Positions 1 through 41,820 of a stretch of 41,820 bases of DNA are shown here, piece after piece (within the stretch, counting starts at the first letter, position 1; every line of letters starts with the position of its first letter). This stretch comes from an uncultured Bacteroidota bacterium (lineage in GTDB: Bacteria; Bacteroidota; Bacteroidia; AKYH767-A; JABDAW01), in contig CAIMUP010000111.1 of the NCBI GenBank assembly GCA_903844645.1, positions 1-41,820 of the forward strand, written 5' to 3'. The position numbers and the translations under genes were made by a program. The notes under the pieces are model-generated. The model saw only the letters and a program-made list of their open reading frames with translations. It was not told the origin of the DNA and made no database searches.

Positions 1-1902
1 AAGTATTTCTTTATAAACTACAGTACCCAGAAGGTCGGTGATAAGCAAGGTTTCTGGGGAGGTGCTGGTGCTGTGGTGAATGTTGAGAAGGGTGGTGGCG
101 GGGTTGGGATAAACAGAAATACCAGTACTATTCTCCACGCTTTCTATTCCATTTATTGCTGAGAGTTTGGCAACAAACATATCGTAATTTCCCGCATTGG
201 TTAAGGTAGTTGTTCCGAAAGTGATGGTGGGACTACTAAAATAGCCAATTACCAATACATTCCCACTGCCGTCTGTGGCAACGCCGAAACCATAATCATA
301 CCAAAGCCCCCCTGCACCTTTTGCCCAGAGAACAGTACCTGAAGCATCGTATTTGACAATAAAAATATTGGTGCTTCCCGCATTGTTTAGGGTAGTCGTT
401 CCGAAAGTGATGGTCGGACTACTGAACTGTCCCGTTACCAATACATTCCCGCTGCCGTCTGTGGCAACGCCGAAACCACAATCATTATCTGTTCCGCCTG
501 CACCTTTTGCCCAGAGAACAGTACCTGAAGCATCGTATTTGACAATAAAAATATCGCTACCTCCCGCATAGTTTAGGGCAGTTGTTCCGAAAGTGATGAT
601 CTGACTACTGAACTGTCCCGTTACCAATACATTCCCACTGCCGTCTGTGGCAACGCCGTAACCAAAATCATCACCAGTTCCCCCTGCACCTTTTGCCCAG
701 AGAACAGTACCTGAAGCATCGTATTTGGCAACAAACATATCGACATTTCCCGCATTGGTTAAGGTAGTTGTTCCGAAAGTGATGGTGGGACTCGTAAAAC
801 CGCCCGTTACCAATACATTCCCACTGCCGTCTGTGGCAACGCCGTTACCAAAATTATCACCAGTTCCGCCTGCACCTTTTGCCCAGAGAACAGTACCTGA
901 AGCATCGTATTTGGCAACAAACATAACGTAATTTCCCAAAGTGGTTAAGGTAGTTGTTCCGAAAGTGATGGTGGGACTACTGAACTGTCCCGTTACCAAT
1001 ACATTCCCACTGCCGTCTGTGGCAACGCCGCGACCATAATCATTATCTGTTCCGCCTGCACTTTTCGCCCAGAGAACAGTACCTGAAGCATCGTATTTGA
1101 CAATAAACATATTACCAAGACCCGCATTGGTTAAGGTAGTCGTTCCGAAAGTGATGGTGGGACTCCTAAACCAGCCAGTTACCAATACATTCCCGCTGCC
1201 GTCTGTGGCAACGCCGAAACCAAAATCATTATCTGTTCCGCCTGCACTTTTCGCCCAGAGAACAGTACCTGAAGCATCGTATTTGACAATAAAAATATTG
1301 GTGCTTCCCGCATTGTTTAAGGTAGTTGTTCCGAAAGTGATGGTGGGACTAGTAAAAGAACCCGTTACCAATACATTCCCACTGCCGTCTGTGGCAACGC
1401 CACGACTATACTCACTACCAGTTCCGCCTGCTCCTTTTGCCCAAAGAACAGTACCTGAAGCATCGTATTTGGCAACAAACATATCGAAATTTCCCGCATT
1501 GGTTAAGGTAGTTGTTCCGAAAGTGATGGTGGGACCAGTAAAACCGCCCGTTACCAATACATTCCCACTGCCGTCTGTGGCAACGCCGCAACCAAAATCA
1601 TCACCAGTTCCGCCTGCACCTTTTGCCCAGAGAACAGTACCTGAAGCATCGTATTTGACAATAAATATATCGTAACTGCCCATGCCCCCAGTTAGGGTAG
1701 TCGTTCCGAAAGTGATGGTGGGACTACTGAACTGTCCCGTTACAAATACATTCCCACTGCCGTCTGTGGCAACGCCACGACTCCACTCACTACCAGTTCC
1801 GCCTGCTCCTTTTGCCCAGAGATAATTGGGTGCCTGGGCGATTGTGTTGATTGAAATTAGCAGCATGGCTGCCATGATTAAATTTGTAATTGTTGTTTTC
1901 AT
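1..1902 (-). CDS. SBBP-repeat beta-propeller protein with T9SS sorting domain (3' end outside window)
   Basis: A secreted surface protein of unknown ligand, read on the minus strand and cut by the window edge before its stop. The first 24 residues are a Sec signal peptide ending at AQA. There follow nine 62-residue repeats with the core GVATDGSGNVxVTG and PTITFGTTTLTN, each ending with the strand VLWAKGAGGTG; this is the pattern of SBBP (seven-bladed propeller) repeats. The last part, starting near base 110, reads ISVYPNPATTLLNI, the opening of a type IX secretion C-terminal sorting domain, of which about 50 residues are visible. The DNA repeats are spaced 186 bp (one step 189 bp) and nearly identical. 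The start chosen at 1902 sits 40 bp downstream of a TAnnTTTG box. The family and export route are clear from sequence; the function is not. Confidence 0.88.
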   Translation of the reverse strand, partial: MKTTITNLIMAAMLLISINTIAQAPNYLWAKGAGGTGSEWSRGVATDGSGNVFVTGQFSSPTITFGTTTLTGGMGSYDIFIVKYDASGTVLWAKGAGGTGDDFGCGVATDGSGNVLVTGGFTGPTITFGTTTLTNAGNFDMFVAKYDASGTVLWAKGAGGTGSEYSRGVATDGSGNVLVTGSFTSPTITFGTTTLNNAGSTNIFIVKYDASGTVLWAKSAGGTDNDFGFGVATDGSGNVLVTGWFRSPTITFGTTTLTNAGLGNMFIVKYDASGTVLWAKSAGGTDNDYGRGVATDGSGNVLVTGQFSSPTITFGTTTLTTLGNYVMFVAKYDASGTVLWAKGAGGTGDNFGNGVATDGSGNVLVTGGFTSPTITFGTTTLTNAGNVDMFVAKYDASGTVLWAKGAGGTGDDFGYGVATDGSGNVLVTGQFSSQIITFGTTALNYAGGSDIFIVKYDASGTVLWAKGAGGTDNDCGFGVATDGSGNVLVTGQFSSPTITFGTTTLNNAGSTNIFIVKYDASGTVLWAKGAGGLWYDYGFGVATDGSGNVLVIGYFSSPTITFGTTTLTNAGNYDMFVAKLSAINGIESVENSTGISVYPNPATTLLNIHHSTSTSPETLLITDLLGTVVYKEIL

Positions 1903-1941
1903 TTTGTTAATATTAGTTAGAGTTAGCTTTATTATTGGCGG

Positions 1942-1949
1942 CAAAACTA
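1942..1949 (-). promoter_or_regulatory. Bacteroidota -7 promoter box for the propeller gene
   Basis: The minus strand reads TAGTTTTG followed by CCGCC, matching the Bacteroidota -7 consensus TAnnTTTG. It lies about 40 bp upstream of the start at 1902. Confidence 0.6.
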
Positions 1950-2009
1950 CTAAACTATTTGGAATAACAATCCCCCAAAAACCATAAAATAACCCTGAAA
2001 AACGTCTGC

Positions 2010-2261
2010 AAGACTATAAACCCGTTATGAAAGACTGCAAACCCGTGGTGAAAGACTGCAAACCCGAGGTGCAATACTTCCTACCCTCTTTGAAAGACTT
2101 CCTACCCTCTGTGCAATACTTCCTACCCTCTGTGCAATACTTCCTACCCTCTGTGCAAGACTTCCTACCCTCTTTGAAAGACTTCTTCTCCATTTTGAAA
2201 GACTTCCTTTTGAAGATGAAGTCTTTCAAAATGGAAATGAAGTCTTGCAAAATGGTTTTTT
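2010..2261. repeat. 21-bp tandem array L1, 12 units, ending in a long hairpin
   Basis: Twelve consecutive 21-bp units fill this stretch, with unit boundaries at 2010, 2031, 2052 and so on to 2241. Core unit tacttcctaccctctg; earlier units carry gactgcaaacccg instead. The last units are inverted: 2169-2206 and 2218-2255 pair as a 38-bp stem (33 of 38 positions) around an 11-nt loop, with the inner 16 bp perfect. The array lies upstream of the propeller gene and downstream of the next minus-strand gene. Because 21 is a multiple of three, open frames of 78 codons run through it on both strands; I regard them as by-products of the repeat. Confidence 0.95.
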
Positions 2262-2270
2262 GAATGAAGA

Positions 2271-2315
2271 AGTCCAGGTATTCATCCCCCTTTTTTCGGA
2301 ATGATTACCTGGACT
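2271..2315. other. Stem-loop downstream of the 206-aa protein gene
   Basis: AGTCCAGGTA at 2271-2280 pairs perfectly with TACCTGGACT at 2306-2315 around a 25-nt loop. It sits just after the 21-bp array and about 30 bp past the stop of the minus-strand gene at 2347. There is no clear U-tract, so its role as a terminator is uncertain. Confidence 0.45.
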
Positions 2316-2346
2316 GCTTGAAATCCCGTAAAATTTAGCTTTCGGC

Positions 2347-2967
2347 TTATTTTGTGGGGGCAAAGGGCTTCCAGTCTGTCCAATCGCCAAAAAGGTCATG
2401 GGGAAGGATTTGACGGTTTCGGTACCACATATTTACTAATAAGGTCAGCCCTTTTATCACTTTTTCGCCTTTGCTGCTTGGATCAACCGCAACAATAGTG
2501 GTTCCATGATCAGGGCTTGTCTGAATTTGATGCGGACCCGTGCCTTTCATCCTGTAAAGAACAGAATGGGGTTCCGGTCCGTCCAATAATTCATCCTGAC
2601 GAGGACCTTGGCTGGTATGAGTTTTCAACTCCATATCAAAACTTTCAGCTATTTGGTTCGCTAAAGTATGGTTTGGGGCAGCGTTTACCAATATCTGACC
2701 GGCAATACGATACGCTTCTATGTCGCGATCCATAATATCTACCGCACCATCTCGCTCGGTAACCGTTTTTGTGGGAGGCGTGGTTTTGGTGCCTGCTTCA
2801 AAATTGGTGACATCAGTAATGTGCAAGTCAAAATTTGCTAAGGTAGGAAAGGGAGGGCTATAATAGATGTTTCCGGTCAATGCCAGTTTAATGGATCTTG
2901 CTTTAATCACTTTTCCGGGAACATCCTTGGGTTCATGTACTACGAGTTCGTATTTTGGTGCGCTCAT
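2347..2967 (-). CDS. Small protein of unknown function, Fn3-like C-terminal part
   Basis: 206 residues, no signal peptide or membrane segment. Residues about 25-115 are a helical-looking stretch beginning IKLALTGNIYYSPPFPTL, which resembles the N-terminal part of a common Bacteroidota protein type of about 200 aa. In that type a helical segment is followed by one fibronectin-III-like domain ending near a W-S/T-D/E-W-x-P motif; here GDWTDWKPF. Two other genes in the window (20127-20792 and 36821-37453) share size and layout. The gene stands alone on the minus strand between array L1 and YqgE. A weak -7-like box (CATCTTTG on the minus strand, 3011-3018) precedes it. The ORF is convincing; the family assignment is tentative and I propose no function. 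Confidence 0.7.
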   Translation of the reverse strand: MSAPKYELVVHEPKDVPGKVIKARSIKLALTGNIYYSPPFPTLANFDLHITDVTNFEAGTKTTPPTKTVTERDGAVDIMDRDIEAYRIAGQILVNAAPNHTLANQIAESFDMELKTHTSQGPRQDELLDGPEPHSVLYRMKGTGPHQIQTSPDHGTTIVAVDPSSKGEKVIKGLTLLVNMWYRNRQILPHDLFGDWTDWKPFAPTK

Positions 2968-3119
2968 GTTATTCTTATTTTATTTTTAATTAATTTTAAT
3001 TTCGAGGCGGCAAAGATGCAAAGAATTTGGACCACTACCAAATAAAGGGTAAAGATTTATTTGGAACCGGTTGAACAATTTCGGGGGAAAGAGATTTAGT
3101 TCTTATCGCCGAGGCATCC

Positions 3120-3719
3120 TCAATTCATCGAAGGGTCTTCAGGGAAATTTGCGATGACGGAGAATTCTTTACCCATCCCTTTCAGGACTTCGCGCCACAG
3201 GTGGTCGGGGTCTTTGGAGAACGGAAACCGAACATTGCCTTCGCCGATAATCCAGGTCTTGTCTTTGATTTCTTTTTTTAATTGTTTCGGTTCCCAGCCG
3301 CTGTATCCTGCAAAAAACCGGACATCATCGGCATGGACTTGCTTGGTATCAATCAAAAAAGCGAGGGTCTCGAAATCGCCTCCCCAAAAGATGCCATTCA
3401 CTATCTCGATACTGCCCGGCAGTTGCTCGCCAAGGCGATGAATAAAGTGAATCATATTGGTCTGCACCGGACCGCCGAAATAAACATTGCCGTCCAGATC
3501 GGGGAAGTCGTCCATCGCTTCATTAATGGTCATCACCATCGGTTTATTGAGGATAAAACCGACCGTTCCTTCGGTATTGTGTTCGCATAAAAGCACTACG
3601 CTCCTCCCGAAATACTGGTCATTCATAAAGGGTTCTGAAATCAATACCCTGCCGGCTTTTATCTCCATCTTTTGGTCGCTTATTCTGCCGATGTTCTCCA
3701 TATTAATCTTCCTTTTCAT
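3120..3719 (-). CDS. YqgE/AlgH family protein
   Basis: 199 residues with the hallmark DUF179/UPF0301 block VLISEPFMNDQYFGRSVVLL, then CEHNTEGTVGFILNKPM, VYFGGPV and FAGYSGWEPKQL. The family is widespread, named AlgH in Pseudomonas, and its biochemical role is not settled. The length matches the family at about 185-200 aa. The N-terminus is ambiguous: starts at 3719, 3701 (MENIGR) or the methionine before EIKAGRVL are all possible, and the AGGAAG preceding MENIGR could act as a ribosome binding site. It is divergent from the DUF2911 gene, with 156 bp between them. Confidence 0.93.
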   Translation of the reverse strand: MKRKINMENIGRISDQKMEIKAGRVLISEPFMNDQYFGRSVVLLCEHNTEGTVGFILNKPMVMTINEAMDDFPDLDGNVYFGGPVQTNMIHFIHRLGEQLPGSIEIVNGIFWGGDFETLAFLIDTKQVHADDVRFFAGYSGWEPKQLKKEIKDKTWIIGEGNVRFPFSKDPDHLWREVLKGMGKEFSVIANFPEDPSMN

Positions 3720-3844
3720 TGCATTAATTGTTTTGATTATAGCATCCTTTTATTGTTCTTGGAATCAGATTCGTTATAGTTACTTGTACGTTTAGTATTT
3801 TAATTTGTTTTGGTTTTGATAAAATAAATCTTCCGCTCCTTTTC

Positions 3845-3852
3845 TATATTTG
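3845..3852 (+). promoter_or_regulatory. Bacteroidota -7 promoter box for the DUF2911 gene
   Basis: TATATTTG followed by CATCC, an exact TAnnTTTG match, 23 bp upstream of the start at 3876. Confidence 0.6.
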
Positions 3853-3875
3853 CATCCATAAATAATTTAATAAAT

Positions 3876-4742
3876 ATGAAAAAGATAATCCAAATCACCA
3901 CAGCATTAGTAATCGCAATTGCCTTGATGCCGGCAACAATGAAGGCACAACTGAAACTTCCGCAAGCAAGCCCTAAAGCGCAAGTAACACAAACAATGGG
4001 GCTTACAGAAATCGCGATAGACTATCATTGCCCCGCCGTAAAAGGACGGAAAATATGGGGCGATTTAGTTCCTTACGATTCCGTTTGGAGAACGGGAGCC
4101 AATGAAGCAACGGTCATCTCCTTCTCCGATGATGTAATGATCGAAGGAAACAAATTGGCAGCGGGTAAGTACGCCTTTTTTACCATTCCCGGCAAATCGG
4201 AATGGACCATCATCTTCAATAAAAAGAAAGACCTTTGGGGAGCTTATGGTTACGACAAAGCCGATGATGTATTACGAGTAAAAGTAAAACCCGTAACGAA
4301 CGAAAACAACGAAAACATGGAGTTTTGGTTCTCTAAGATTACCATGAATTCATGTATCATTAATTTGATGTGGGAAAAGCTCCACGTTCCCTTCACAGTT
4401 ACCTCCAACACCGATGAAAAAGTGATGGCGTCAATAAAAGATTCATTAAATGCGAACCCATCCAAAGCCGTGCTTTTTCGTCAGGCAGCGGGATATACGA
4501 TGACTTCGGGCATGCACCTCGAACAAGGATTGGAATGGGCAAACAAAGCTCTTGCCATCAAAGCAGAGATGCGAGCTTACTGGACAATGGCACAGATTTT
4601 AGCGAAAATGAATAAATACGACGAAGCGATTACAGCCGCCAATAAGGCATTAGAAACGGGTAAAACAGATAAAGACTTCGCCGATATGAAACCAAATATT
4701 GAGAAAGCAATCGCCGATTATAAAACCAAAGGCAAAAAGTAA
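3876..4742 (+). CDS. DUF2911 protein with C-terminal TPR-like helices
   Basis: 288 residues. Residues 1-24 form a signal peptide ending MKAQ, so the protein is exported to the periplasm or surface. Residues about 30-175 match the DUF2911 pattern seen in Bacteroidota: LPQASPKAQVTQTMGLTEIAIDYHCPAVKGRKIWGDLVPYDSVWRTGANEAT (positions about 27-80), then LAAGKYAFFTIPG and WTIIFN. Residues about 215-280 look like two TPR-type helical hairpins (GLEWANKALAI, YDEAITAANKALETG). The function of DUF2911 is unknown. A strong terminator follows directly, so it is probably monocistronic. Confidence 0.9.
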   Translation: MKKIIQITTALVIAIALMPATMKAQLKLPQASPKAQVTQTMGLTEIAIDYHCPAVKGRKIWGDLVPYDSVWRTGANEATVISFSDDVMIEGNKLAAGKYAFFTIPGKSEWTIIFNKKKDLWGAYGYDKADDVLRVKVKPVTNENNENMEFWFSKITMNSCIINLMWEKLHVPFTVTSNTDEKVMASIKDSLNANPSKAVLFRQAAGYTMTSGMHLEQGLEWANKALAIKAEMRAYWTMAQILAKMNKYDEAITAANKALETGKTDKDFADMKPNIEKAIADYKTKGKK

Positions 4743-4761
4743 ACTACCTATATATTAGGAG

Positions 4762-4800
4762 TAAAAAAAGCCGCAACAATCGCTGTTGCGGCTTTTTTTG
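4762..4800 (+). terminator. Rho-independent terminator after the DUF2911 gene
   Basis: GCCGCAAC at 4770-4777 pairs with GTTGCGGC at 4785-4792 over a 7-nt loop, flanked by an A-run on the left and a T-run on the right, so it could work in both directions. Confidence 0.9.
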
Positions 4801-4874
4801 ACGCTTATATTTTCACTTCCTTATCTAAAATCTTTCTCTCGTTATCGCTATTTTCGCCCCTCATATCCGTTTTC

Positions 4875-5552
4875 ATGTTCAAGTCTTTCATAAATTTATT
4901 GTTCCCGAATTGTTGCCCCGCCTGCGATAACGCTTTGACGAATCCCAAAGATTTTATTTGCACCTTTTGCAGGTTTCATTTACCCAAAACCAATTTCCAT
5001 CCACATAAAATAAACCCCGTTTCAAAAAAATTTGATGGAAGAATAAATGTTCATTCCGCCACTTCGTTTTTGTATTATATAAAAGGTGGATTATCGCAGG
5101 GATTAATCTGGAATTTAAAATATAATGGACGAAAAGATGTAGGGATTTATTTGGGAGAACTATATGGTTACGACCTTATGGAAACAGATTTGTATAACAC
5201 CGTTGATGTGATAATCCCAATCCCTTTGCATAAAGATAAATACCGCAAACGAGGCTACAATCAAAGCGAACAATTCGCAGAAGGATTATCGAAAACAATG
5301 AATAAACCGACAGATTTTAGTACCACCGTAAAAACTATTTCAACCACCACCCAAACCACAAAAAGAAGGTATGAAAGATGGAAAAATGTAGAGAATAAAT
5401 TCGTGGTAAACGACTTGGAATTATTTCGCGGTAAGCATATTTTATTGGTGGATGATGTAGTTACAACCGGTTCTACGCTTGAAGCTGCCGCCATCGCACT
5501 TGCAATGGTGCAGGATATAAAAATCAGTATCGCGACCATAGCTTGTGCATAA
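4875..5552 (+). CDS. ComF family phosphoribosyltransferase-like protein
   Basis: 225 residues. An N-terminal zinc-ribbon-like region carries two CxxC pairs (CPAC near residue 14 and CTFC near residue 30). The phosphoribosyltransferase fold contains VIIPIPLH, KRGYNQSEQ and the PRPP-binding motif HILLVDDVVTTGSTLEAA. The set is typical of ComF/GntX proteins, linked to DNA uptake and recombination in competent bacteria; the substrate is unknown. It starts an apparent operon: 18 bp to the fRMsr gene, whose stop overlaps the next start. Confidence 0.92.
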   Translation: MFKSFINLLFPNCCPACDNALTNPKDFICTFCRFHLPKTNFHPHKINPVSKKFDGRINVHSATSFLYYIKGGLSQGLIWNLKYNGRKDVGIYLGELYGYDLMETDLYNTVDVIIPIPLHKDKYRKRGYNQSEQFAEGLSKTMNKPTDFSTTVKTISTTTQTTKRRYERWKNVENKFVVNDLELFRGKHILLVDDVVTTGSTLEAAAIALAMVQDIKISIATIACA

Positions 5553-5570
5553 TTTAAGATAAAAAATAAC

Positions 5571-6071
5571 ATGCCCGAGATTCTAAATATCCCTTCCGAT
5601 ACTCTTGATAAAGCAGAAAAATATCAAAGTCTTATCCCTCAAATAAAAGCTTTAGTAGAAGGCGAAAAAGATTTCATTGCGAATCTTTCAAACATCATTG
5701 CGGCATTAAAGTTTGGGATGAATTTCTTTTGGGTGGGAGTTTATTTTGTGAAAGAAAACGAATTGGTATTAGGACCCTTTCAAGGACCAGTAGCCTGCAC
5801 CCGAATAACTTATGGTAAAGGCGTTTGCGGTACTTCTTGGATGCAAAAGAAAACGATCATCGTTCCCGATGTAGATAAATTCCCCGGACATATTGCTTGC
5901 AGCTCCGAATCTAAATCAGAAATTGTTTTGCCGATATTTAATAACCATGAAGTAGCTATGATTTTGGATATTGACAGTTCGGAATTAAATACCTTTGATG
6001 CTATTGATCAGCACTATCTCGAAGAACTAACAAAGTTAATTGAAACCTTTTTTTATCGAGCATCTTTATGA
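5571..6071 (+). CDS. GAF-domain free methionine-(R)-sulfoxide reductase
   Basis: 166 residues, one GAF domain. The three cysteines of the fRMsr family are present as C76 (ACTRI), C86 (GVCGTS) and C110 (HIACSS). Their spacing of 10 and 24 residues equals that of Escherichia coli fRMsr (C84, C94, C118), so the enzyme should be active. It reduces free Met-(R)-sulfoxide in the cytoplasm with thioredoxin as donor. It lies 18 bp after comF-like and its TGA overlaps the next ATG (ATGA), indicating translational coupling. Confidence 0.93.
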   Translation: MPEILNIPSDTLDKAEKYQSLIPQIKALVEGEKDFIANLSNIIAALKFGMNFFWVGVYFVKENELVLGPFQGPVACTRITYGKGVCGTSWMQKKTIIVPDVDKFPGHIACSSESKSEIVLPIFNNHEVAMILDIDSSELNTFDAIDQHYLEELTKLIETFFYRASL

Positions 6072-7705
6072 AATCTATCCAGTATATTTTTATCGTTTCA
6101 GCAATACTAATTAGTGCCTCTTGTGCTCATATTGTTCCGCCAACTGGAGGAATAAAAGATATTATTCCTCCAAAGATGGTTAAAGCGATTCCGGATACCC
6201 TTTCCACCCATTTTAATGCCCCGCAAATCAAAATAGAGTTCGATGAATTCATCCAACTTAAAGATGAATTGAGCCAAATCGTGATCTCGCCTCCGCTGGA
6301 AAAACAACCTGATATTAAAGTGCAGAAAAAGAGCCTTATCATTAAGTTTAAAGAGAAATTAAAAGACAACACCACCTACAATATCAACTTCGGCAATTCC
6401 ATTTCGGATACGCATGAGGGAAATATCAAAGAAGGATTTCAATATGTATTCTCCACAGGCGATTATGTGGATTCGCTTACCCTCTCCGGCAGATGTAAAT
6501 ATGCTAAAGATTTAAAGACCGACAAAGGTATTTTAATCATGCTTTACAAAGATTTTAATGATTCTGTTCCTACTCTGCATAAGCCTGATTACTTCGCTAA
6601 AACGGACAGTACGGGGAATTATAAAATCAATAATATTAAACAAGGAACGTATAAATTATTCGCATTGAAAGACCTCAATAATAATTACCTTTTCGACCAA
6701 CCGGCAGAGGCAATTGGGTTAGTTGAAAAGCCTATTCAAATTAATGGAAAAGATACCGCAAACTTGTTCCTTTTCGAGGAAGTAAAAGCCAAGCAATACC
6801 TCGTGAAATCGTTTTGTGAAGAGTTTGGAAAGATGGTTTTTATCTTAAACAAACCGACTATTGATGTGGGCTTTAAAATCACTAATAATCCTGCAAAAGA
6901 TACTGCCGTTTCATTCTTTGAATATTCTATAGCACGAGATACGATTATCTATTGGTTCACCAGTTTTCCGCAGGATTCGATGAAGATTATTGTTAGTGAT
7001 AATGCGAAAAATATGGACACCCTTTCCATCCATATCAAGCCGAAGGAGCAAAAGAAAAACAGAGACAAGGTTGTTAAATTTATGCTGAACATTAATTCTC
7101 TTCCGAATAGCGGACAATCACTTTCTCCAGAGGGCGATTTACAATTGGTTTGTTCGCATCCGATTGTTGATTTTGATTCCACGAAATTCAGGATGAAAGA
7201 AGATACTTTACCTATTAAAAATTTCAAGGTAAGCGGTTTGGATTCTACAAAAAGAAAACTCGTAATAAAATATCCTTGGAAGGAGGGTGCAAATTATTCG
7301 CTCACGATTCTGAAGGGTACTTTCAAAGATATTTTTGGGCTGACAAATGATACTTTGATTATCTTCAATACTAAAATTAAATCTGCAAAAGACTACGGCA
7401 GTATGCGATTGAAATTTAAGGCTCCGAAGAACGGTACTAATTATATTTTGCAGTTATTGAATGATAGGGATGAAGTTTGTCAGCAGCATATTATTAGTGG
7501 AGATACGGTCTTGAATTATAATTTCTTGGATCCTCAAAAGTATAAATTGAAGCTTGTTTTTGATGCAAATAATAATGGAAAATGGGATACGGGCGACTAT
7601 TTTCGGCATCTTCATCCGGAACGAATTACTTATTGCAAAGAGATTTTCAATATCCGCGCCAACTGGGATGTGGAGGCGAATTGGACTTTGGGAGTGGTGG
7701 AATAA
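6068..7705 (+). CDS. Ig-like (Big_5) domain lipoprotein
   Basis: 545 residues. The lipobox LISASC places the acylated cysteine at residue 19, so this is an outer-membrane or surface lipoprotein. Residues about 25-130 form the SbsA/Big_5 Ig-like module: GGIKDIIPPKMVKAIPD, IKIEFDEFIQLKD, INFGNSISDTHEGN and YVFSTGD. A CNA-B/SpaA-like middle part (TGNYKINNIKQGTYKLFALKD) and a second Big_5-like region (LQLVCSHPIVDFDS) follow. Such proteins are common single copies in Bacteroidota and their role is unknown. It is last in the comF-fRMsr operon and converges on the HhH gene 33 bp away. Confidence 0.9.
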   Translation: MKSIQYIFIVSAILISASCAHIVPPTGGIKDIIPPKMVKAIPDTLSTHFNAPQIKIEFDEFIQLKDELSQIVISPPLEKQPDIKVQKKSLIIKFKEKLKDNTTYNINFGNSISDTHEGNIKEGFQYVFSTGDYVDSLTLSGRCKYAKDLKTDKGILIMLYKDFNDSVPTLHKPDYFAKTDSTGNYKINNIKQGTYKLFALKDLNNNYLFDQPAEAIGLVEKPIQINGKDTANLFLFEEVKAKQYLVKSFCEEFGKMVFILNKPTIDVGFKITNNPAKDTAVSFFEYSIARDTIIYWFTSFPQDSMKIIVSDNAKNMDTLSIHIKPKEQKKNRDKVVKFMLNINSLPNSGQSLSPEGDLQLVCSHPIVDFDSTKFRMKEDTLPIKNFKVSGLDSTKRKLVIKYPWKEGANYSLTILKGTFKDIFGLTNDTLIIFNTKIKSAKDYGSMRLKFKAPKNGTNYILQLLNDRDEVCQQHIISGDTVLNYNFLDPQKYKLKLVFDANNNGKWDTGDYFRHLHPERITYCKEIFNIRANWDVEANWTLGVVE

Positions 7706-7738
7706 GGTTATGAATCCAAATAGGTTAAAATTCGCATC

Positions 7739-8647
7739 CTAATTGACCGAAAGGTAGGGAGCGAGTTTAAGATATAATCCATCATTCATCAGGGTGAGGT
7801 TCTTAATATCGCTTACTTCTTTGTAATTGCCATGCTGCTTTCGATAATTAATCAAGGCGTTGGCAATCGTGATTTTGAGATAAGGATGCCTCTTTAAATC
7901 ATCGAAGGAGGCGATGTTGATATTTATCTTTTTTATCAAATCGGTATTCACGGTTATATGCTCTTCTATCTGATTATAATGCAAGGAGTCGAATGCATAA
8001 ACCTCTAATAATTGTTCCTTATTATTGAACCCGCCCAAGGCATCGCGATACTTGATGATCCGCCGTGCATAAGCGGTTCCGATACCATGAAGCTGGGTTA
8101 AAGTAACCGTATCGGCAGTATTTAATTCCAAAGTAATATCTGATTTTTGAATATATGCACCCTTCGGTTTATCAAACAATTTTTTCGACATCTCTTTCCT
8201 TTGTTCAGGGATAAGGATATAGGGACTCAACCTATTGTAATCGCTGTTACCGATGCAATACATCTTCTTAAAATCGTCTTTACTTTTGAATTTCCCGCCT
8301 TTGGTAATATAATTCCGTATGACCGAAACCTGCTTCGGACTTAATCCCATTTCGAGATAGTCATCATCGCTTGCGGAATTAGGATTGAAGGAGCGGATAG
8401 GGCTATCAGGATTGGTAATTTCATTCGTGTAATTCTCCTCCAACCTATCCTTAAAAGAAGAAGCATGTCGGTTATTCAGAGCCTTATCATTTTCAAATTG
8501 AGAAAAATCAATTACCCTATCACTCTCCATATAATCCATAGCCTTCATACAAACGATAGTCATAAAAAGCAGGGCCGACAGCCATAAAATCCCTTTCCTT
8601 TGCAAGTAAGTGTAGGTCAGGAATTCCTGATAATATTTCTTAATCAT
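7739..8647 (-). CDS. Helix-hairpin-helix (ComEA-like) membrane-anchored protein
   Basis: 302 residues from the start chosen. One N-terminal membrane segment (GILWLSALLFMTIVCMKAM) is followed by a charged linker and about four helix-hairpin-helix motifs: LGLSPKQVSVIRNYI, LHGIGTAYARRIIKYRDALGG, and NIASFDDLKRHPYLKITIANALINYR. HhH repeats of the ComEA type bind double-stranded DNA without sequence specificity; membrane anchorage suggests a periplasmic DNA-binding role, possibly in uptake. I start it at 8647 (MIKKYYQEFL) rather than the in-frame ATG at 8698. Family proteins begin this way, and the longer version would be translated through a promoter-like TTTCTTTGCAGCC. Confidence 0.88.
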   Translation of the reverse strand: MIKKYYQEFLTYTYLQRKGILWLSALLFMTIVCMKAMDYMESDRVIDFSQFENDKALNNRHASSFKDRLEENYTNEITNPDSPIRSFNPNSASDDDYLEMGLSPKQVSVIRNYITKGGKFKSKDDFKKMYCIGNSDYNRLSPYILIPEQRKEMSKKLFDKPKGAYIQKSDITLELNTADTVTLTQLHGIGTAYARRIIKYRDALGGFNNKEQLLEVYAFDSLHYNQIEEHITVNTDLIKKININIASFDDLKRHPYLKITIANALINYRKQHGNYKEVSDIKNLTLMNDGLYLKLAPYLSVN

Positions 8648-8788
8648 GCTATTATATATGGCTGCAAAGAAACGAATCTTTCTCGACCTATTCCCCACAA
8701 ATCAGTTCCGAACTGTGGGATGTGAATGAGGAGCGTGGGAGAAAAACCCATCAAGAGATGGAATCACCTTAATCCTTCGAATTTGAGC

Positions 8789-8998
8789 TTTTCCACCGTT
8801 AGCTCAAGGTCTTCCACCGTTCGCTCAAGGTCTTCCACCGTTAGCTCAAGGTCTTCCACCGTTAGCTCAAGGTCTTCCACTGTTAGCTCAAGGTCTTCCA
8901 CCGTTAGCTCAAGGTCTTCCACTGTTAGCTCAAGGTCTTCCACCGTTCGGTGAAATGAAATCGCGCGCTCGCGAAATGAAATCGCGAGGGGATGGAAC
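8789..8998. repeat. 21-bp tandem array L2, about 10 units
   Basis: Units of 21 bp begin at 8789, 8810, 8831, 8852, 8873, 8894, 8915 and 8936, core CCACCGTTAGCTCAAG; two further units (8957, 8978) switch to a different motif, GAAATCGCG. Units 8852-8935 alternate caccg/cactg, giving a 42-bp dimer period. At the left edge TTGAGCT (8783-8789) pairs with AGCTCAA (8801-8807) over 11 nt, so the array starts with an inverted half-unit; at the right edge CACCG-tt-CGGTG (8941-8952) is another small dyad. It is located between two minus-strand genes. The 75-codon open frame of Ser-Ser-Thr-Val repeats across it is not treated as a gene. Confidence 0.95.
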
Positions 8999-9138
8999 TA
9001 CTTAAATTGTATTGAAAAGCAAATTTCAACGGTGTTTTGAACGCACCGAACGCCTGACGGGTTCTTGTCCGATCAAAAGGTCAGAATCGCGCTATTTAAA
9101 GGATGCCGAAAAGCGATTTGGAAGGGTCTTTCGCCCTT

Positions 9139-10416
9139 TTATTTATCCAATTCCTTCAGCATATCATCGGCTTTGGATTGGTATGAACCGCCCTCGGCAA
9201 CGATTGCTTTTAATAATTTCTTCACCTTGCTCTTTTTGTTGAGTTTGATAAAAGCCAATGCCTCGTACCATTGTGCCGCCTGATAAAAAGCTCCGCCTTT
9301 GATGTCAAGAACCTTGTCGAAATCAGCAATTGCGCTGTCCGCCTTATTTAATGAAAGGAACGATACGCCGGCATAAAACAGGGCATTATAATTAACGGCA
9401 TCCTTATCTAATATCCTTTTGAACCAACCGCTGGCTCGTTCAAACTCCTTGGCATCGTAATTACTCATCGCAGAATCAATGAGGCGAGGGGTGGTATTGT
9501 CAGGAATCGCGGCTACATCAGGCTTCGCAGGGCTGGCATTGTTGCTCCGATAGCCTTCATTAATATTAGTATATTTTGCAGTCGCCTTCGGCGAGGAGAT
9601 TTCTTTCTTCAACGCCTTGTCGCTCTTCCCTTTCTTGGCAGCATAGGCAACATTCGGAGGGGCGTTCATGGTTTGGCTATTGCCATTCATCTGCATTTGC
9701 GGGGCGGCAGTAACCGTATTCCTGTCTTGAGAAACAACCACCATCTTTTGTTCATCAACAGCATTAACGGACTCTGCGGCAAGCGGGATATTTACTTCGG
9801 TATTATTCGCTTTATCCTTTTTGTATTCGGCATCCATCGCGATAAGTTTGGCAGGAGAATTCTTCGGAGCAGGCGGACTGTTTTCTTCACTCATTTTATT
9901 TTGAATAATAGGTGCTTCTCCCTTCGATTGCGGGGTTTCCAATACCTTTCCATCATCGTTAATAACAACTTTATCTTCAGGAATAATAGCAGGAGTTTGC
10001 GCTTCCTTCGGATGAATGTTTTCCTTTTGATAAGGCTCATATTTATCAGAGAATAGCTTCGCATCTTGTTCCTTATTATTGGTATTTAAGAACATAAAAA
10101 CAGCTCCCGCAATCAGGAAGATCGCCACAGTTGCCGCTATCCTGAATTTAGTATTCATCCAGAAAGGTAGCGGTTTTCGAGTGGTAGTTTGTGCCGTAAT
10201 CTGGTCGTTAAGTTCCTTCACTATGTCCTTAATCCTGCTCTTATCATTAATTAATGACAAGCCCTCGACAGCATCAGTACACAGTTCGCAGTTTGCCAGA
10301 TGCCGCTCCACAAAATGCCGCTCCGCGGGAGTGAGTTTATCCTCCAGATAATCAATTATCAGGTCCTCGGAAATGCATTCCGATTCGGCAAAGATGTCCA
10401 CCAGTTTGTTTTTCAT
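9139..10416 (-). CDS. Membrane anti-sigma factor with zinc finger and periplasmic TPR domain
   Basis: 425 residues. The N-terminal cytoplasmic part carries a zf-HC2-type zinc-binding signature H39-x3-C43-x2-C46 (RHLANCELC), typical of ZAS anti-sigma domains that hold an ECF sigma factor. One membrane helix follows at about residues 90-111 (AATVAIFLIAGAVFMFL). Residues 120-310 are a low-complexity Asn/Lys/Pro-rich linker. The C-terminal 110 residues contain TPR-like helices (FERASGWFKRILDKDAVNYNAL at 335-356, then LSLNKADSAIADFDKVLDIKG). Its start overlaps the sigma gene stop by 4 bp, so the two are co-translated. The periplasmic TPR region is the likely sensor or partner-binding part; the signal is unknown. 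Confidence 0.92.
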   Translation of the reverse strand: MKNKLVDIFAESECISEDLIIDYLEDKLTPAERHFVERHLANCELCTDAVEGLSLINDKSRIKDIVKELNDQITAQTTTRKPLPFWMNTKFRIAATVAIFLIAGAVFMFLNTNNKEQDAKLFSDKYEPYQKENIHPKEAQTPAIIPEDKVVINDDGKVLETPQSKGEAPIIQNKMSEENSPPAPKNSPAKLIAMDAEYKKDKANNTEVNIPLAAESVNAVDEQKMVVVSQDRNTVTAAPQMQMNGNSQTMNAPPNVAYAAKKGKSDKALKKEISSPKATAKYTNINEGYRSNNASPAKPDVAAIPDNTTPRLIDSAMSNYDAKEFERASGWFKRILDKDAVNYNALFYAGVSFLSLNKADSAIADFDKVLDIKGGAFYQAAQWYEALAFIKLNKKSKVKKLLKAIVAEGGSYQSKADDMLKELDK

Positions 10417-10979
10417 TTTTTTTCAGTCATTAGTATCTTCAAATTCCTTTTCCCGTTCTGTATCGCGCTTTTTACTTTGTTCAAATCATACCCCGTAATG
10501 TCCGCCACCTCCTGATAACTTTTCTCCTGCAAATAAAACAATTCGACACATACTTTCTGTTCTGTTTTTAATTCTTTAATAGCCGCCTCCAGATCATTCA
10601 ATGCTTGTTCTTTATCAAGATGCAATTCCGTATCCGTTTCCATAATCGTTTCATAATCCCGAGCCATCTCCAGGTCCTTCGTTTGCTTTGATGCTGTATT
10701 CCGCAAGTCCATCAAACAATGATTCCGAGCCACGGAAAAGAGCCACGGTTTGAATTGGGCGATGTCGTGCTTCTTTAAATCCTCTGGCAGCTTCTCAAAG
10801 ATATTCATGACGGCATCTTTGGCATCATCCTCATCCTTTAAATACTTCATGCAGATACCAAAAACGAGGTGCGTATATCGTTTAAACAACTCGCCGATGC
10901 AGGCATTATCGTTTGAACCTTTATATAAAGCAATCAATTCGAGATCGGTATTCGAGGTATTCGGTACGGCTTTCAGCAT
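10413..10979 (-). CDS. ECF-type RNA polymerase sigma factor
   Basis: 188 residues with region 2 (LFKRYTHLVFGICMKYLKDEDDAKDAVMNIFEKL, positions about 28-61, followed by FKPWLFSVARNHCLMDLR) and region 4 (VCVELFYLQEKSYQEVADITGYDLNKVKSAIQNGKRNLK). Regions 1.1 and 3 are absent, as in ECF sigma factors. It directs RNA polymerase to alternative promoters and is expected to be held by the co-transcribed anti-sigma factor. It is divergent from the lipocalin-like gene, and the 440-bp divergent region holds array L3. ECF factors of this type often autoregulate; I could not identify the promoter motif. Confidence 0.95.
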   Translation of the reverse strand: MLKAVPNTSNTDLELIALYKGSNDNACIGELFKRYTHLVFGICMKYLKDEDDAKDAVMNIFEKLPEDLKKHDIAQFKPWLFSVARNHCLMDLRNTASKQTKDLEMARDYETIMETDTELHLDKEQALNDLEAAIKELKTEQKVCVELFYLQEKSYQEVADITGYDLNKVKSAIQNGKRNLKILMTEKK

Positions 10980-11123
10980 GGTATTTTATTGGGTATGAAA
11001 CAAAAATCCTACCGTTTTATTTCATTCTTTGAGGGAATTAAACGGCTTCGTACGGGATTCCACGATTCCTTTGGTAGGGTATCAGTTTGAAAAGAAACTA
11101 TTAACCTCAATACTCATAGGAAG

Positions 11124-11270
11124 CTTTGTAATTCCCTTTTGGTAAAAGGAAGTATCCTTTTGGTAAAACACATTCGTATTTACGCCAAACACAATCGTAT
11201 TTACGTCAAACACAATCGTATTTACTCCAAAGACGATCGTCTTTGAGCCAATAGGGAATGATGTAATCAG
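11124..11270. repeat. 21-bp tandem array L3, about 5 clear units plus degenerate ones
   Basis: Units of 21 bp start at 11166, 11187, 11208 and 11229, core CACAATCGTATTTAC; the two preceding 21-bp blocks (11124, 11145) share TTTTGGTA with each other, and 11250 is degenerate. Unit 11229 is palindromic: CAAAGACGATCGTCTTTG at 11228-11245 is a perfect 18-nt dyad. It lies between the divergent sigma-factor and lipocalin-like genes. Confidence 0.9.
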
Positions 11271-11419
11271 TATCAGAATTGAGTTTGACTGATAAAAATT
11301 CAAAATGATACACTACCATTCCTTTAGAGGAATCCTGAACCTGCAAATTTCTTTTATTCTTAATATCACGGAATGATATTGGGAAGATTCGCTAATTTGG
11401 CGGCTTCAAAAATTATGTA

Positions 11420-11836
11420 ATGATGAATAACTATTTAATAAAATCCTGCTTCGTGCTGCTGCTTCTTTCGATGAATTTGATGGAGGCGAATGCTCAATTA
11501 GAAAACCTGAATCCGATGGAGAAAATGCTCGTGAAAAAGTGGCAAGTAACACGCACTGTTTATGAAATGGAATTAGTGAATATCCCGCCCGAAACAGCTC
11601 CTATCTTCGCCTTCAGTGCCGATTATAAATGGAAAAAAGAAATCATGGAACCGAAATTAGTGTATCACGGAACGTGGTCGGTGGATACTGCCAAGCAGGT
11701 TATTTTTATTACATGGGAGGAAAAATTCGACACCAATACCTATCAATATAAGATTAAAAAACTGACCGAACAAGAATTGATTATCGAGCCGATGAATGCG
11801 AACACCGAAACGGTATATTATCGGGTGAAAGAATAA
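11420..11836 (+). CDS. Lipocalin-like secreted protein
   Basis: 138 residues. The signal peptide is residues 1-26, ending EANAQ. The mature part, about 112 residues, follows the short lipocalin-like pattern of Bacteroidota: KKWQVTRTVYEMELV, FSADYKWKKEI, YHGTWSVDTAKQVIFITWEE, YKIKKLTEQELIIEP. It is probably a small beta-barrel of unknown ligand. An alternative start one codon later (11423) is equally possible. It is 32 bp upstream of the polytopic membrane protein gene and likely co-transcribed. Confidence 0.78.
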   Translation: MMNNYLIKSCFVLLLLSMNLMEANAQLENLNPMEKMLVKKWQVTRTVYEMELVNIPPETAPIFAFSADYKWKKEIMEPKLVYHGTWSVDTAKQVIFITWEEKFDTNTYQYKIKKLTEQELIIEPMNANTETVYYRVKE

Positions 11837-11868
11837 CGCAAACCTGACCACGAACTGCTGCCGAAGAA

Positions 11869-13239
11869 ATGAATGTATTAGATTTAATAGTTGCTCCTCT
11901 TTACCTGCTGATGATCTTTCTTTTCGCCCGAAACGAGGTGAAGAAAAACATCGAATCAAAGCCCTATTATAAATATTACATCCCTGCCTTAATGATAAAA
12001 CTCTTGGGTGGTTTCGGGGTATGTGTTATCTACAGTTTTTATTATGGCGGTGGGGATACTATTAATTATTATACCACCGATTTGTGTATGCTGAACCTGA
12101 TGATTAAATCGCCGAATGCCTTTATCTCTATCCTTGGCGGAAATCTTAGTATGGAAAACTATTTTGCCTTTGATCACGACACTGGTTTACCGAATTATTT
12201 TTACGATGCAAAGACTTTTTTCGTAGTCCGATTTACGGTTCTTATCTGTTTACTTGCATTCAAGAGTTATTTAGCCACTACCTTCCTCCTTACATGGTTT
12301 GCCTTCTCCGGAATATGGAGATTATTCAAAATGTTCTGCATCGAATTCCCGACCTTAACCAAACAATTTGCCGTAGCTATGTTTTACATTCCGTCGGTAG
12401 CCTTTTGGGGTTCCGGCTTATTGAAAGATAACATCACTTTATCTGCCATTTGTTGGTTTTCGTATAGCTTTTACAAAACTTTTATTCGGCGAGAGAAGGT
12501 GTTGTGGAATTTCGCGTGGATGATACTTGCCATGTGGCTTATCTTATCCATCAAAGCATACATTTTGTATGCGTTGTTGCCCGGGGCATTTCTTTGGTTA
12601 GCCTATACCAGTCTCGGGAATATTACCAATCGTATTGTCCGATATATTGTAGCTCCTTTTTTGCTGATGGGAGGTTCTATTTCGATTTTCCTCTTACTTC
12701 AGCAGCTTGGAAATGAAATGGGGAAATTCAATGTCAATGAAATCCTCGAACGAGCAGTGATAACCCAGCAAGATTTAATAAAAGAATACAACGGCGGCAA
12801 TACGTTCGACATCGGAACCTTTGATGCCACCATCCCGAGTATGTTAGCCAAAGCTCCGATAGCCATTGTTTCCGGCTTATTCCGTCCTTTTCTTTGGGAA
12901 TCACAGAATATTGTAATGGTTATATCTGCCCTCGAGAACACGGTACTTATTATCTTCACCGTCATTATTCTTATCAAGCTTCGCGTAATATTTATCTTCT
13001 CGTTATTACGCAAAAACCCGATTTTGATTTACATTTTTTCGTTCTCTATCTGTTATGCGTTCTCTGTAGGACTATCAACGCCGAATTTTGGAAGTCTCGT
13101 TCGCTACCGAATTCCTTCCATCCCCTTCTTTATTACCAGCCTGATTTTGATGCAATATTATTACAAGCAATATTACCATCCCGATGCTGCCATTGAAACG
13201 GTGGAAGACCCGATTCCAGTTCTTATCAAGAAAAAATAA
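11869..13239 (+). CDS. Polytopic inner-membrane protein of unknown function
   Basis: 456 residues with roughly ten or eleven membrane segments, for example LIVAPLYLLMIFLFA (about 6-20), MIKLLGGFGVCVIYSFYY, FTVLICLLAF, NITLSAICWFSYSFY, ILAMWLILSIKAYILYALL, IVAPFLLMGGSISIFLLL and the C-terminal ILIYIFSFSICYAFSVG. Motifs GGGDTINYY near residue 61 and SVAFWGSGLLKDNIT near residue 180 recall polytopic glycan-polymerase or glycosyltransferase-like proteins of Bacteroidota, but I see no catalytic signature I can name. It is probably co-transcribed with the lipocalin-like gene. Confidence 0.82.
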   Translation: MNVLDLIVAPLYLLMIFLFARNEVKKNIESKPYYKYYIPALMIKLLGGFGVCVIYSFYYGGGDTINYYTTDLCMLNLMIKSPNAFISILGGNLSMENYFAFDHDTGLPNYFYDAKTFFVVRFTVLICLLAFKSYLATTFLLTWFAFSGIWRLFKMFCIEFPTLTKQFAVAMFYIPSVAFWGSGLLKDNITLSAICWFSYSFYKTFIRREKVLWNFAWMILAMWLILSIKAYILYALLPGAFLWLAYTSLGNITNRIVRYIVAPFLLMGGSISIFLLLQQLGNEMGKFNVNEILERAVITQQDLIKEYNGGNTFDIGTFDATIPSMLAKAPIAIVSGLFRPFLWESQNIVMVISALENTVLIIFTVIILIKLRVIFIFSLLRKNPILIYIFSFSICYAFSVGLSTPNFGSLVRYRIPSIPFFITSLILMQYYYKQYYHPDAAIETVEDPIPVLIKKK

Positions 13240-13499
13240 TCACGACAAGCATTTTAATCATCATACCTCATGCATAATTCCCTATTATAAGTTGCATGAA
13301 AGCCTCGTAGGGGCAGAATTATGAAAGAAGTTTATTGGATAAAATTCTTGATGAAAGATTCCATTCATCGAGGAAAAGAATTTGCTATCATGGAAATGTC
13401 AGCCACTCCCATGAAAATGTCATTTTCGACCCTTGCATTTCACTCACAATTGCGGGAATGGCAGAAACTAGAAATAATAGAACGTCATTCCGAAGAAAC

Positions 13500-13889
13500 T
13501 TAAAGATGAACCTTGATAGCCGCAGCGATCTCCGCCAATTCCTCGTGGCTTAATTGCAGCTTCGGGCGGCTGAAATTCAGGTCGCCAACATGATTCATCG
13601 GAATCAAATGGATGTGGGCATGGGGTACCTCCAAGCCAATCACTGCAACGCCAATCCTGATGCAGGGCACCGCCTTTTGAATAGCAATCGCGACCTGTTT
13701 GGAGAAGAGGGTGAGATCTTGCAAGAGGGTATCCTCCACATCGAAAAGATAATCCACCTCCTTCTTCGGAACGACCAAAGTATGCCCCTTGGTGAGCGGA
13801 TTAATATCCAGAAATGCAAAGCAGGTTTCGTTTTCCGCGATTTTATGACAAGGGATTTCGCCTCTGATAATCTTGGTGAAGAGGGTCAT
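13500..13889 (-). CDS. HIT family nucleotide hydrolase
   Basis: 129 residues, full length for the Hint/HIT branch. The catalytic histidine triad is H90-A-H92-I-H94-L-I-P; the N-terminal KIIRGEIPCHKIAENETCFAFLDINPL and GHTLVVPKKEV are also typical. These enzymes hydrolyse nucleoside phosphoramidates or related nucleotidyl substrates in the cytoplasm. It lies 15 bp downstream of greA on the same strand, a pairing often seen in Bacteroidota, so the two form an operon. Confidence 0.96.
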   Translation of the reverse strand: MTLFTKIIRGEIPCHKIAENETCFAFLDINPLTKGHTLVVPKKEVDYLFDVEDTLLQDLTLFSKQVAIAIQKAVPCIRIGVAVIGLEVPHAHIHLIPMNHVGDLNFSRPKLQLSHEELAEIAAAIKVHL

Positions 13890-13904
13890 TGGATACTAAT
13901 TTCT

Positions 13905-14378
13905 TTAGCGACTGATTTCCAAAATCTCGAACTGGATAATGCCGGAAGGAACGGTAATATCCACAATATCGCCTTTCTTTTTTCCTAATAATCCCTTGCC
14001 GATGGGGGAGCTGACGGAGATTTTCCCAGCCTTCAAATCGGCTTCACTTTCGGCAACTAAAGTATAAGTTACCATCGCTTCGGTCTTCAAATTTTTCAGT
14101 TTCACGATGGATAAAATCAACGCTTTCGATGCATCTAATTTCGATTCATCAATCAGGCGGGCATTGCTTACGGCATCCTCCATTTTAGAAATTTTCAGTT
14201 CGAGCATTCCCTGTGCCTCTTTGGCAGCATCGTACTCGGCATTTTCAGAAAGGTCTCCCTTTTCTCTTGCTTCGGCAATTTGTTTGGAAATGCTTGGGCG
14301 TTCAACATTCTTCAAGTTATTCAATTCGTCTTGAAGTTTTTTCAATCCCTCGGGAGTGTAATAAGAAATATTAGACAT
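13905..14378 (-). CDS. greA: Transcription elongation factor GreA
   Basis: 157 residues, normal length. The N-terminal coiled coil carries YYTPEGLKKLQDELNNLK and the GDLSENAEYDAAKEAQG motif whose acidic tip stimulates transcript cleavage by backtracked RNA polymerase. The C-terminal domain includes ISVSSPIGKGLLGKKKGDIVDI, the FKBP-like polymerase-binding part. It is first gene of the greA-HIT operon, with a TAATTTTG promoter box 29 bp upstream. Confidence 0.98.
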   Translation of the reverse strand: MSNISYYTPEGLKKLQDELNNLKNVERPSISKQIAEAREKGDLSENAEYDAAKEAQGMLELKISKMEDAVSNARLIDESKLDASKALILSIVKLKNLKTEAMVTYTLVAESEADLKAGKISVSSPIGKGLLGKKKGDIVDITVPSGIIQFEILEISR

Positions 14379-14406
14379 AAGTTTTTGTGGTATTAAATTA
14401 GAAATG

Positions 14407-14414
14407 CAAAATTA
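14407..14414 (-). promoter_or_regulatory. Bacteroidota -7 promoter box for greA
   Basis: The minus strand reads TAATTTTG then CATTTC, an exact TAnnTTTG match 29 bp upstream of the greA start. Confidence 0.6.
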
Positions 14415-14493
14415 CAATATTTATTTTTATTGGGTAGCGGGTTGTTTGAACTGGAATAAGGGTGCCAATTCGCAATTTATATACTTTTCGCCG

Positions 14494-14661
14494 TTCGGAC
14501 GGAACATGAATCCCTTAGGACGAAACGTGAATCCCAACGGACGAAATATGAATCCCAACGGACGAAACGTGAATCCAAACGGACGAAATATGAATCCAAA
14601 CGGACGAAACATGAATCCGAACGGACGAAATATGAATCCCTTAGGCGAAACCCTCCTTTTC
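14494..14661. repeat. 21-bp tandem array L4, 7-8 units
   Basis: Units start at 14494, 14515, 14536, 14557, 14578, 14599 and 14620, core GGACGAAATATGAATCC, with a diverged unit at 14641. From 14515 to 14640 they alternate aaC-tg and aaTAtg variants, so the higher-order period is 42 bp. A perfect 14-nt palindrome TTTCTTGCAAGAAA (14658-14671) borders the right end. It lies upstream of greA and beyond the terminator of the PorV-like gene. Open frames through it (Asn-Pro-Asn-Gly-Arg repeats) are not treated as genes. Confidence 0.95.
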
Positions 14662-14777
14662 TTGCAAGAAAGCGGAAAATTATTCATCGAAATGCCTGTG
14701 TTCATTTTACTGGGAATAATAAAAGCCGATAATCTTTGTATTGTTATCATTAAAAATCTTTGTATTGGGAATGTCAT

Positions 14778-14815
14778 ATAAAACGAAAGGAAGACTCCGT
14801 TGCCGAAGTCTTCCT
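14778..14815 (-). terminator. Terminator of the PorV-like gene cluster
   Basis: AGGAAGACT at 14788-14796 pairs with AGTCTTCCT at 14807-14815 over a 10-nt loop. Read on the minus strand the stem is followed by TTTCGTTTT. It lies 24 bp past the stop of the PorV-like gene. Confidence 0.8.
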
Positions 14816-14838
14816 GAATGTATGTAAGTTAGGTTCTT

Positions 14839-15924
14839 TTATAAGTTTACACGAGCACCAAAAGTATGGCATCCAGAGAAAGGATTCGTAGCGCGGTAGG
14901 CATAATCTATACCGAATGTTCTGCCATTGCCAAGCGGCAACTCGAAGGTAACACCTGCGGTAGCACCGGTAAATGCGGTGGTTCTTTTAGCATCATCGAA
15001 AATACCGTCTTCATAAACAAAGCCGCCGCGGAGCATCAAATAGGACTTGAAACTATATTCCATTCCGAGACAATAATTGTCTTTCGTATAAGAATTAGAA
15101 GCAAAATTACCGGCAATAGAGAGTTTGTGATCTGCTCCCATTTTAATGTCATAAGTAATGCCGATATTCACCAACGAAGGCATTTCAAAGGCATCGGAAC
15201 GTTGCTCGACGGTCATTGTGTAAGGCGTAGTATTAGGACCATAAGATTTGAAGGATAACCCATCACCACCAAACGACATCGGGGGACCTACGTTTTTAAG
15301 GGCGATTCCGAATTTCAGATTATCCTCCTTCTTCTTACCATTTTTATCCCTTCCTAAACCAGTAACGTACTGTATTCCTGCATCCAGACAAAAGCCACCG
15401 GCACCTACATTGGGAATGGATTCAGAGATTATCTTAGCTGTAATCCCCGCGAAGATGCTGTGTGAAAATGATTTGGCGTAAGATATTCCGAAATTCATAA
15501 ATGAAGGGGAATAGGTACTGTTGTTGCCTTCCGGTTGCGCAGTCGTCGTAACAGGAATATCTCCGAATGACATGGACATAATTCCAAATCCTAATGCTCC
15601 GCTTTCGCCTACCTTCTGGCTAAATCCAAAGGCATTAATTCTTATTCCAGAGCCTTGCAGATAATCTGTATTGGCGAATAATACTTCCGTTTTCGGGGTG
15701 AAAGCAATTCCTGCAACATTCAGAAACATTCCTTCCAAGCCATGAACAGAGGCAGTATTGGCACCTCCCCATCCCGAAGAACGAGCCCAAGGGTTAATTA
15801 ATAATTCCGTAGCACCCGCTTGCCCTGCTCTTGCATCGTTACCCGCAAAAGAATTGTTCGTAAGGAATAATGCCGCCCCTAAAATCATCAGGGTTAAAAT
15901 AGTTCTTTTTATCATTAGTATCAT
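14839..15924 (-). CDS. PorV/PorQ family outer-membrane beta-barrel protein
   Basis: 361 residues; residues 1-28 form a signal peptide ending SFAG. The mature N-terminus has the family pattern GQAGATELLINPWARSSGWGGANTASV followed by GLEGMFLNVAGIAF, and alternating beta-strands run to the C-terminal FGARVNL. Relatives include PorV, the T9SS shuttle that binds sorting domains, and PorQ; which role this paralogue plays cannot be read from sequence. It ends the minus-strand cluster, 41 bp after the 1372-aa protein gene, and is followed by a terminator. A start three codons later (MIKRTIL, 15915) is equally plausible. Confidence 0.9.
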   Translation of the reverse strand: MILMIKRTILTLMILGAALFLTNNSFAGNDARAGQAGATELLINPWARSSGWGGANTASVHGLEGMFLNVAGIAFTPKTEVLFANTDYLQGSGIRINAFGFSQKVGESGALGFGIMSMSFGDIPVTTTAQPEGNNSTYSPSFMNFGISYAKSFSHSIFAGITAKIISESIPNVGAGGFCLDAGIQYVTGLGRDKNGKKKEDNLKFGIALKNVGPPMSFGGDGLSFKSYGPNTTPYTMTVEQRSDAFEMPSLVNIGITYDIKMGADHKLSIAGNFASNSYTKDNYCLGMEYSFKSYLMLRGGFVYEDGIFDDAKRTTAFTGATAGVTFELPLGNGRTFGIDYAYRATNPFSGCHTFGARVNL

Positions 15925-15965
15925 ATTGTTTATACTTGAAAGTTTGTTAATAATAATTTATAGGA

Positions 15966-18900
15966 TTAGAAAGTGTCAAGATCCAAGGGGCGCATAACAC
16001 CGAACCATTTGAGAGTCTTTTCGCATTGATCACTTTTAATATGAATCAAATACAATCCACTCGCGACAGGGATTCCCATTGAGTTTTTAAGATCCCAAGC
16101 TAAAGAAGTTTCTGGATTTGCCGCATCCGTTGAAGCTCCAGCAGAATTATCTACAGCCACGTCCCTATTAAACTGCCTGATTAAAGTTCCATTTAATGAA
16201 TAAATAGTAACCGTACAGCGACTTGGTAGATTGGTTATATAAACAGTGTTTGCTAATTGATTCGCCTCATAAGCCGAAAAAGCATAATAAGGATTGGGAA
16301 CCACATTCATCAAATCACAGGCAGATTTTGCTATATTTGGTTCATTTTTATCGGCATAAATATCTCCCGAGTTGAAAGTATAAATCGGTTGATTGTTGTT
16401 AACCTTAGTCACTGTTGCTGTATCATAAGGTTTATACGGTTTCGCAACCCTTAATCTGATTTTTACATTAGTGGATAATAATTTTTGTCCTTCTATCAAC
16501 ATAGGCATATTAACCCACATAGCTTCTCTCCAAAGTCTTAATATTGAATTCGTATTACCATAAGTTTTACCAATTGAATTAAGCAAAGAATCATAAAACC
16601 TACCTCCATCATAAATACCATCTGTGTAAGGCATATTTGCAGCAGGACCAGATTTTCCATGCATTAAATAAATGTAATGTCTTCCACCAAAAATGAAGCT
16701 ACTATTATCAGCGTAATTAGAGGTAGGATTCCAAAGCATATCTTTTCCGTTATCACCGGCTAACCAGGAATCTTCTCCAAAAATAATGTTCATTCTCTCA
16801 CCGGTTTCCAAATTAATAGCATACCCAGGAAACCAACCCATACCTATAGAATCTATATAGTTCGGATCACTCGGGTCGGTTAATCCATTGATTGTAGATC
16901 CCACATTCGTTGCATGGTTAATATCAACATTGGCTTTTGAGTTTCCATTCTTATCAACAGAAGCATGAGCACGCTTTAATAATTTAGGAGCTTTCCCTTC
17001 TGCCAAAGCCACATCATCGGATGTTTCAATAACAGGGCATCTGGTCCATTTAGATTTATCTGAAGTGATGAATAAATCAACACTTGCTAAACTATCGATT
17101 TGTGCCAATCGTTGAGCTGAACTTGCAATTGGTAAACTATTTCCTAAACCAGGTCCTCCAAAAGAAAGACTTGCAGGGTATCCTTTATAGAAAGTATTTG
17201 TATCAACTAGTCTATACGGAGCCCAGGTGCCTCCAATAATTTTCTCATAATTCTGAAAAGAATCTACAAAGGTTGGATTTGGACAAGGATTATAAAGTGC
17301 ATCAAAATCTTGCAGATTCGGAGTACCGCTACAAGGTGCATACATTCCGGAGTGAATCCAGTTGAAAGGATTCGCGATACCATCTTGGTCTTGAATTCCT
17401 GTTAACCACGCTTTTGTAGAATCATCAAATTTTATTGACGCTTCAAGGAATCCACCATTATTTAAACTTTGATTTAATCCATTAGTATGAGTAGGAACTT
17501 GGGCGATGTTTAAGGAGAAGCCCCACTTCGGAACAACTTGCTCATTACCGATAGCAATGGTAGTTTCTGAATTAACGGTTTCTTTCGTATCCAGGTTTAT
17601 CAATTTCCAATTAGCATTTAGAGAAACTGCTCCCCACAAAGTAAGAGGAACGGCAGTATCGCCAATTGTTATTTCAAAATTTCCTTTTGGTACAGCGACA
17701 GGGTCGTAAACTTTAATATTTACAGGACCTGCTCCATTTTTATAAACAGGATTTAAGGAACGATTGCTTGCACTATTCATTATCTCATTGATGCTCTGCT
17801 CGGTCATTTCTAAAATCATTCCACCATTTCCTTGTCCTTGAATACGGGTAAGCATAGGACCATCGCCATAATCACTGTTTAAAGTTTGTCCTCCGTTTTC
17901 TATAGAGGGAATATGAGGAATTGCTGAATAGGTTTTAACATTCAAACGACCGGCGAAATAAGGTTTCTTTTGTCCGTCTAACGCATTCGGATCGGTGGGG
18001 GTGAAGGTTTTATAGTTATTATGTCCATAAGCAACTACTGTGTAATAGTATGGTAAATGATTAATCAATGTTGTTCCAGTGAAGGCATCATTAGTGAATT
18101 TGAAAGTATGCGATATCCCTGCATCCTTTCCATCAACAACAGAAACAGGGACCAAAGCATTCAGAGTTGGATCCAAGTAGAAGTTTATTAATTGGCTGAT
18201 GCCATTCTTTACATCGCATTGGGCTACCAATCGTCCTTTGTCGGTGTTGTATCCGCCTGTCAATGGATTAAAAATATCGGAGTAAGTCACCGTAGCATCA
18301 TGTAACTGGAATACCTGATACCCTTCGAAATGATAATACTGATCGCAATTAGGATTCGTGGCATCGCAGATGATGGTAGGGTCTTTCTCTTTGTATTGTT
18401 CTTTGTAATTATTCGAGCTCGCAACATTAGATAAGGAGATAATAATCTCTCTATCCAATTCACGAACTGCCATATCCGGTGCATCGGGTCCATTCAATAC
18501 TGCGAAACAGTTGTCAAACAATGATTGTGCTTTATCATCGGCAAGTTTCAATTGAGTAACCGAAGCGGTAGGTCCGCCTTGTGTGGCTCGTGCCCAAACA
18601 ACTCCGGTGGTAACAATATTCAAGGCTCCTGGTTTCAAACTGAATTTCCCGGCGGATTGCAAGAACCTTCTGTCGCCAGGTAAATCTCCGGCTTCCGATT
18701 CTGTCCAATGTTTCGGAACGACTACAGGATTCGCGGTAGTACCTCCTAATCCCCAGCCATAAGCATCATCAGAATTATCGGGGAACATATAATTACATGG
18801 TGTAGAACCTCCATATCCGTTTCCGCCGAAGGTCATCGAAGTGCCATCTCGCCATAAGCCTTTCAAATATCCGTAATACTGCGTTCCGTTTGAGGGATTT

Positions 18901-20084
18901 CCTTGCAGCGACCCGTCGTTGTTATAATAAACAAACTTCGACATGATGATTTGTTCGCAAGCTTCGTCAATATGTCCATTCTTATTATTATCTATTCCGT
19001 CGTGCTGATCGGCGATAGGTCCTTGGAAGAAATCAACACCTACTGCCGGAGGATTACATCCATAACCGGTAGCTCCGTTATCGCAAGGATTTCCATTGTA
19101 GCAAAAGCCTAATCCGCGACTGACATCGCAGCCGACATAATCATCGGTGTAGTTTCCGAGATCGGCATCTACCCACTGCCCGATGTAGGTATCGTTCACG
19201 GTGAAGGTAGAGCGGTTGATGATTTTATATTGATAAAAGGTACAGTTATTAATTTCATCGCCTGTTTGGAAGGCGAAGGCTTGTGCTTGTATTTCCAAAC
19301 CGATGGGTTGTCCGCCGGTTTCCGAGTGGATATTCCCTACATCATTAAATACCCACCACAGTGTTTGATCGCCATACAGATAATCGTGGGCAGGGAAGCA
19401 ACTGTTCGGGGCATTCGGAGGGCAACCTGTTAAGGCAGTATTATTACAATTCGTGATATTATAATTCGGATAATCGCCGGTGGTATAATCATACACACCA
19501 TCGCCATTGTTATCAAAGAAAGGAGCCAGGGTTTGTCCTGAGCCATATTCCGAATTGCCGGGCCAGCCTGTGATTGCCAATGGAGGTGTTCCGTAAGACG
19601 GATACGCATTCGGGTTGCAATACCAGTTCGAGAAATCCTGAACTTGCTGACGGGTAATTTTCCAATGCTTGTCGTATTTCGTACAAACAGAGGCTTCCAC
19701 AGTCGTGGTATTGGCATTGACGGGACCGGGCCAGAAGTCGTTTCCGGTTTGGCGATAGGTCATGGCGGCAACTTTCAACTGACCTCCTGCATCAATTCCT
19801 CCTATCCAGATGGAACCTGCGAAGAGCGAGAATTTGCTACTCCCTTTCGGAACTTCATACCGTGCCGAAATTAAATCCCACCACATATCGCCGCCATTGA
19901 GAATCTTGGCTCTGACATTGTTGATATCCAAATCGGTTTGGGCGGTTGCCGGATTACAGCCCGATGCCGCGGTAGATTTCGGTGCGGCATTCCGATGATG
20001 TCCACTTCCTACATTTTCTACGGCATTCACCAGGGTGAGGCTGCCGAGAAGGATTAAAGCTGTTGTAAAGATTATCTTTTTCAT
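15966..20084 (-). CDS. Giant exported protein with FlgD/T9SS-like C-terminal Ig domain
   Basis: 1372 residues. The signal peptide is residues 1-21 (LLGSLTLVNA). The body is rich in Asn, Gly, Asp and aromatic residues and contains calcium-site-like acidic runs such as DNNGDGVYD and DGIDNNKNGHIDE. The C-terminus from about residue 1265 begins MNVVPNPYYAFSAYE and continues with VYITNLPSRCTVTIYSLNG and ASGLYLIHIKSD. This resembles the FlgD-like/T9SS end domain but lacks the usual basic strand at the very end, finishing MRPLDLDTF. Export is certain; T9SS export is inferred, and the adjacent PorV-like gene supports it. It lies 42 bp downstream of the Fn3-like gene. Function is unknown. Confidence 0.88.
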   Translation of the reverse strand: MKKIIFTTALILLGSLTLVNAVENVGSGHHRNAAPKSTAASGCNPATAQTDLDINNVRAKILNGGDMWWDLISARYEVPKGSSKFSLFAGSIWIGGIDAGGQLKVAAMTYRQTGNDFWPGPVNANTTTVEASVCTKYDKHWKITRQQVQDFSNWYCNPNAYPSYGTPPLAITGWPGNSEYGSGQTLAPFFDNNGDGVYDYTTGDYPNYNITNCNNTALTGCPPNAPNSCFPAHDYLYGDQTLWWVFNDVGNIHSETGGQPIGLEIQAQAFAFQTGDEINNCTFYQYKIINRSTFTVNDTYIGQWVDADLGNYTDDYVGCDVSRGLGFCYNGNPCDNGATGYGCNPPAVGVDFFQGPIADQHDGIDNNKNGHIDEACEQIIMSKFVYYNNDGSLQGNPSNGTQYYGYLKGLWRDGTSMTFGGNGYGGSTPCNYMFPDNSDDAYGWGLGGTTANPVVVPKHWTESEAGDLPGDRRFLQSAGKFSLKPGALNIVTTGVVWARATQGGPTASVTQLKLADDKAQSLFDNCFAVLNGPDAPDMAVRELDREIIISLSNVASSNNYKEQYKEKDPTIICDATNPNCDQYYHFEGYQVFQLHDATVTYSDIFNPLTGGYNTDKGRLVAQCDVKNGISQLINFYLDPTLNALVPVSVVDGKDAGISHTFKFTNDAFTGTTLINHLPYYYTVVAYGHNNYKTFTPTDPNALDGQKKPYFAGRLNVKTYSAIPHIPSIENGGQTLNSDYGDGPMLTRIQGQGNGGMILEMTEQSINEIMNSASNRSLNPVYKNGAGPVNIKVYDPVAVPKGNFEITIGDTAVPLTLWGAVSLNANWKLINLDTKETVNSETTIAIGNEQVVPKWGFSLNIAQVPTHTNGLNQSLNNGGFLEASIKFDDSTKAWLTGIQDQDGIANPFNWIHSGMYAPCSGTPNLQDFDALYNPCPNPTFVDSFQNYEKIIGGTWAPYRLVDTNTFYKGYPASLSFGGPGLGNSLPIASSAQRLAQIDSLASVDLFITSDKSKWTRCPVIETSDDVALAEGKAPKLLKRAHASVDKNGNSKANVDINHATNVGSTINGLTDPSDPNYIDSIGMGWFPGYAINLETGERMNIIFGEDSWLAGDNGKDMLWNPTSNYADNSSFIFGGRHYIYLMHGKSGPAANMPYTDGIYDGGRFYDSLLNSIGKTYGNTNSILRLWREAMWVNMPMLIEGQKLLSTNVKIRLRVAKPYKPYDTATVTKVNNNQPIYTFNSGDIYADKNEPNIAKSACDLMNVVPNPYYAFSAYEANQLANTVYITNLPSRCTVTIYSLNGTLIRQFNRDVAVDNSAGASTDAANPETSLAWDLKNSMGIPVASGLYLIHIKSDQCEKTLKWFGVMRPLDLDTF

Positions 20085-20126
20085 CAGTACTATTTTTATG
20101 TTATCTATTCTAAAATTAAAAATCTG

Positions 20127-20792
20127 TTATTGTATTCTTCTTCCGCCTCCGAAGGGGGTTGAATCTGGTCCGTCGCCAGCCGTGTTATGGGCTACGATAA
20201 TAAAATTCAAAGGCACATTCAAATAATCGGTAGGCAAGGTAACTGTTGTCGAACTCTTCGAGGTGGATTCATCGGTATTCGTTACATCAATATATTGCGC
20301 TCTGTCGCCCACCGGTCCTTTCGTTACATAAATCCGGTAATCATCGGCATTTGCTTCTGGATCATGGTGAACATCGGCAGTGCCTAATTCATCGCCTTGG
20401 GTAGCGGAACCGTGCAACACGATTCCTGGAACCACGGTATCCGGAACAATTTCTTCTGTAACATCATAGCCTGTCGCAACATAAAGATCGGGGTTATTCG
20501 GGAATTGTTGTTCCAAAATAATTCCTGCGGCATTGGCTTTTTCAACCGACAGTTTATTTTTACTGTTCTTCGTATTTGTCGCCGTTTTGGATGCCAATTT
20601 TGCATCCGTATCTGCGGTAATTGCTACGTCCAAGGCATTGGATCCACCAGTAACAATAGCTCCTTGGGCGGCAACGGTTGTATTGGCACTCAAAGACAGA
20701 TTTGCCCCGATGGTATGCGTTTTTGCTTTATTCGCAGTGGCGTTGTCCGACACTTTTAATTTCTTGATGTGTTGTACTTTGTGATATCCCAT
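20127..20792 (-). CDS. Fn3-like protein in the TonB-receptor cluster
   Basis: 221 residues. Residues about 10-100 are Ala/Thr/Lys-rich and probably helical (ATNTKNSKNKLSVEKANAAG). The C-terminal half looks like one fibronectin-III-type beta-sandwich: VPGIVLHGSATQGDE, ADDYRIYVTKGPVGD, YLNVPLNFIIVAHNTAGDGPDSTPFGG. There is no signal peptide, although the neighbours are envelope proteins. It has the same size and plan as the genes at 2347 and 36821. Cluster order is receptor, small membrane protein, this gene, giant protein, PorV-like, all on one strand with gaps of 27-42 bp. Confidence 0.75.
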   Translation of the reverse strand: MGYHKVQHIKKLKVSDNATANKAKTHTIGANLSLSANTTVAAQGAIVTGGSNALDVAITADTDAKLASKTATNTKNSKNKLSVEKANAAGIILEQQFPNNPDLYVATGYDVTEEIVPDTVVPGIVLHGSATQGDELGTADVHHDPEANADDYRIYVTKGPVGDRAQYIDVTNTDESTSKSSTTVTLPTDYLNVPLNFIIVAHNTAGDGPDSTPFGGGRRIQ

Positions 20793-20833
20793 TTTATATT
20801 ATTTATTTTGTAAATTTGTATGTTTCGATTTCA

Positions 20834-21136
20834 TTAATTCATTAAAAAAAGAGAAGAAAAAGATGTCGCTAAAGGAGCAAAAGATGTCGTTAAAACTCTT
20901 TTAGCAACATCTTTTGCTCCTTTAACGATATCTTTTGTTCCTTTAGCGAACGCTATTATTCCTATAATTAACGCTGAAAGAACAAGAGTTAAGGTTATAA
21001 GAGCAATACTCATTACTATTAAACCAATAGCAGGAGCTATAAAAGAAATAACAACCGCATTAACGGCAACAATGCCTGCTATAACAGTTATAACAGCAGC
21101 TATTTCCACCCTTGCAAATGCTTTATTAGAATCCAT
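20834..21136 (-). CDS. Small membrane protein whose 3' end is built from 21-bp repeats
   Basis: 100 residues. After a short charged N-terminus, residues 9-64 are almost continuously hydrophobic, enough for two helices (VITVIAGIVAVNAVVISFIA and LIVMSIALITLTLVLSALI). The remaining part is an amphipathic heptad-like tail, AKGTKDI-VKGAKDV-AKRVLTT, encoded by the 21-bp repeat and hairpin at 20858-20936. Spacing of 27 bp after the receptor stop fits an operon gene. I am unsure that it is translated, because composition differs from its neighbours and no family is recognised. It could be a small gene invaded in frame by an array. Confidence 0.5.
   Translation of the reverse strand: MDSNKAFARVEIAAVITVIAGIVAVNAVVISFIAPAIGLIVMSIALITLTLVLSALIIGIIAFAKGTKDIVKGAKDVAKRVLTTSFAPLATSFSSLFLMN
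20858..20963. repeat. 21-bp array L10 with a 38-bp inverted repeat
   Basis: Five 21-bp blocks start at 20859, 20880, 20901, 20922 and 20943, core GATGTCGCTAAAGGAGC; the first two are in one orientation and the rest in the opposite one. Arms 20858-20895 and 20899-20936 match at 34 of 38 positions, all four differences being transitions, and are separated by only 3 nt. It overlaps the end of the small membrane protein gene, inside the receptor-to-PorV cluster. Confidence 0.93.
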
Positions 21137-21163
21137 TTTGATAATTTCTATTCGTTTTCATCC

Positions 21164-24100
21164 TTAGAAGTTCAAACTTGCGCCTAAACGGAGTTGGCGA
21201 GGCTGGGAATAATGTCCCGGATCGTTAATTTTGATGCGATATAAATCGGTGAACGACTGGCTCGACACTTGTTGTTGGATGCTTACTTGGTTCTGCGCAG
21301 CACTCAAATAGCCGTCATCCCCCGCATTACCCGTCGCGGCATAAACCGAAATTACGTTCTCGGCATTCAGCAAATTATTTATCTGAAGATAGATATTGAG
21401 GAATAATAACTTCTTATCCTCGCCATTCTTTTTACCGGTTTTGATGGTAATGTCGCGGTCAATCTTCATATCCACCTTGAACTGCCATGGAAGGCGAGAC
21501 CCATTAATCGTTCCCGTCAAATCGGTCCGTTGGCTCAACGTGAAATCGCCTGTTTCGTTAATGTTCGACTGCTTCGTATAAGGCGTTCCGCTACCGGCAT
21601 GGAAGATAAAATTGAAGCCCGTAGATTTCAAAATTTTCTTGCCGCCCACCACTGGTCCGGTGTACGCATCTTCGCCTACGCCGCTACCGAAACGGTAATC
21701 AACGGAGGTAACGATGGAATGGCGTTGATCAAAACTTAATGGCTGCGGCACGACCAAGTTCGGCTCGCCCAGGTTAATGATATTATATCCCGATTGTGCG
21801 CCAGAACCTGTTCCGTTAGCGAATTGCAGGGTGTAGCTCGCCGTCATTCTGATATTTTGAGTCCTTCTCAAATCATACGATAAAGTCAAACCTTTCACCG
21901 TCCCGAAATCCACATTCATGTACGTTTTATACGTTACCGGGTACGCATCCAGGATGTTCACCGTCTCGATATTATTCCTTAATTCCCGATAAAAAGCAGA
22001 GAGCGTAAACGAAGAACTGCGGCTTAATTTCTGTTTGAATCCGAGTTCATAATCCGTAGTACGTTCTGGTTGCAGGTTCGCATTGTTTAATAACTTCCCG
22101 CTGTTTTCCGCCATGAAAAAGTAATCCGTTTGAATCATTTGCGATGGGTCGTAGCTCAAGTTCGTCGAAGGTCTTTGGGTCAATACATCGTAATGCGCGA
22201 AGAACAACGCCTCATCAGAAATTGGGAATGAGAACGCGATACGAGGCATCACCGTTAAGGCTGGGGAATAATTCACGAAGCTGTTATCGGGCACAAAGTT
22301 TGGCGATTTGATGTCGTCGGTAGAATTAATTAAATACGGCGTGATAGACCCCGTTGCCGAAGATTTTGCGAGGATGCCCGGGTCATTAATTTGATTTCCG
22401 GCAGCATCATACCACAGGTTCGTAGCCGGATCGCGATACCCCACCACTGCCGATGGACTGTTGATATCGTTCACGTAGGTTACATAGTTTCCGCCAATGT
22501 TGCTCGGGGCAGCACTTCCGCCACGCAGCGCAGCCGTCTTGGTATCACCCGCCGTGTGGGTAGCATATAAGGAATAGGGGTCTTTAATCACTTTTTGATT
22601 GGCATCGTATCTGTCCACCCGCACCCCGATATTGAAGATCAGGTCGTTGAACACGAATTTATCTTGGATATATCCCGCCATGTATATCGGTTTGAATGCT
22701 CCGATGGCGCGAGTGTAGTTGCCCGTCTTGGCATCTTTCTGCGTAAAGAAATCGTTGAAGCTCGGGTTGCTGGTTAGTTTGTTTCCGAGATAATCATAAC
22801 CGTACCATGAAGCATAGCTGCTGTTGTTATTATATAATTCATCAGCACTGAACATATCTAAAGTAAACGTGGAAGGATCGTACGAATCAATATCAATCCA
22901 GTTCGTGCCATTCTGTGCCATGCCGAGTTTCTTTCTCAAGTTCTTATCGAAGTTCGCTTGGTGAGCGGCATCGTAGAATCTGCCATAGTTCACAGTATCG
23001 AGGAACGTTCCGTCATTTGCTCTTACCAATTGTGTATCGGCTTTGTTCAACTGTGTAATGTGTTGATTCGCCAACTGACGCATCAACGTCCACAACCCGA
23101 TAGGACCGATGTTGTATTTGCTATTGCTTCGTTGCTCATATTCGAAACCAAGGGTAATCGCGTGCTTGCCAATATCCGCAGAACCATTCGCCGACACACG
23201 GAACTGGTTGTTATTATAATAGGTGTATCCGTTATAGACCCTACCGGTATTGTACCATAAGCCATACACGTTGTGCGGACGGTCGCCATTTAATAAACCT
23301 CCATTCGCCTGAATGGTATTAAGGTTTCTGTATTGCGATTTATCATCCCCCGCAAGCTGATAGTATTCTTCGTCGTACTTTGAAGTTATCGGGTTCACCG
23401 TTCCTGGCGTATATTTCACCATCGTATCCTGGTAGGTAGTCATCAACCATCCATTCAAATGTGAAGCAGTATCTTGTCCGTAAGAATAGGTCTTGTCCTT
23501 ATAAGTTTGGAACTTCCCGACATAGCCATAGTTGAAGATTTGGTCGCCATACTGGTCGTTCTTCACCGTTTGTCCTGTTTGAGAATAATCTACCTGGATA
23601 GAATAAAACGCATTCTTAATAACTGCCTTCGCAGAAGTATCAGGATTGAAACGCTGTGTAAAACGGGCAAACACACGTTCCGTATTATCCAACTGCAAGG
23701 GGTTATTAAAAGAATTATACACCGAGTAAACATACTGCCACACATGTTGCTTTTCGTAAAAGACAGAACCACCAACTACGAAGTCTGTATTCTGTGAAGG
23801 TTTAAAATCTAACTTGCCGGATAAACTATAGGAGTTGGAGATTGAATTGTTTTTATAAGCCAAATGATCTATCTGGTCTCCAGTTACATAATCCGAATTA
23901 TCATTATACCCTTGTCCTATTCCTCTCAAACGAATAGGGTTATTTTCTAAGGAATGCAGTGTAGCATCATTGACCTTATATGTTCCTACATACGATGGGC
24001 TGCCATCTAATGCTCCTGAATATTCTCCTACTAAGAAGAACCCTGCCAATGGCACTTTCTTCTTTGCCTTGGCATCCATGCGGGTAAACAAAGGACCGGA

Positions 24101-24871
24101 GAGATTAAATGATATTAACCGAGAATTAAACTTGTCTAAGAAATAAGAACTCTCGGCAGAGATTCCGCCAGAATATTCTTTGGAAGGACCTTTGGTAGTT
24201 AAACTTACCACACCGCCTGATACATCCCCAATCTTAGCAGGAATACCGCCTACCATTACTTCGATTTGTTCGATACCATCGCGAGAGATATTTGGCGATC
24301 CGATTACGGGAATACCATCCACCATATATTTTGTGCCTTCGGGGCGTTGTCCACGGATTTCTATTTCGCCATTATCGGCAACATGTGCCCCGGCAACGGT
24401 TCCTACGATACCGGGAATGCTTCTCAATCCTGCGTCTTTAATATCGCCAGCATCGCGAGTATCGCCTGACGGACCTCCTCCTTTATCAATAATAGGACGG
24501 GCATAATCCGTAACGGTAAATTCTCCAAGGGTACGAATGGTCGAACTCATGATAATATCCTGGAAGGTAATCTTATCAGGCGATACGGGCACTCCCGCTA
24601 TTTGGCGCATTCCGAAGCCTGTGTAGCTTACCTTAATATCATACCTGCCGGGTTCGAGGGGTTTGATAACATAGTTCCCGTCGAAGTCGGTTGCTGCACC
24701 GCCTACCTGATTGCCGTTTTGTTCGGCAATGACATTAGCAAATGGGATTCCTTCATTTTTTGCGGAATCGAGAATCCTTCCTTGGATAGAGCCGGTTTGG
24801 GCGGCTGCGTAGGTAAGGGAGAGGATGAAGACCGTAACAACAACGTAGAGATTTCGTTTCATATCGTTCAT
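21164..24871 (-). CDS. TonB-dependent outer-membrane receptor
   Basis: 1235 residues. The signal peptide ends TYAAAQ near residue 25. Residues about 28-115 are a carboxypeptidase-regulatory-like domain (SIQGRILDSAKNEGIPFANV, then TDFDGNYVIKPLEPGRYDI). The plug follows with VDGIPVIGSPNISRDGIEQIEVMVGGIPAKIGDVSGGVVSL, and a long beta-barrel closes at GHYSQPRQLRLGASLNF. It imports or displays a ligand using proton-motive force from a TonB-ExbBD complex such as the one at 38633-41546. No SusD partner is adjacent; instead four other envelope genes follow. Substrate unknown. An alternative start is MKRNLY at 24862. Confidence 0.95.
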   Translation of the reverse strand: MNDMKRNLYVVVTVFILSLTYAAAQTGSIQGRILDSAKNEGIPFANVIAEQNGNQVGGAATDFDGNYVIKPLEPGRYDIKVSYTGFGMRQIAGVPVSPDKITFQDIIMSSTIRTLGEFTVTDYARPIIDKGGGPSGDTRDAGDIKDAGLRSIPGIVGTVAGAHVADNGEIEIRGQRPEGTKYMVDGIPVIGSPNISRDGIEQIEVMVGGIPAKIGDVSGGVVSLTTKGPSKEYSGGISAESSYFLDKFNSRLISFNLSGPLFTRMDAKAKKKVPLAGFFLVGEYSGALDGSPSYVGTYKVNDATLHSLENNPIRLRGIGQGYNDNSDYVTGDQIDHLAYKNNSISNSYSLSGKLDFKPSQNTDFVVGGSVFYEKQHVWQYVYSVYNSFNNPLQLDNTERVFARFTQRFNPDTSAKAVIKNAFYSIQVDYSQTGQTVKNDQYGDQIFNYGYVGKFQTYKDKTYSYGQDTASHLNGWLMTTYQDTMVKYTPGTVNPITSKYDEEYYQLAGDDKSQYRNLNTIQANGGLLNGDRPHNVYGLWYNTGRVYNGYTYYNNNQFRVSANGSADIGKHAITLGFEYEQRSNSKYNIGPIGLWTLMRQLANQHITQLNKADTQLVRANDGTFLDTVNYGRFYDAAHQANFDKNLRKKLGMAQNGTNWIDIDSYDPSTFTLDMFSADELYNNNSSYASWYGYDYLGNKLTSNPSFNDFFTQKDAKTGNYTRAIGAFKPIYMAGYIQDKFVFNDLIFNIGVRVDRYDANQKVIKDPYSLYATHTAGDTKTAALRGGSAAPSNIGGNYVTYVNDINSPSAVVGYRDPATNLWYDAAGNQINDPGILAKSSATGSITPYLINSTDDIKSPNFVPDNSFVNYSPALTVMPRIAFSFPISDEALFFAHYDVLTQRPSTNLSYDPSQMIQTDYFFMAENSGKLLNNANLQPERTTDYELGFKQKLSRSSSFTLSAFYRELRNNIETVNILDAYPVTYKTYMNVDFGTVKGLTLSYDLRRTQNIRMTASYTLQFANGTGSGAQSGYNIINLGEPNLVVPQPLSFDQRHSIVTSVDYRFGSGVGEDAYTGPVVGGKKILKSTGFNFIFHAGSGTPYTKQSNINETGDFTLSQRTDLTGTINGSRLPWQFKVDMKIDRDITIKTGKKNGEDKKLLFLNIYLQINNLLNAENVISVYAATGNAGDDGYLSAAQNQVSIQQQVSSQSFTDLYRIKINDPGHYSQPRQLRLGASLNF

Positions 24872-24927
24872 AAATTTAATTTTTTGTTTGTATAGTTATT
24901 AAGGAAAGCCCGTTTAATTTGGGGCAG

Positions 24928-24935
24928 CAAAAGTA
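24928..24935 (-). promoter_or_regulatory. Bacteroidota -7 promoter box for the receptor cluster
   Basis: The minus strand reads TACTTTTG followed by CTGCCCC, 57 bp upstream of the receptor start. A second similar box, TAATTTTGCCC, lies at 25044-25051. Confidence 0.6.
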
Positions 24936-25374
24936 GGTGTTATTAATGTAACCACAAAATATTCTTAATAAAAACTTAATTCTTCCGCCCCTGTTTCCTG
25001 CTGTTTTCTGTTCTGTGTTCATTTCTTTATCTTTTTGACAGGGCAAAATTACGGCTGTTTTTATCATTCTCCAAACCAAAAAATGCGGATTATTACAACT
25101 CTGAAATGTGTTGATATTGAAAGACCTAATTCCTCTTTTACCGGTTTTCTTTGCGTTCATTAGTTTTTTTTGTGGGGGCAAAGAAAAGAAAATTTTGATA
25201 AAAAAAGCAGATTCCCCGAAATCGTTAAAGAAAAGTTTACAAATTTTATCCCTCCAAAACCTATTCCCAAGGAATGAAAGGAGACTTCAATGGGGGTTTA
25301 ATGGAATAAGGTAATCCGAATCAACTTTTAGGAAACCAAGAATAATTCCAAAATAAAGTTTTTTAATTCCCAGA
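24936..25374. other. Long gene-free divergent region
   Basis: No convincing gene. It is AT-rich and holds a second minus-strand TAATTTTG box (25044-25051) and a GGGGGCAAAG motif near 25175 that on the minus strand reads TTTGCCCCC, like the segment following other promoter boxes here. Array L5 follows at 25375. Confidence 0.5.
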
Positions 25375-25500
25375 AAACGGGATGTCCTTTTCAAGAAACG
25401 GGATGTCGTTTTCAGAAAACGGGATGTCCTTTTCAGAAAACGGGATGTCCTTTTCGGAAAACGGGATGTCCTTTTCAGAAAACGGGATGTCCTTTTCAAG
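25375..25500. repeat. 21-bp tandem array L5, 6 units
   Basis: Six units start at 25375, 25396, 25417, 25438, 25459 and 25480, core ACGGGATGTCCTTTTC. This is the most uniform array in the window; the first and last units are identical and the middle ones differ at one to three bases. It lies in the 865-bp divergent region between the TonB receptor and the small lipoprotein. Beyond it, CTGTTTT (25512-25518) and AAAACAG (25535-25541) could pair. Open frames through it (Phe-Leu-Lys-Arg-Thr-Ser-Arg) are not treated as genes. Confidence 0.95.
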
Positions 25501-25736
25501 GTATTTAGGGTCTGTTTTGGCACTTTTATAAGCTAAAACAGGGGTCAATCCCAACGGCTGCATGGGTTTCTATTAGTAATTTCAGTTTTGGAGGAGCTTT
25601 CGGGGAATGCGATTTGGCTTTCTCGGATTTTGTTATTCGGCATGGTGAATGGCTTCCTTTTTCTTGGAATTCCGGAATCGGTGGCTGGCATTCTTCCAAA
25701 ATTTTTCGATATTCGCCCCCGAATAAATATATTATA

Positions 25737-26144
25737 ATGAAAAAAATAACTGTAATCGCCCTGCTATTTATTAGCCTCTGCATCGGCTGTGGATGGAACA
25801 AACCTGAACCTGCCAAGGCAAAAGAATTGGTGGAAAAGCTGCTCGTGGATCTGAAAGCCGAGAATTATCAGAACCTGAATCAGTATTATACCGATACTTT
25901 CAACGACAGTGAGCCATTGGATAAAAAGACCGAGAAATACAAGAAAATGAAAGACAAGCTCGGTGCAATCGAGTCTTATGGATTTGTGGATTCCAAAGAG
26001 AGTAACAAGGTTGAGGATTTGCCGGCTTTGAACTTGACTTATAATGTGAAATTTGCGACCATGACTTTGGTGTATTCTTTTGTTGTGATTAAGGACGAGG
26101 GGAAGCACAAGATTACTTTCCAGAATATGGAAACGAAAAACTAG
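25737..26144 (+). CDS. Small lipoprotein, NTF2-like
   Basis: 135 residues from the ATG at 25737, chosen because it gives a proper lipoprotein signal (ITVIALLFISLCIGCG, lipidated Cys at about residue 18); the frame is open further upstream but without a sensible N-terminus. The mature part (AKELVEKLLVDLKAENYQNLNQYYTD, then YGFVDSKES and VKFATMTLVYSFVVIKDEGKHKI) has the helix-then-beta pattern of NTF2-like small lipoproteins. The function is unknown. Only 7 bp separate it from polA. Confidence 0.82.
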   Translation: MKKITVIALLFISLCIGCGWNKPEPAKAKELVEKLLVDLKAENYQNLNQYYTDTFNDSEPLDKKTEKYKKMKDKLGAIESYGFVDSKESNKVEDLPALNLTYNVKFATMTLVYSFVVIKDEGKHKITFQNMETKN

Positions 26145-26151
26145 GGAGGTT

Positions 26152-28998
26152 ATGACTCCTGAACATAATAAAAAGCTATTTTTGCTTGACGCAATGGCAT
26201 TGATTTATCGTGCCTATTTTGCTTTTAGTAAGAACCCTCGCGTTAATTCCAAGGGCTTCAATACCTCGGCTGTGTTTGGCTTTACGAACACACTTGTTGA
26301 TTTATTAAAGAAGGAAAAGCCGACGCATATCGCCGTTGCTTTTGATACTGCCGCTCCCACCGAACGGCATACTGATTTTGAAGATTATAAAGGGCATCGG
26401 GAGGCTATGCCGGAGGATTTGGCTTTGTCAATTCCGATTATTAAGGACATCATTCGGGGGTTTAAAATACCGGTTGTTGTGAAGGATGGTTATGAAGCCG
26501 ATGACATCATCGGGACGCTTGCCAAGGAGGCGGAACAGAAGGGTTTTGTGGTGTATATGATGACTCCCGACAAGGACTTTGCGCAGTTGGTTTCAGAACA
26601 TATTTTCATCTATAAACCGGCAGGAAAGTTTAATGATCTGGAGATTCTCGGCATACCTGAAGTGTTGAAGAAATACGAGATTGCGAATGTGGATCAGGTG
26701 CGGGATTTGCTCGGAATTTGGGGAGATGCTGCGGATAATATTCCTGGTATTCCGGGCTTTGGAGAGAAGACTGCCAAACTTATGATTGCTCAATTTGGTA
26801 GCATCGAAAACATGATTGCGAATGCTCATGAATTAAAAGATAAGCAACGTGACAAGGTCGTTACTTTCGCTGACCAAGCAATGCTTTCAAAGAAGTTGGC
26901 TACGATTATTACCCATGTTCCTATCGAATTCGATGAGGAGAAATTAATCATGGAAGAGCCGGATAAAGACTTGCTAAGAGGCATCTTTGCAGAGATGGAA
27001 TTCAGGACTTTGGGCAAGAGATTGTTTGGGGATGAAGGTGAAGTTGCTACTCCAAAAGAAACCAAACCCGCCGGCAAAGGCTTGATAACTGGCTCCTTGT
27101 TTGATACTCCCGAAACAAATTATTTCAAGAAGGAGGATATTGAATTGGACAAGGAAACGGCTGATATTAAACCCAAAGGCGCACATCAAACGATTACTAC
27201 CACTGAACATAAATACCATATCATTGATACCGAGGAAAAGAGAGCGGATTTGATTGCTCAATTAAAGCAGCAAAAGAGTATATCATTCGATACTGAAACC
27301 ACCAATGTGGATGCTAATGATGCAGAGATTGTGGGGCTTTCTTTTTCATTTAAGGCACATGAGGCTTACTACATTCCAATGCCTGAAGTATATGCATCTG
27401 CATTGGCTATTCTTCATGAATTCAAAGACATTTTTGAGGATGAAAACATTGAAAAGGTGGGGCAGAATATCAAGTATGATATGACTATTTTGAAGTGGTA
27501 TGACATCAATGTAAAGGGCAAATTGTTTGATACCATGTTGGCGCATTATCTGATTGAACCCGACATGCGTCACAACATGAATATATTGTCTGAAACCTAC
27601 TTGAATTACTCGCCCGTACCTATCGGGGATTTGATTGGGACGAAGAAATCAACGCAGGTAAGTATGCGCACCGTGCCTATCGAAATCATCTCGGAATATG
27701 CTGCCGAAGATGCCGATATTACCTGGCAATTGCGTGATGCCTTGAAGCCGATGATGAATGATAGCAAGGTCACGAAATTGTTTGAAGAGATAGAGATACC
27801 GCTCATTCCCGTGCTTGCGAGCATGGAGACCGAAGGTGTGGCGATTGATAAAAGTGTGCTCAAGGAAATCGCTCTTGAATTAGAAAAAGATATTGCAGAT
27901 GTGGAGCAGGAAATCTATACTGCATCAGGTGTGAAATTCAATATCGCATCTCCAAAACAATTGGGCGATGTCTTGTTTGATGTATTGAAGATTGATCCGA
28001 ATGCGAAGATGACCAAGACGAAACAATACGCCACTGGCGAGGAGGTTTTATCGAAGCTGGCACACAAGCATCCGGTGGTGGATATGGTCTTGAATTATCG
28101 TGAATTGGTGAAGCTCAAAAACACTTATGTAGATACCTTGCCCACGATGATTAATCCCCGAACCGGTCGCGTTCATACCTCATTTGCGCAGGCTGTGGCG
28201 GCTACCGGAAGGTTGAGTTCTAACAATCCCAACTTGCAAAATATCCCTATCCGTACGGAGCGTGGTCGTGAGGTTCGCAAGGCTTTTGTAGCGAGGAATG
28301 ATCGTTGGATTTTGCTGTCATCCGATTACTCCCAAATCGAGTTGAGAATCGTTGCCGAATTCAGTAAAGACCAGAGTATGCTGGAAGCTTTTCAGAATAA
28401 AATTGACATCCATACTGCCACCGCTTCCAAGGTTTATAATGTTGATGTAACAGCCGTCACGAGCGAGATGCGGCGCAATGCCAAGATGGTCAACTTCGGG
28501 ATTATCTATGGAATTTCTGCCTTCGGTTTATCGCAGCGATTGAACATTCCACGCAAAGAAGCGGCGACGATTATTGATAATTATTTTGCCCAATATCCGA
28601 CCATCAAACAATACATGGATGGCAGCATCAACTTCGCCAGAGAGAACGGTTATGTGGAGACATTAATGGGTCGCCGTCGCTACCTTCGCGACATCAATTC
28701 TGCCAATGCCAACGTTCGCGGCTTTGCAGAAAGGAATGCCATCAATGCTCCGATTCAAGGCACTGCGGCGGATATGATTAAGATAGCGATGATCAATATC
28801 CACAAAGATTTGCGAGAAGGCGGCTTCAAAACAAAGATGACCCTCCAGGTCCATGATGAATTGGTATTCGATGTTCCGAAAGATGAATTAGAAGCCGTGA
28901 AACCGATCATTGCCCACCGCATGACATCAGCCATCCCCATGACCGTCCCTATCGAAGTTGAGATGGGAGCAGGGAATAATTGGCTGGAGGCGCATTAG
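26152..28998 (+). CDS. polA: DNA polymerase I
   Basis: 948 residues, three intact domains. The 5'-3' exonuclease is at about 1-300 (LLDAMALIYRAYFAF, EADDIIGTLA, GIWGDAADNIPGIPGFGEKTA). The 3'-5' exonuclease at about 345-540 appears active: SFDTETTNVD with the catalytic D and E, GQNIKYDM, and YAAEDADITW. The polymerase has motif A DYSQIELRIVAE (about 725), motif B RRNAKMVNFGIIYG (about 773) and motif C QVHDELVFDVP (about 899). It fills gaps in repair and removes Okazaki primers. A GGAGG sits 2 nt before the ATG, a clear Shine-Dalgarno-like site. Confidence 0.98.
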   Translation: MTPEHNKKLFLLDAMALIYRAYFAFSKNPRVNSKGFNTSAVFGFTNTLVDLLKKEKPTHIAVAFDTAAPTERHTDFEDYKGHREAMPEDLALSIPIIKDIIRGFKIPVVVKDGYEADDIIGTLAKEAEQKGFVVYMMTPDKDFAQLVSEHIFIYKPAGKFNDLEILGIPEVLKKYEIANVDQVRDLLGIWGDAADNIPGIPGFGEKTAKLMIAQFGSIENMIANAHELKDKQRDKVVTFADQAMLSKKLATIITHVPIEFDEEKLIMEEPDKDLLRGIFAEMEFRTLGKRLFGDEGEVATPKETKPAGKGLITGSLFDTPETNYFKKEDIELDKETADIKPKGAHQTITTTEHKYHIIDTEEKRADLIAQLKQQKSISFDTETTNVDANDAEIVGLSFSFKAHEAYYIPMPEVYASALAILHEFKDIFEDENIEKVGQNIKYDMTILKWYDINVKGKLFDTMLAHYLIEPDMRHNMNILSETYLNYSPVPIGDLIGTKKSTQVSMRTVPIEIISEYAAEDADITWQLRDALKPMMNDSKVTKLFEEIEIPLIPVLASMETEGVAIDKSVLKEIALELEKDIADVEQEIYTASGVKFNIASPKQLGDVLFDVLKIDPNAKMTKTKQYATGEEVLSKLAHKHPVVDMVLNYRELVKLKNTYVDTLPTMINPRTGRVHTSFAQAVAATGRLSSNNPNLQNIPIRTERGREVRKAFVARNDRWILLSSDYSQIELRIVAEFSKDQSMLEAFQNKIDIHTATASKVYNVDVTAVTSEMRRNAKMVNFGIIYGISAFGLSQRLNIPRKEAATIIDNYFAQYPTIKQYMDGSINFARENGYVETLMGRRRYLRDINSANANVRGFAERNAINAPIQGTAADMIKIAMINIHKDLREGGFKTKMTLQVHDELVFDVPKDELEAVKPIIAHRMTSAIPMTVPIEVEMGAGNNWLEAH

Positions 28999-29100
28999 AT
29001 TAACTTTAATCATCTTCATCGTTTTATTGCACCGCCCAAAAGGTCGGTATCATAAAAGGATAAATGAAAAACCTTGGTGAATGATGATAAATTTTTATCC

Positions 29101-29108
29101 TAAATTTG
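29101..29108 (+). promoter_or_regulatory. -7 promoter box for the restriction-modification operon
   Basis: TAAATTTG followed by CGGCGC, an exact TAnnTTTG match, 21 bp upstream of the nuclease start. It lies within 110 bp of the polA stop, so the pair has its own promoter. Confidence 0.6.
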
Positions 29109-29129
29109 CGGCGCGAAAATAAATAAGCA

Positions 29130-30203
29130 ATGATAGAAAAAGTAAAGCCAGGGCTATTCGGTATAACACATTCCAGCAGGGACTTTTCGCTCAAAAACAC
29201 TTGGGGAAAGAACCAGTTTAATTCTTCCTTTCCAGCTTCCTTAGCAGCTTTTATTAGTAAGCAGGGACTTGAAAATATTTATTTAACCCTTGACGAAAAA
29301 TGTAAAGTAGTACACAATAAAATAAGCACAGCGAAACTTTTTGGAATAGACCCATCTTCTGATAATCTTTATTATTCATTTGAAAGTTCTTATGCCCCTT
29401 ATCAGCAACTTGTAGTTGGAAATATTGAAGGCGTTGATTTAGTGACTCAAACAAGAGACGATTATAAATGCTTAAAGGGAATTGAAATAAAATTAACAGC
29501 ATTGCCCGACAATTCAACTTGTAATTTAACCGAAGATAGATATGGTTGTGAAATTGTTGTTCGCCCACCTACAATTCTTTATTTGGGTTGTAGTATTGCA
29601 ATTTATTACAAAGACAAACAACAAGAATTAAAAAGTATTATAGGCAACGAATTTGATAAAATAACAGACTGGAAAGAGCCTATAAATGTTATCCCCTTCA
29701 TTCCAAAAATGCTTGAAGTTATAGATAAAATTGCACTTAAAAATCTTGCTTGCCAAGACCCTCTTGTAATGCAACCGATATGGAAGACAGTAGGGAAATC
29801 ACCAAAGCTTGCTGATAATTGTTTGGATGTTTTTATATGGAGTAATCTTGCTTTTGCACAACTGTTTATTGATGTTGCAAGAAAAGAAATGCAAGATAGA
29901 AAAATGACAAGACAGATAAGAACTTTTGTTTGGCTTTTCAAGATCATCTATGATTTTAGCAGAGACAATCATTTTAACTTTAATCAGATTAAAGATGAAC
30001 TTTCATACAATCTTTTAAACGACAAAGCTTTTGCAGTAAGCGGTATGGTTTCATACCCTTATATGAAGTGCCAAGAGCTAACAAAGCCAAGAATTACAAA
30101 AGAACAAATAAGGGAAATAATTCTTGGTGGCGGGCAACATCTTTTAAGCCCCGAAAGAAGATTTGATGCAATTATTGTTAATTCACCTGAAATATTTGAA
30201 TAA
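29130..30203 (+). CDS. HindVP-like type II restriction endonuclease
   Basis: 357 residues. The N-terminal third resembles the HindVP/HgiDI family: SRDFSLKNTWGKNQFNSSFPASLA, then SYAPYQQLVVGNIEGVDLVTQTRDDYKCLKGIEIKLTALPDNSTC, where the D...EIK arrangement (VDLVT and GIEIKLTA) is a PD-(D/E)xK-type active site, and YGCEIVVRPPTILYL. Known members cut GRCGYC; the same site here is an inference. Its TAA overlaps the ATG of the methyltransferase (TAATG). The DNA is distinctly more AT-rich than polA or kdsB on either side, suggesting acquisition. Confidence 0.82.
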   Translation: MIEKVKPGLFGITHSSRDFSLKNTWGKNQFNSSFPASLAAFISKQGLENIYLTLDEKCKVVHNKISTAKLFGIDPSSDNLYYSFESSYAPYQQLVVGNIEGVDLVTQTRDDYKCLKGIEIKLTALPDNSTCNLTEDRYGCEIVVRPPTILYLGCSIAIYYKDKQQELKSIIGNEFDKITDWKEPINVIPFIPKMLEVIDKIALKNLACQDPLVMQPIWKTVGKSPKLADNCLDVFIWSNLAFAQLFIDVARKEMQDRKMTRQIRTFVWLFKIIYDFSRDNHFNFNQIKDELSYNLLNDKAFAVSGMVSYPYMKCQELTKPRITKEQIREIILGGGQHLLSPERRFDAIIVNSPEIFE

Positions 30204-31138
30204 TGAAAGTAATTGATTTGTTTTCTGGATGTGGTGGAATGTCATTAGGGTTTCAGAATGCAGGTTTTGATGTAGTTGCAGCATTTGACAATTGGAAGCA
30301 AGCAGCAGATATTTACAAGATAAATTTTGATCATCCATTTTTTTTGAAAGATCTTTCTGAAATTAAAGACTATTCTCTATTTTCAAAATTTAATCCCGAA
30401 ATGATTATTGGAGGACCGCCTTGTCAAGACTTTTCAAGTGCAGGTAAAAGGGACGAAGATAATGGCAAAGGTGATTTGACAATTAACTTTGCTGAAATAA
30501 TTGCCAATGTTAAACCTGAATGGTTTGTCATGGAAAATGTTGAACGAATTCTAAAGACTAAAAAACTCATTGTAGCAAAAGAGATATTTAAACAATCTGG
30601 TTATGGCTTAAGCCATATTGTTTTAGATGCCAGTCTTTGTAATGTACCACAGTCAAGAAAACGGTTTTTTCTTATTGGACATCTTAATTCCCAAGATAAT
30701 TTTTTGGATCATTATCTTATAAAAAATCAAAATAAAAAGCCAATGACTGTTTTTGATTACTTAGGTAATTCATTGGGAATAGAACATTATTACAGACACC
30801 CAAGAAGTTATGAACGCAGAGCTATTTTCAGTATTCATGAACCAAGTGCAACAATTAGAGGAGTTAACAGACCGATTCCAAAAAATTACAAAAAGCATGA
30901 AGGAGATACTTCAGAAGTTAATGAAAATATAAGACCTTTAACAACTCTTGAACGAAGCTATATTCAGACATTTCCTTTTGGTTTTAAATTGCGTGGTAGT
31001 AAGACGGATTTAGAACAGATAATTGGTAATGCAGTGCCAGTTAATCTTGCTAAGTTTGTAGCTGATTGTATTTTGGAATATATTAACGAACCTATAAAGA
31101 GAAAAGCGGTTTTACAAGGTGAAATGGTTTTTCATTAA
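30203..31138 (+). CDS. DNA (cytosine-5) methyltransferase of the restriction-modification pair
   Basis: 311 residues with all main C5-methyltransferase motifs in order: I (LFSGCGGMSLGFQNAGF), IV (GGPPCQDFS, catalytic Cys near residue 74), VI (MENVERI), VIII (QSRKRFFLIG) and X (IGNAVPVNLAKF). The target-recognition region between VIII and IX is short. It protects host DNA by methylating a cytosine in the site cut by the adjacent nuclease. It is translationally coupled to the nuclease, which comes first; no separate controller gene is present. It has the same AT-rich composition as its partner. Confidence 0.96.
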   Translation: MKVIDLFSGCGGMSLGFQNAGFDVVAAFDNWKQAADIYKINFDHPFFLKDLSEIKDYSLFSKFNPEMIIGGPPCQDFSSAGKRDEDNGKGDLTINFAEIIANVKPEWFVMENVERILKTKKLIVAKEIFKQSGYGLSHIVLDASLCNVPQSRKRFFLIGHLNSQDNFLDHYLIKNQNKKPMTVFDYLGNSLGIEHYYRHPRSYERRAIFSIHEPSATIRGVNRPIPKNYKKHEGDTSEVNENIRPLTTLERSYIQTFPFGFKLRGSKTDLEQIIGNAVPVNLAKFVADCILEYINEPIKRKAVLQGEMVFH

Positions 31139-31170
31139 TGTCCCGATGGTCTGGATATTCAGTAACGGGC

Positions 31171-31195
31171 TGGTCGCGATTTGCAATCGCGTCCC
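31171..31195. repeat. REP-like palindrome
   Basis: CGCGATT (31175-31181) and AATCGCG (31185-31191) form a 7-bp stem with a 3-nt loop; GG and CC extend it past one mismatch. The sequence resembles short GC-rich palindromes scattered in Bacteroidota genomes, and lies 36 bp after the methyltransferase stop. Confidence 0.6.
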
Positions 31196-31274
31196 CAGAG
31201 TTTTGACCCAAAAACCCTCCATCTGAGGTTAATTTTTCACTTTCAGCCCCTAATAAAATCCCCCTTCCCCAAGA

Positions 31275-31442
31275 ATTCTACACCTAAAATCCCGCCGAAT
31301 CGCATTTTCTAACCCCCGAATCCAATATTCTAACCCCCGAATCGCATTCTCTAACCGCCGAATCCAATATTCTAACCGCCAAATCGCATTCTCTAACCGC
31401 CGAATCGTGTTCCCATACCCTCAAATCATCTTCCCATACCCC
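31275..31442. repeat. 21-bp tandem array L6, 7 clear units
   Basis: Units start at 31296, 31317, 31338, 31359, 31380, 31401 and 31422, with a degenerate one at 31275. Two variants alternate, CGAATCGCATTcTCTAACC and CGAATCCAATATTCTAACC, giving A-B-A-B-A and thus a 42-bp period, followed by two CCCATACC-type units. The array lies between the restriction-modification pair and the tRNA gene. Confidence 0.95.
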
Positions 31443-31492
31443 CTTTCGTAAATATCATAACTTTTTTCTTTAATTTGCAGCCCCAACAAAAA

Positions 31493-31567
31493 GGGATGTT
31501 AGCTCAGTTGGTTTAGAGCACTGCCTCGACAAGGCAGGGGTCACTGGTTCGAGTCCAGTACATCCCA
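31493..31567 (+). tRNA. tRNA-Val (anticodon GAC)
   Basis: A 75-nt cloverleaf. The acceptor stem GGGATGT pairs with ACATCCC, discriminator A; the D stem is GCTC/GAGC; the anticodon stem CTGCC/GGCAG encloses the loop TCGACAA; the T arm is CTGGTTCGAGTCCAG. The anticodon GAC is at 31528-31530. CCA is not encoded. The base before the anticodon (position 33) reads C, where U is nearly universal. An AATTTGC motif near 31472 may be part of its promoter. Confidence 0.93.
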
Positions 31568-31638
31568 CAAAAGGAAATTAAGACCCCGATACATCGGGAA
31601 GCCGCTGGAGGAGTAAGTCCCCTTTCCCCACAAAAAGC

Positions 31639-31646
31639 TATCTTTG
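31639..31646 (+). promoter_or_regulatory. Bacteroidota -7 promoter box for kdsB
   Basis: TATCTTTG followed by CGCC, exact TAnnTTTG, 18 bp upstream of the kdsB start. Confidence 0.6.
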
Positions 31647-31664
31647 CGCCATTAATCAAAAAGA

Positions 31665-32402
31665 ATGGAAATATTAGGAATTATCCCCGCCCGTTTCGCC
31701 TCCACCCGATTCCCCGGCAAGCCTCTCATAATCATCAACGGCATGTCCATGATTCAACGTGTATATACCCAGGCATCGAAATCGAAATCGTTGTATAAAG
31801 TCATCGTCGCTACCGATGATAGAAGGATTTATGACCATGTTAAAGCATTCGGCGGGCAGGTCATCATGACTTCGCCAACCCACCTCACCGGCACCGACCG
31901 CTGTAAGGAAGTCCTGAAACTTTCAAAGGAAACCTGCGACATGCTCATCAACATCCAGGGCGATGAACCGTTCATAGACCCCGAACAAATTGATAGGGTC
32001 GCATCCTGCTTTTATTCCAAAGGAGTTTCCATCGCTACCCTCGCGAAAAAGATTACCAATCTTGATGATGTTTTTAATAAAAATATTGTCAAGGTAGTGT
32101 TTAATAAAAGTTCTGATGCCCTTTATTTCAGCCGCTCTCCTATTCCCTTCACCAGGAATTTTGAGGAGAAAGATTGGCTGAATAATACGAATTACTACAA
32201 GCATATCGGTATCTATGGTTTCACGAAATATGCCCTCAATGAAGTAACCCGAGCAGAGCCTTCTATGCTCGAGAAAGCCGAATCATTAGAACAGTTGCGA
32301 TGGATTGAAAATGGAAGCCGAATAAGAGTCGCTATCACGGATAAAGAATCGGTTTCGATAGATGCCCCTGAAGATTTGGAAAAAGTAAAGCATTTGGTTT
32401 AA
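31665..32402 (+). CDS. kdsB: 3-deoxy-manno-octulosonate cytidylyltransferase
   Basis: 245 residues, standard length. The nucleotide-binding N-terminus is GIIPARFASTRFPGKPL; further hallmarks are VIVATDD, GTDRCKEV, NIQGDEPFIDPEQI, YFSRSPIPF and KHIGIYGFTKYAL. It activates Kdo with CTP to CMP-Kdo for lipid A-core synthesis in the cytoplasm, confirming a lipopolysaccharide-bearing Gram-negative. The next gene begins 24 bp downstream but has its own promoter box overlapping the kdsB end. Confidence 0.97.
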   Translation: MEILGIIPARFASTRFPGKPLIIINGMSMIQRVYTQASKSKSLYKVIVATDDRRIYDHVKAFGGQVIMTSPTHLTGTDRCKEVLKLSKETCDMLINIQGDEPFIDPEQIDRVASCFYSKGVSIATLAKKITNLDDVFNKNIVKVVFNKSSDALYFSRSPIPFTRNFEEKDWLNNTNYYKHIGIYGFTKYALNEVTRAEPSMLEKAESLEQLRWIENGSRIRVAITDKESVSIDAPEDLEKVKHLV

Positions 32403-32413
32403 TACTATTTTCC

Positions 32414-32421
32414 TACTTTTG
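32414..32421 (+). promoter_or_regulatory. -7 promoter box almost touching the HU/SPOR gene start
   Basis: TACTTTTG, exact TAnnTTTG, ends 5 bp before the ATG at 32427; a TTTG at 32393-32396 lies 17 bp upstream as a possible -33 element. A transcript from it would be leaderless or nearly so. Confidence 0.6.
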
Positions 32422-32426
32422 CCGCA

Positions 32427-33407
32427 ATGAATTTAGAAAGACATATCAGTAAATTATTATTGAATTACGATTGCGTAATCGTACCGGGCTTTGGCGGCTT
32501 TGTAGGCAATTACCAATCGGCATCCATACATCCTACGATGCACCTTTTTATGCCCCCTTCCAAACGTATTGTGTTTAATCGCAACCTGAAATCGAATGAC
32601 GGCTTGCTGGCAAATGAATTGGTGGCTGCCGAGGGATTGAATTATAATGAAGCTTTGAAGATGATTGATACCTACGTTGAATCCTCCGAAAAGACGTTGA
32701 ATGAAGGCAAGAAACTGACGCTCGACAAGGTTGGGAATTTGTTTTATGACATCGAACGGAACTTGCAATTTGAAGCCGATACTTCCATTAATTATTTGAT
32801 GGATTCATACGGATTGACCTCCGTGCAATCATTCCCCATCAAGCGAGATACGATTTATGCAGGTCGAGAATTAAAGACCGACCACGCGATGGAACAAGTC
32901 TTGTTTCATAAAAATAATTATAGCCGACATCTTTGGAAAGCCGCGGTATTAGTGCCTTTGGTAGGCTTGGGAATTTGGTTTTCGGTGAGCGTGCATGTAT
33001 TCGATAAGAAGAATATCAGCCAAGATTCCCTTAACCCATTAACTACTAATAAGGTAGATATTTTTGTTCCGAAGGCAGGTACTATCATCGAGCCGAAGGC
33101 TAAAGAAATAATGCCGGAACCGAAAACGATGGAGTCTGTTACATCGGTTCCAACACTTGAAATTATTCCTGTTGTTATGAGTAATTATTACATCGTGGCG
33201 GGTTGTTTCAGGAGTATGGAGAATGCGAATCGGTTTGTGGAGGAATTAAAAGCAAAGGGCTTCAATGCCTCTGTTAATGGGCAAACCGATGGCGGCTTAA
33301 ACAGAGTTATTTATAATTCTTATCCCTCGAAAGAGGAAGCTGCGATGGCATTGAACGACATCCGTAAACAAGCCCCGAATGCTTGGTTATTTGTAAAGAA
33401 TAATTAG
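32427..33407 (+). CDS. HU-like (CCDC81-type) and SPOR domain envelope protein
   Basis: 326 residues. The N-terminal 145 residues follow the Bacteroidota two-part HU/CCDC81-like module: HISKLLLNYDCVIVPGFGGFVGNY, then NRNLKSNDGLLANELVAAEGLNYNEAL and LDKVGNLFYD. One membrane helix lies at about 170-188 (WKAAVLVPLVGLGIWFSVSV). The periplasmic part ends with a SPOR domain at about 250-326 (YYIVAGCFRSMENANRFVEELKAKGF), which binds denuded peptidoglycan at division sites. The plan suggests a link between cytoplasm and septal cell wall; whether the HU-like part binds DNA or protein is unknown. Confidence 0.9.
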   Translation: MNLERHISKLLLNYDCVIVPGFGGFVGNYQSASIHPTMHLFMPPSKRIVFNRNLKSNDGLLANELVAAEGLNYNEALKMIDTYVESSEKTLNEGKKLTLDKVGNLFYDIERNLQFEADTSINYLMDSYGLTSVQSFPIKRDTIYAGRELKTDHAMEQVLFHKNNYSRHLWKAAVLVPLVGLGIWFSVSVHVFDKKNISQDSLNPLTTNKVDIFVPKAGTIIEPKAKEIMPEPKTMESVTSVPTLEIIPVVMSNYYIVAGCFRSMENANRFVEELKAKGFNASVNGQTDGGLNRVIYNSYPSKEEAAMALNDIRKQAPNAWLFVKNN

Positions 33408-33478
33408 GAATTTCCCTCCCCTTTCCTTCCGTTTTTCTTTAAGAAAAATCATCCGTTGCATTTGATGACTATCGGCGT

Positions 33479-33507
33479 AGAGGGCTGTTTATTTTTAATA
33501 GACCTCT
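33479..33507 (+). terminator. Possible terminator after the HU/SPOR gene
   Basis: AGAGGGCTGTT (33479-33489) and AATAGACCTCT (33497-33507) form an imperfect 11-bp stem with one mismatch and one wobble. The T-run after it is short, so confidence is low. Confidence 0.35.
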
Positions 33508-33547
33508 TTCATAAAATCAGATAAAAAACCAATTTGAAACGACCTTT

Positions 33548-33673
33548 GCAACTGGGATACCAACCTTTGCAACGGGGATACCGACCGGAGCAACGGGGAT
33601 ACCGACCGGAGCAACGGGGATACCACGAGTTGCTCCGGTGAAGATTTTTAGCTGTAAAAAGGAGGTTTTCAGA
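33548..33673. repeat. 21-bp tandem array L7, 4 clear units with an inverted edge
   Basis: Units start at 33548, 33569, 33590 and 33611, core CAACGGGGATACCGACCGG; 33569 and 33590 are identical. ACCGGAGCAAC (33605-33615) pairs perfectly with GTTGCTCCGGT (33629-33639) over 13 nt, so the right edge holds an inverted part-unit. Two more 21-bp blocks (33632, 33653) are diverged, the latter with GTAAAAA also seen at 33675. It lies upstream of the metallopeptidase gene. Confidence 0.92.
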
Positions 33674-33727
33674 CGTAAAAACCAGTTTCCCGAGGAATGA
33701 TAGTTGCCGGAATTAGTTTCTTTTTCC

Positions 33728-33735
33728 TAATTTTG
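33728..33735 (+). promoter_or_regulatory. -7 promoter box touching the metallopeptidase start
   Basis: TAATTTTG ends 4 bp before the ATG at 33740; a GTTG at 33703-33706 about 21 bp upstream may be the -33 element. A leaderless transcript is expected. Confidence 0.6.
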
Positions 33736-33739
33736 CGAC

Positions 33740-36100
33740 ATGAAAATCTCAAAAAGTAGTTCCCTTTTATTCCTTTTCGCATTAGTTGTCGGTATCGCTC
33801 ATGCCCAACCGCAAACCAGCGATACGATTCATGTAAAAAATTATTCCATTTATCTGGATACGATTCGCTACTCCGATTCCACGATTTGGGGGCATACCGA
33901 CATGCAAGTCGTCGCCAAAATGAATGGAGTAACCACTATTTCTCTGACCCTTCTTCGGCTGACTGTTGATTCTATTACCTCAAATAATTTGATGCTGGTG
34001 TATAGTTATAACGATACCGTTATCGCCATCCCCACACCCGGCACGATGAACCTTGGTGATTCGATCGCTATCAAGATTTATTACCACGGGCATCCGCAAG
34101 AGGCGATGAATGGTTGGGGTGGATTTATCTTTAGCGGCGTATGGGCGTTTAATATCGGGGCAAACTTTTATAGCAATCCGCATAACGATGGCAAGGCATG
34201 GTATCCCTGTGTTGATGAATTTGGGGATAAGTCGTTGTATGATTTTTATATCACCACCTCCGCTACCAATAAAGCTGCCTGCAATGGCACTTTGCAAAGC
34301 GTAGTAACCAATCCTGATTCGACGAAGACATGGCATTGGCATTTGGCAGAACCGATACCTTCGTATCTTGCCTGTGTTACCGATGCTCCGTTTTATACCA
34401 TGCACACTACCGTTGCCGGATACCCCGTTCAGTGGGATTGTATGACTACCGATACCAACCATGTAATAGGTACTTTTCAACACATCAGCAATGCAATTAT
34501 TACCGATACCACCGCCTGGGGACCATATCGCTGGGAGAAAATCGGGTATGAACTTACGCCCTTCAACGGTGGCGGAATGGAACATGCAACGGCAATAAAT
34601 CTTGGTATCGGGTATGTGAATGGTACGTTGACTTATGAGTCGCTTTGGGTGCATGAACTTTCGCATCATTGGTTTGGCGATTTGGTTACTTGTAAAAATG
34701 CCGGTGATATGTGGCTTAATGAAGGCTGGGCGGTGTATAATGAATCCTTGTTCGATCAAGCCGTGTATGGCGAAACATCTTACCGCAACTGGCATCGAAG
34801 CAACCATCGGAAGGTGCTTCAGTTTGCTCATATTATTGATGGCAGTTATTTGTCATTGGACCATGTTCCGAATGCCTATACCTACGGCAATACCGTTTAT
34901 CAAAAGGGAGCAGACATAGCTCGTACCATGCGGAATTACATGGGCGATGCGGATTTCTTTCCTGCGGTAAAAGGCTATTTGAATGACCTTGCTTTTGGTA
35001 ATGCCGACAACTATGATTTCAGGGATAAACTCTCTCAACATTCTTCCATTAATATGGCTCGTTTCTTCGATGATTGGGTGTTTCATCCGGGCTTCCCGCA
35101 CTTCTCCATTGACTCGGTGAGGGCTGTTCAGAATGGCGGGAATTACAACCTTACCGTTTATACTCGGCAGCGCAATAAGGGCGATTCGAATCATATCTAT
35201 CAGATGCCGGTGGATATTACTTTTGCGGATTCTACCGACTCGATTACTGCCTCCATTGTTATTAATAATTTACTTGATTCCTTCCAGTTTACTTTGCCCT
35301 TTAATCCCACTTGGACTGCCTTGGATCGCGATGAAAAAATTGCCCATGCCGTAAGCTGTTATGAACGACCAATCACTACCAACGGCAACTTCCAATTCCT
35401 CGAAACCAATGCCGCTGTCATCCCGCAAAACCTCGGCACAGGAACGAATATGGTGAGGATAGAACACAACTTCGTTCATCCTGATGGCTTCAAGGGAAAC
35501 AATCTTGGCATCGTGCTTTCCGATTATCATTATTACACAGTGGATGGTATTTTTTCTCCAAACTTCCTTGCCTCTTGCACCTTCTCATACAATGGCAGTG
35601 GAAGCACCATTATCGGGTACTTGGATAATACTTTAATCACCGGTGTGGAGGATAGTTTGGTCTTGTTATACCGTAGCAATACGGCTGATGATTGGCACAT
35701 CGTTTCGGATTATACTCTCAACATCAACTTGAACCATATTGATAAAGTCGGGAGCATGACGGTAGATACATTGCTTCGTGGTGAATATGCTTTCGGGTAT
35801 CGCGATGTGGTGCGTTCCGGTATGCTGGATATTCAAAAGAAATCTTCTTCGCTACTTGTATTTCCGAATCCTAATTCAGGCATTGTGAATATCTCTTTTC
35901 ATCTGGATAATACCGAACAAGCCGTGTTGAAGATTACCGATATCAAAGGGAAAACGATCTATTCCACGACCGTTAAATCGGGTAATGATTCCTTAATTTA
36001 TGATGCCTCCAAAGAACCTGCGGGCAGCTATTTTGTATCTTATGAAATCAAAGGAAAGCCCGTACAGACGACTAAATTCATCTTGAATCATCAGAAATAA
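33740..36100 (+). CDS. M1-family-like zinc metallopeptidase with T9SS sorting domain
   Basis: 786 residues. The signal peptide ends AHAQ near residue 23. An M1-type N-terminal beta domain is followed by GGGMEHATA (near 276) and the zinc site HELSHHWFGD (near 305) with the third ligand in WLNEGWAVYNE. The M1 exopeptidase motif GxMEN reads GGMEH here. Residues about 700-786 are a T9SS type A sorting domain (LLVFPNPNSGIVNISF, then AGSYFVSYEIKGKPVQTTKFIL), so the enzyme is secreted or attached to the cell surface. It should cleave peptides outside the cell. msrA starts 9 bp downstream. Confidence 0.94.
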   Translation: MKISKSSSLLFLFALVVGIAHAQPQTSDTIHVKNYSIYLDTIRYSDSTIWGHTDMQVVAKMNGVTTISLTLLRLTVDSITSNNLMLVYSYNDTVIAIPTPGTMNLGDSIAIKIYYHGHPQEAMNGWGGFIFSGVWAFNIGANFYSNPHNDGKAWYPCVDEFGDKSLYDFYITTSATNKAACNGTLQSVVTNPDSTKTWHWHLAEPIPSYLACVTDAPFYTMHTTVAGYPVQWDCMTTDTNHVIGTFQHISNAIITDTTAWGPYRWEKIGYELTPFNGGGMEHATAINLGIGYVNGTLTYESLWVHELSHHWFGDLVTCKNAGDMWLNEGWAVYNESLFDQAVYGETSYRNWHRSNHRKVLQFAHIIDGSYLSLDHVPNAYTYGNTVYQKGADIARTMRNYMGDADFFPAVKGYLNDLAFGNADNYDFRDKLSQHSSINMARFFDDWVFHPGFPHFSIDSVRAVQNGGNYNLTVYTRQRNKGDSNHIYQMPVDITFADSTDSITASIVINNLLDSFQFTLPFNPTWTALDRDEKIAHAVSCYERPITTNGNFQFLETNAAVIPQNLGTGTNMVRIEHNFVHPDGFKGNNLGIVLSDYHYYTVDGIFSPNFLASCTFSYNGSGSTIIGYLDNTLITGVEDSLVLLYRSNTADDWHIVSDYTLNINLNHIDKVGSMTVDTLLRGEYAFGYRDVVRSGMLDIQKKSSSLLVFPNPNSGIVNISFHLDNTEQAVLKITDIKGKTIYSTTVKSGNDSLIYDASKEPAGSYFVSYEIKGKPVQTTKFILNHQK

Positions 36101-36109
36101 AAAGCAATT

Positions 36110-36751
36110 ATGACGAAGCTCCTTATCATATTCTGCATTGCCGCCACGCTACTCTCCTGCGGGCAATCTACTTCCAAGCAATTAAATAATAAAACAATAA
36201 TGATTACAAAATTAATTTCTAATCCTGACACCGCCACCTTCGCGATGGGGTGTTTTTGGTGTTCTGAAGCCATCTTTCAAGATTTGAAGGGTGTGCAATC
36301 TGTTCAATCTGGCTATGCCGGTGGCTCGGTCAAGAATCCTTCATACCGCGAGGTATGCACGGGTTCTACGGGTCATGCCGAAGCGATCCAGGTGGTGTAT
36401 GATACCACGAAAATCACCTTCACCGAACTGCTGGAAATCTTCTGGGCATCGCATGATCCGACGACCTTGAATCGGCAGGGAGCGGATGAAGGAACGCAGT
36501 ACCGGTCGGGTGTTTTTGTTCATTCCGAACAGCAGAAAGAATTGGCGGAAGCATTCAAAAAGAAATTAGAAATGGAGAAAAAATTCGATGCTAAGATCGT
36601 TACCGAGATTACGCCGTTCACCAATTTCTACAGAGCCGAAAACTACCACGACGATTACTTCAAGCTGCATGGCGAAGAGCCGTATTGCACCCATGTGATT
36701 GCTCCGAAGGTGGAGAAATTCAAGAAGGCATTCAAGGATAAATTGAAATAA
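36110..36751 (+). CDS. msrA: Peptide methionine-(S)-sulfoxide reductase MsrA, lipoprotein form
   Basis: 213 residues. The catalytic motif is FAMGCFWCSEAIF, with the nucleophilic Cys in GCFW; GYAGG, TGHAEAIQVVYD, FWASHDPTTLNRQGADEGTQYRSG and NYHDDYF complete the MsrA fold. It repairs oxidised methionine in proteins. The first 20 residues form a lipoprotein signal (IIFCIAATLLSCGQ), so this MsrA acts in the envelope rather than the cytoplasm. It follows the metallopeptidase after 9 bp and is probably co-transcribed. Confidence 0.97.
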   Translation: MTKLLIIFCIAATLLSCGQSTSKQLNNKTIMITKLISNPDTATFAMGCFWCSEAIFQDLKGVQSVQSGYAGGSVKNPSYREVCTGSTGHAEAIQVVYDTTKITFTELLEIFWASHDPTTLNRQGADEGTQYRSGVFVHSEQQKELAEAFKKKLEMEKKFDAKIVTEITPFTNFYRAENYHDDYFKLHGEEPYCTHVIAPKVEKFKKAFKDKLK

Positions 36752-36765
36752 GATTCATCCCAAAA

Positions 36766-36800
36766 AGAAAGCCTCCCGATTCATCATCGGGAGGCTTTCT
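36766..36800. terminator. Bidirectional terminator between msrA and the next minus-strand gene
   Basis: AGAAAGCCTCCCGAT (36766-36780) pairs perfectly with ATCGGGAGGCTTTCT (36786-36800) over 5 nt. It is A-rich on the left and T-rich on the right, and lies between convergent genes. Confidence 0.92.
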
Positions 36801-36820
36801 CTTTTATCAAAAACCGTTTT

Positions 36821-37453
36821 TTATTTTATCAATTCAGTCCCTGCGATGCTGTATTCGGTGGCAGGACCTTGGGTGCCGCTTGCAAGAATTTCTACATCAA
36901 CATCCGAACCATGTGGATACCTTTTGCTGGTAAAATACATGGTGTGGTTCTGGCTCTCCCCTTCTTCAACCCATGCTGTTTCAGGTGCAGAATGCAACTT
37001 CGTGCGTCCTGTGAAATGATGCGCATATTCATCAGCTTCATATTCAGCTCTGTATAATTGACCACCTTCGGCAACGACCACCACATTGGTTACCCGACCT
37101 GTCCTTGGCTCTGGCGCTCCATGACCTGCCGGAACAGCCACGGGCAGCCCTGTCAATTCAATTTTCGCAGGGTCATTAGCCGCCGTCAAATCAATGTAAT
37201 CGAACAAATCAGAAGTTTTTTGTTTAACAGCCGTCCAATCAATATTGGCAGCAATGGTATGGTGCAAGCCATGGTCGGTACCATAAAGGGTCATCTTGCC
37301 TTGAACAAGGAGAATTTTTGCAGCCGCACCCGGAAAGGCAGCCGCCACCTCGGTTTTAGCCAAGTCCACGAAGACTGTGTTGGTTAAAAAATCAATTAAT
37401 CTTGGTCTGTTATACTTCAGACAACTTCTGCGAATGATGTACTTTGGAGTCAT
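36821..37453 (-). CDS. Small protein of unknown function, similar plan to two others here
   Basis: 210 residues, no signal peptide or membrane segment. The first half is probably helical (LIDFLTNTVFVDLAKTEVAAAF, VKQKTSDLFDYIDLTAANDP); the second half looks like a beta-sandwich (RVTNVVVVAEGGQLYRAEYEAD, NHTMYFTSKRYPHGSDVDVEIL) and ends GPATEYSIAGTELIK, reminiscent of the end of an Fn3 strand G. It resembles the genes at 2347 and 20127 in size and plan, but I could not align them convincingly by eye. A TAGATTTG box lies 43 bp upstream. No function proposed. Confidence 0.7.
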   Translation of the reverse strand: MTPKYIIRRSCLKYNRPRLIDFLTNTVFVDLAKTEVAAAFPGAAAKILLVQGKMTLYGTDHGLHHTIAANIDWTAVKQKTSDLFDYIDLTAANDPAKIELTGLPVAVPAGHGAPEPRTGRVTNVVVVAEGGQLYRAEYEADEYAHHFTGRTKLHSAPETAWVEEGESQNHTMYFTSKRYPHGSDVDVEILASGTQGPATEYSIAGTELIK

Positions 37454-37495
37454 ATTTATTTATTTTTATTTGGTTCAAAATTTTATTATCGGGGG

Positions 37496-37503
37496 CAAAT
37501 CTA
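37496..37503 (-). promoter_or_regulatory. Bacteroidota -7 promoter box for the 210-aa protein gene
   Basis: The minus strand reads TAGATTTG followed by CCCCCG, an exact TAnnTTTG match. Confidence 0.6.
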
Positions 37504-37589
37504 ACATAAGTTTGAGATAAGCAAGTTTATTCCTCCTTTTACAAGATTTATTTTGCATCTGCCAAAAAGCAATATTATTCCGTTGCCGC

Positions 37590-37861
37590 GTCATATCGTC
37601 CCCCAATTTGGCGATAAGATTTCGGCTCAGGGCGATATGACGAAAAAATTCCATCATATCGCCGCAACCCATATCATATCGCGCCGCCGCCGCATCATAT
37701 TGCCGCAATGCCAAATCATATTACGTCGTCGCCACGTAATATCGCCCCACCGCTACGTCATAAGTTGCCGGAGCTACGTCATATTACCAGCCGCTCCCGA
37801 CATATCGTGGAATTTTCTGGAGATATGACGAAAAAATTTCATCCTATCTCCCAAGCACGAT
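37590..37861. repeat. 21-bp tandem array L8, 13 units (one step of 20 bp)
   Basis: Units start at 37590, 37611, 37632, 37653, 37673, 37694, 37715, 37736, 37757, 37778, 37799, 37820 and 37841. Only the step from 37653 to 37673 is 20 bp. Core ATCATATTGCCGC, the most diverged array here, in which mainly the CATAT/GATAT position is kept. GCGATATGA (37632-37640) pairs with TCATATCGC (37654-37662) over 13 nt. The units at 37632 and 37820 are near copies (GATATGACGAAAAAATT) although nine units apart. It lies between the 210-aa protein and OsmC genes. Confidence 0.9.
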
Positions 37862-37922
37862 TTCATATTAAACAATCCCTCATTATCCCCGAAAAAAACA
37901 GCAGTGTCCTTTTCTTTAATTC

Positions 37923-38330
37923 TTATTGATACTTAAAGGTTACGCCCTGATGAATGTCGGGGTGTAAACTTTTTGCTACCGGGCAGGTTACGGCGGCATT
38001 TCTCAATAAATCTTGTTCCTTTTCGCTGAAATTGCCTGGGGGCATATCGAAGGCGATATTCACTTCTGTTACCCTTCTCGGGTCGGTTCCCATCACTTTC
38101 GAGATGGCGATTTTTGTTCCCTCGATAGGGATATTATTCCGCCTCGCGACGATGCCCATGATGGTCAGCATACAGGTTCCGAGGGCGGTCGCCATAAGGT
38201 CAGTCGGCGAGAATGCTTCGCCTTTTCCCTGATTGTCAGCAGGGGCATCGGTAATGATGGATACTCCTGATTTGAGGTGGGTGATTTCGATTCTTAAATC
38301 ACCAAGGTAGGTACCGTTTGCTATTTCCAT
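37923..38330 (-). CDS. OsmC family protein
   Basis: 135 residues from MEIANG at 38330; an upstream in-frame ATG at 38408 would add 26 residues unlike the family and would overlap the promoter. The OsmC/Ohr fold shows EAFSPTDLMATALGTCMLTIM with one conserved Cys, and NAAVTCPVAKSLHPDI with the second, the thiol pair of this peroxidase-like family. It likely detoxifies organic or lipid hydroperoxides in the cytoplasm. A TAATTTTG box ends 5 bp before this ATG on the minus strand, supporting the start and implying a nearly leaderless mRNA. Confidence 0.92.
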   Translation of the reverse strand: MEIANGTYLGDLRIEITHLKSGVSIITDAPADNQGKGEAFSPTDLMATALGTCMLTIMGIVARRNNIPIEGTKIAISKVMGTDPRRVTEVNIAFDMPPGNFSEKEQDLLRNAAVTCPVAKSLHPDIHQGVTFKYQ

Positions 38331-38335
38331 GGAGG

Positions 38336-38343
38336 CAAAATTA
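38336..38343 (-). promoter_or_regulatory. -7 promoter box touching the OsmC start
   Basis: The minus strand reads TAATTTTG followed by CCTCC and then the ATG at 38330. Confidence 0.6.
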
Positions 38344-38632
38344 GGAAAAAGGAAATCATTCCTATTCCTATGAAATCTTCCTTTAAGGAATGTTCCCGAA
38401 CGGAGCAAAGGGGCATGAGTATAGAATATCGGGCTTTGGCGGATGGTGTTTTCTTAAACTTTTTTTAGATTTCTCTTGCATCTATCAAAATTTTTATAAA
38501 TTAGCCGCCTCAAAAGAATTTTAAAAGGCGCACAATAAAAGATAAAAACAGAAGTTATTAAGGACTTCAAAACAAGAAGATAATAACAGAATAAAAAAAA
38601 GCAATAAATAAACTAAATCAAATTCAAATAAA

Positions 38633-39445
38633 ATGAGTAAAACAAATGAATCATCCGGCGGTCTGAAATCTATGTTTGCCGCAATCGTTATTCCGGTAGC
38701 TTTCGTGGTAGCTGCCTTAATTTACACGTATGTATTAGGCGACCCTTCGCATTTTCAGGGTAACGATCCGGAGAAAAATCCTGCCGATACCATGGGTATT
38801 ATTCACAAAGGAGGTATCATCGTGCCATTGTTGATCGGTATGTTGATATTGGTGGTAACTTTCTCCATCGAAAGGATGCTGACCATTGCCCGCGCCAAAG
38901 GAAAAGGAAGCGTGGAGACATTTGTAAGAAAGATTCGCTCATTAATGACAGCAGGAGATATGAATGCCGCCATGGCAGAATGCGATAAACAACAAGGTTC
39001 GATAGCTAACGTCGTTCGTTCCGGCTTAAAGAAGTATAAAGAAATGGAAAACGAACATGGGTTGGATAAAGAAAGGAAAATCCTCGCCATCCAAAAAGAT
39101 ATTGAAGAAGCTACCGAGTTGGAATTACCAATGTTGGAAAAGAATCTGGTGATTATTTCTACCATTGCTTCTATTGCTACGCTGATGGGATTGTTAGGAA
39201 CCGTAATTGGAATGATTCGTGCGTTTAAAGCTCTTGCGGCGGCAGGTGCACCTGATGCTATTGCCCTTTCGACAGGTATTTCAGAAGCTCTTATTAATAC
39301 TGCGTTCGGTATCGGTACATCAGCTTTGGCTATTATTCTGTATAACTATTTCACCACCCGCATTGATGGTTTAACTTACGGTATTGACGAAGCAGGTTTC
39401 AGCATCGTAAATACGTTTGCAGCTAAATACAAAGAAAGTAACTAA
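38633..39445 (+). CDS. exbB: MotA/TolQ/ExbB proton channel protein
   Basis: 270 residues. Membrane segments lie at about 14-33 (AAIVIPVAFVVAALIYTYV), 58-80 (IIVPLLIGMLILVVTFSIER), 165-190 (ISTIASIATLMGLLGTVIGMI) and 215-240 (TAFGIGTSALAIILYNYF); the last two contain the conserved pore residues of ExbB. With ExbD it converts proton flow into TonB motion. It is first gene of a four-gene operon (exbB, exbD, exbD, tonB). The 180 bp upstream are AT-rich with a TAAATTAGCCGCC promoter-like segment. Confidence 0.96.
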   Translation: MSKTNESSGGLKSMFAAIVIPVAFVVAALIYTYVLGDPSHFQGNDPEKNPADTMGIIHKGGIIVPLLIGMLILVVTFSIERMLTIARAKGKGSVETFVRKIRSLMTAGDMNAAMAECDKQQGSIANVVRSGLKKYKEMENEHGLDKERKILAIQKDIEEATELELPMLEKNLVIISTIASIATLMGLLGTVIGMIRAFKALAAAGAPDAIALSTGISEALINTAFGIGTSALAIILYNYFTTRIDGLTYGIDEAGFSIVNTFAAKYKESN

Positions 39446-39453
39446 AGATTTAT

Positions 39454-39505
39454 AAATTATAAATTGCACACTGCATCCATAATTTATAATTCATAATTTA
39501 TAATT
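39454..39505. repeat. Intra-operon AT-rich stem-loop between exbB and exbD
   Basis: AATTATAAATT (39455-39465) pairs with AATTTATAATT, which occurs twice in tandem (39481-39491 and 39495-39505); the loop is about 15 nt. It may act as an RNA-processing or stability element setting ExbB:ExbD ratios. Confidence 0.6.
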
Positions 39506-39515
39506 CTGAAAGAAA

Positions 39516-40139
39516 ATGCCTAAAGTAAAACCGCATAGAAGTTCGCCGACATTGGATATGACTCCGATGGTTGATCTCGCGTTTTTGTTGGTAACATTTT
39601 TCATGCTTACCACCAAGTTCGCTCCCGAAGAACCGGTGTTGGTGGATATGCCGAAATCTCATTCTACTTATATCGTTCCTGAAAAGGATATACTCCTTAT
39701 TACTGTTGGCAAAGATGGTAAAGTGTTCTTTGGCTTGGATGGAAAGTATGTTAAGCAACAAGTAATAAAGAATATGGGAGCACAGTTTAATGTTAAATTC
39801 ACTCCAGAACAAATCACTCGATTCTCTGTGTTACCCAGTTTCGGAATGCCCGTTGCAAGTCTTCAAAAGTATATTGATATGGATCCTGACCAACGAAAGA
39901 CAGTCGTTCAACCGGGTATCCCTGTGGACTCATTGAATAATGAACTTTTCTATTGGGTATTCTTCTCCCGAAGCGAAAACAGGAAACTGTTAGTCGCCAT
40001 TAAAGGTGATGGCGAAGCAGAGTATCCGGTCTTTAACAAGATTATCGAAACCTTAAAAGACCCACAATTGAATTGTACTATCTTCAATTTGATTACCAAC
40101 TTAGAATCTGATAATAAAGTCGAAATAGAAAAATTATAA
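39516..40139 (+). CDS. exbD: ExbD/TolR family protein, first copy
   Basis: 207 residues. The N-terminal segment is SPTLDMTPMVDLAFLLVTFFML, with the single membrane helix and the conserved aspartate of MVDLAF that carries protons. The periplasmic domain is longer than in classical ExbD, as in many Bacteroidota. It partners ExbB; its stop is 6 bp before the next ExbD. Confidence 0.95.
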   Translation: MPKVKPHRSSPTLDMTPMVDLAFLLVTFFMLTTKFAPEEPVLVDMPKSHSTYIVPEKDILLITVGKDGKVFFGLDGKYVKQQVIKNMGAQFNVKFTPEQITRFSVLPSFGMPVASLQKYIDMDPDQRKTVVQPGIPVDSLNNELFYWVFFSRSENRKLLVAIKGDGEAEYPVFNKIIETLKDPQLNCTIFNLITNLESDNKVEIEKL

Positions 40140-40145
40140 ATCATT

Positions 40146-40694
40146 ATGTCAGAAGTACAACAGCAAGGCGGCGGGAATAAAAAGGGTGGTAAAATCCGTA
40201 GTAAAAAGCAATCTACTCGTATTGACATGACCCCAATGGTTGATTTGGCATTTCTATTATTAACCTTCTTTATGCTTACCACCACCTTTGCGAAGCCAAA
40301 GGCAATGGAGATAAAAGTTCCTGAAAAGAAAAAGATTAATGAAAAAGTTCCTGAAGTACAAGAAGGACGGGTAATGAATATTATATTAGGAGAGAAAGAT
40401 ACGATATACTGGTGGATGGGAATTACCAAACCGGAATTACATGGAACCAATTATTCTAAAGATGGTATTCGCAAGACTGTTCTTCAAAAAACTAAGGATG
40501 TAGATGCTTTGATAAGAAGTCAAGGAAAAGACCCTGTGAAGTTTCCGATAGTGGTTTTGATTAAGCCGGTGGAGAAATCCAAGTATCGAAACTTGGTGGA
40601 CATTTTTGATGAGATGAAGGTTACGGCAACGACAACTTATGCCCTCGTTCCTCCCACTCCCGATGATTTGGCTTTAATAAAAGGAGGAAAATAA
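40146..40694 (+). CDS. exbD: ExbD/TolR family protein, second copy
   Basis: 182 residues. A basic N-terminus (GGNKKGGKIRSKKQSTR) is followed by IDMTPMVDLAFLLLTFFMLTT with the proton-carrying aspartate. The periplasmic part differs from the first copy, so a heteromeric ExbD dimer is possible. It is third gene of the Ton operon, 45 bp before tonB. Confidence 0.95.
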   Translation: MSEVQQQGGGNKKGGKIRSKKQSTRIDMTPMVDLAFLLLTFFMLTTTFAKPKAMEIKVPEKKKINEKVPEVQEGRVMNIILGEKDTIYWWMGITKPELHGTNYSKDGIRKTVLQKTKDVDALIRSQGKDPVKFPIVVLIKPVEKSKYRNLVDIFDEMKVTATTTYALVPPTPDDLALIKGGK

Positions 40695-40739
40695 TTTTAT
40701 GGAATCAATGAATCTTTCGCATCAGTAAACAAAAAGACC

Positions 40740-41546
40740 ATGGCAAGTACAAATTCATTATTCAACGATTGGGGCAACGAGGTTTCTACCGGAAGAAACG
40801 ATATAGTTTTTGAAGACAGGAATCGCGAATATGGTGCTTATGTTTTAAGAAGATATTATGGCAAAAGAGCAAGTACCGCATTCGGAATTGCGTTAGCTTT
40901 TGCTGTTTTGGTATTGGCATTGCCTTATATTATGCGATTGTTTGAGGGAATGGAAGATCTTAATGCAAAGAAGGCTTCTAAGGTAATTGCTACCGAACTC
41001 GGACCGCCGCCATCATTAGAAAAAACTCCACCGCCACCAAAAGTAAATATCCCAAAACAGATAGAACAAGTCCGGTTTATTCCGCCAAAAGTGGTTATAA
41101 AACCTGTGGATGAGCCTGAACTGCCTAAAAATACCGACCCTCCGAAGCCTCCTCCCCCTCCCGATAATACCCCAGGACCGGATACTACGGTTTATGTTGC
41201 GCCATCGGCTCCCATACCGCCGCCTAAGCCTACGATTTATACTTATGTGGAGCAGCCGCCTATCTTCCCAGGGGGCGAGGATAAGTTGATGGAATATCTT
41301 GGGAATAATTTGAAATACCCTTCCTTCGCAAGGGAAAATGATATTAAAGGAAAGGTCTTCGTTACCTTCGTGGTGAATGATAACGGCAAAATATCCGATG
41401 TAAAATTGCTCCGTGGAATCGGTGGGGGATGCGATGAAGAAGCCATCAGAGTGGTAAAGGCAATGCCTACCTGGAAGCCCGGCAAGCAAAATGGTAATGC
41501 GGTGCCAGTGCAATTCAATTTGCCAATTCAATTCCAACTGAAATAG
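40740..41546 (+). CDS. tonB: Energy transducer TonB
   Basis: 268 residues. The cytoplasmic N-terminus has the NREYGAYVLRRYYGKRAS motif common in Bacteroidota TonB, then one membrane helix at about 44-66 (FGIALAFAVLVLALPYIM). A proline-rich periplasm-spanning stretch follows at about 85-160 (PPPPKVNIPK, PPKPPPPPDNTPGPD). The TonB C-terminal domain at about 172-268 contains PIFPGGEDKLMEYLGNNLKYP and KGKVFVTFVVNDNGKISDVKL. It couples ExbBD to TonB-dependent receptors. Array L9 starts 99 bp after its stop. Confidence 0.96.
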   Translation: MASTNSLFNDWGNEVSTGRNDIVFEDRNREYGAYVLRRYYGKRASTAFGIALAFAVLVLALPYIMRLFEGMEDLNAKKASKVIATELGPPPSLEKTPPPPKVNIPKQIEQVRFIPPKVVIKPVDEPELPKNTDPPKPPPPPDNTPGPDTTVYVAPSAPIPPPKPTIYTYVEQPPIFPGGEDKLMEYLGNNLKYPSFARENDIKGKVFVTFVVNDNGKISDVKLLRGIGGGCDEEAIRVVKAMPTWKPGKQNGNAVPVQFNLPIQFQLK

Positions 41547-41645
41547 GAAATTACCAATAGTACCTTTGCATATCTGCGGGTAACTTTTCTGACATTCATA
41601 AAACAAGATTTATTCCCCAAAAAATTCAATACTTATTCCAATAAA

Positions 41646-41820
41646 AACAGTACTGATCATGGAAAAAACAGTACTGATCACAGAAAAATCAGTACTGGTC
41701 ACGGAAAAATCAGTACTGATTTTATTTGGAACAGTACTGATCACAACAGGAACAGTATTGTTTTTATTTGGAACAGTACTGATCACAACAGGAACAGTAT
41801 TGTTTTTATTAGGATCAGTA
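41646..41820. repeat. 21-bp tandem array L9, at least 8 units, running off the window
   Basis: Units start at 41646, 41667, 41688, 41709, 41730, 41751, 41772, 41793 and 41814 (cut), core CAGTACTGATCAC. Units 41730-41771 are repeated as a 42-bp pair at 41772-41813 with one mismatch. The core is self-complementary and 41706-41723 (AAAATCAGTACTGATTTT) is an 18-nt perfect palindrome. It lies downstream of tonB. Confidence 0.95.

Follow-up and report, generated by a model that had tools for sequence, protein, structure and literature searches.

The hairpin at the center of this analysis is part of a degenerate, noncoding array of 21-bp units, and such arrays form a genus-specific class that is abundant in three genomes from a single genus of Bacteroidota. 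The window (the whole 41,820-nucleotide stretch analyzed, from an uncultured Bacteroidota bacterium) contains ten period-21 arrays by lag autocorrelation, all of them between genes. These arrays are noncoding and restricted to the genus, keep a fixed period, turn over between species, and are self-complementary. We consider it likely, at a probability of about 0.65, that they are satellite-like DNA that is amplified locally and prone to fold back, and that the hairpin originated when copying switched strands inside one of them.

The inverted repeat itself was found as the earlier note had described it: two arms of 38 nt, 3 nt apart, of which 34 of 38 positions pair (89%). Its four mismatches (G/A, C/T, C/T, and T/C) are all transitions, a claim that we confirmed base by base. 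However, the differences between units in the arrays of this genome comprise 632 transitions and 520 transversions. Because 55% of unit differences are transitions, four out of four in the arms (a chance of ~0.09) is unremarkable. The hairpin had also been expected to be very stable as RNA. Folded alone, the stretch reached -50.5 kcal/mol (z -8.7), a value reached by none of 200 shuffles, and it sits between two co-directional genes. Folded as DNA, it gave -31.4 (z -8.8), well outside chance. The mismatches lead to two G-U pairs on either strand, and we found no sense-strand folding preference across the arrays (P = 0.70). Together these two observations give no pointer to selection for an RNA hairpin, and the absence of a strand difference led us to reject selection for sense-strand RNA folding in the arrays as a class. 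The stem is long and A+T-rich, and on the transcribed strand it is followed by the T-rich stretch TCTTCTCTTTTTTT; a search for terminator-like sites made no call there.

The 21-bp units attributed to the hairpin are present, but the array exceeds it: period-21 identity runs across 20849-21130, which is essentially the whole of a 100-aa open reading frame (ORF). The array is nearly coextensive with this ORF and with the gap between the flanking genes, although TRF picks up just its best stretch (20909-20949). When the window was simulated 20 times with a first-order random model, no period-21 array appeared. The locus is thus an intergenic array of period 21, as the class is defined. Its units run head to tail without spacers, which is not the layout of a CRISPR array, and a search of the window with Rfam matched only a tRNA.

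The earlier note had placed the hairpin inside a gene for a 100-aa membrane protein. We judged the ORF to be a by-product of the stop-free array, and its status as a gene is not supported. Searched against protein family models, it matched nothing above any cut-off. The folate ECF S-component model gave an E value of 0.0038 (17 bits, where the cut-off is 60), and the matches to holin superfamily III (E = 0.025) and phrog_24278 (E = 0.062) were both far under their cut-offs; such matches fit a hydrophobic, repetitive sequence. Differences between neighboring units fall evenly on codon positions 1, 2, and 3 (46/46/41). Synonymous changes make up 4 of the 29 single-base codon changes, compared with ~25% expected, which is no excess. 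We found no orthologue in relatives. The comparison of C-terminal tails that had been proposed as a check therefore showed no conserved tail, as the entire ORF is missing there.

The same gap in other genomes tells where the array occurs. The receptor upstream is present in all 41 genomes of the order (41/41), and in the relatives examined a few tens of bases separate it from the orthologue of the 1372-aa gene, which comes next downstream. Among these relatives, only G001, the sister species from the same genus, has an array between the two. The unit of that array, TAGAATTACCCCAGTTCTATC, is unrelated to the 21-bp unit in the window. A sense ORF (142 aa) extends across that array too and shares no sequence with the 100-aa ORF. 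That a sense ORF spans the array in both species counts against the noncoding reading. The 221-aa gene occupies the gap between the receptor and the 1372-aa gene in the window species only, and its nearest homologue in G001 is on another contig. Several paralogues of it occur in the genus, also on other contigs. The features of the window are listed in Table 1.

Table 1. Positions of genes, repeat arrays, and hairpin arms in the window
Feature	Positions	Strand	Basis
21-bp array, intergenic	1962..2288	.	lag-21 identity
21-bp array, intergenic; ~7 related arrays elsewhere in genome	8755..9007	.	lag-21 identity
21-bp array within MITE-like element (~11069-11316)	11109..11292	.	lag-21 identity, terminal inverted repeats
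21-bp array, intergenic; gap in sister species ~78 bp, empty	14467..14694	.	lag-21 identity
1372-aa gene	15966..20084	-	orthologue directly after receptor in relatives
Gene for 221 aa with a weak fn3-like match, separating the array from the 1372-aa gene	20127..20792	-	profile match and comparison with relatives
100-aa ORF, judged spurious (array in open frame)	20834..21136	-	no family, absent from relatives
Degenerate intergenic array, period 21, with the hairpin as its inverted end	20849..21130	.	lag-21 identity up to 0.71
Inverted repeat, left arm (almost two 21-bp units)	20858..20895	.	arms compared base by base
Inverted repeat, right arm (loop CTC at 20896-20898)	20899..20936	.	folded in silico
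TonB-dependent receptor, upstream gene, conserved across order	21164..24871	-	Pfam PF13620, PF00593, PF07715
21-bp array upstream of receptor; ~18 related arrays elsewhere in genome	25323..25546	.	lag-21 identity
21-bp array, intergenic; ~12 related arrays elsewhere	31268..31489	.	lag-21 identity
21-bp array, intergenic	33514..33682	.	lag-21 identity
21-bp array, degenerate, intergenic	37659..37813	.	lag-21 identity
21-bp array at contig end	41590..41820	.	lag-21 identity

Beyond the window, we sampled 372 kb, or ~10% of the genome, and found 85 raw or 78 merged arrays, which amounts to 2.1 per 10 kb and 5.6% of the sequence; by extrapolation from this sample, the genome would hold ~800 arrays. 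The detector works with a threshold, so that old arrays escape it. Genes were called by ORF length, without a trained gene finder; on these calls, arrays make up 31.5% of the bases between genes and 0.33% of those in coding regions. They were present in 58 of 83 gaps of at least 200 bp, and these comprised 36 of 49 co-directional, 10 of 15 convergent, and 12 of 19 divergent gaps. The period is 21 or a multiple of 21 in all but rare arrays, and in the window no array with another period between 15 and 30 was seen at the threshold used. Many arrays are degenerate, and a minority carry indels. Several contigs stop within arrays, as expected because repeats break short-read assemblies. Outside the period-21 arrays, a 186-bp repeat occurs about nine times in positions 166-1822 of the window, in a long minus-strand ORF that runs off the contig end.

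The density of arrays per 10 kb was 2.1, 1.4, and 1.0 in the three genomes of the genus (G000, G001, and G002, respectively), and arrays occupy 4.0% of the sampled sequence of the nearest relative. Outside the genus, a genome of the same family (G003) had one array in 75 kb, the other genomes of the order had one in 423 kb, and 1.37 Mb of loci from other Bacteroidota contained period-21 runs only in isolation. In one related genome of the same order (G006; loci L069 and L070), runs of period 18 and 24 were numerous within 40 kb; this may be one more lineage with periods of its own, or the runs may be coding repeats.

What the arrays share is their period and, for the most part, not their sequence. 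Dereplication left 116 units from 137 arrays, and most of these are unrelated. No shared motif other than A/T tracts was found among the 116 units, and a common binding motif was rejected. In three gaps with arrays in both species, the units match at 8 to 11 of 21 positions, like random pairs (mean, 10), and certain gaps hold an array in one species but are short or empty in the other. Many arrays also have relatives at other sites of the genome, in one orientation or the other, and dispersed families therefore exist. At locus L050, the gap that carries an array at 5200-5700 is ~75 bp in the sister species; GTATTTAATGA stands on both flanks and is possibly a target-site duplication. The array at 31268-31489 is followed directly by a tRNA gene (31493-31567). 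A dispersed REP-like hairpin (GGTCGAGATTTGTAATCTCGTCCCC plus flanks) occurs at L038 16839-16895, 17900-17990, and 18650-18735, with matching repeats in G001 and G002.

Neither coding nor a shorter repeat accounts for the period. We found no period-3 signal across the arrays and no excess at the 7-bp sub-period (k = 3); on the latter ground, degenerate heptamers were rejected as their origin. Of the 59 arrays that lie between co-directional genes, 22 had a fully open frame in the sense and 18 in the antisense direction. With no period-3 signal, no preference for sense frames, and flat codon-position differences, coding 7-residue repeats were rejected as the source of the class. A 10.5-bp signal (k = 2) was modestly above that of genomic 21-mers (z of 3.2 for purines, 2.7 for A, and 2.9 for T). 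The units are also more self-complementary than expected: their dyad symmetry was 11.6, compared with 10.4 +/- 0.16 for shuffles and 10.3 for genomic 21-mers, and the arrays folded more stably than block-permuted units (n = 78; mean z of -1.3 and -1.5 on the two strands). Stems of at least 7 bp occur in 13 of the 116 dereplicated units, where ~2 are expected. As such stems are present in just about a tenth of units, fold-back may account for only some arrays. The hairpin is an extreme case of this self-complementarity.

A second copy of the palindrome lies elsewhere in this genome (C138:39247-39379). It is intergenic, flanked by an unannotated gene and one that is aminotransferase-like, and has the same CTC loop and long arms. 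The array at 20849-21130 has one relative only, which resembles just the hairpin, over ~106 bp. Both palindromes carry the apex-proximal arm variants GTCGTT and GTTGCT, on opposite sides. This arrangement suggests that the palindrome was copied whole and that afterwards either the arms changed places or the segment was flipped.

The origin that we favor would run as follows. Satellite-like DNA would arise as tandem copies are added locally, 21 bp (two helical turns) at a time, and each locus would homogenize its own unit, so that sequence turns over quickly while the period stays constant. The amplification would act preferentially on DNA that folds back, or be set off by it. If copying then switched strand inside an array, it would leave an inverted stretch with about two units per arm, which would be the hairpin; the palindrome, or a segment holding it, would later have been copied to the second locus. 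Any influence on the mRNA of the receptor operon would be incidental. Slippage by itself leaves the fixed 21-bp step unaccounted for. Moreover, since many arrays have relatives elsewhere and one family is MITE-like, dispersal must occur besides local amplification. Reverse transcriptase was discarded as the maker of the arrays, with no match to RVT_1 in this genome, and a phage origin likewise, with no match in phage records. A possible but doubtful account is that machinery of the genus duplicates or maintains intergenic DNA in steps of two helical turns whatever its sequence, and that the hairpin marks a reversal of copying.

Two further explanations apply to the locus itself. In one, the ORF is a genuine gene for a small membrane protein, repeats of 7 residues (21 nt being 7 codons, as in coiled-coil heptads) set the period, and the hairpin is coding sequence. 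The ATG lies 28 nt after the receptor stop codon, the ORF fills the gap, the sister array is spanned by a sense ORF as well, and coding 21-nt repeats are known, for example, in the RepMP1/DUF16 genes of Mycoplasma pneumoniae (PMC3472980). However, the lack of any family above cut-off, of common sequence between the two ORFs, and of any counterpart in all other relatives, together with the missing coding signals described above, makes this very improbable. In the other, the hairpin would work as RNA, through attenuation, RNase III-type cutting, or protection of the receptor mRNA 3' end, and expression of the receptor and the downstream genes would be unequal. The strength of the stem, the T-rich stretch after it, and its position between co-directional genes argue for such a role. 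We consider it improbable nonetheless: the terminator search made no call at the hairpin, the G-U pairs favor neither strand, arrays show no sense-strand bias and are equally frequent between convergent and divergent genes, and the sister species has a different array at this position and most relatives have none.

The remaining explanations concern the arrays as DNA. They might be functional spacers, in which a nucleoid or regulatory protein reads helical phase at two turns per unit, spacing is selected, and sequence drifts. A fixed period despite unrelated units, the 10.5-bp purine signal above genomic controls, and the presence of arrays in most gaps of at least 200 bp are consistent with this. 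But that signal is modest, there is no common motif, the sister species has no array in many gaps, and a minority of arrays carry indels; a 21-bp copying step would yield the same period without selection. We regard spacers as unlikely. Alternatively, the arrays might be the interiors of mobile elements (MITEs) spread by transposition. The element at 11069-11316 has terminal inverted repeats GGTAGTGTATCA(G/T)TTTGAA around a variable 21-bp core and several copies in the genome, which vary in their units and in unit number, and its copy in the window has an apparent 8-bp target duplication, ATTCCTTT. Many other arrays have relatives in either orientation. However, inverted flanks were found around 10 of 66 arrays, compared with 9 to 14 for mismatched flanks, which is no excess. 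MITE structure is therefore rejected as a general feature of the arrays and is confined to the 11069-11316 family. No terminal inverted repeats were seen around the array at 20849-21130, and its one relative covers only the hairpin. Transposition as the general explanation is thus quite improbable, and local amplification with a strand switch remains the reading that we prefer.

REP/BIME elements and MITEs are dispersed intergenic palindromes whose copies share sequence. The arrays resemble them in being dispersed, intergenic, and palindromic, and one family has MITE-like ends, but most arrays have only their period in common. In spirit, the nearest known system is the tandem repeats of archaeal Borgs, which form many arrays per genome with mostly unique units and are virtually absent from the host genome (PMC9879509). 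As in Borgs, there are many loci with unique units (here, 116 units from 137 arrays), either intergenic or in open frames. Borg units, however, vary in length, with 14 to 38% of intergenic ones divisible by three, and Borg arrays are near perfect and about half lie in ORFs (PMC9879509); the length here is almost always 21, many arrays are degenerate, nearly all are intergenic, and they lie on a bacterial chromosome. Heptamers are the commonest intergenic tandem repeats of prokaryotes (PMC6344855), and the TAACTGA repeats of Beggiatoaceae keep to one 7-bp sequence and often immediately precede a start codon (PMC4679880). Heptamer repeats are also intergenic, at many loci, and patchy in phylogeny, with long arrays in some Bacteroidetes (PMC4679880, PMC6344855), whereas the arrays here have a 21-bp unit with no 7-bp sub-period and no fixed sequence. 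RepMP1/DUF16 repeats likewise form 21-nt tandem repeats at several loci, but they lie in coding regions for coiled coils (PMC3472980), and the arrays here carry no coding signal. We found no published report of a genome-wide class of 21-bp intergenic repeats with hundreds of arrays alike only in period, in a literature search whose journal coverage was incomplete.

Bacterial intergenic DNA is usually compact. In this species and its nearest relative, ~4 to 6% of the genome consists of arrays that are alike in period and not in sequence. That the period is fixed without a fixed sequence implies that length, and not sequence, is what gets copied or selected, which is unusual and can be tested. 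The arrays also carry a warning for annotation: because 21 is a multiple of three, they often read as open frames and give rise to false "small membrane proteins." With ~800 natural arrays, and relatives in which the corresponding gaps are different or empty, this genus offers good material for studying the birth, homogenization, and inversion of bacterial tandem repeats.
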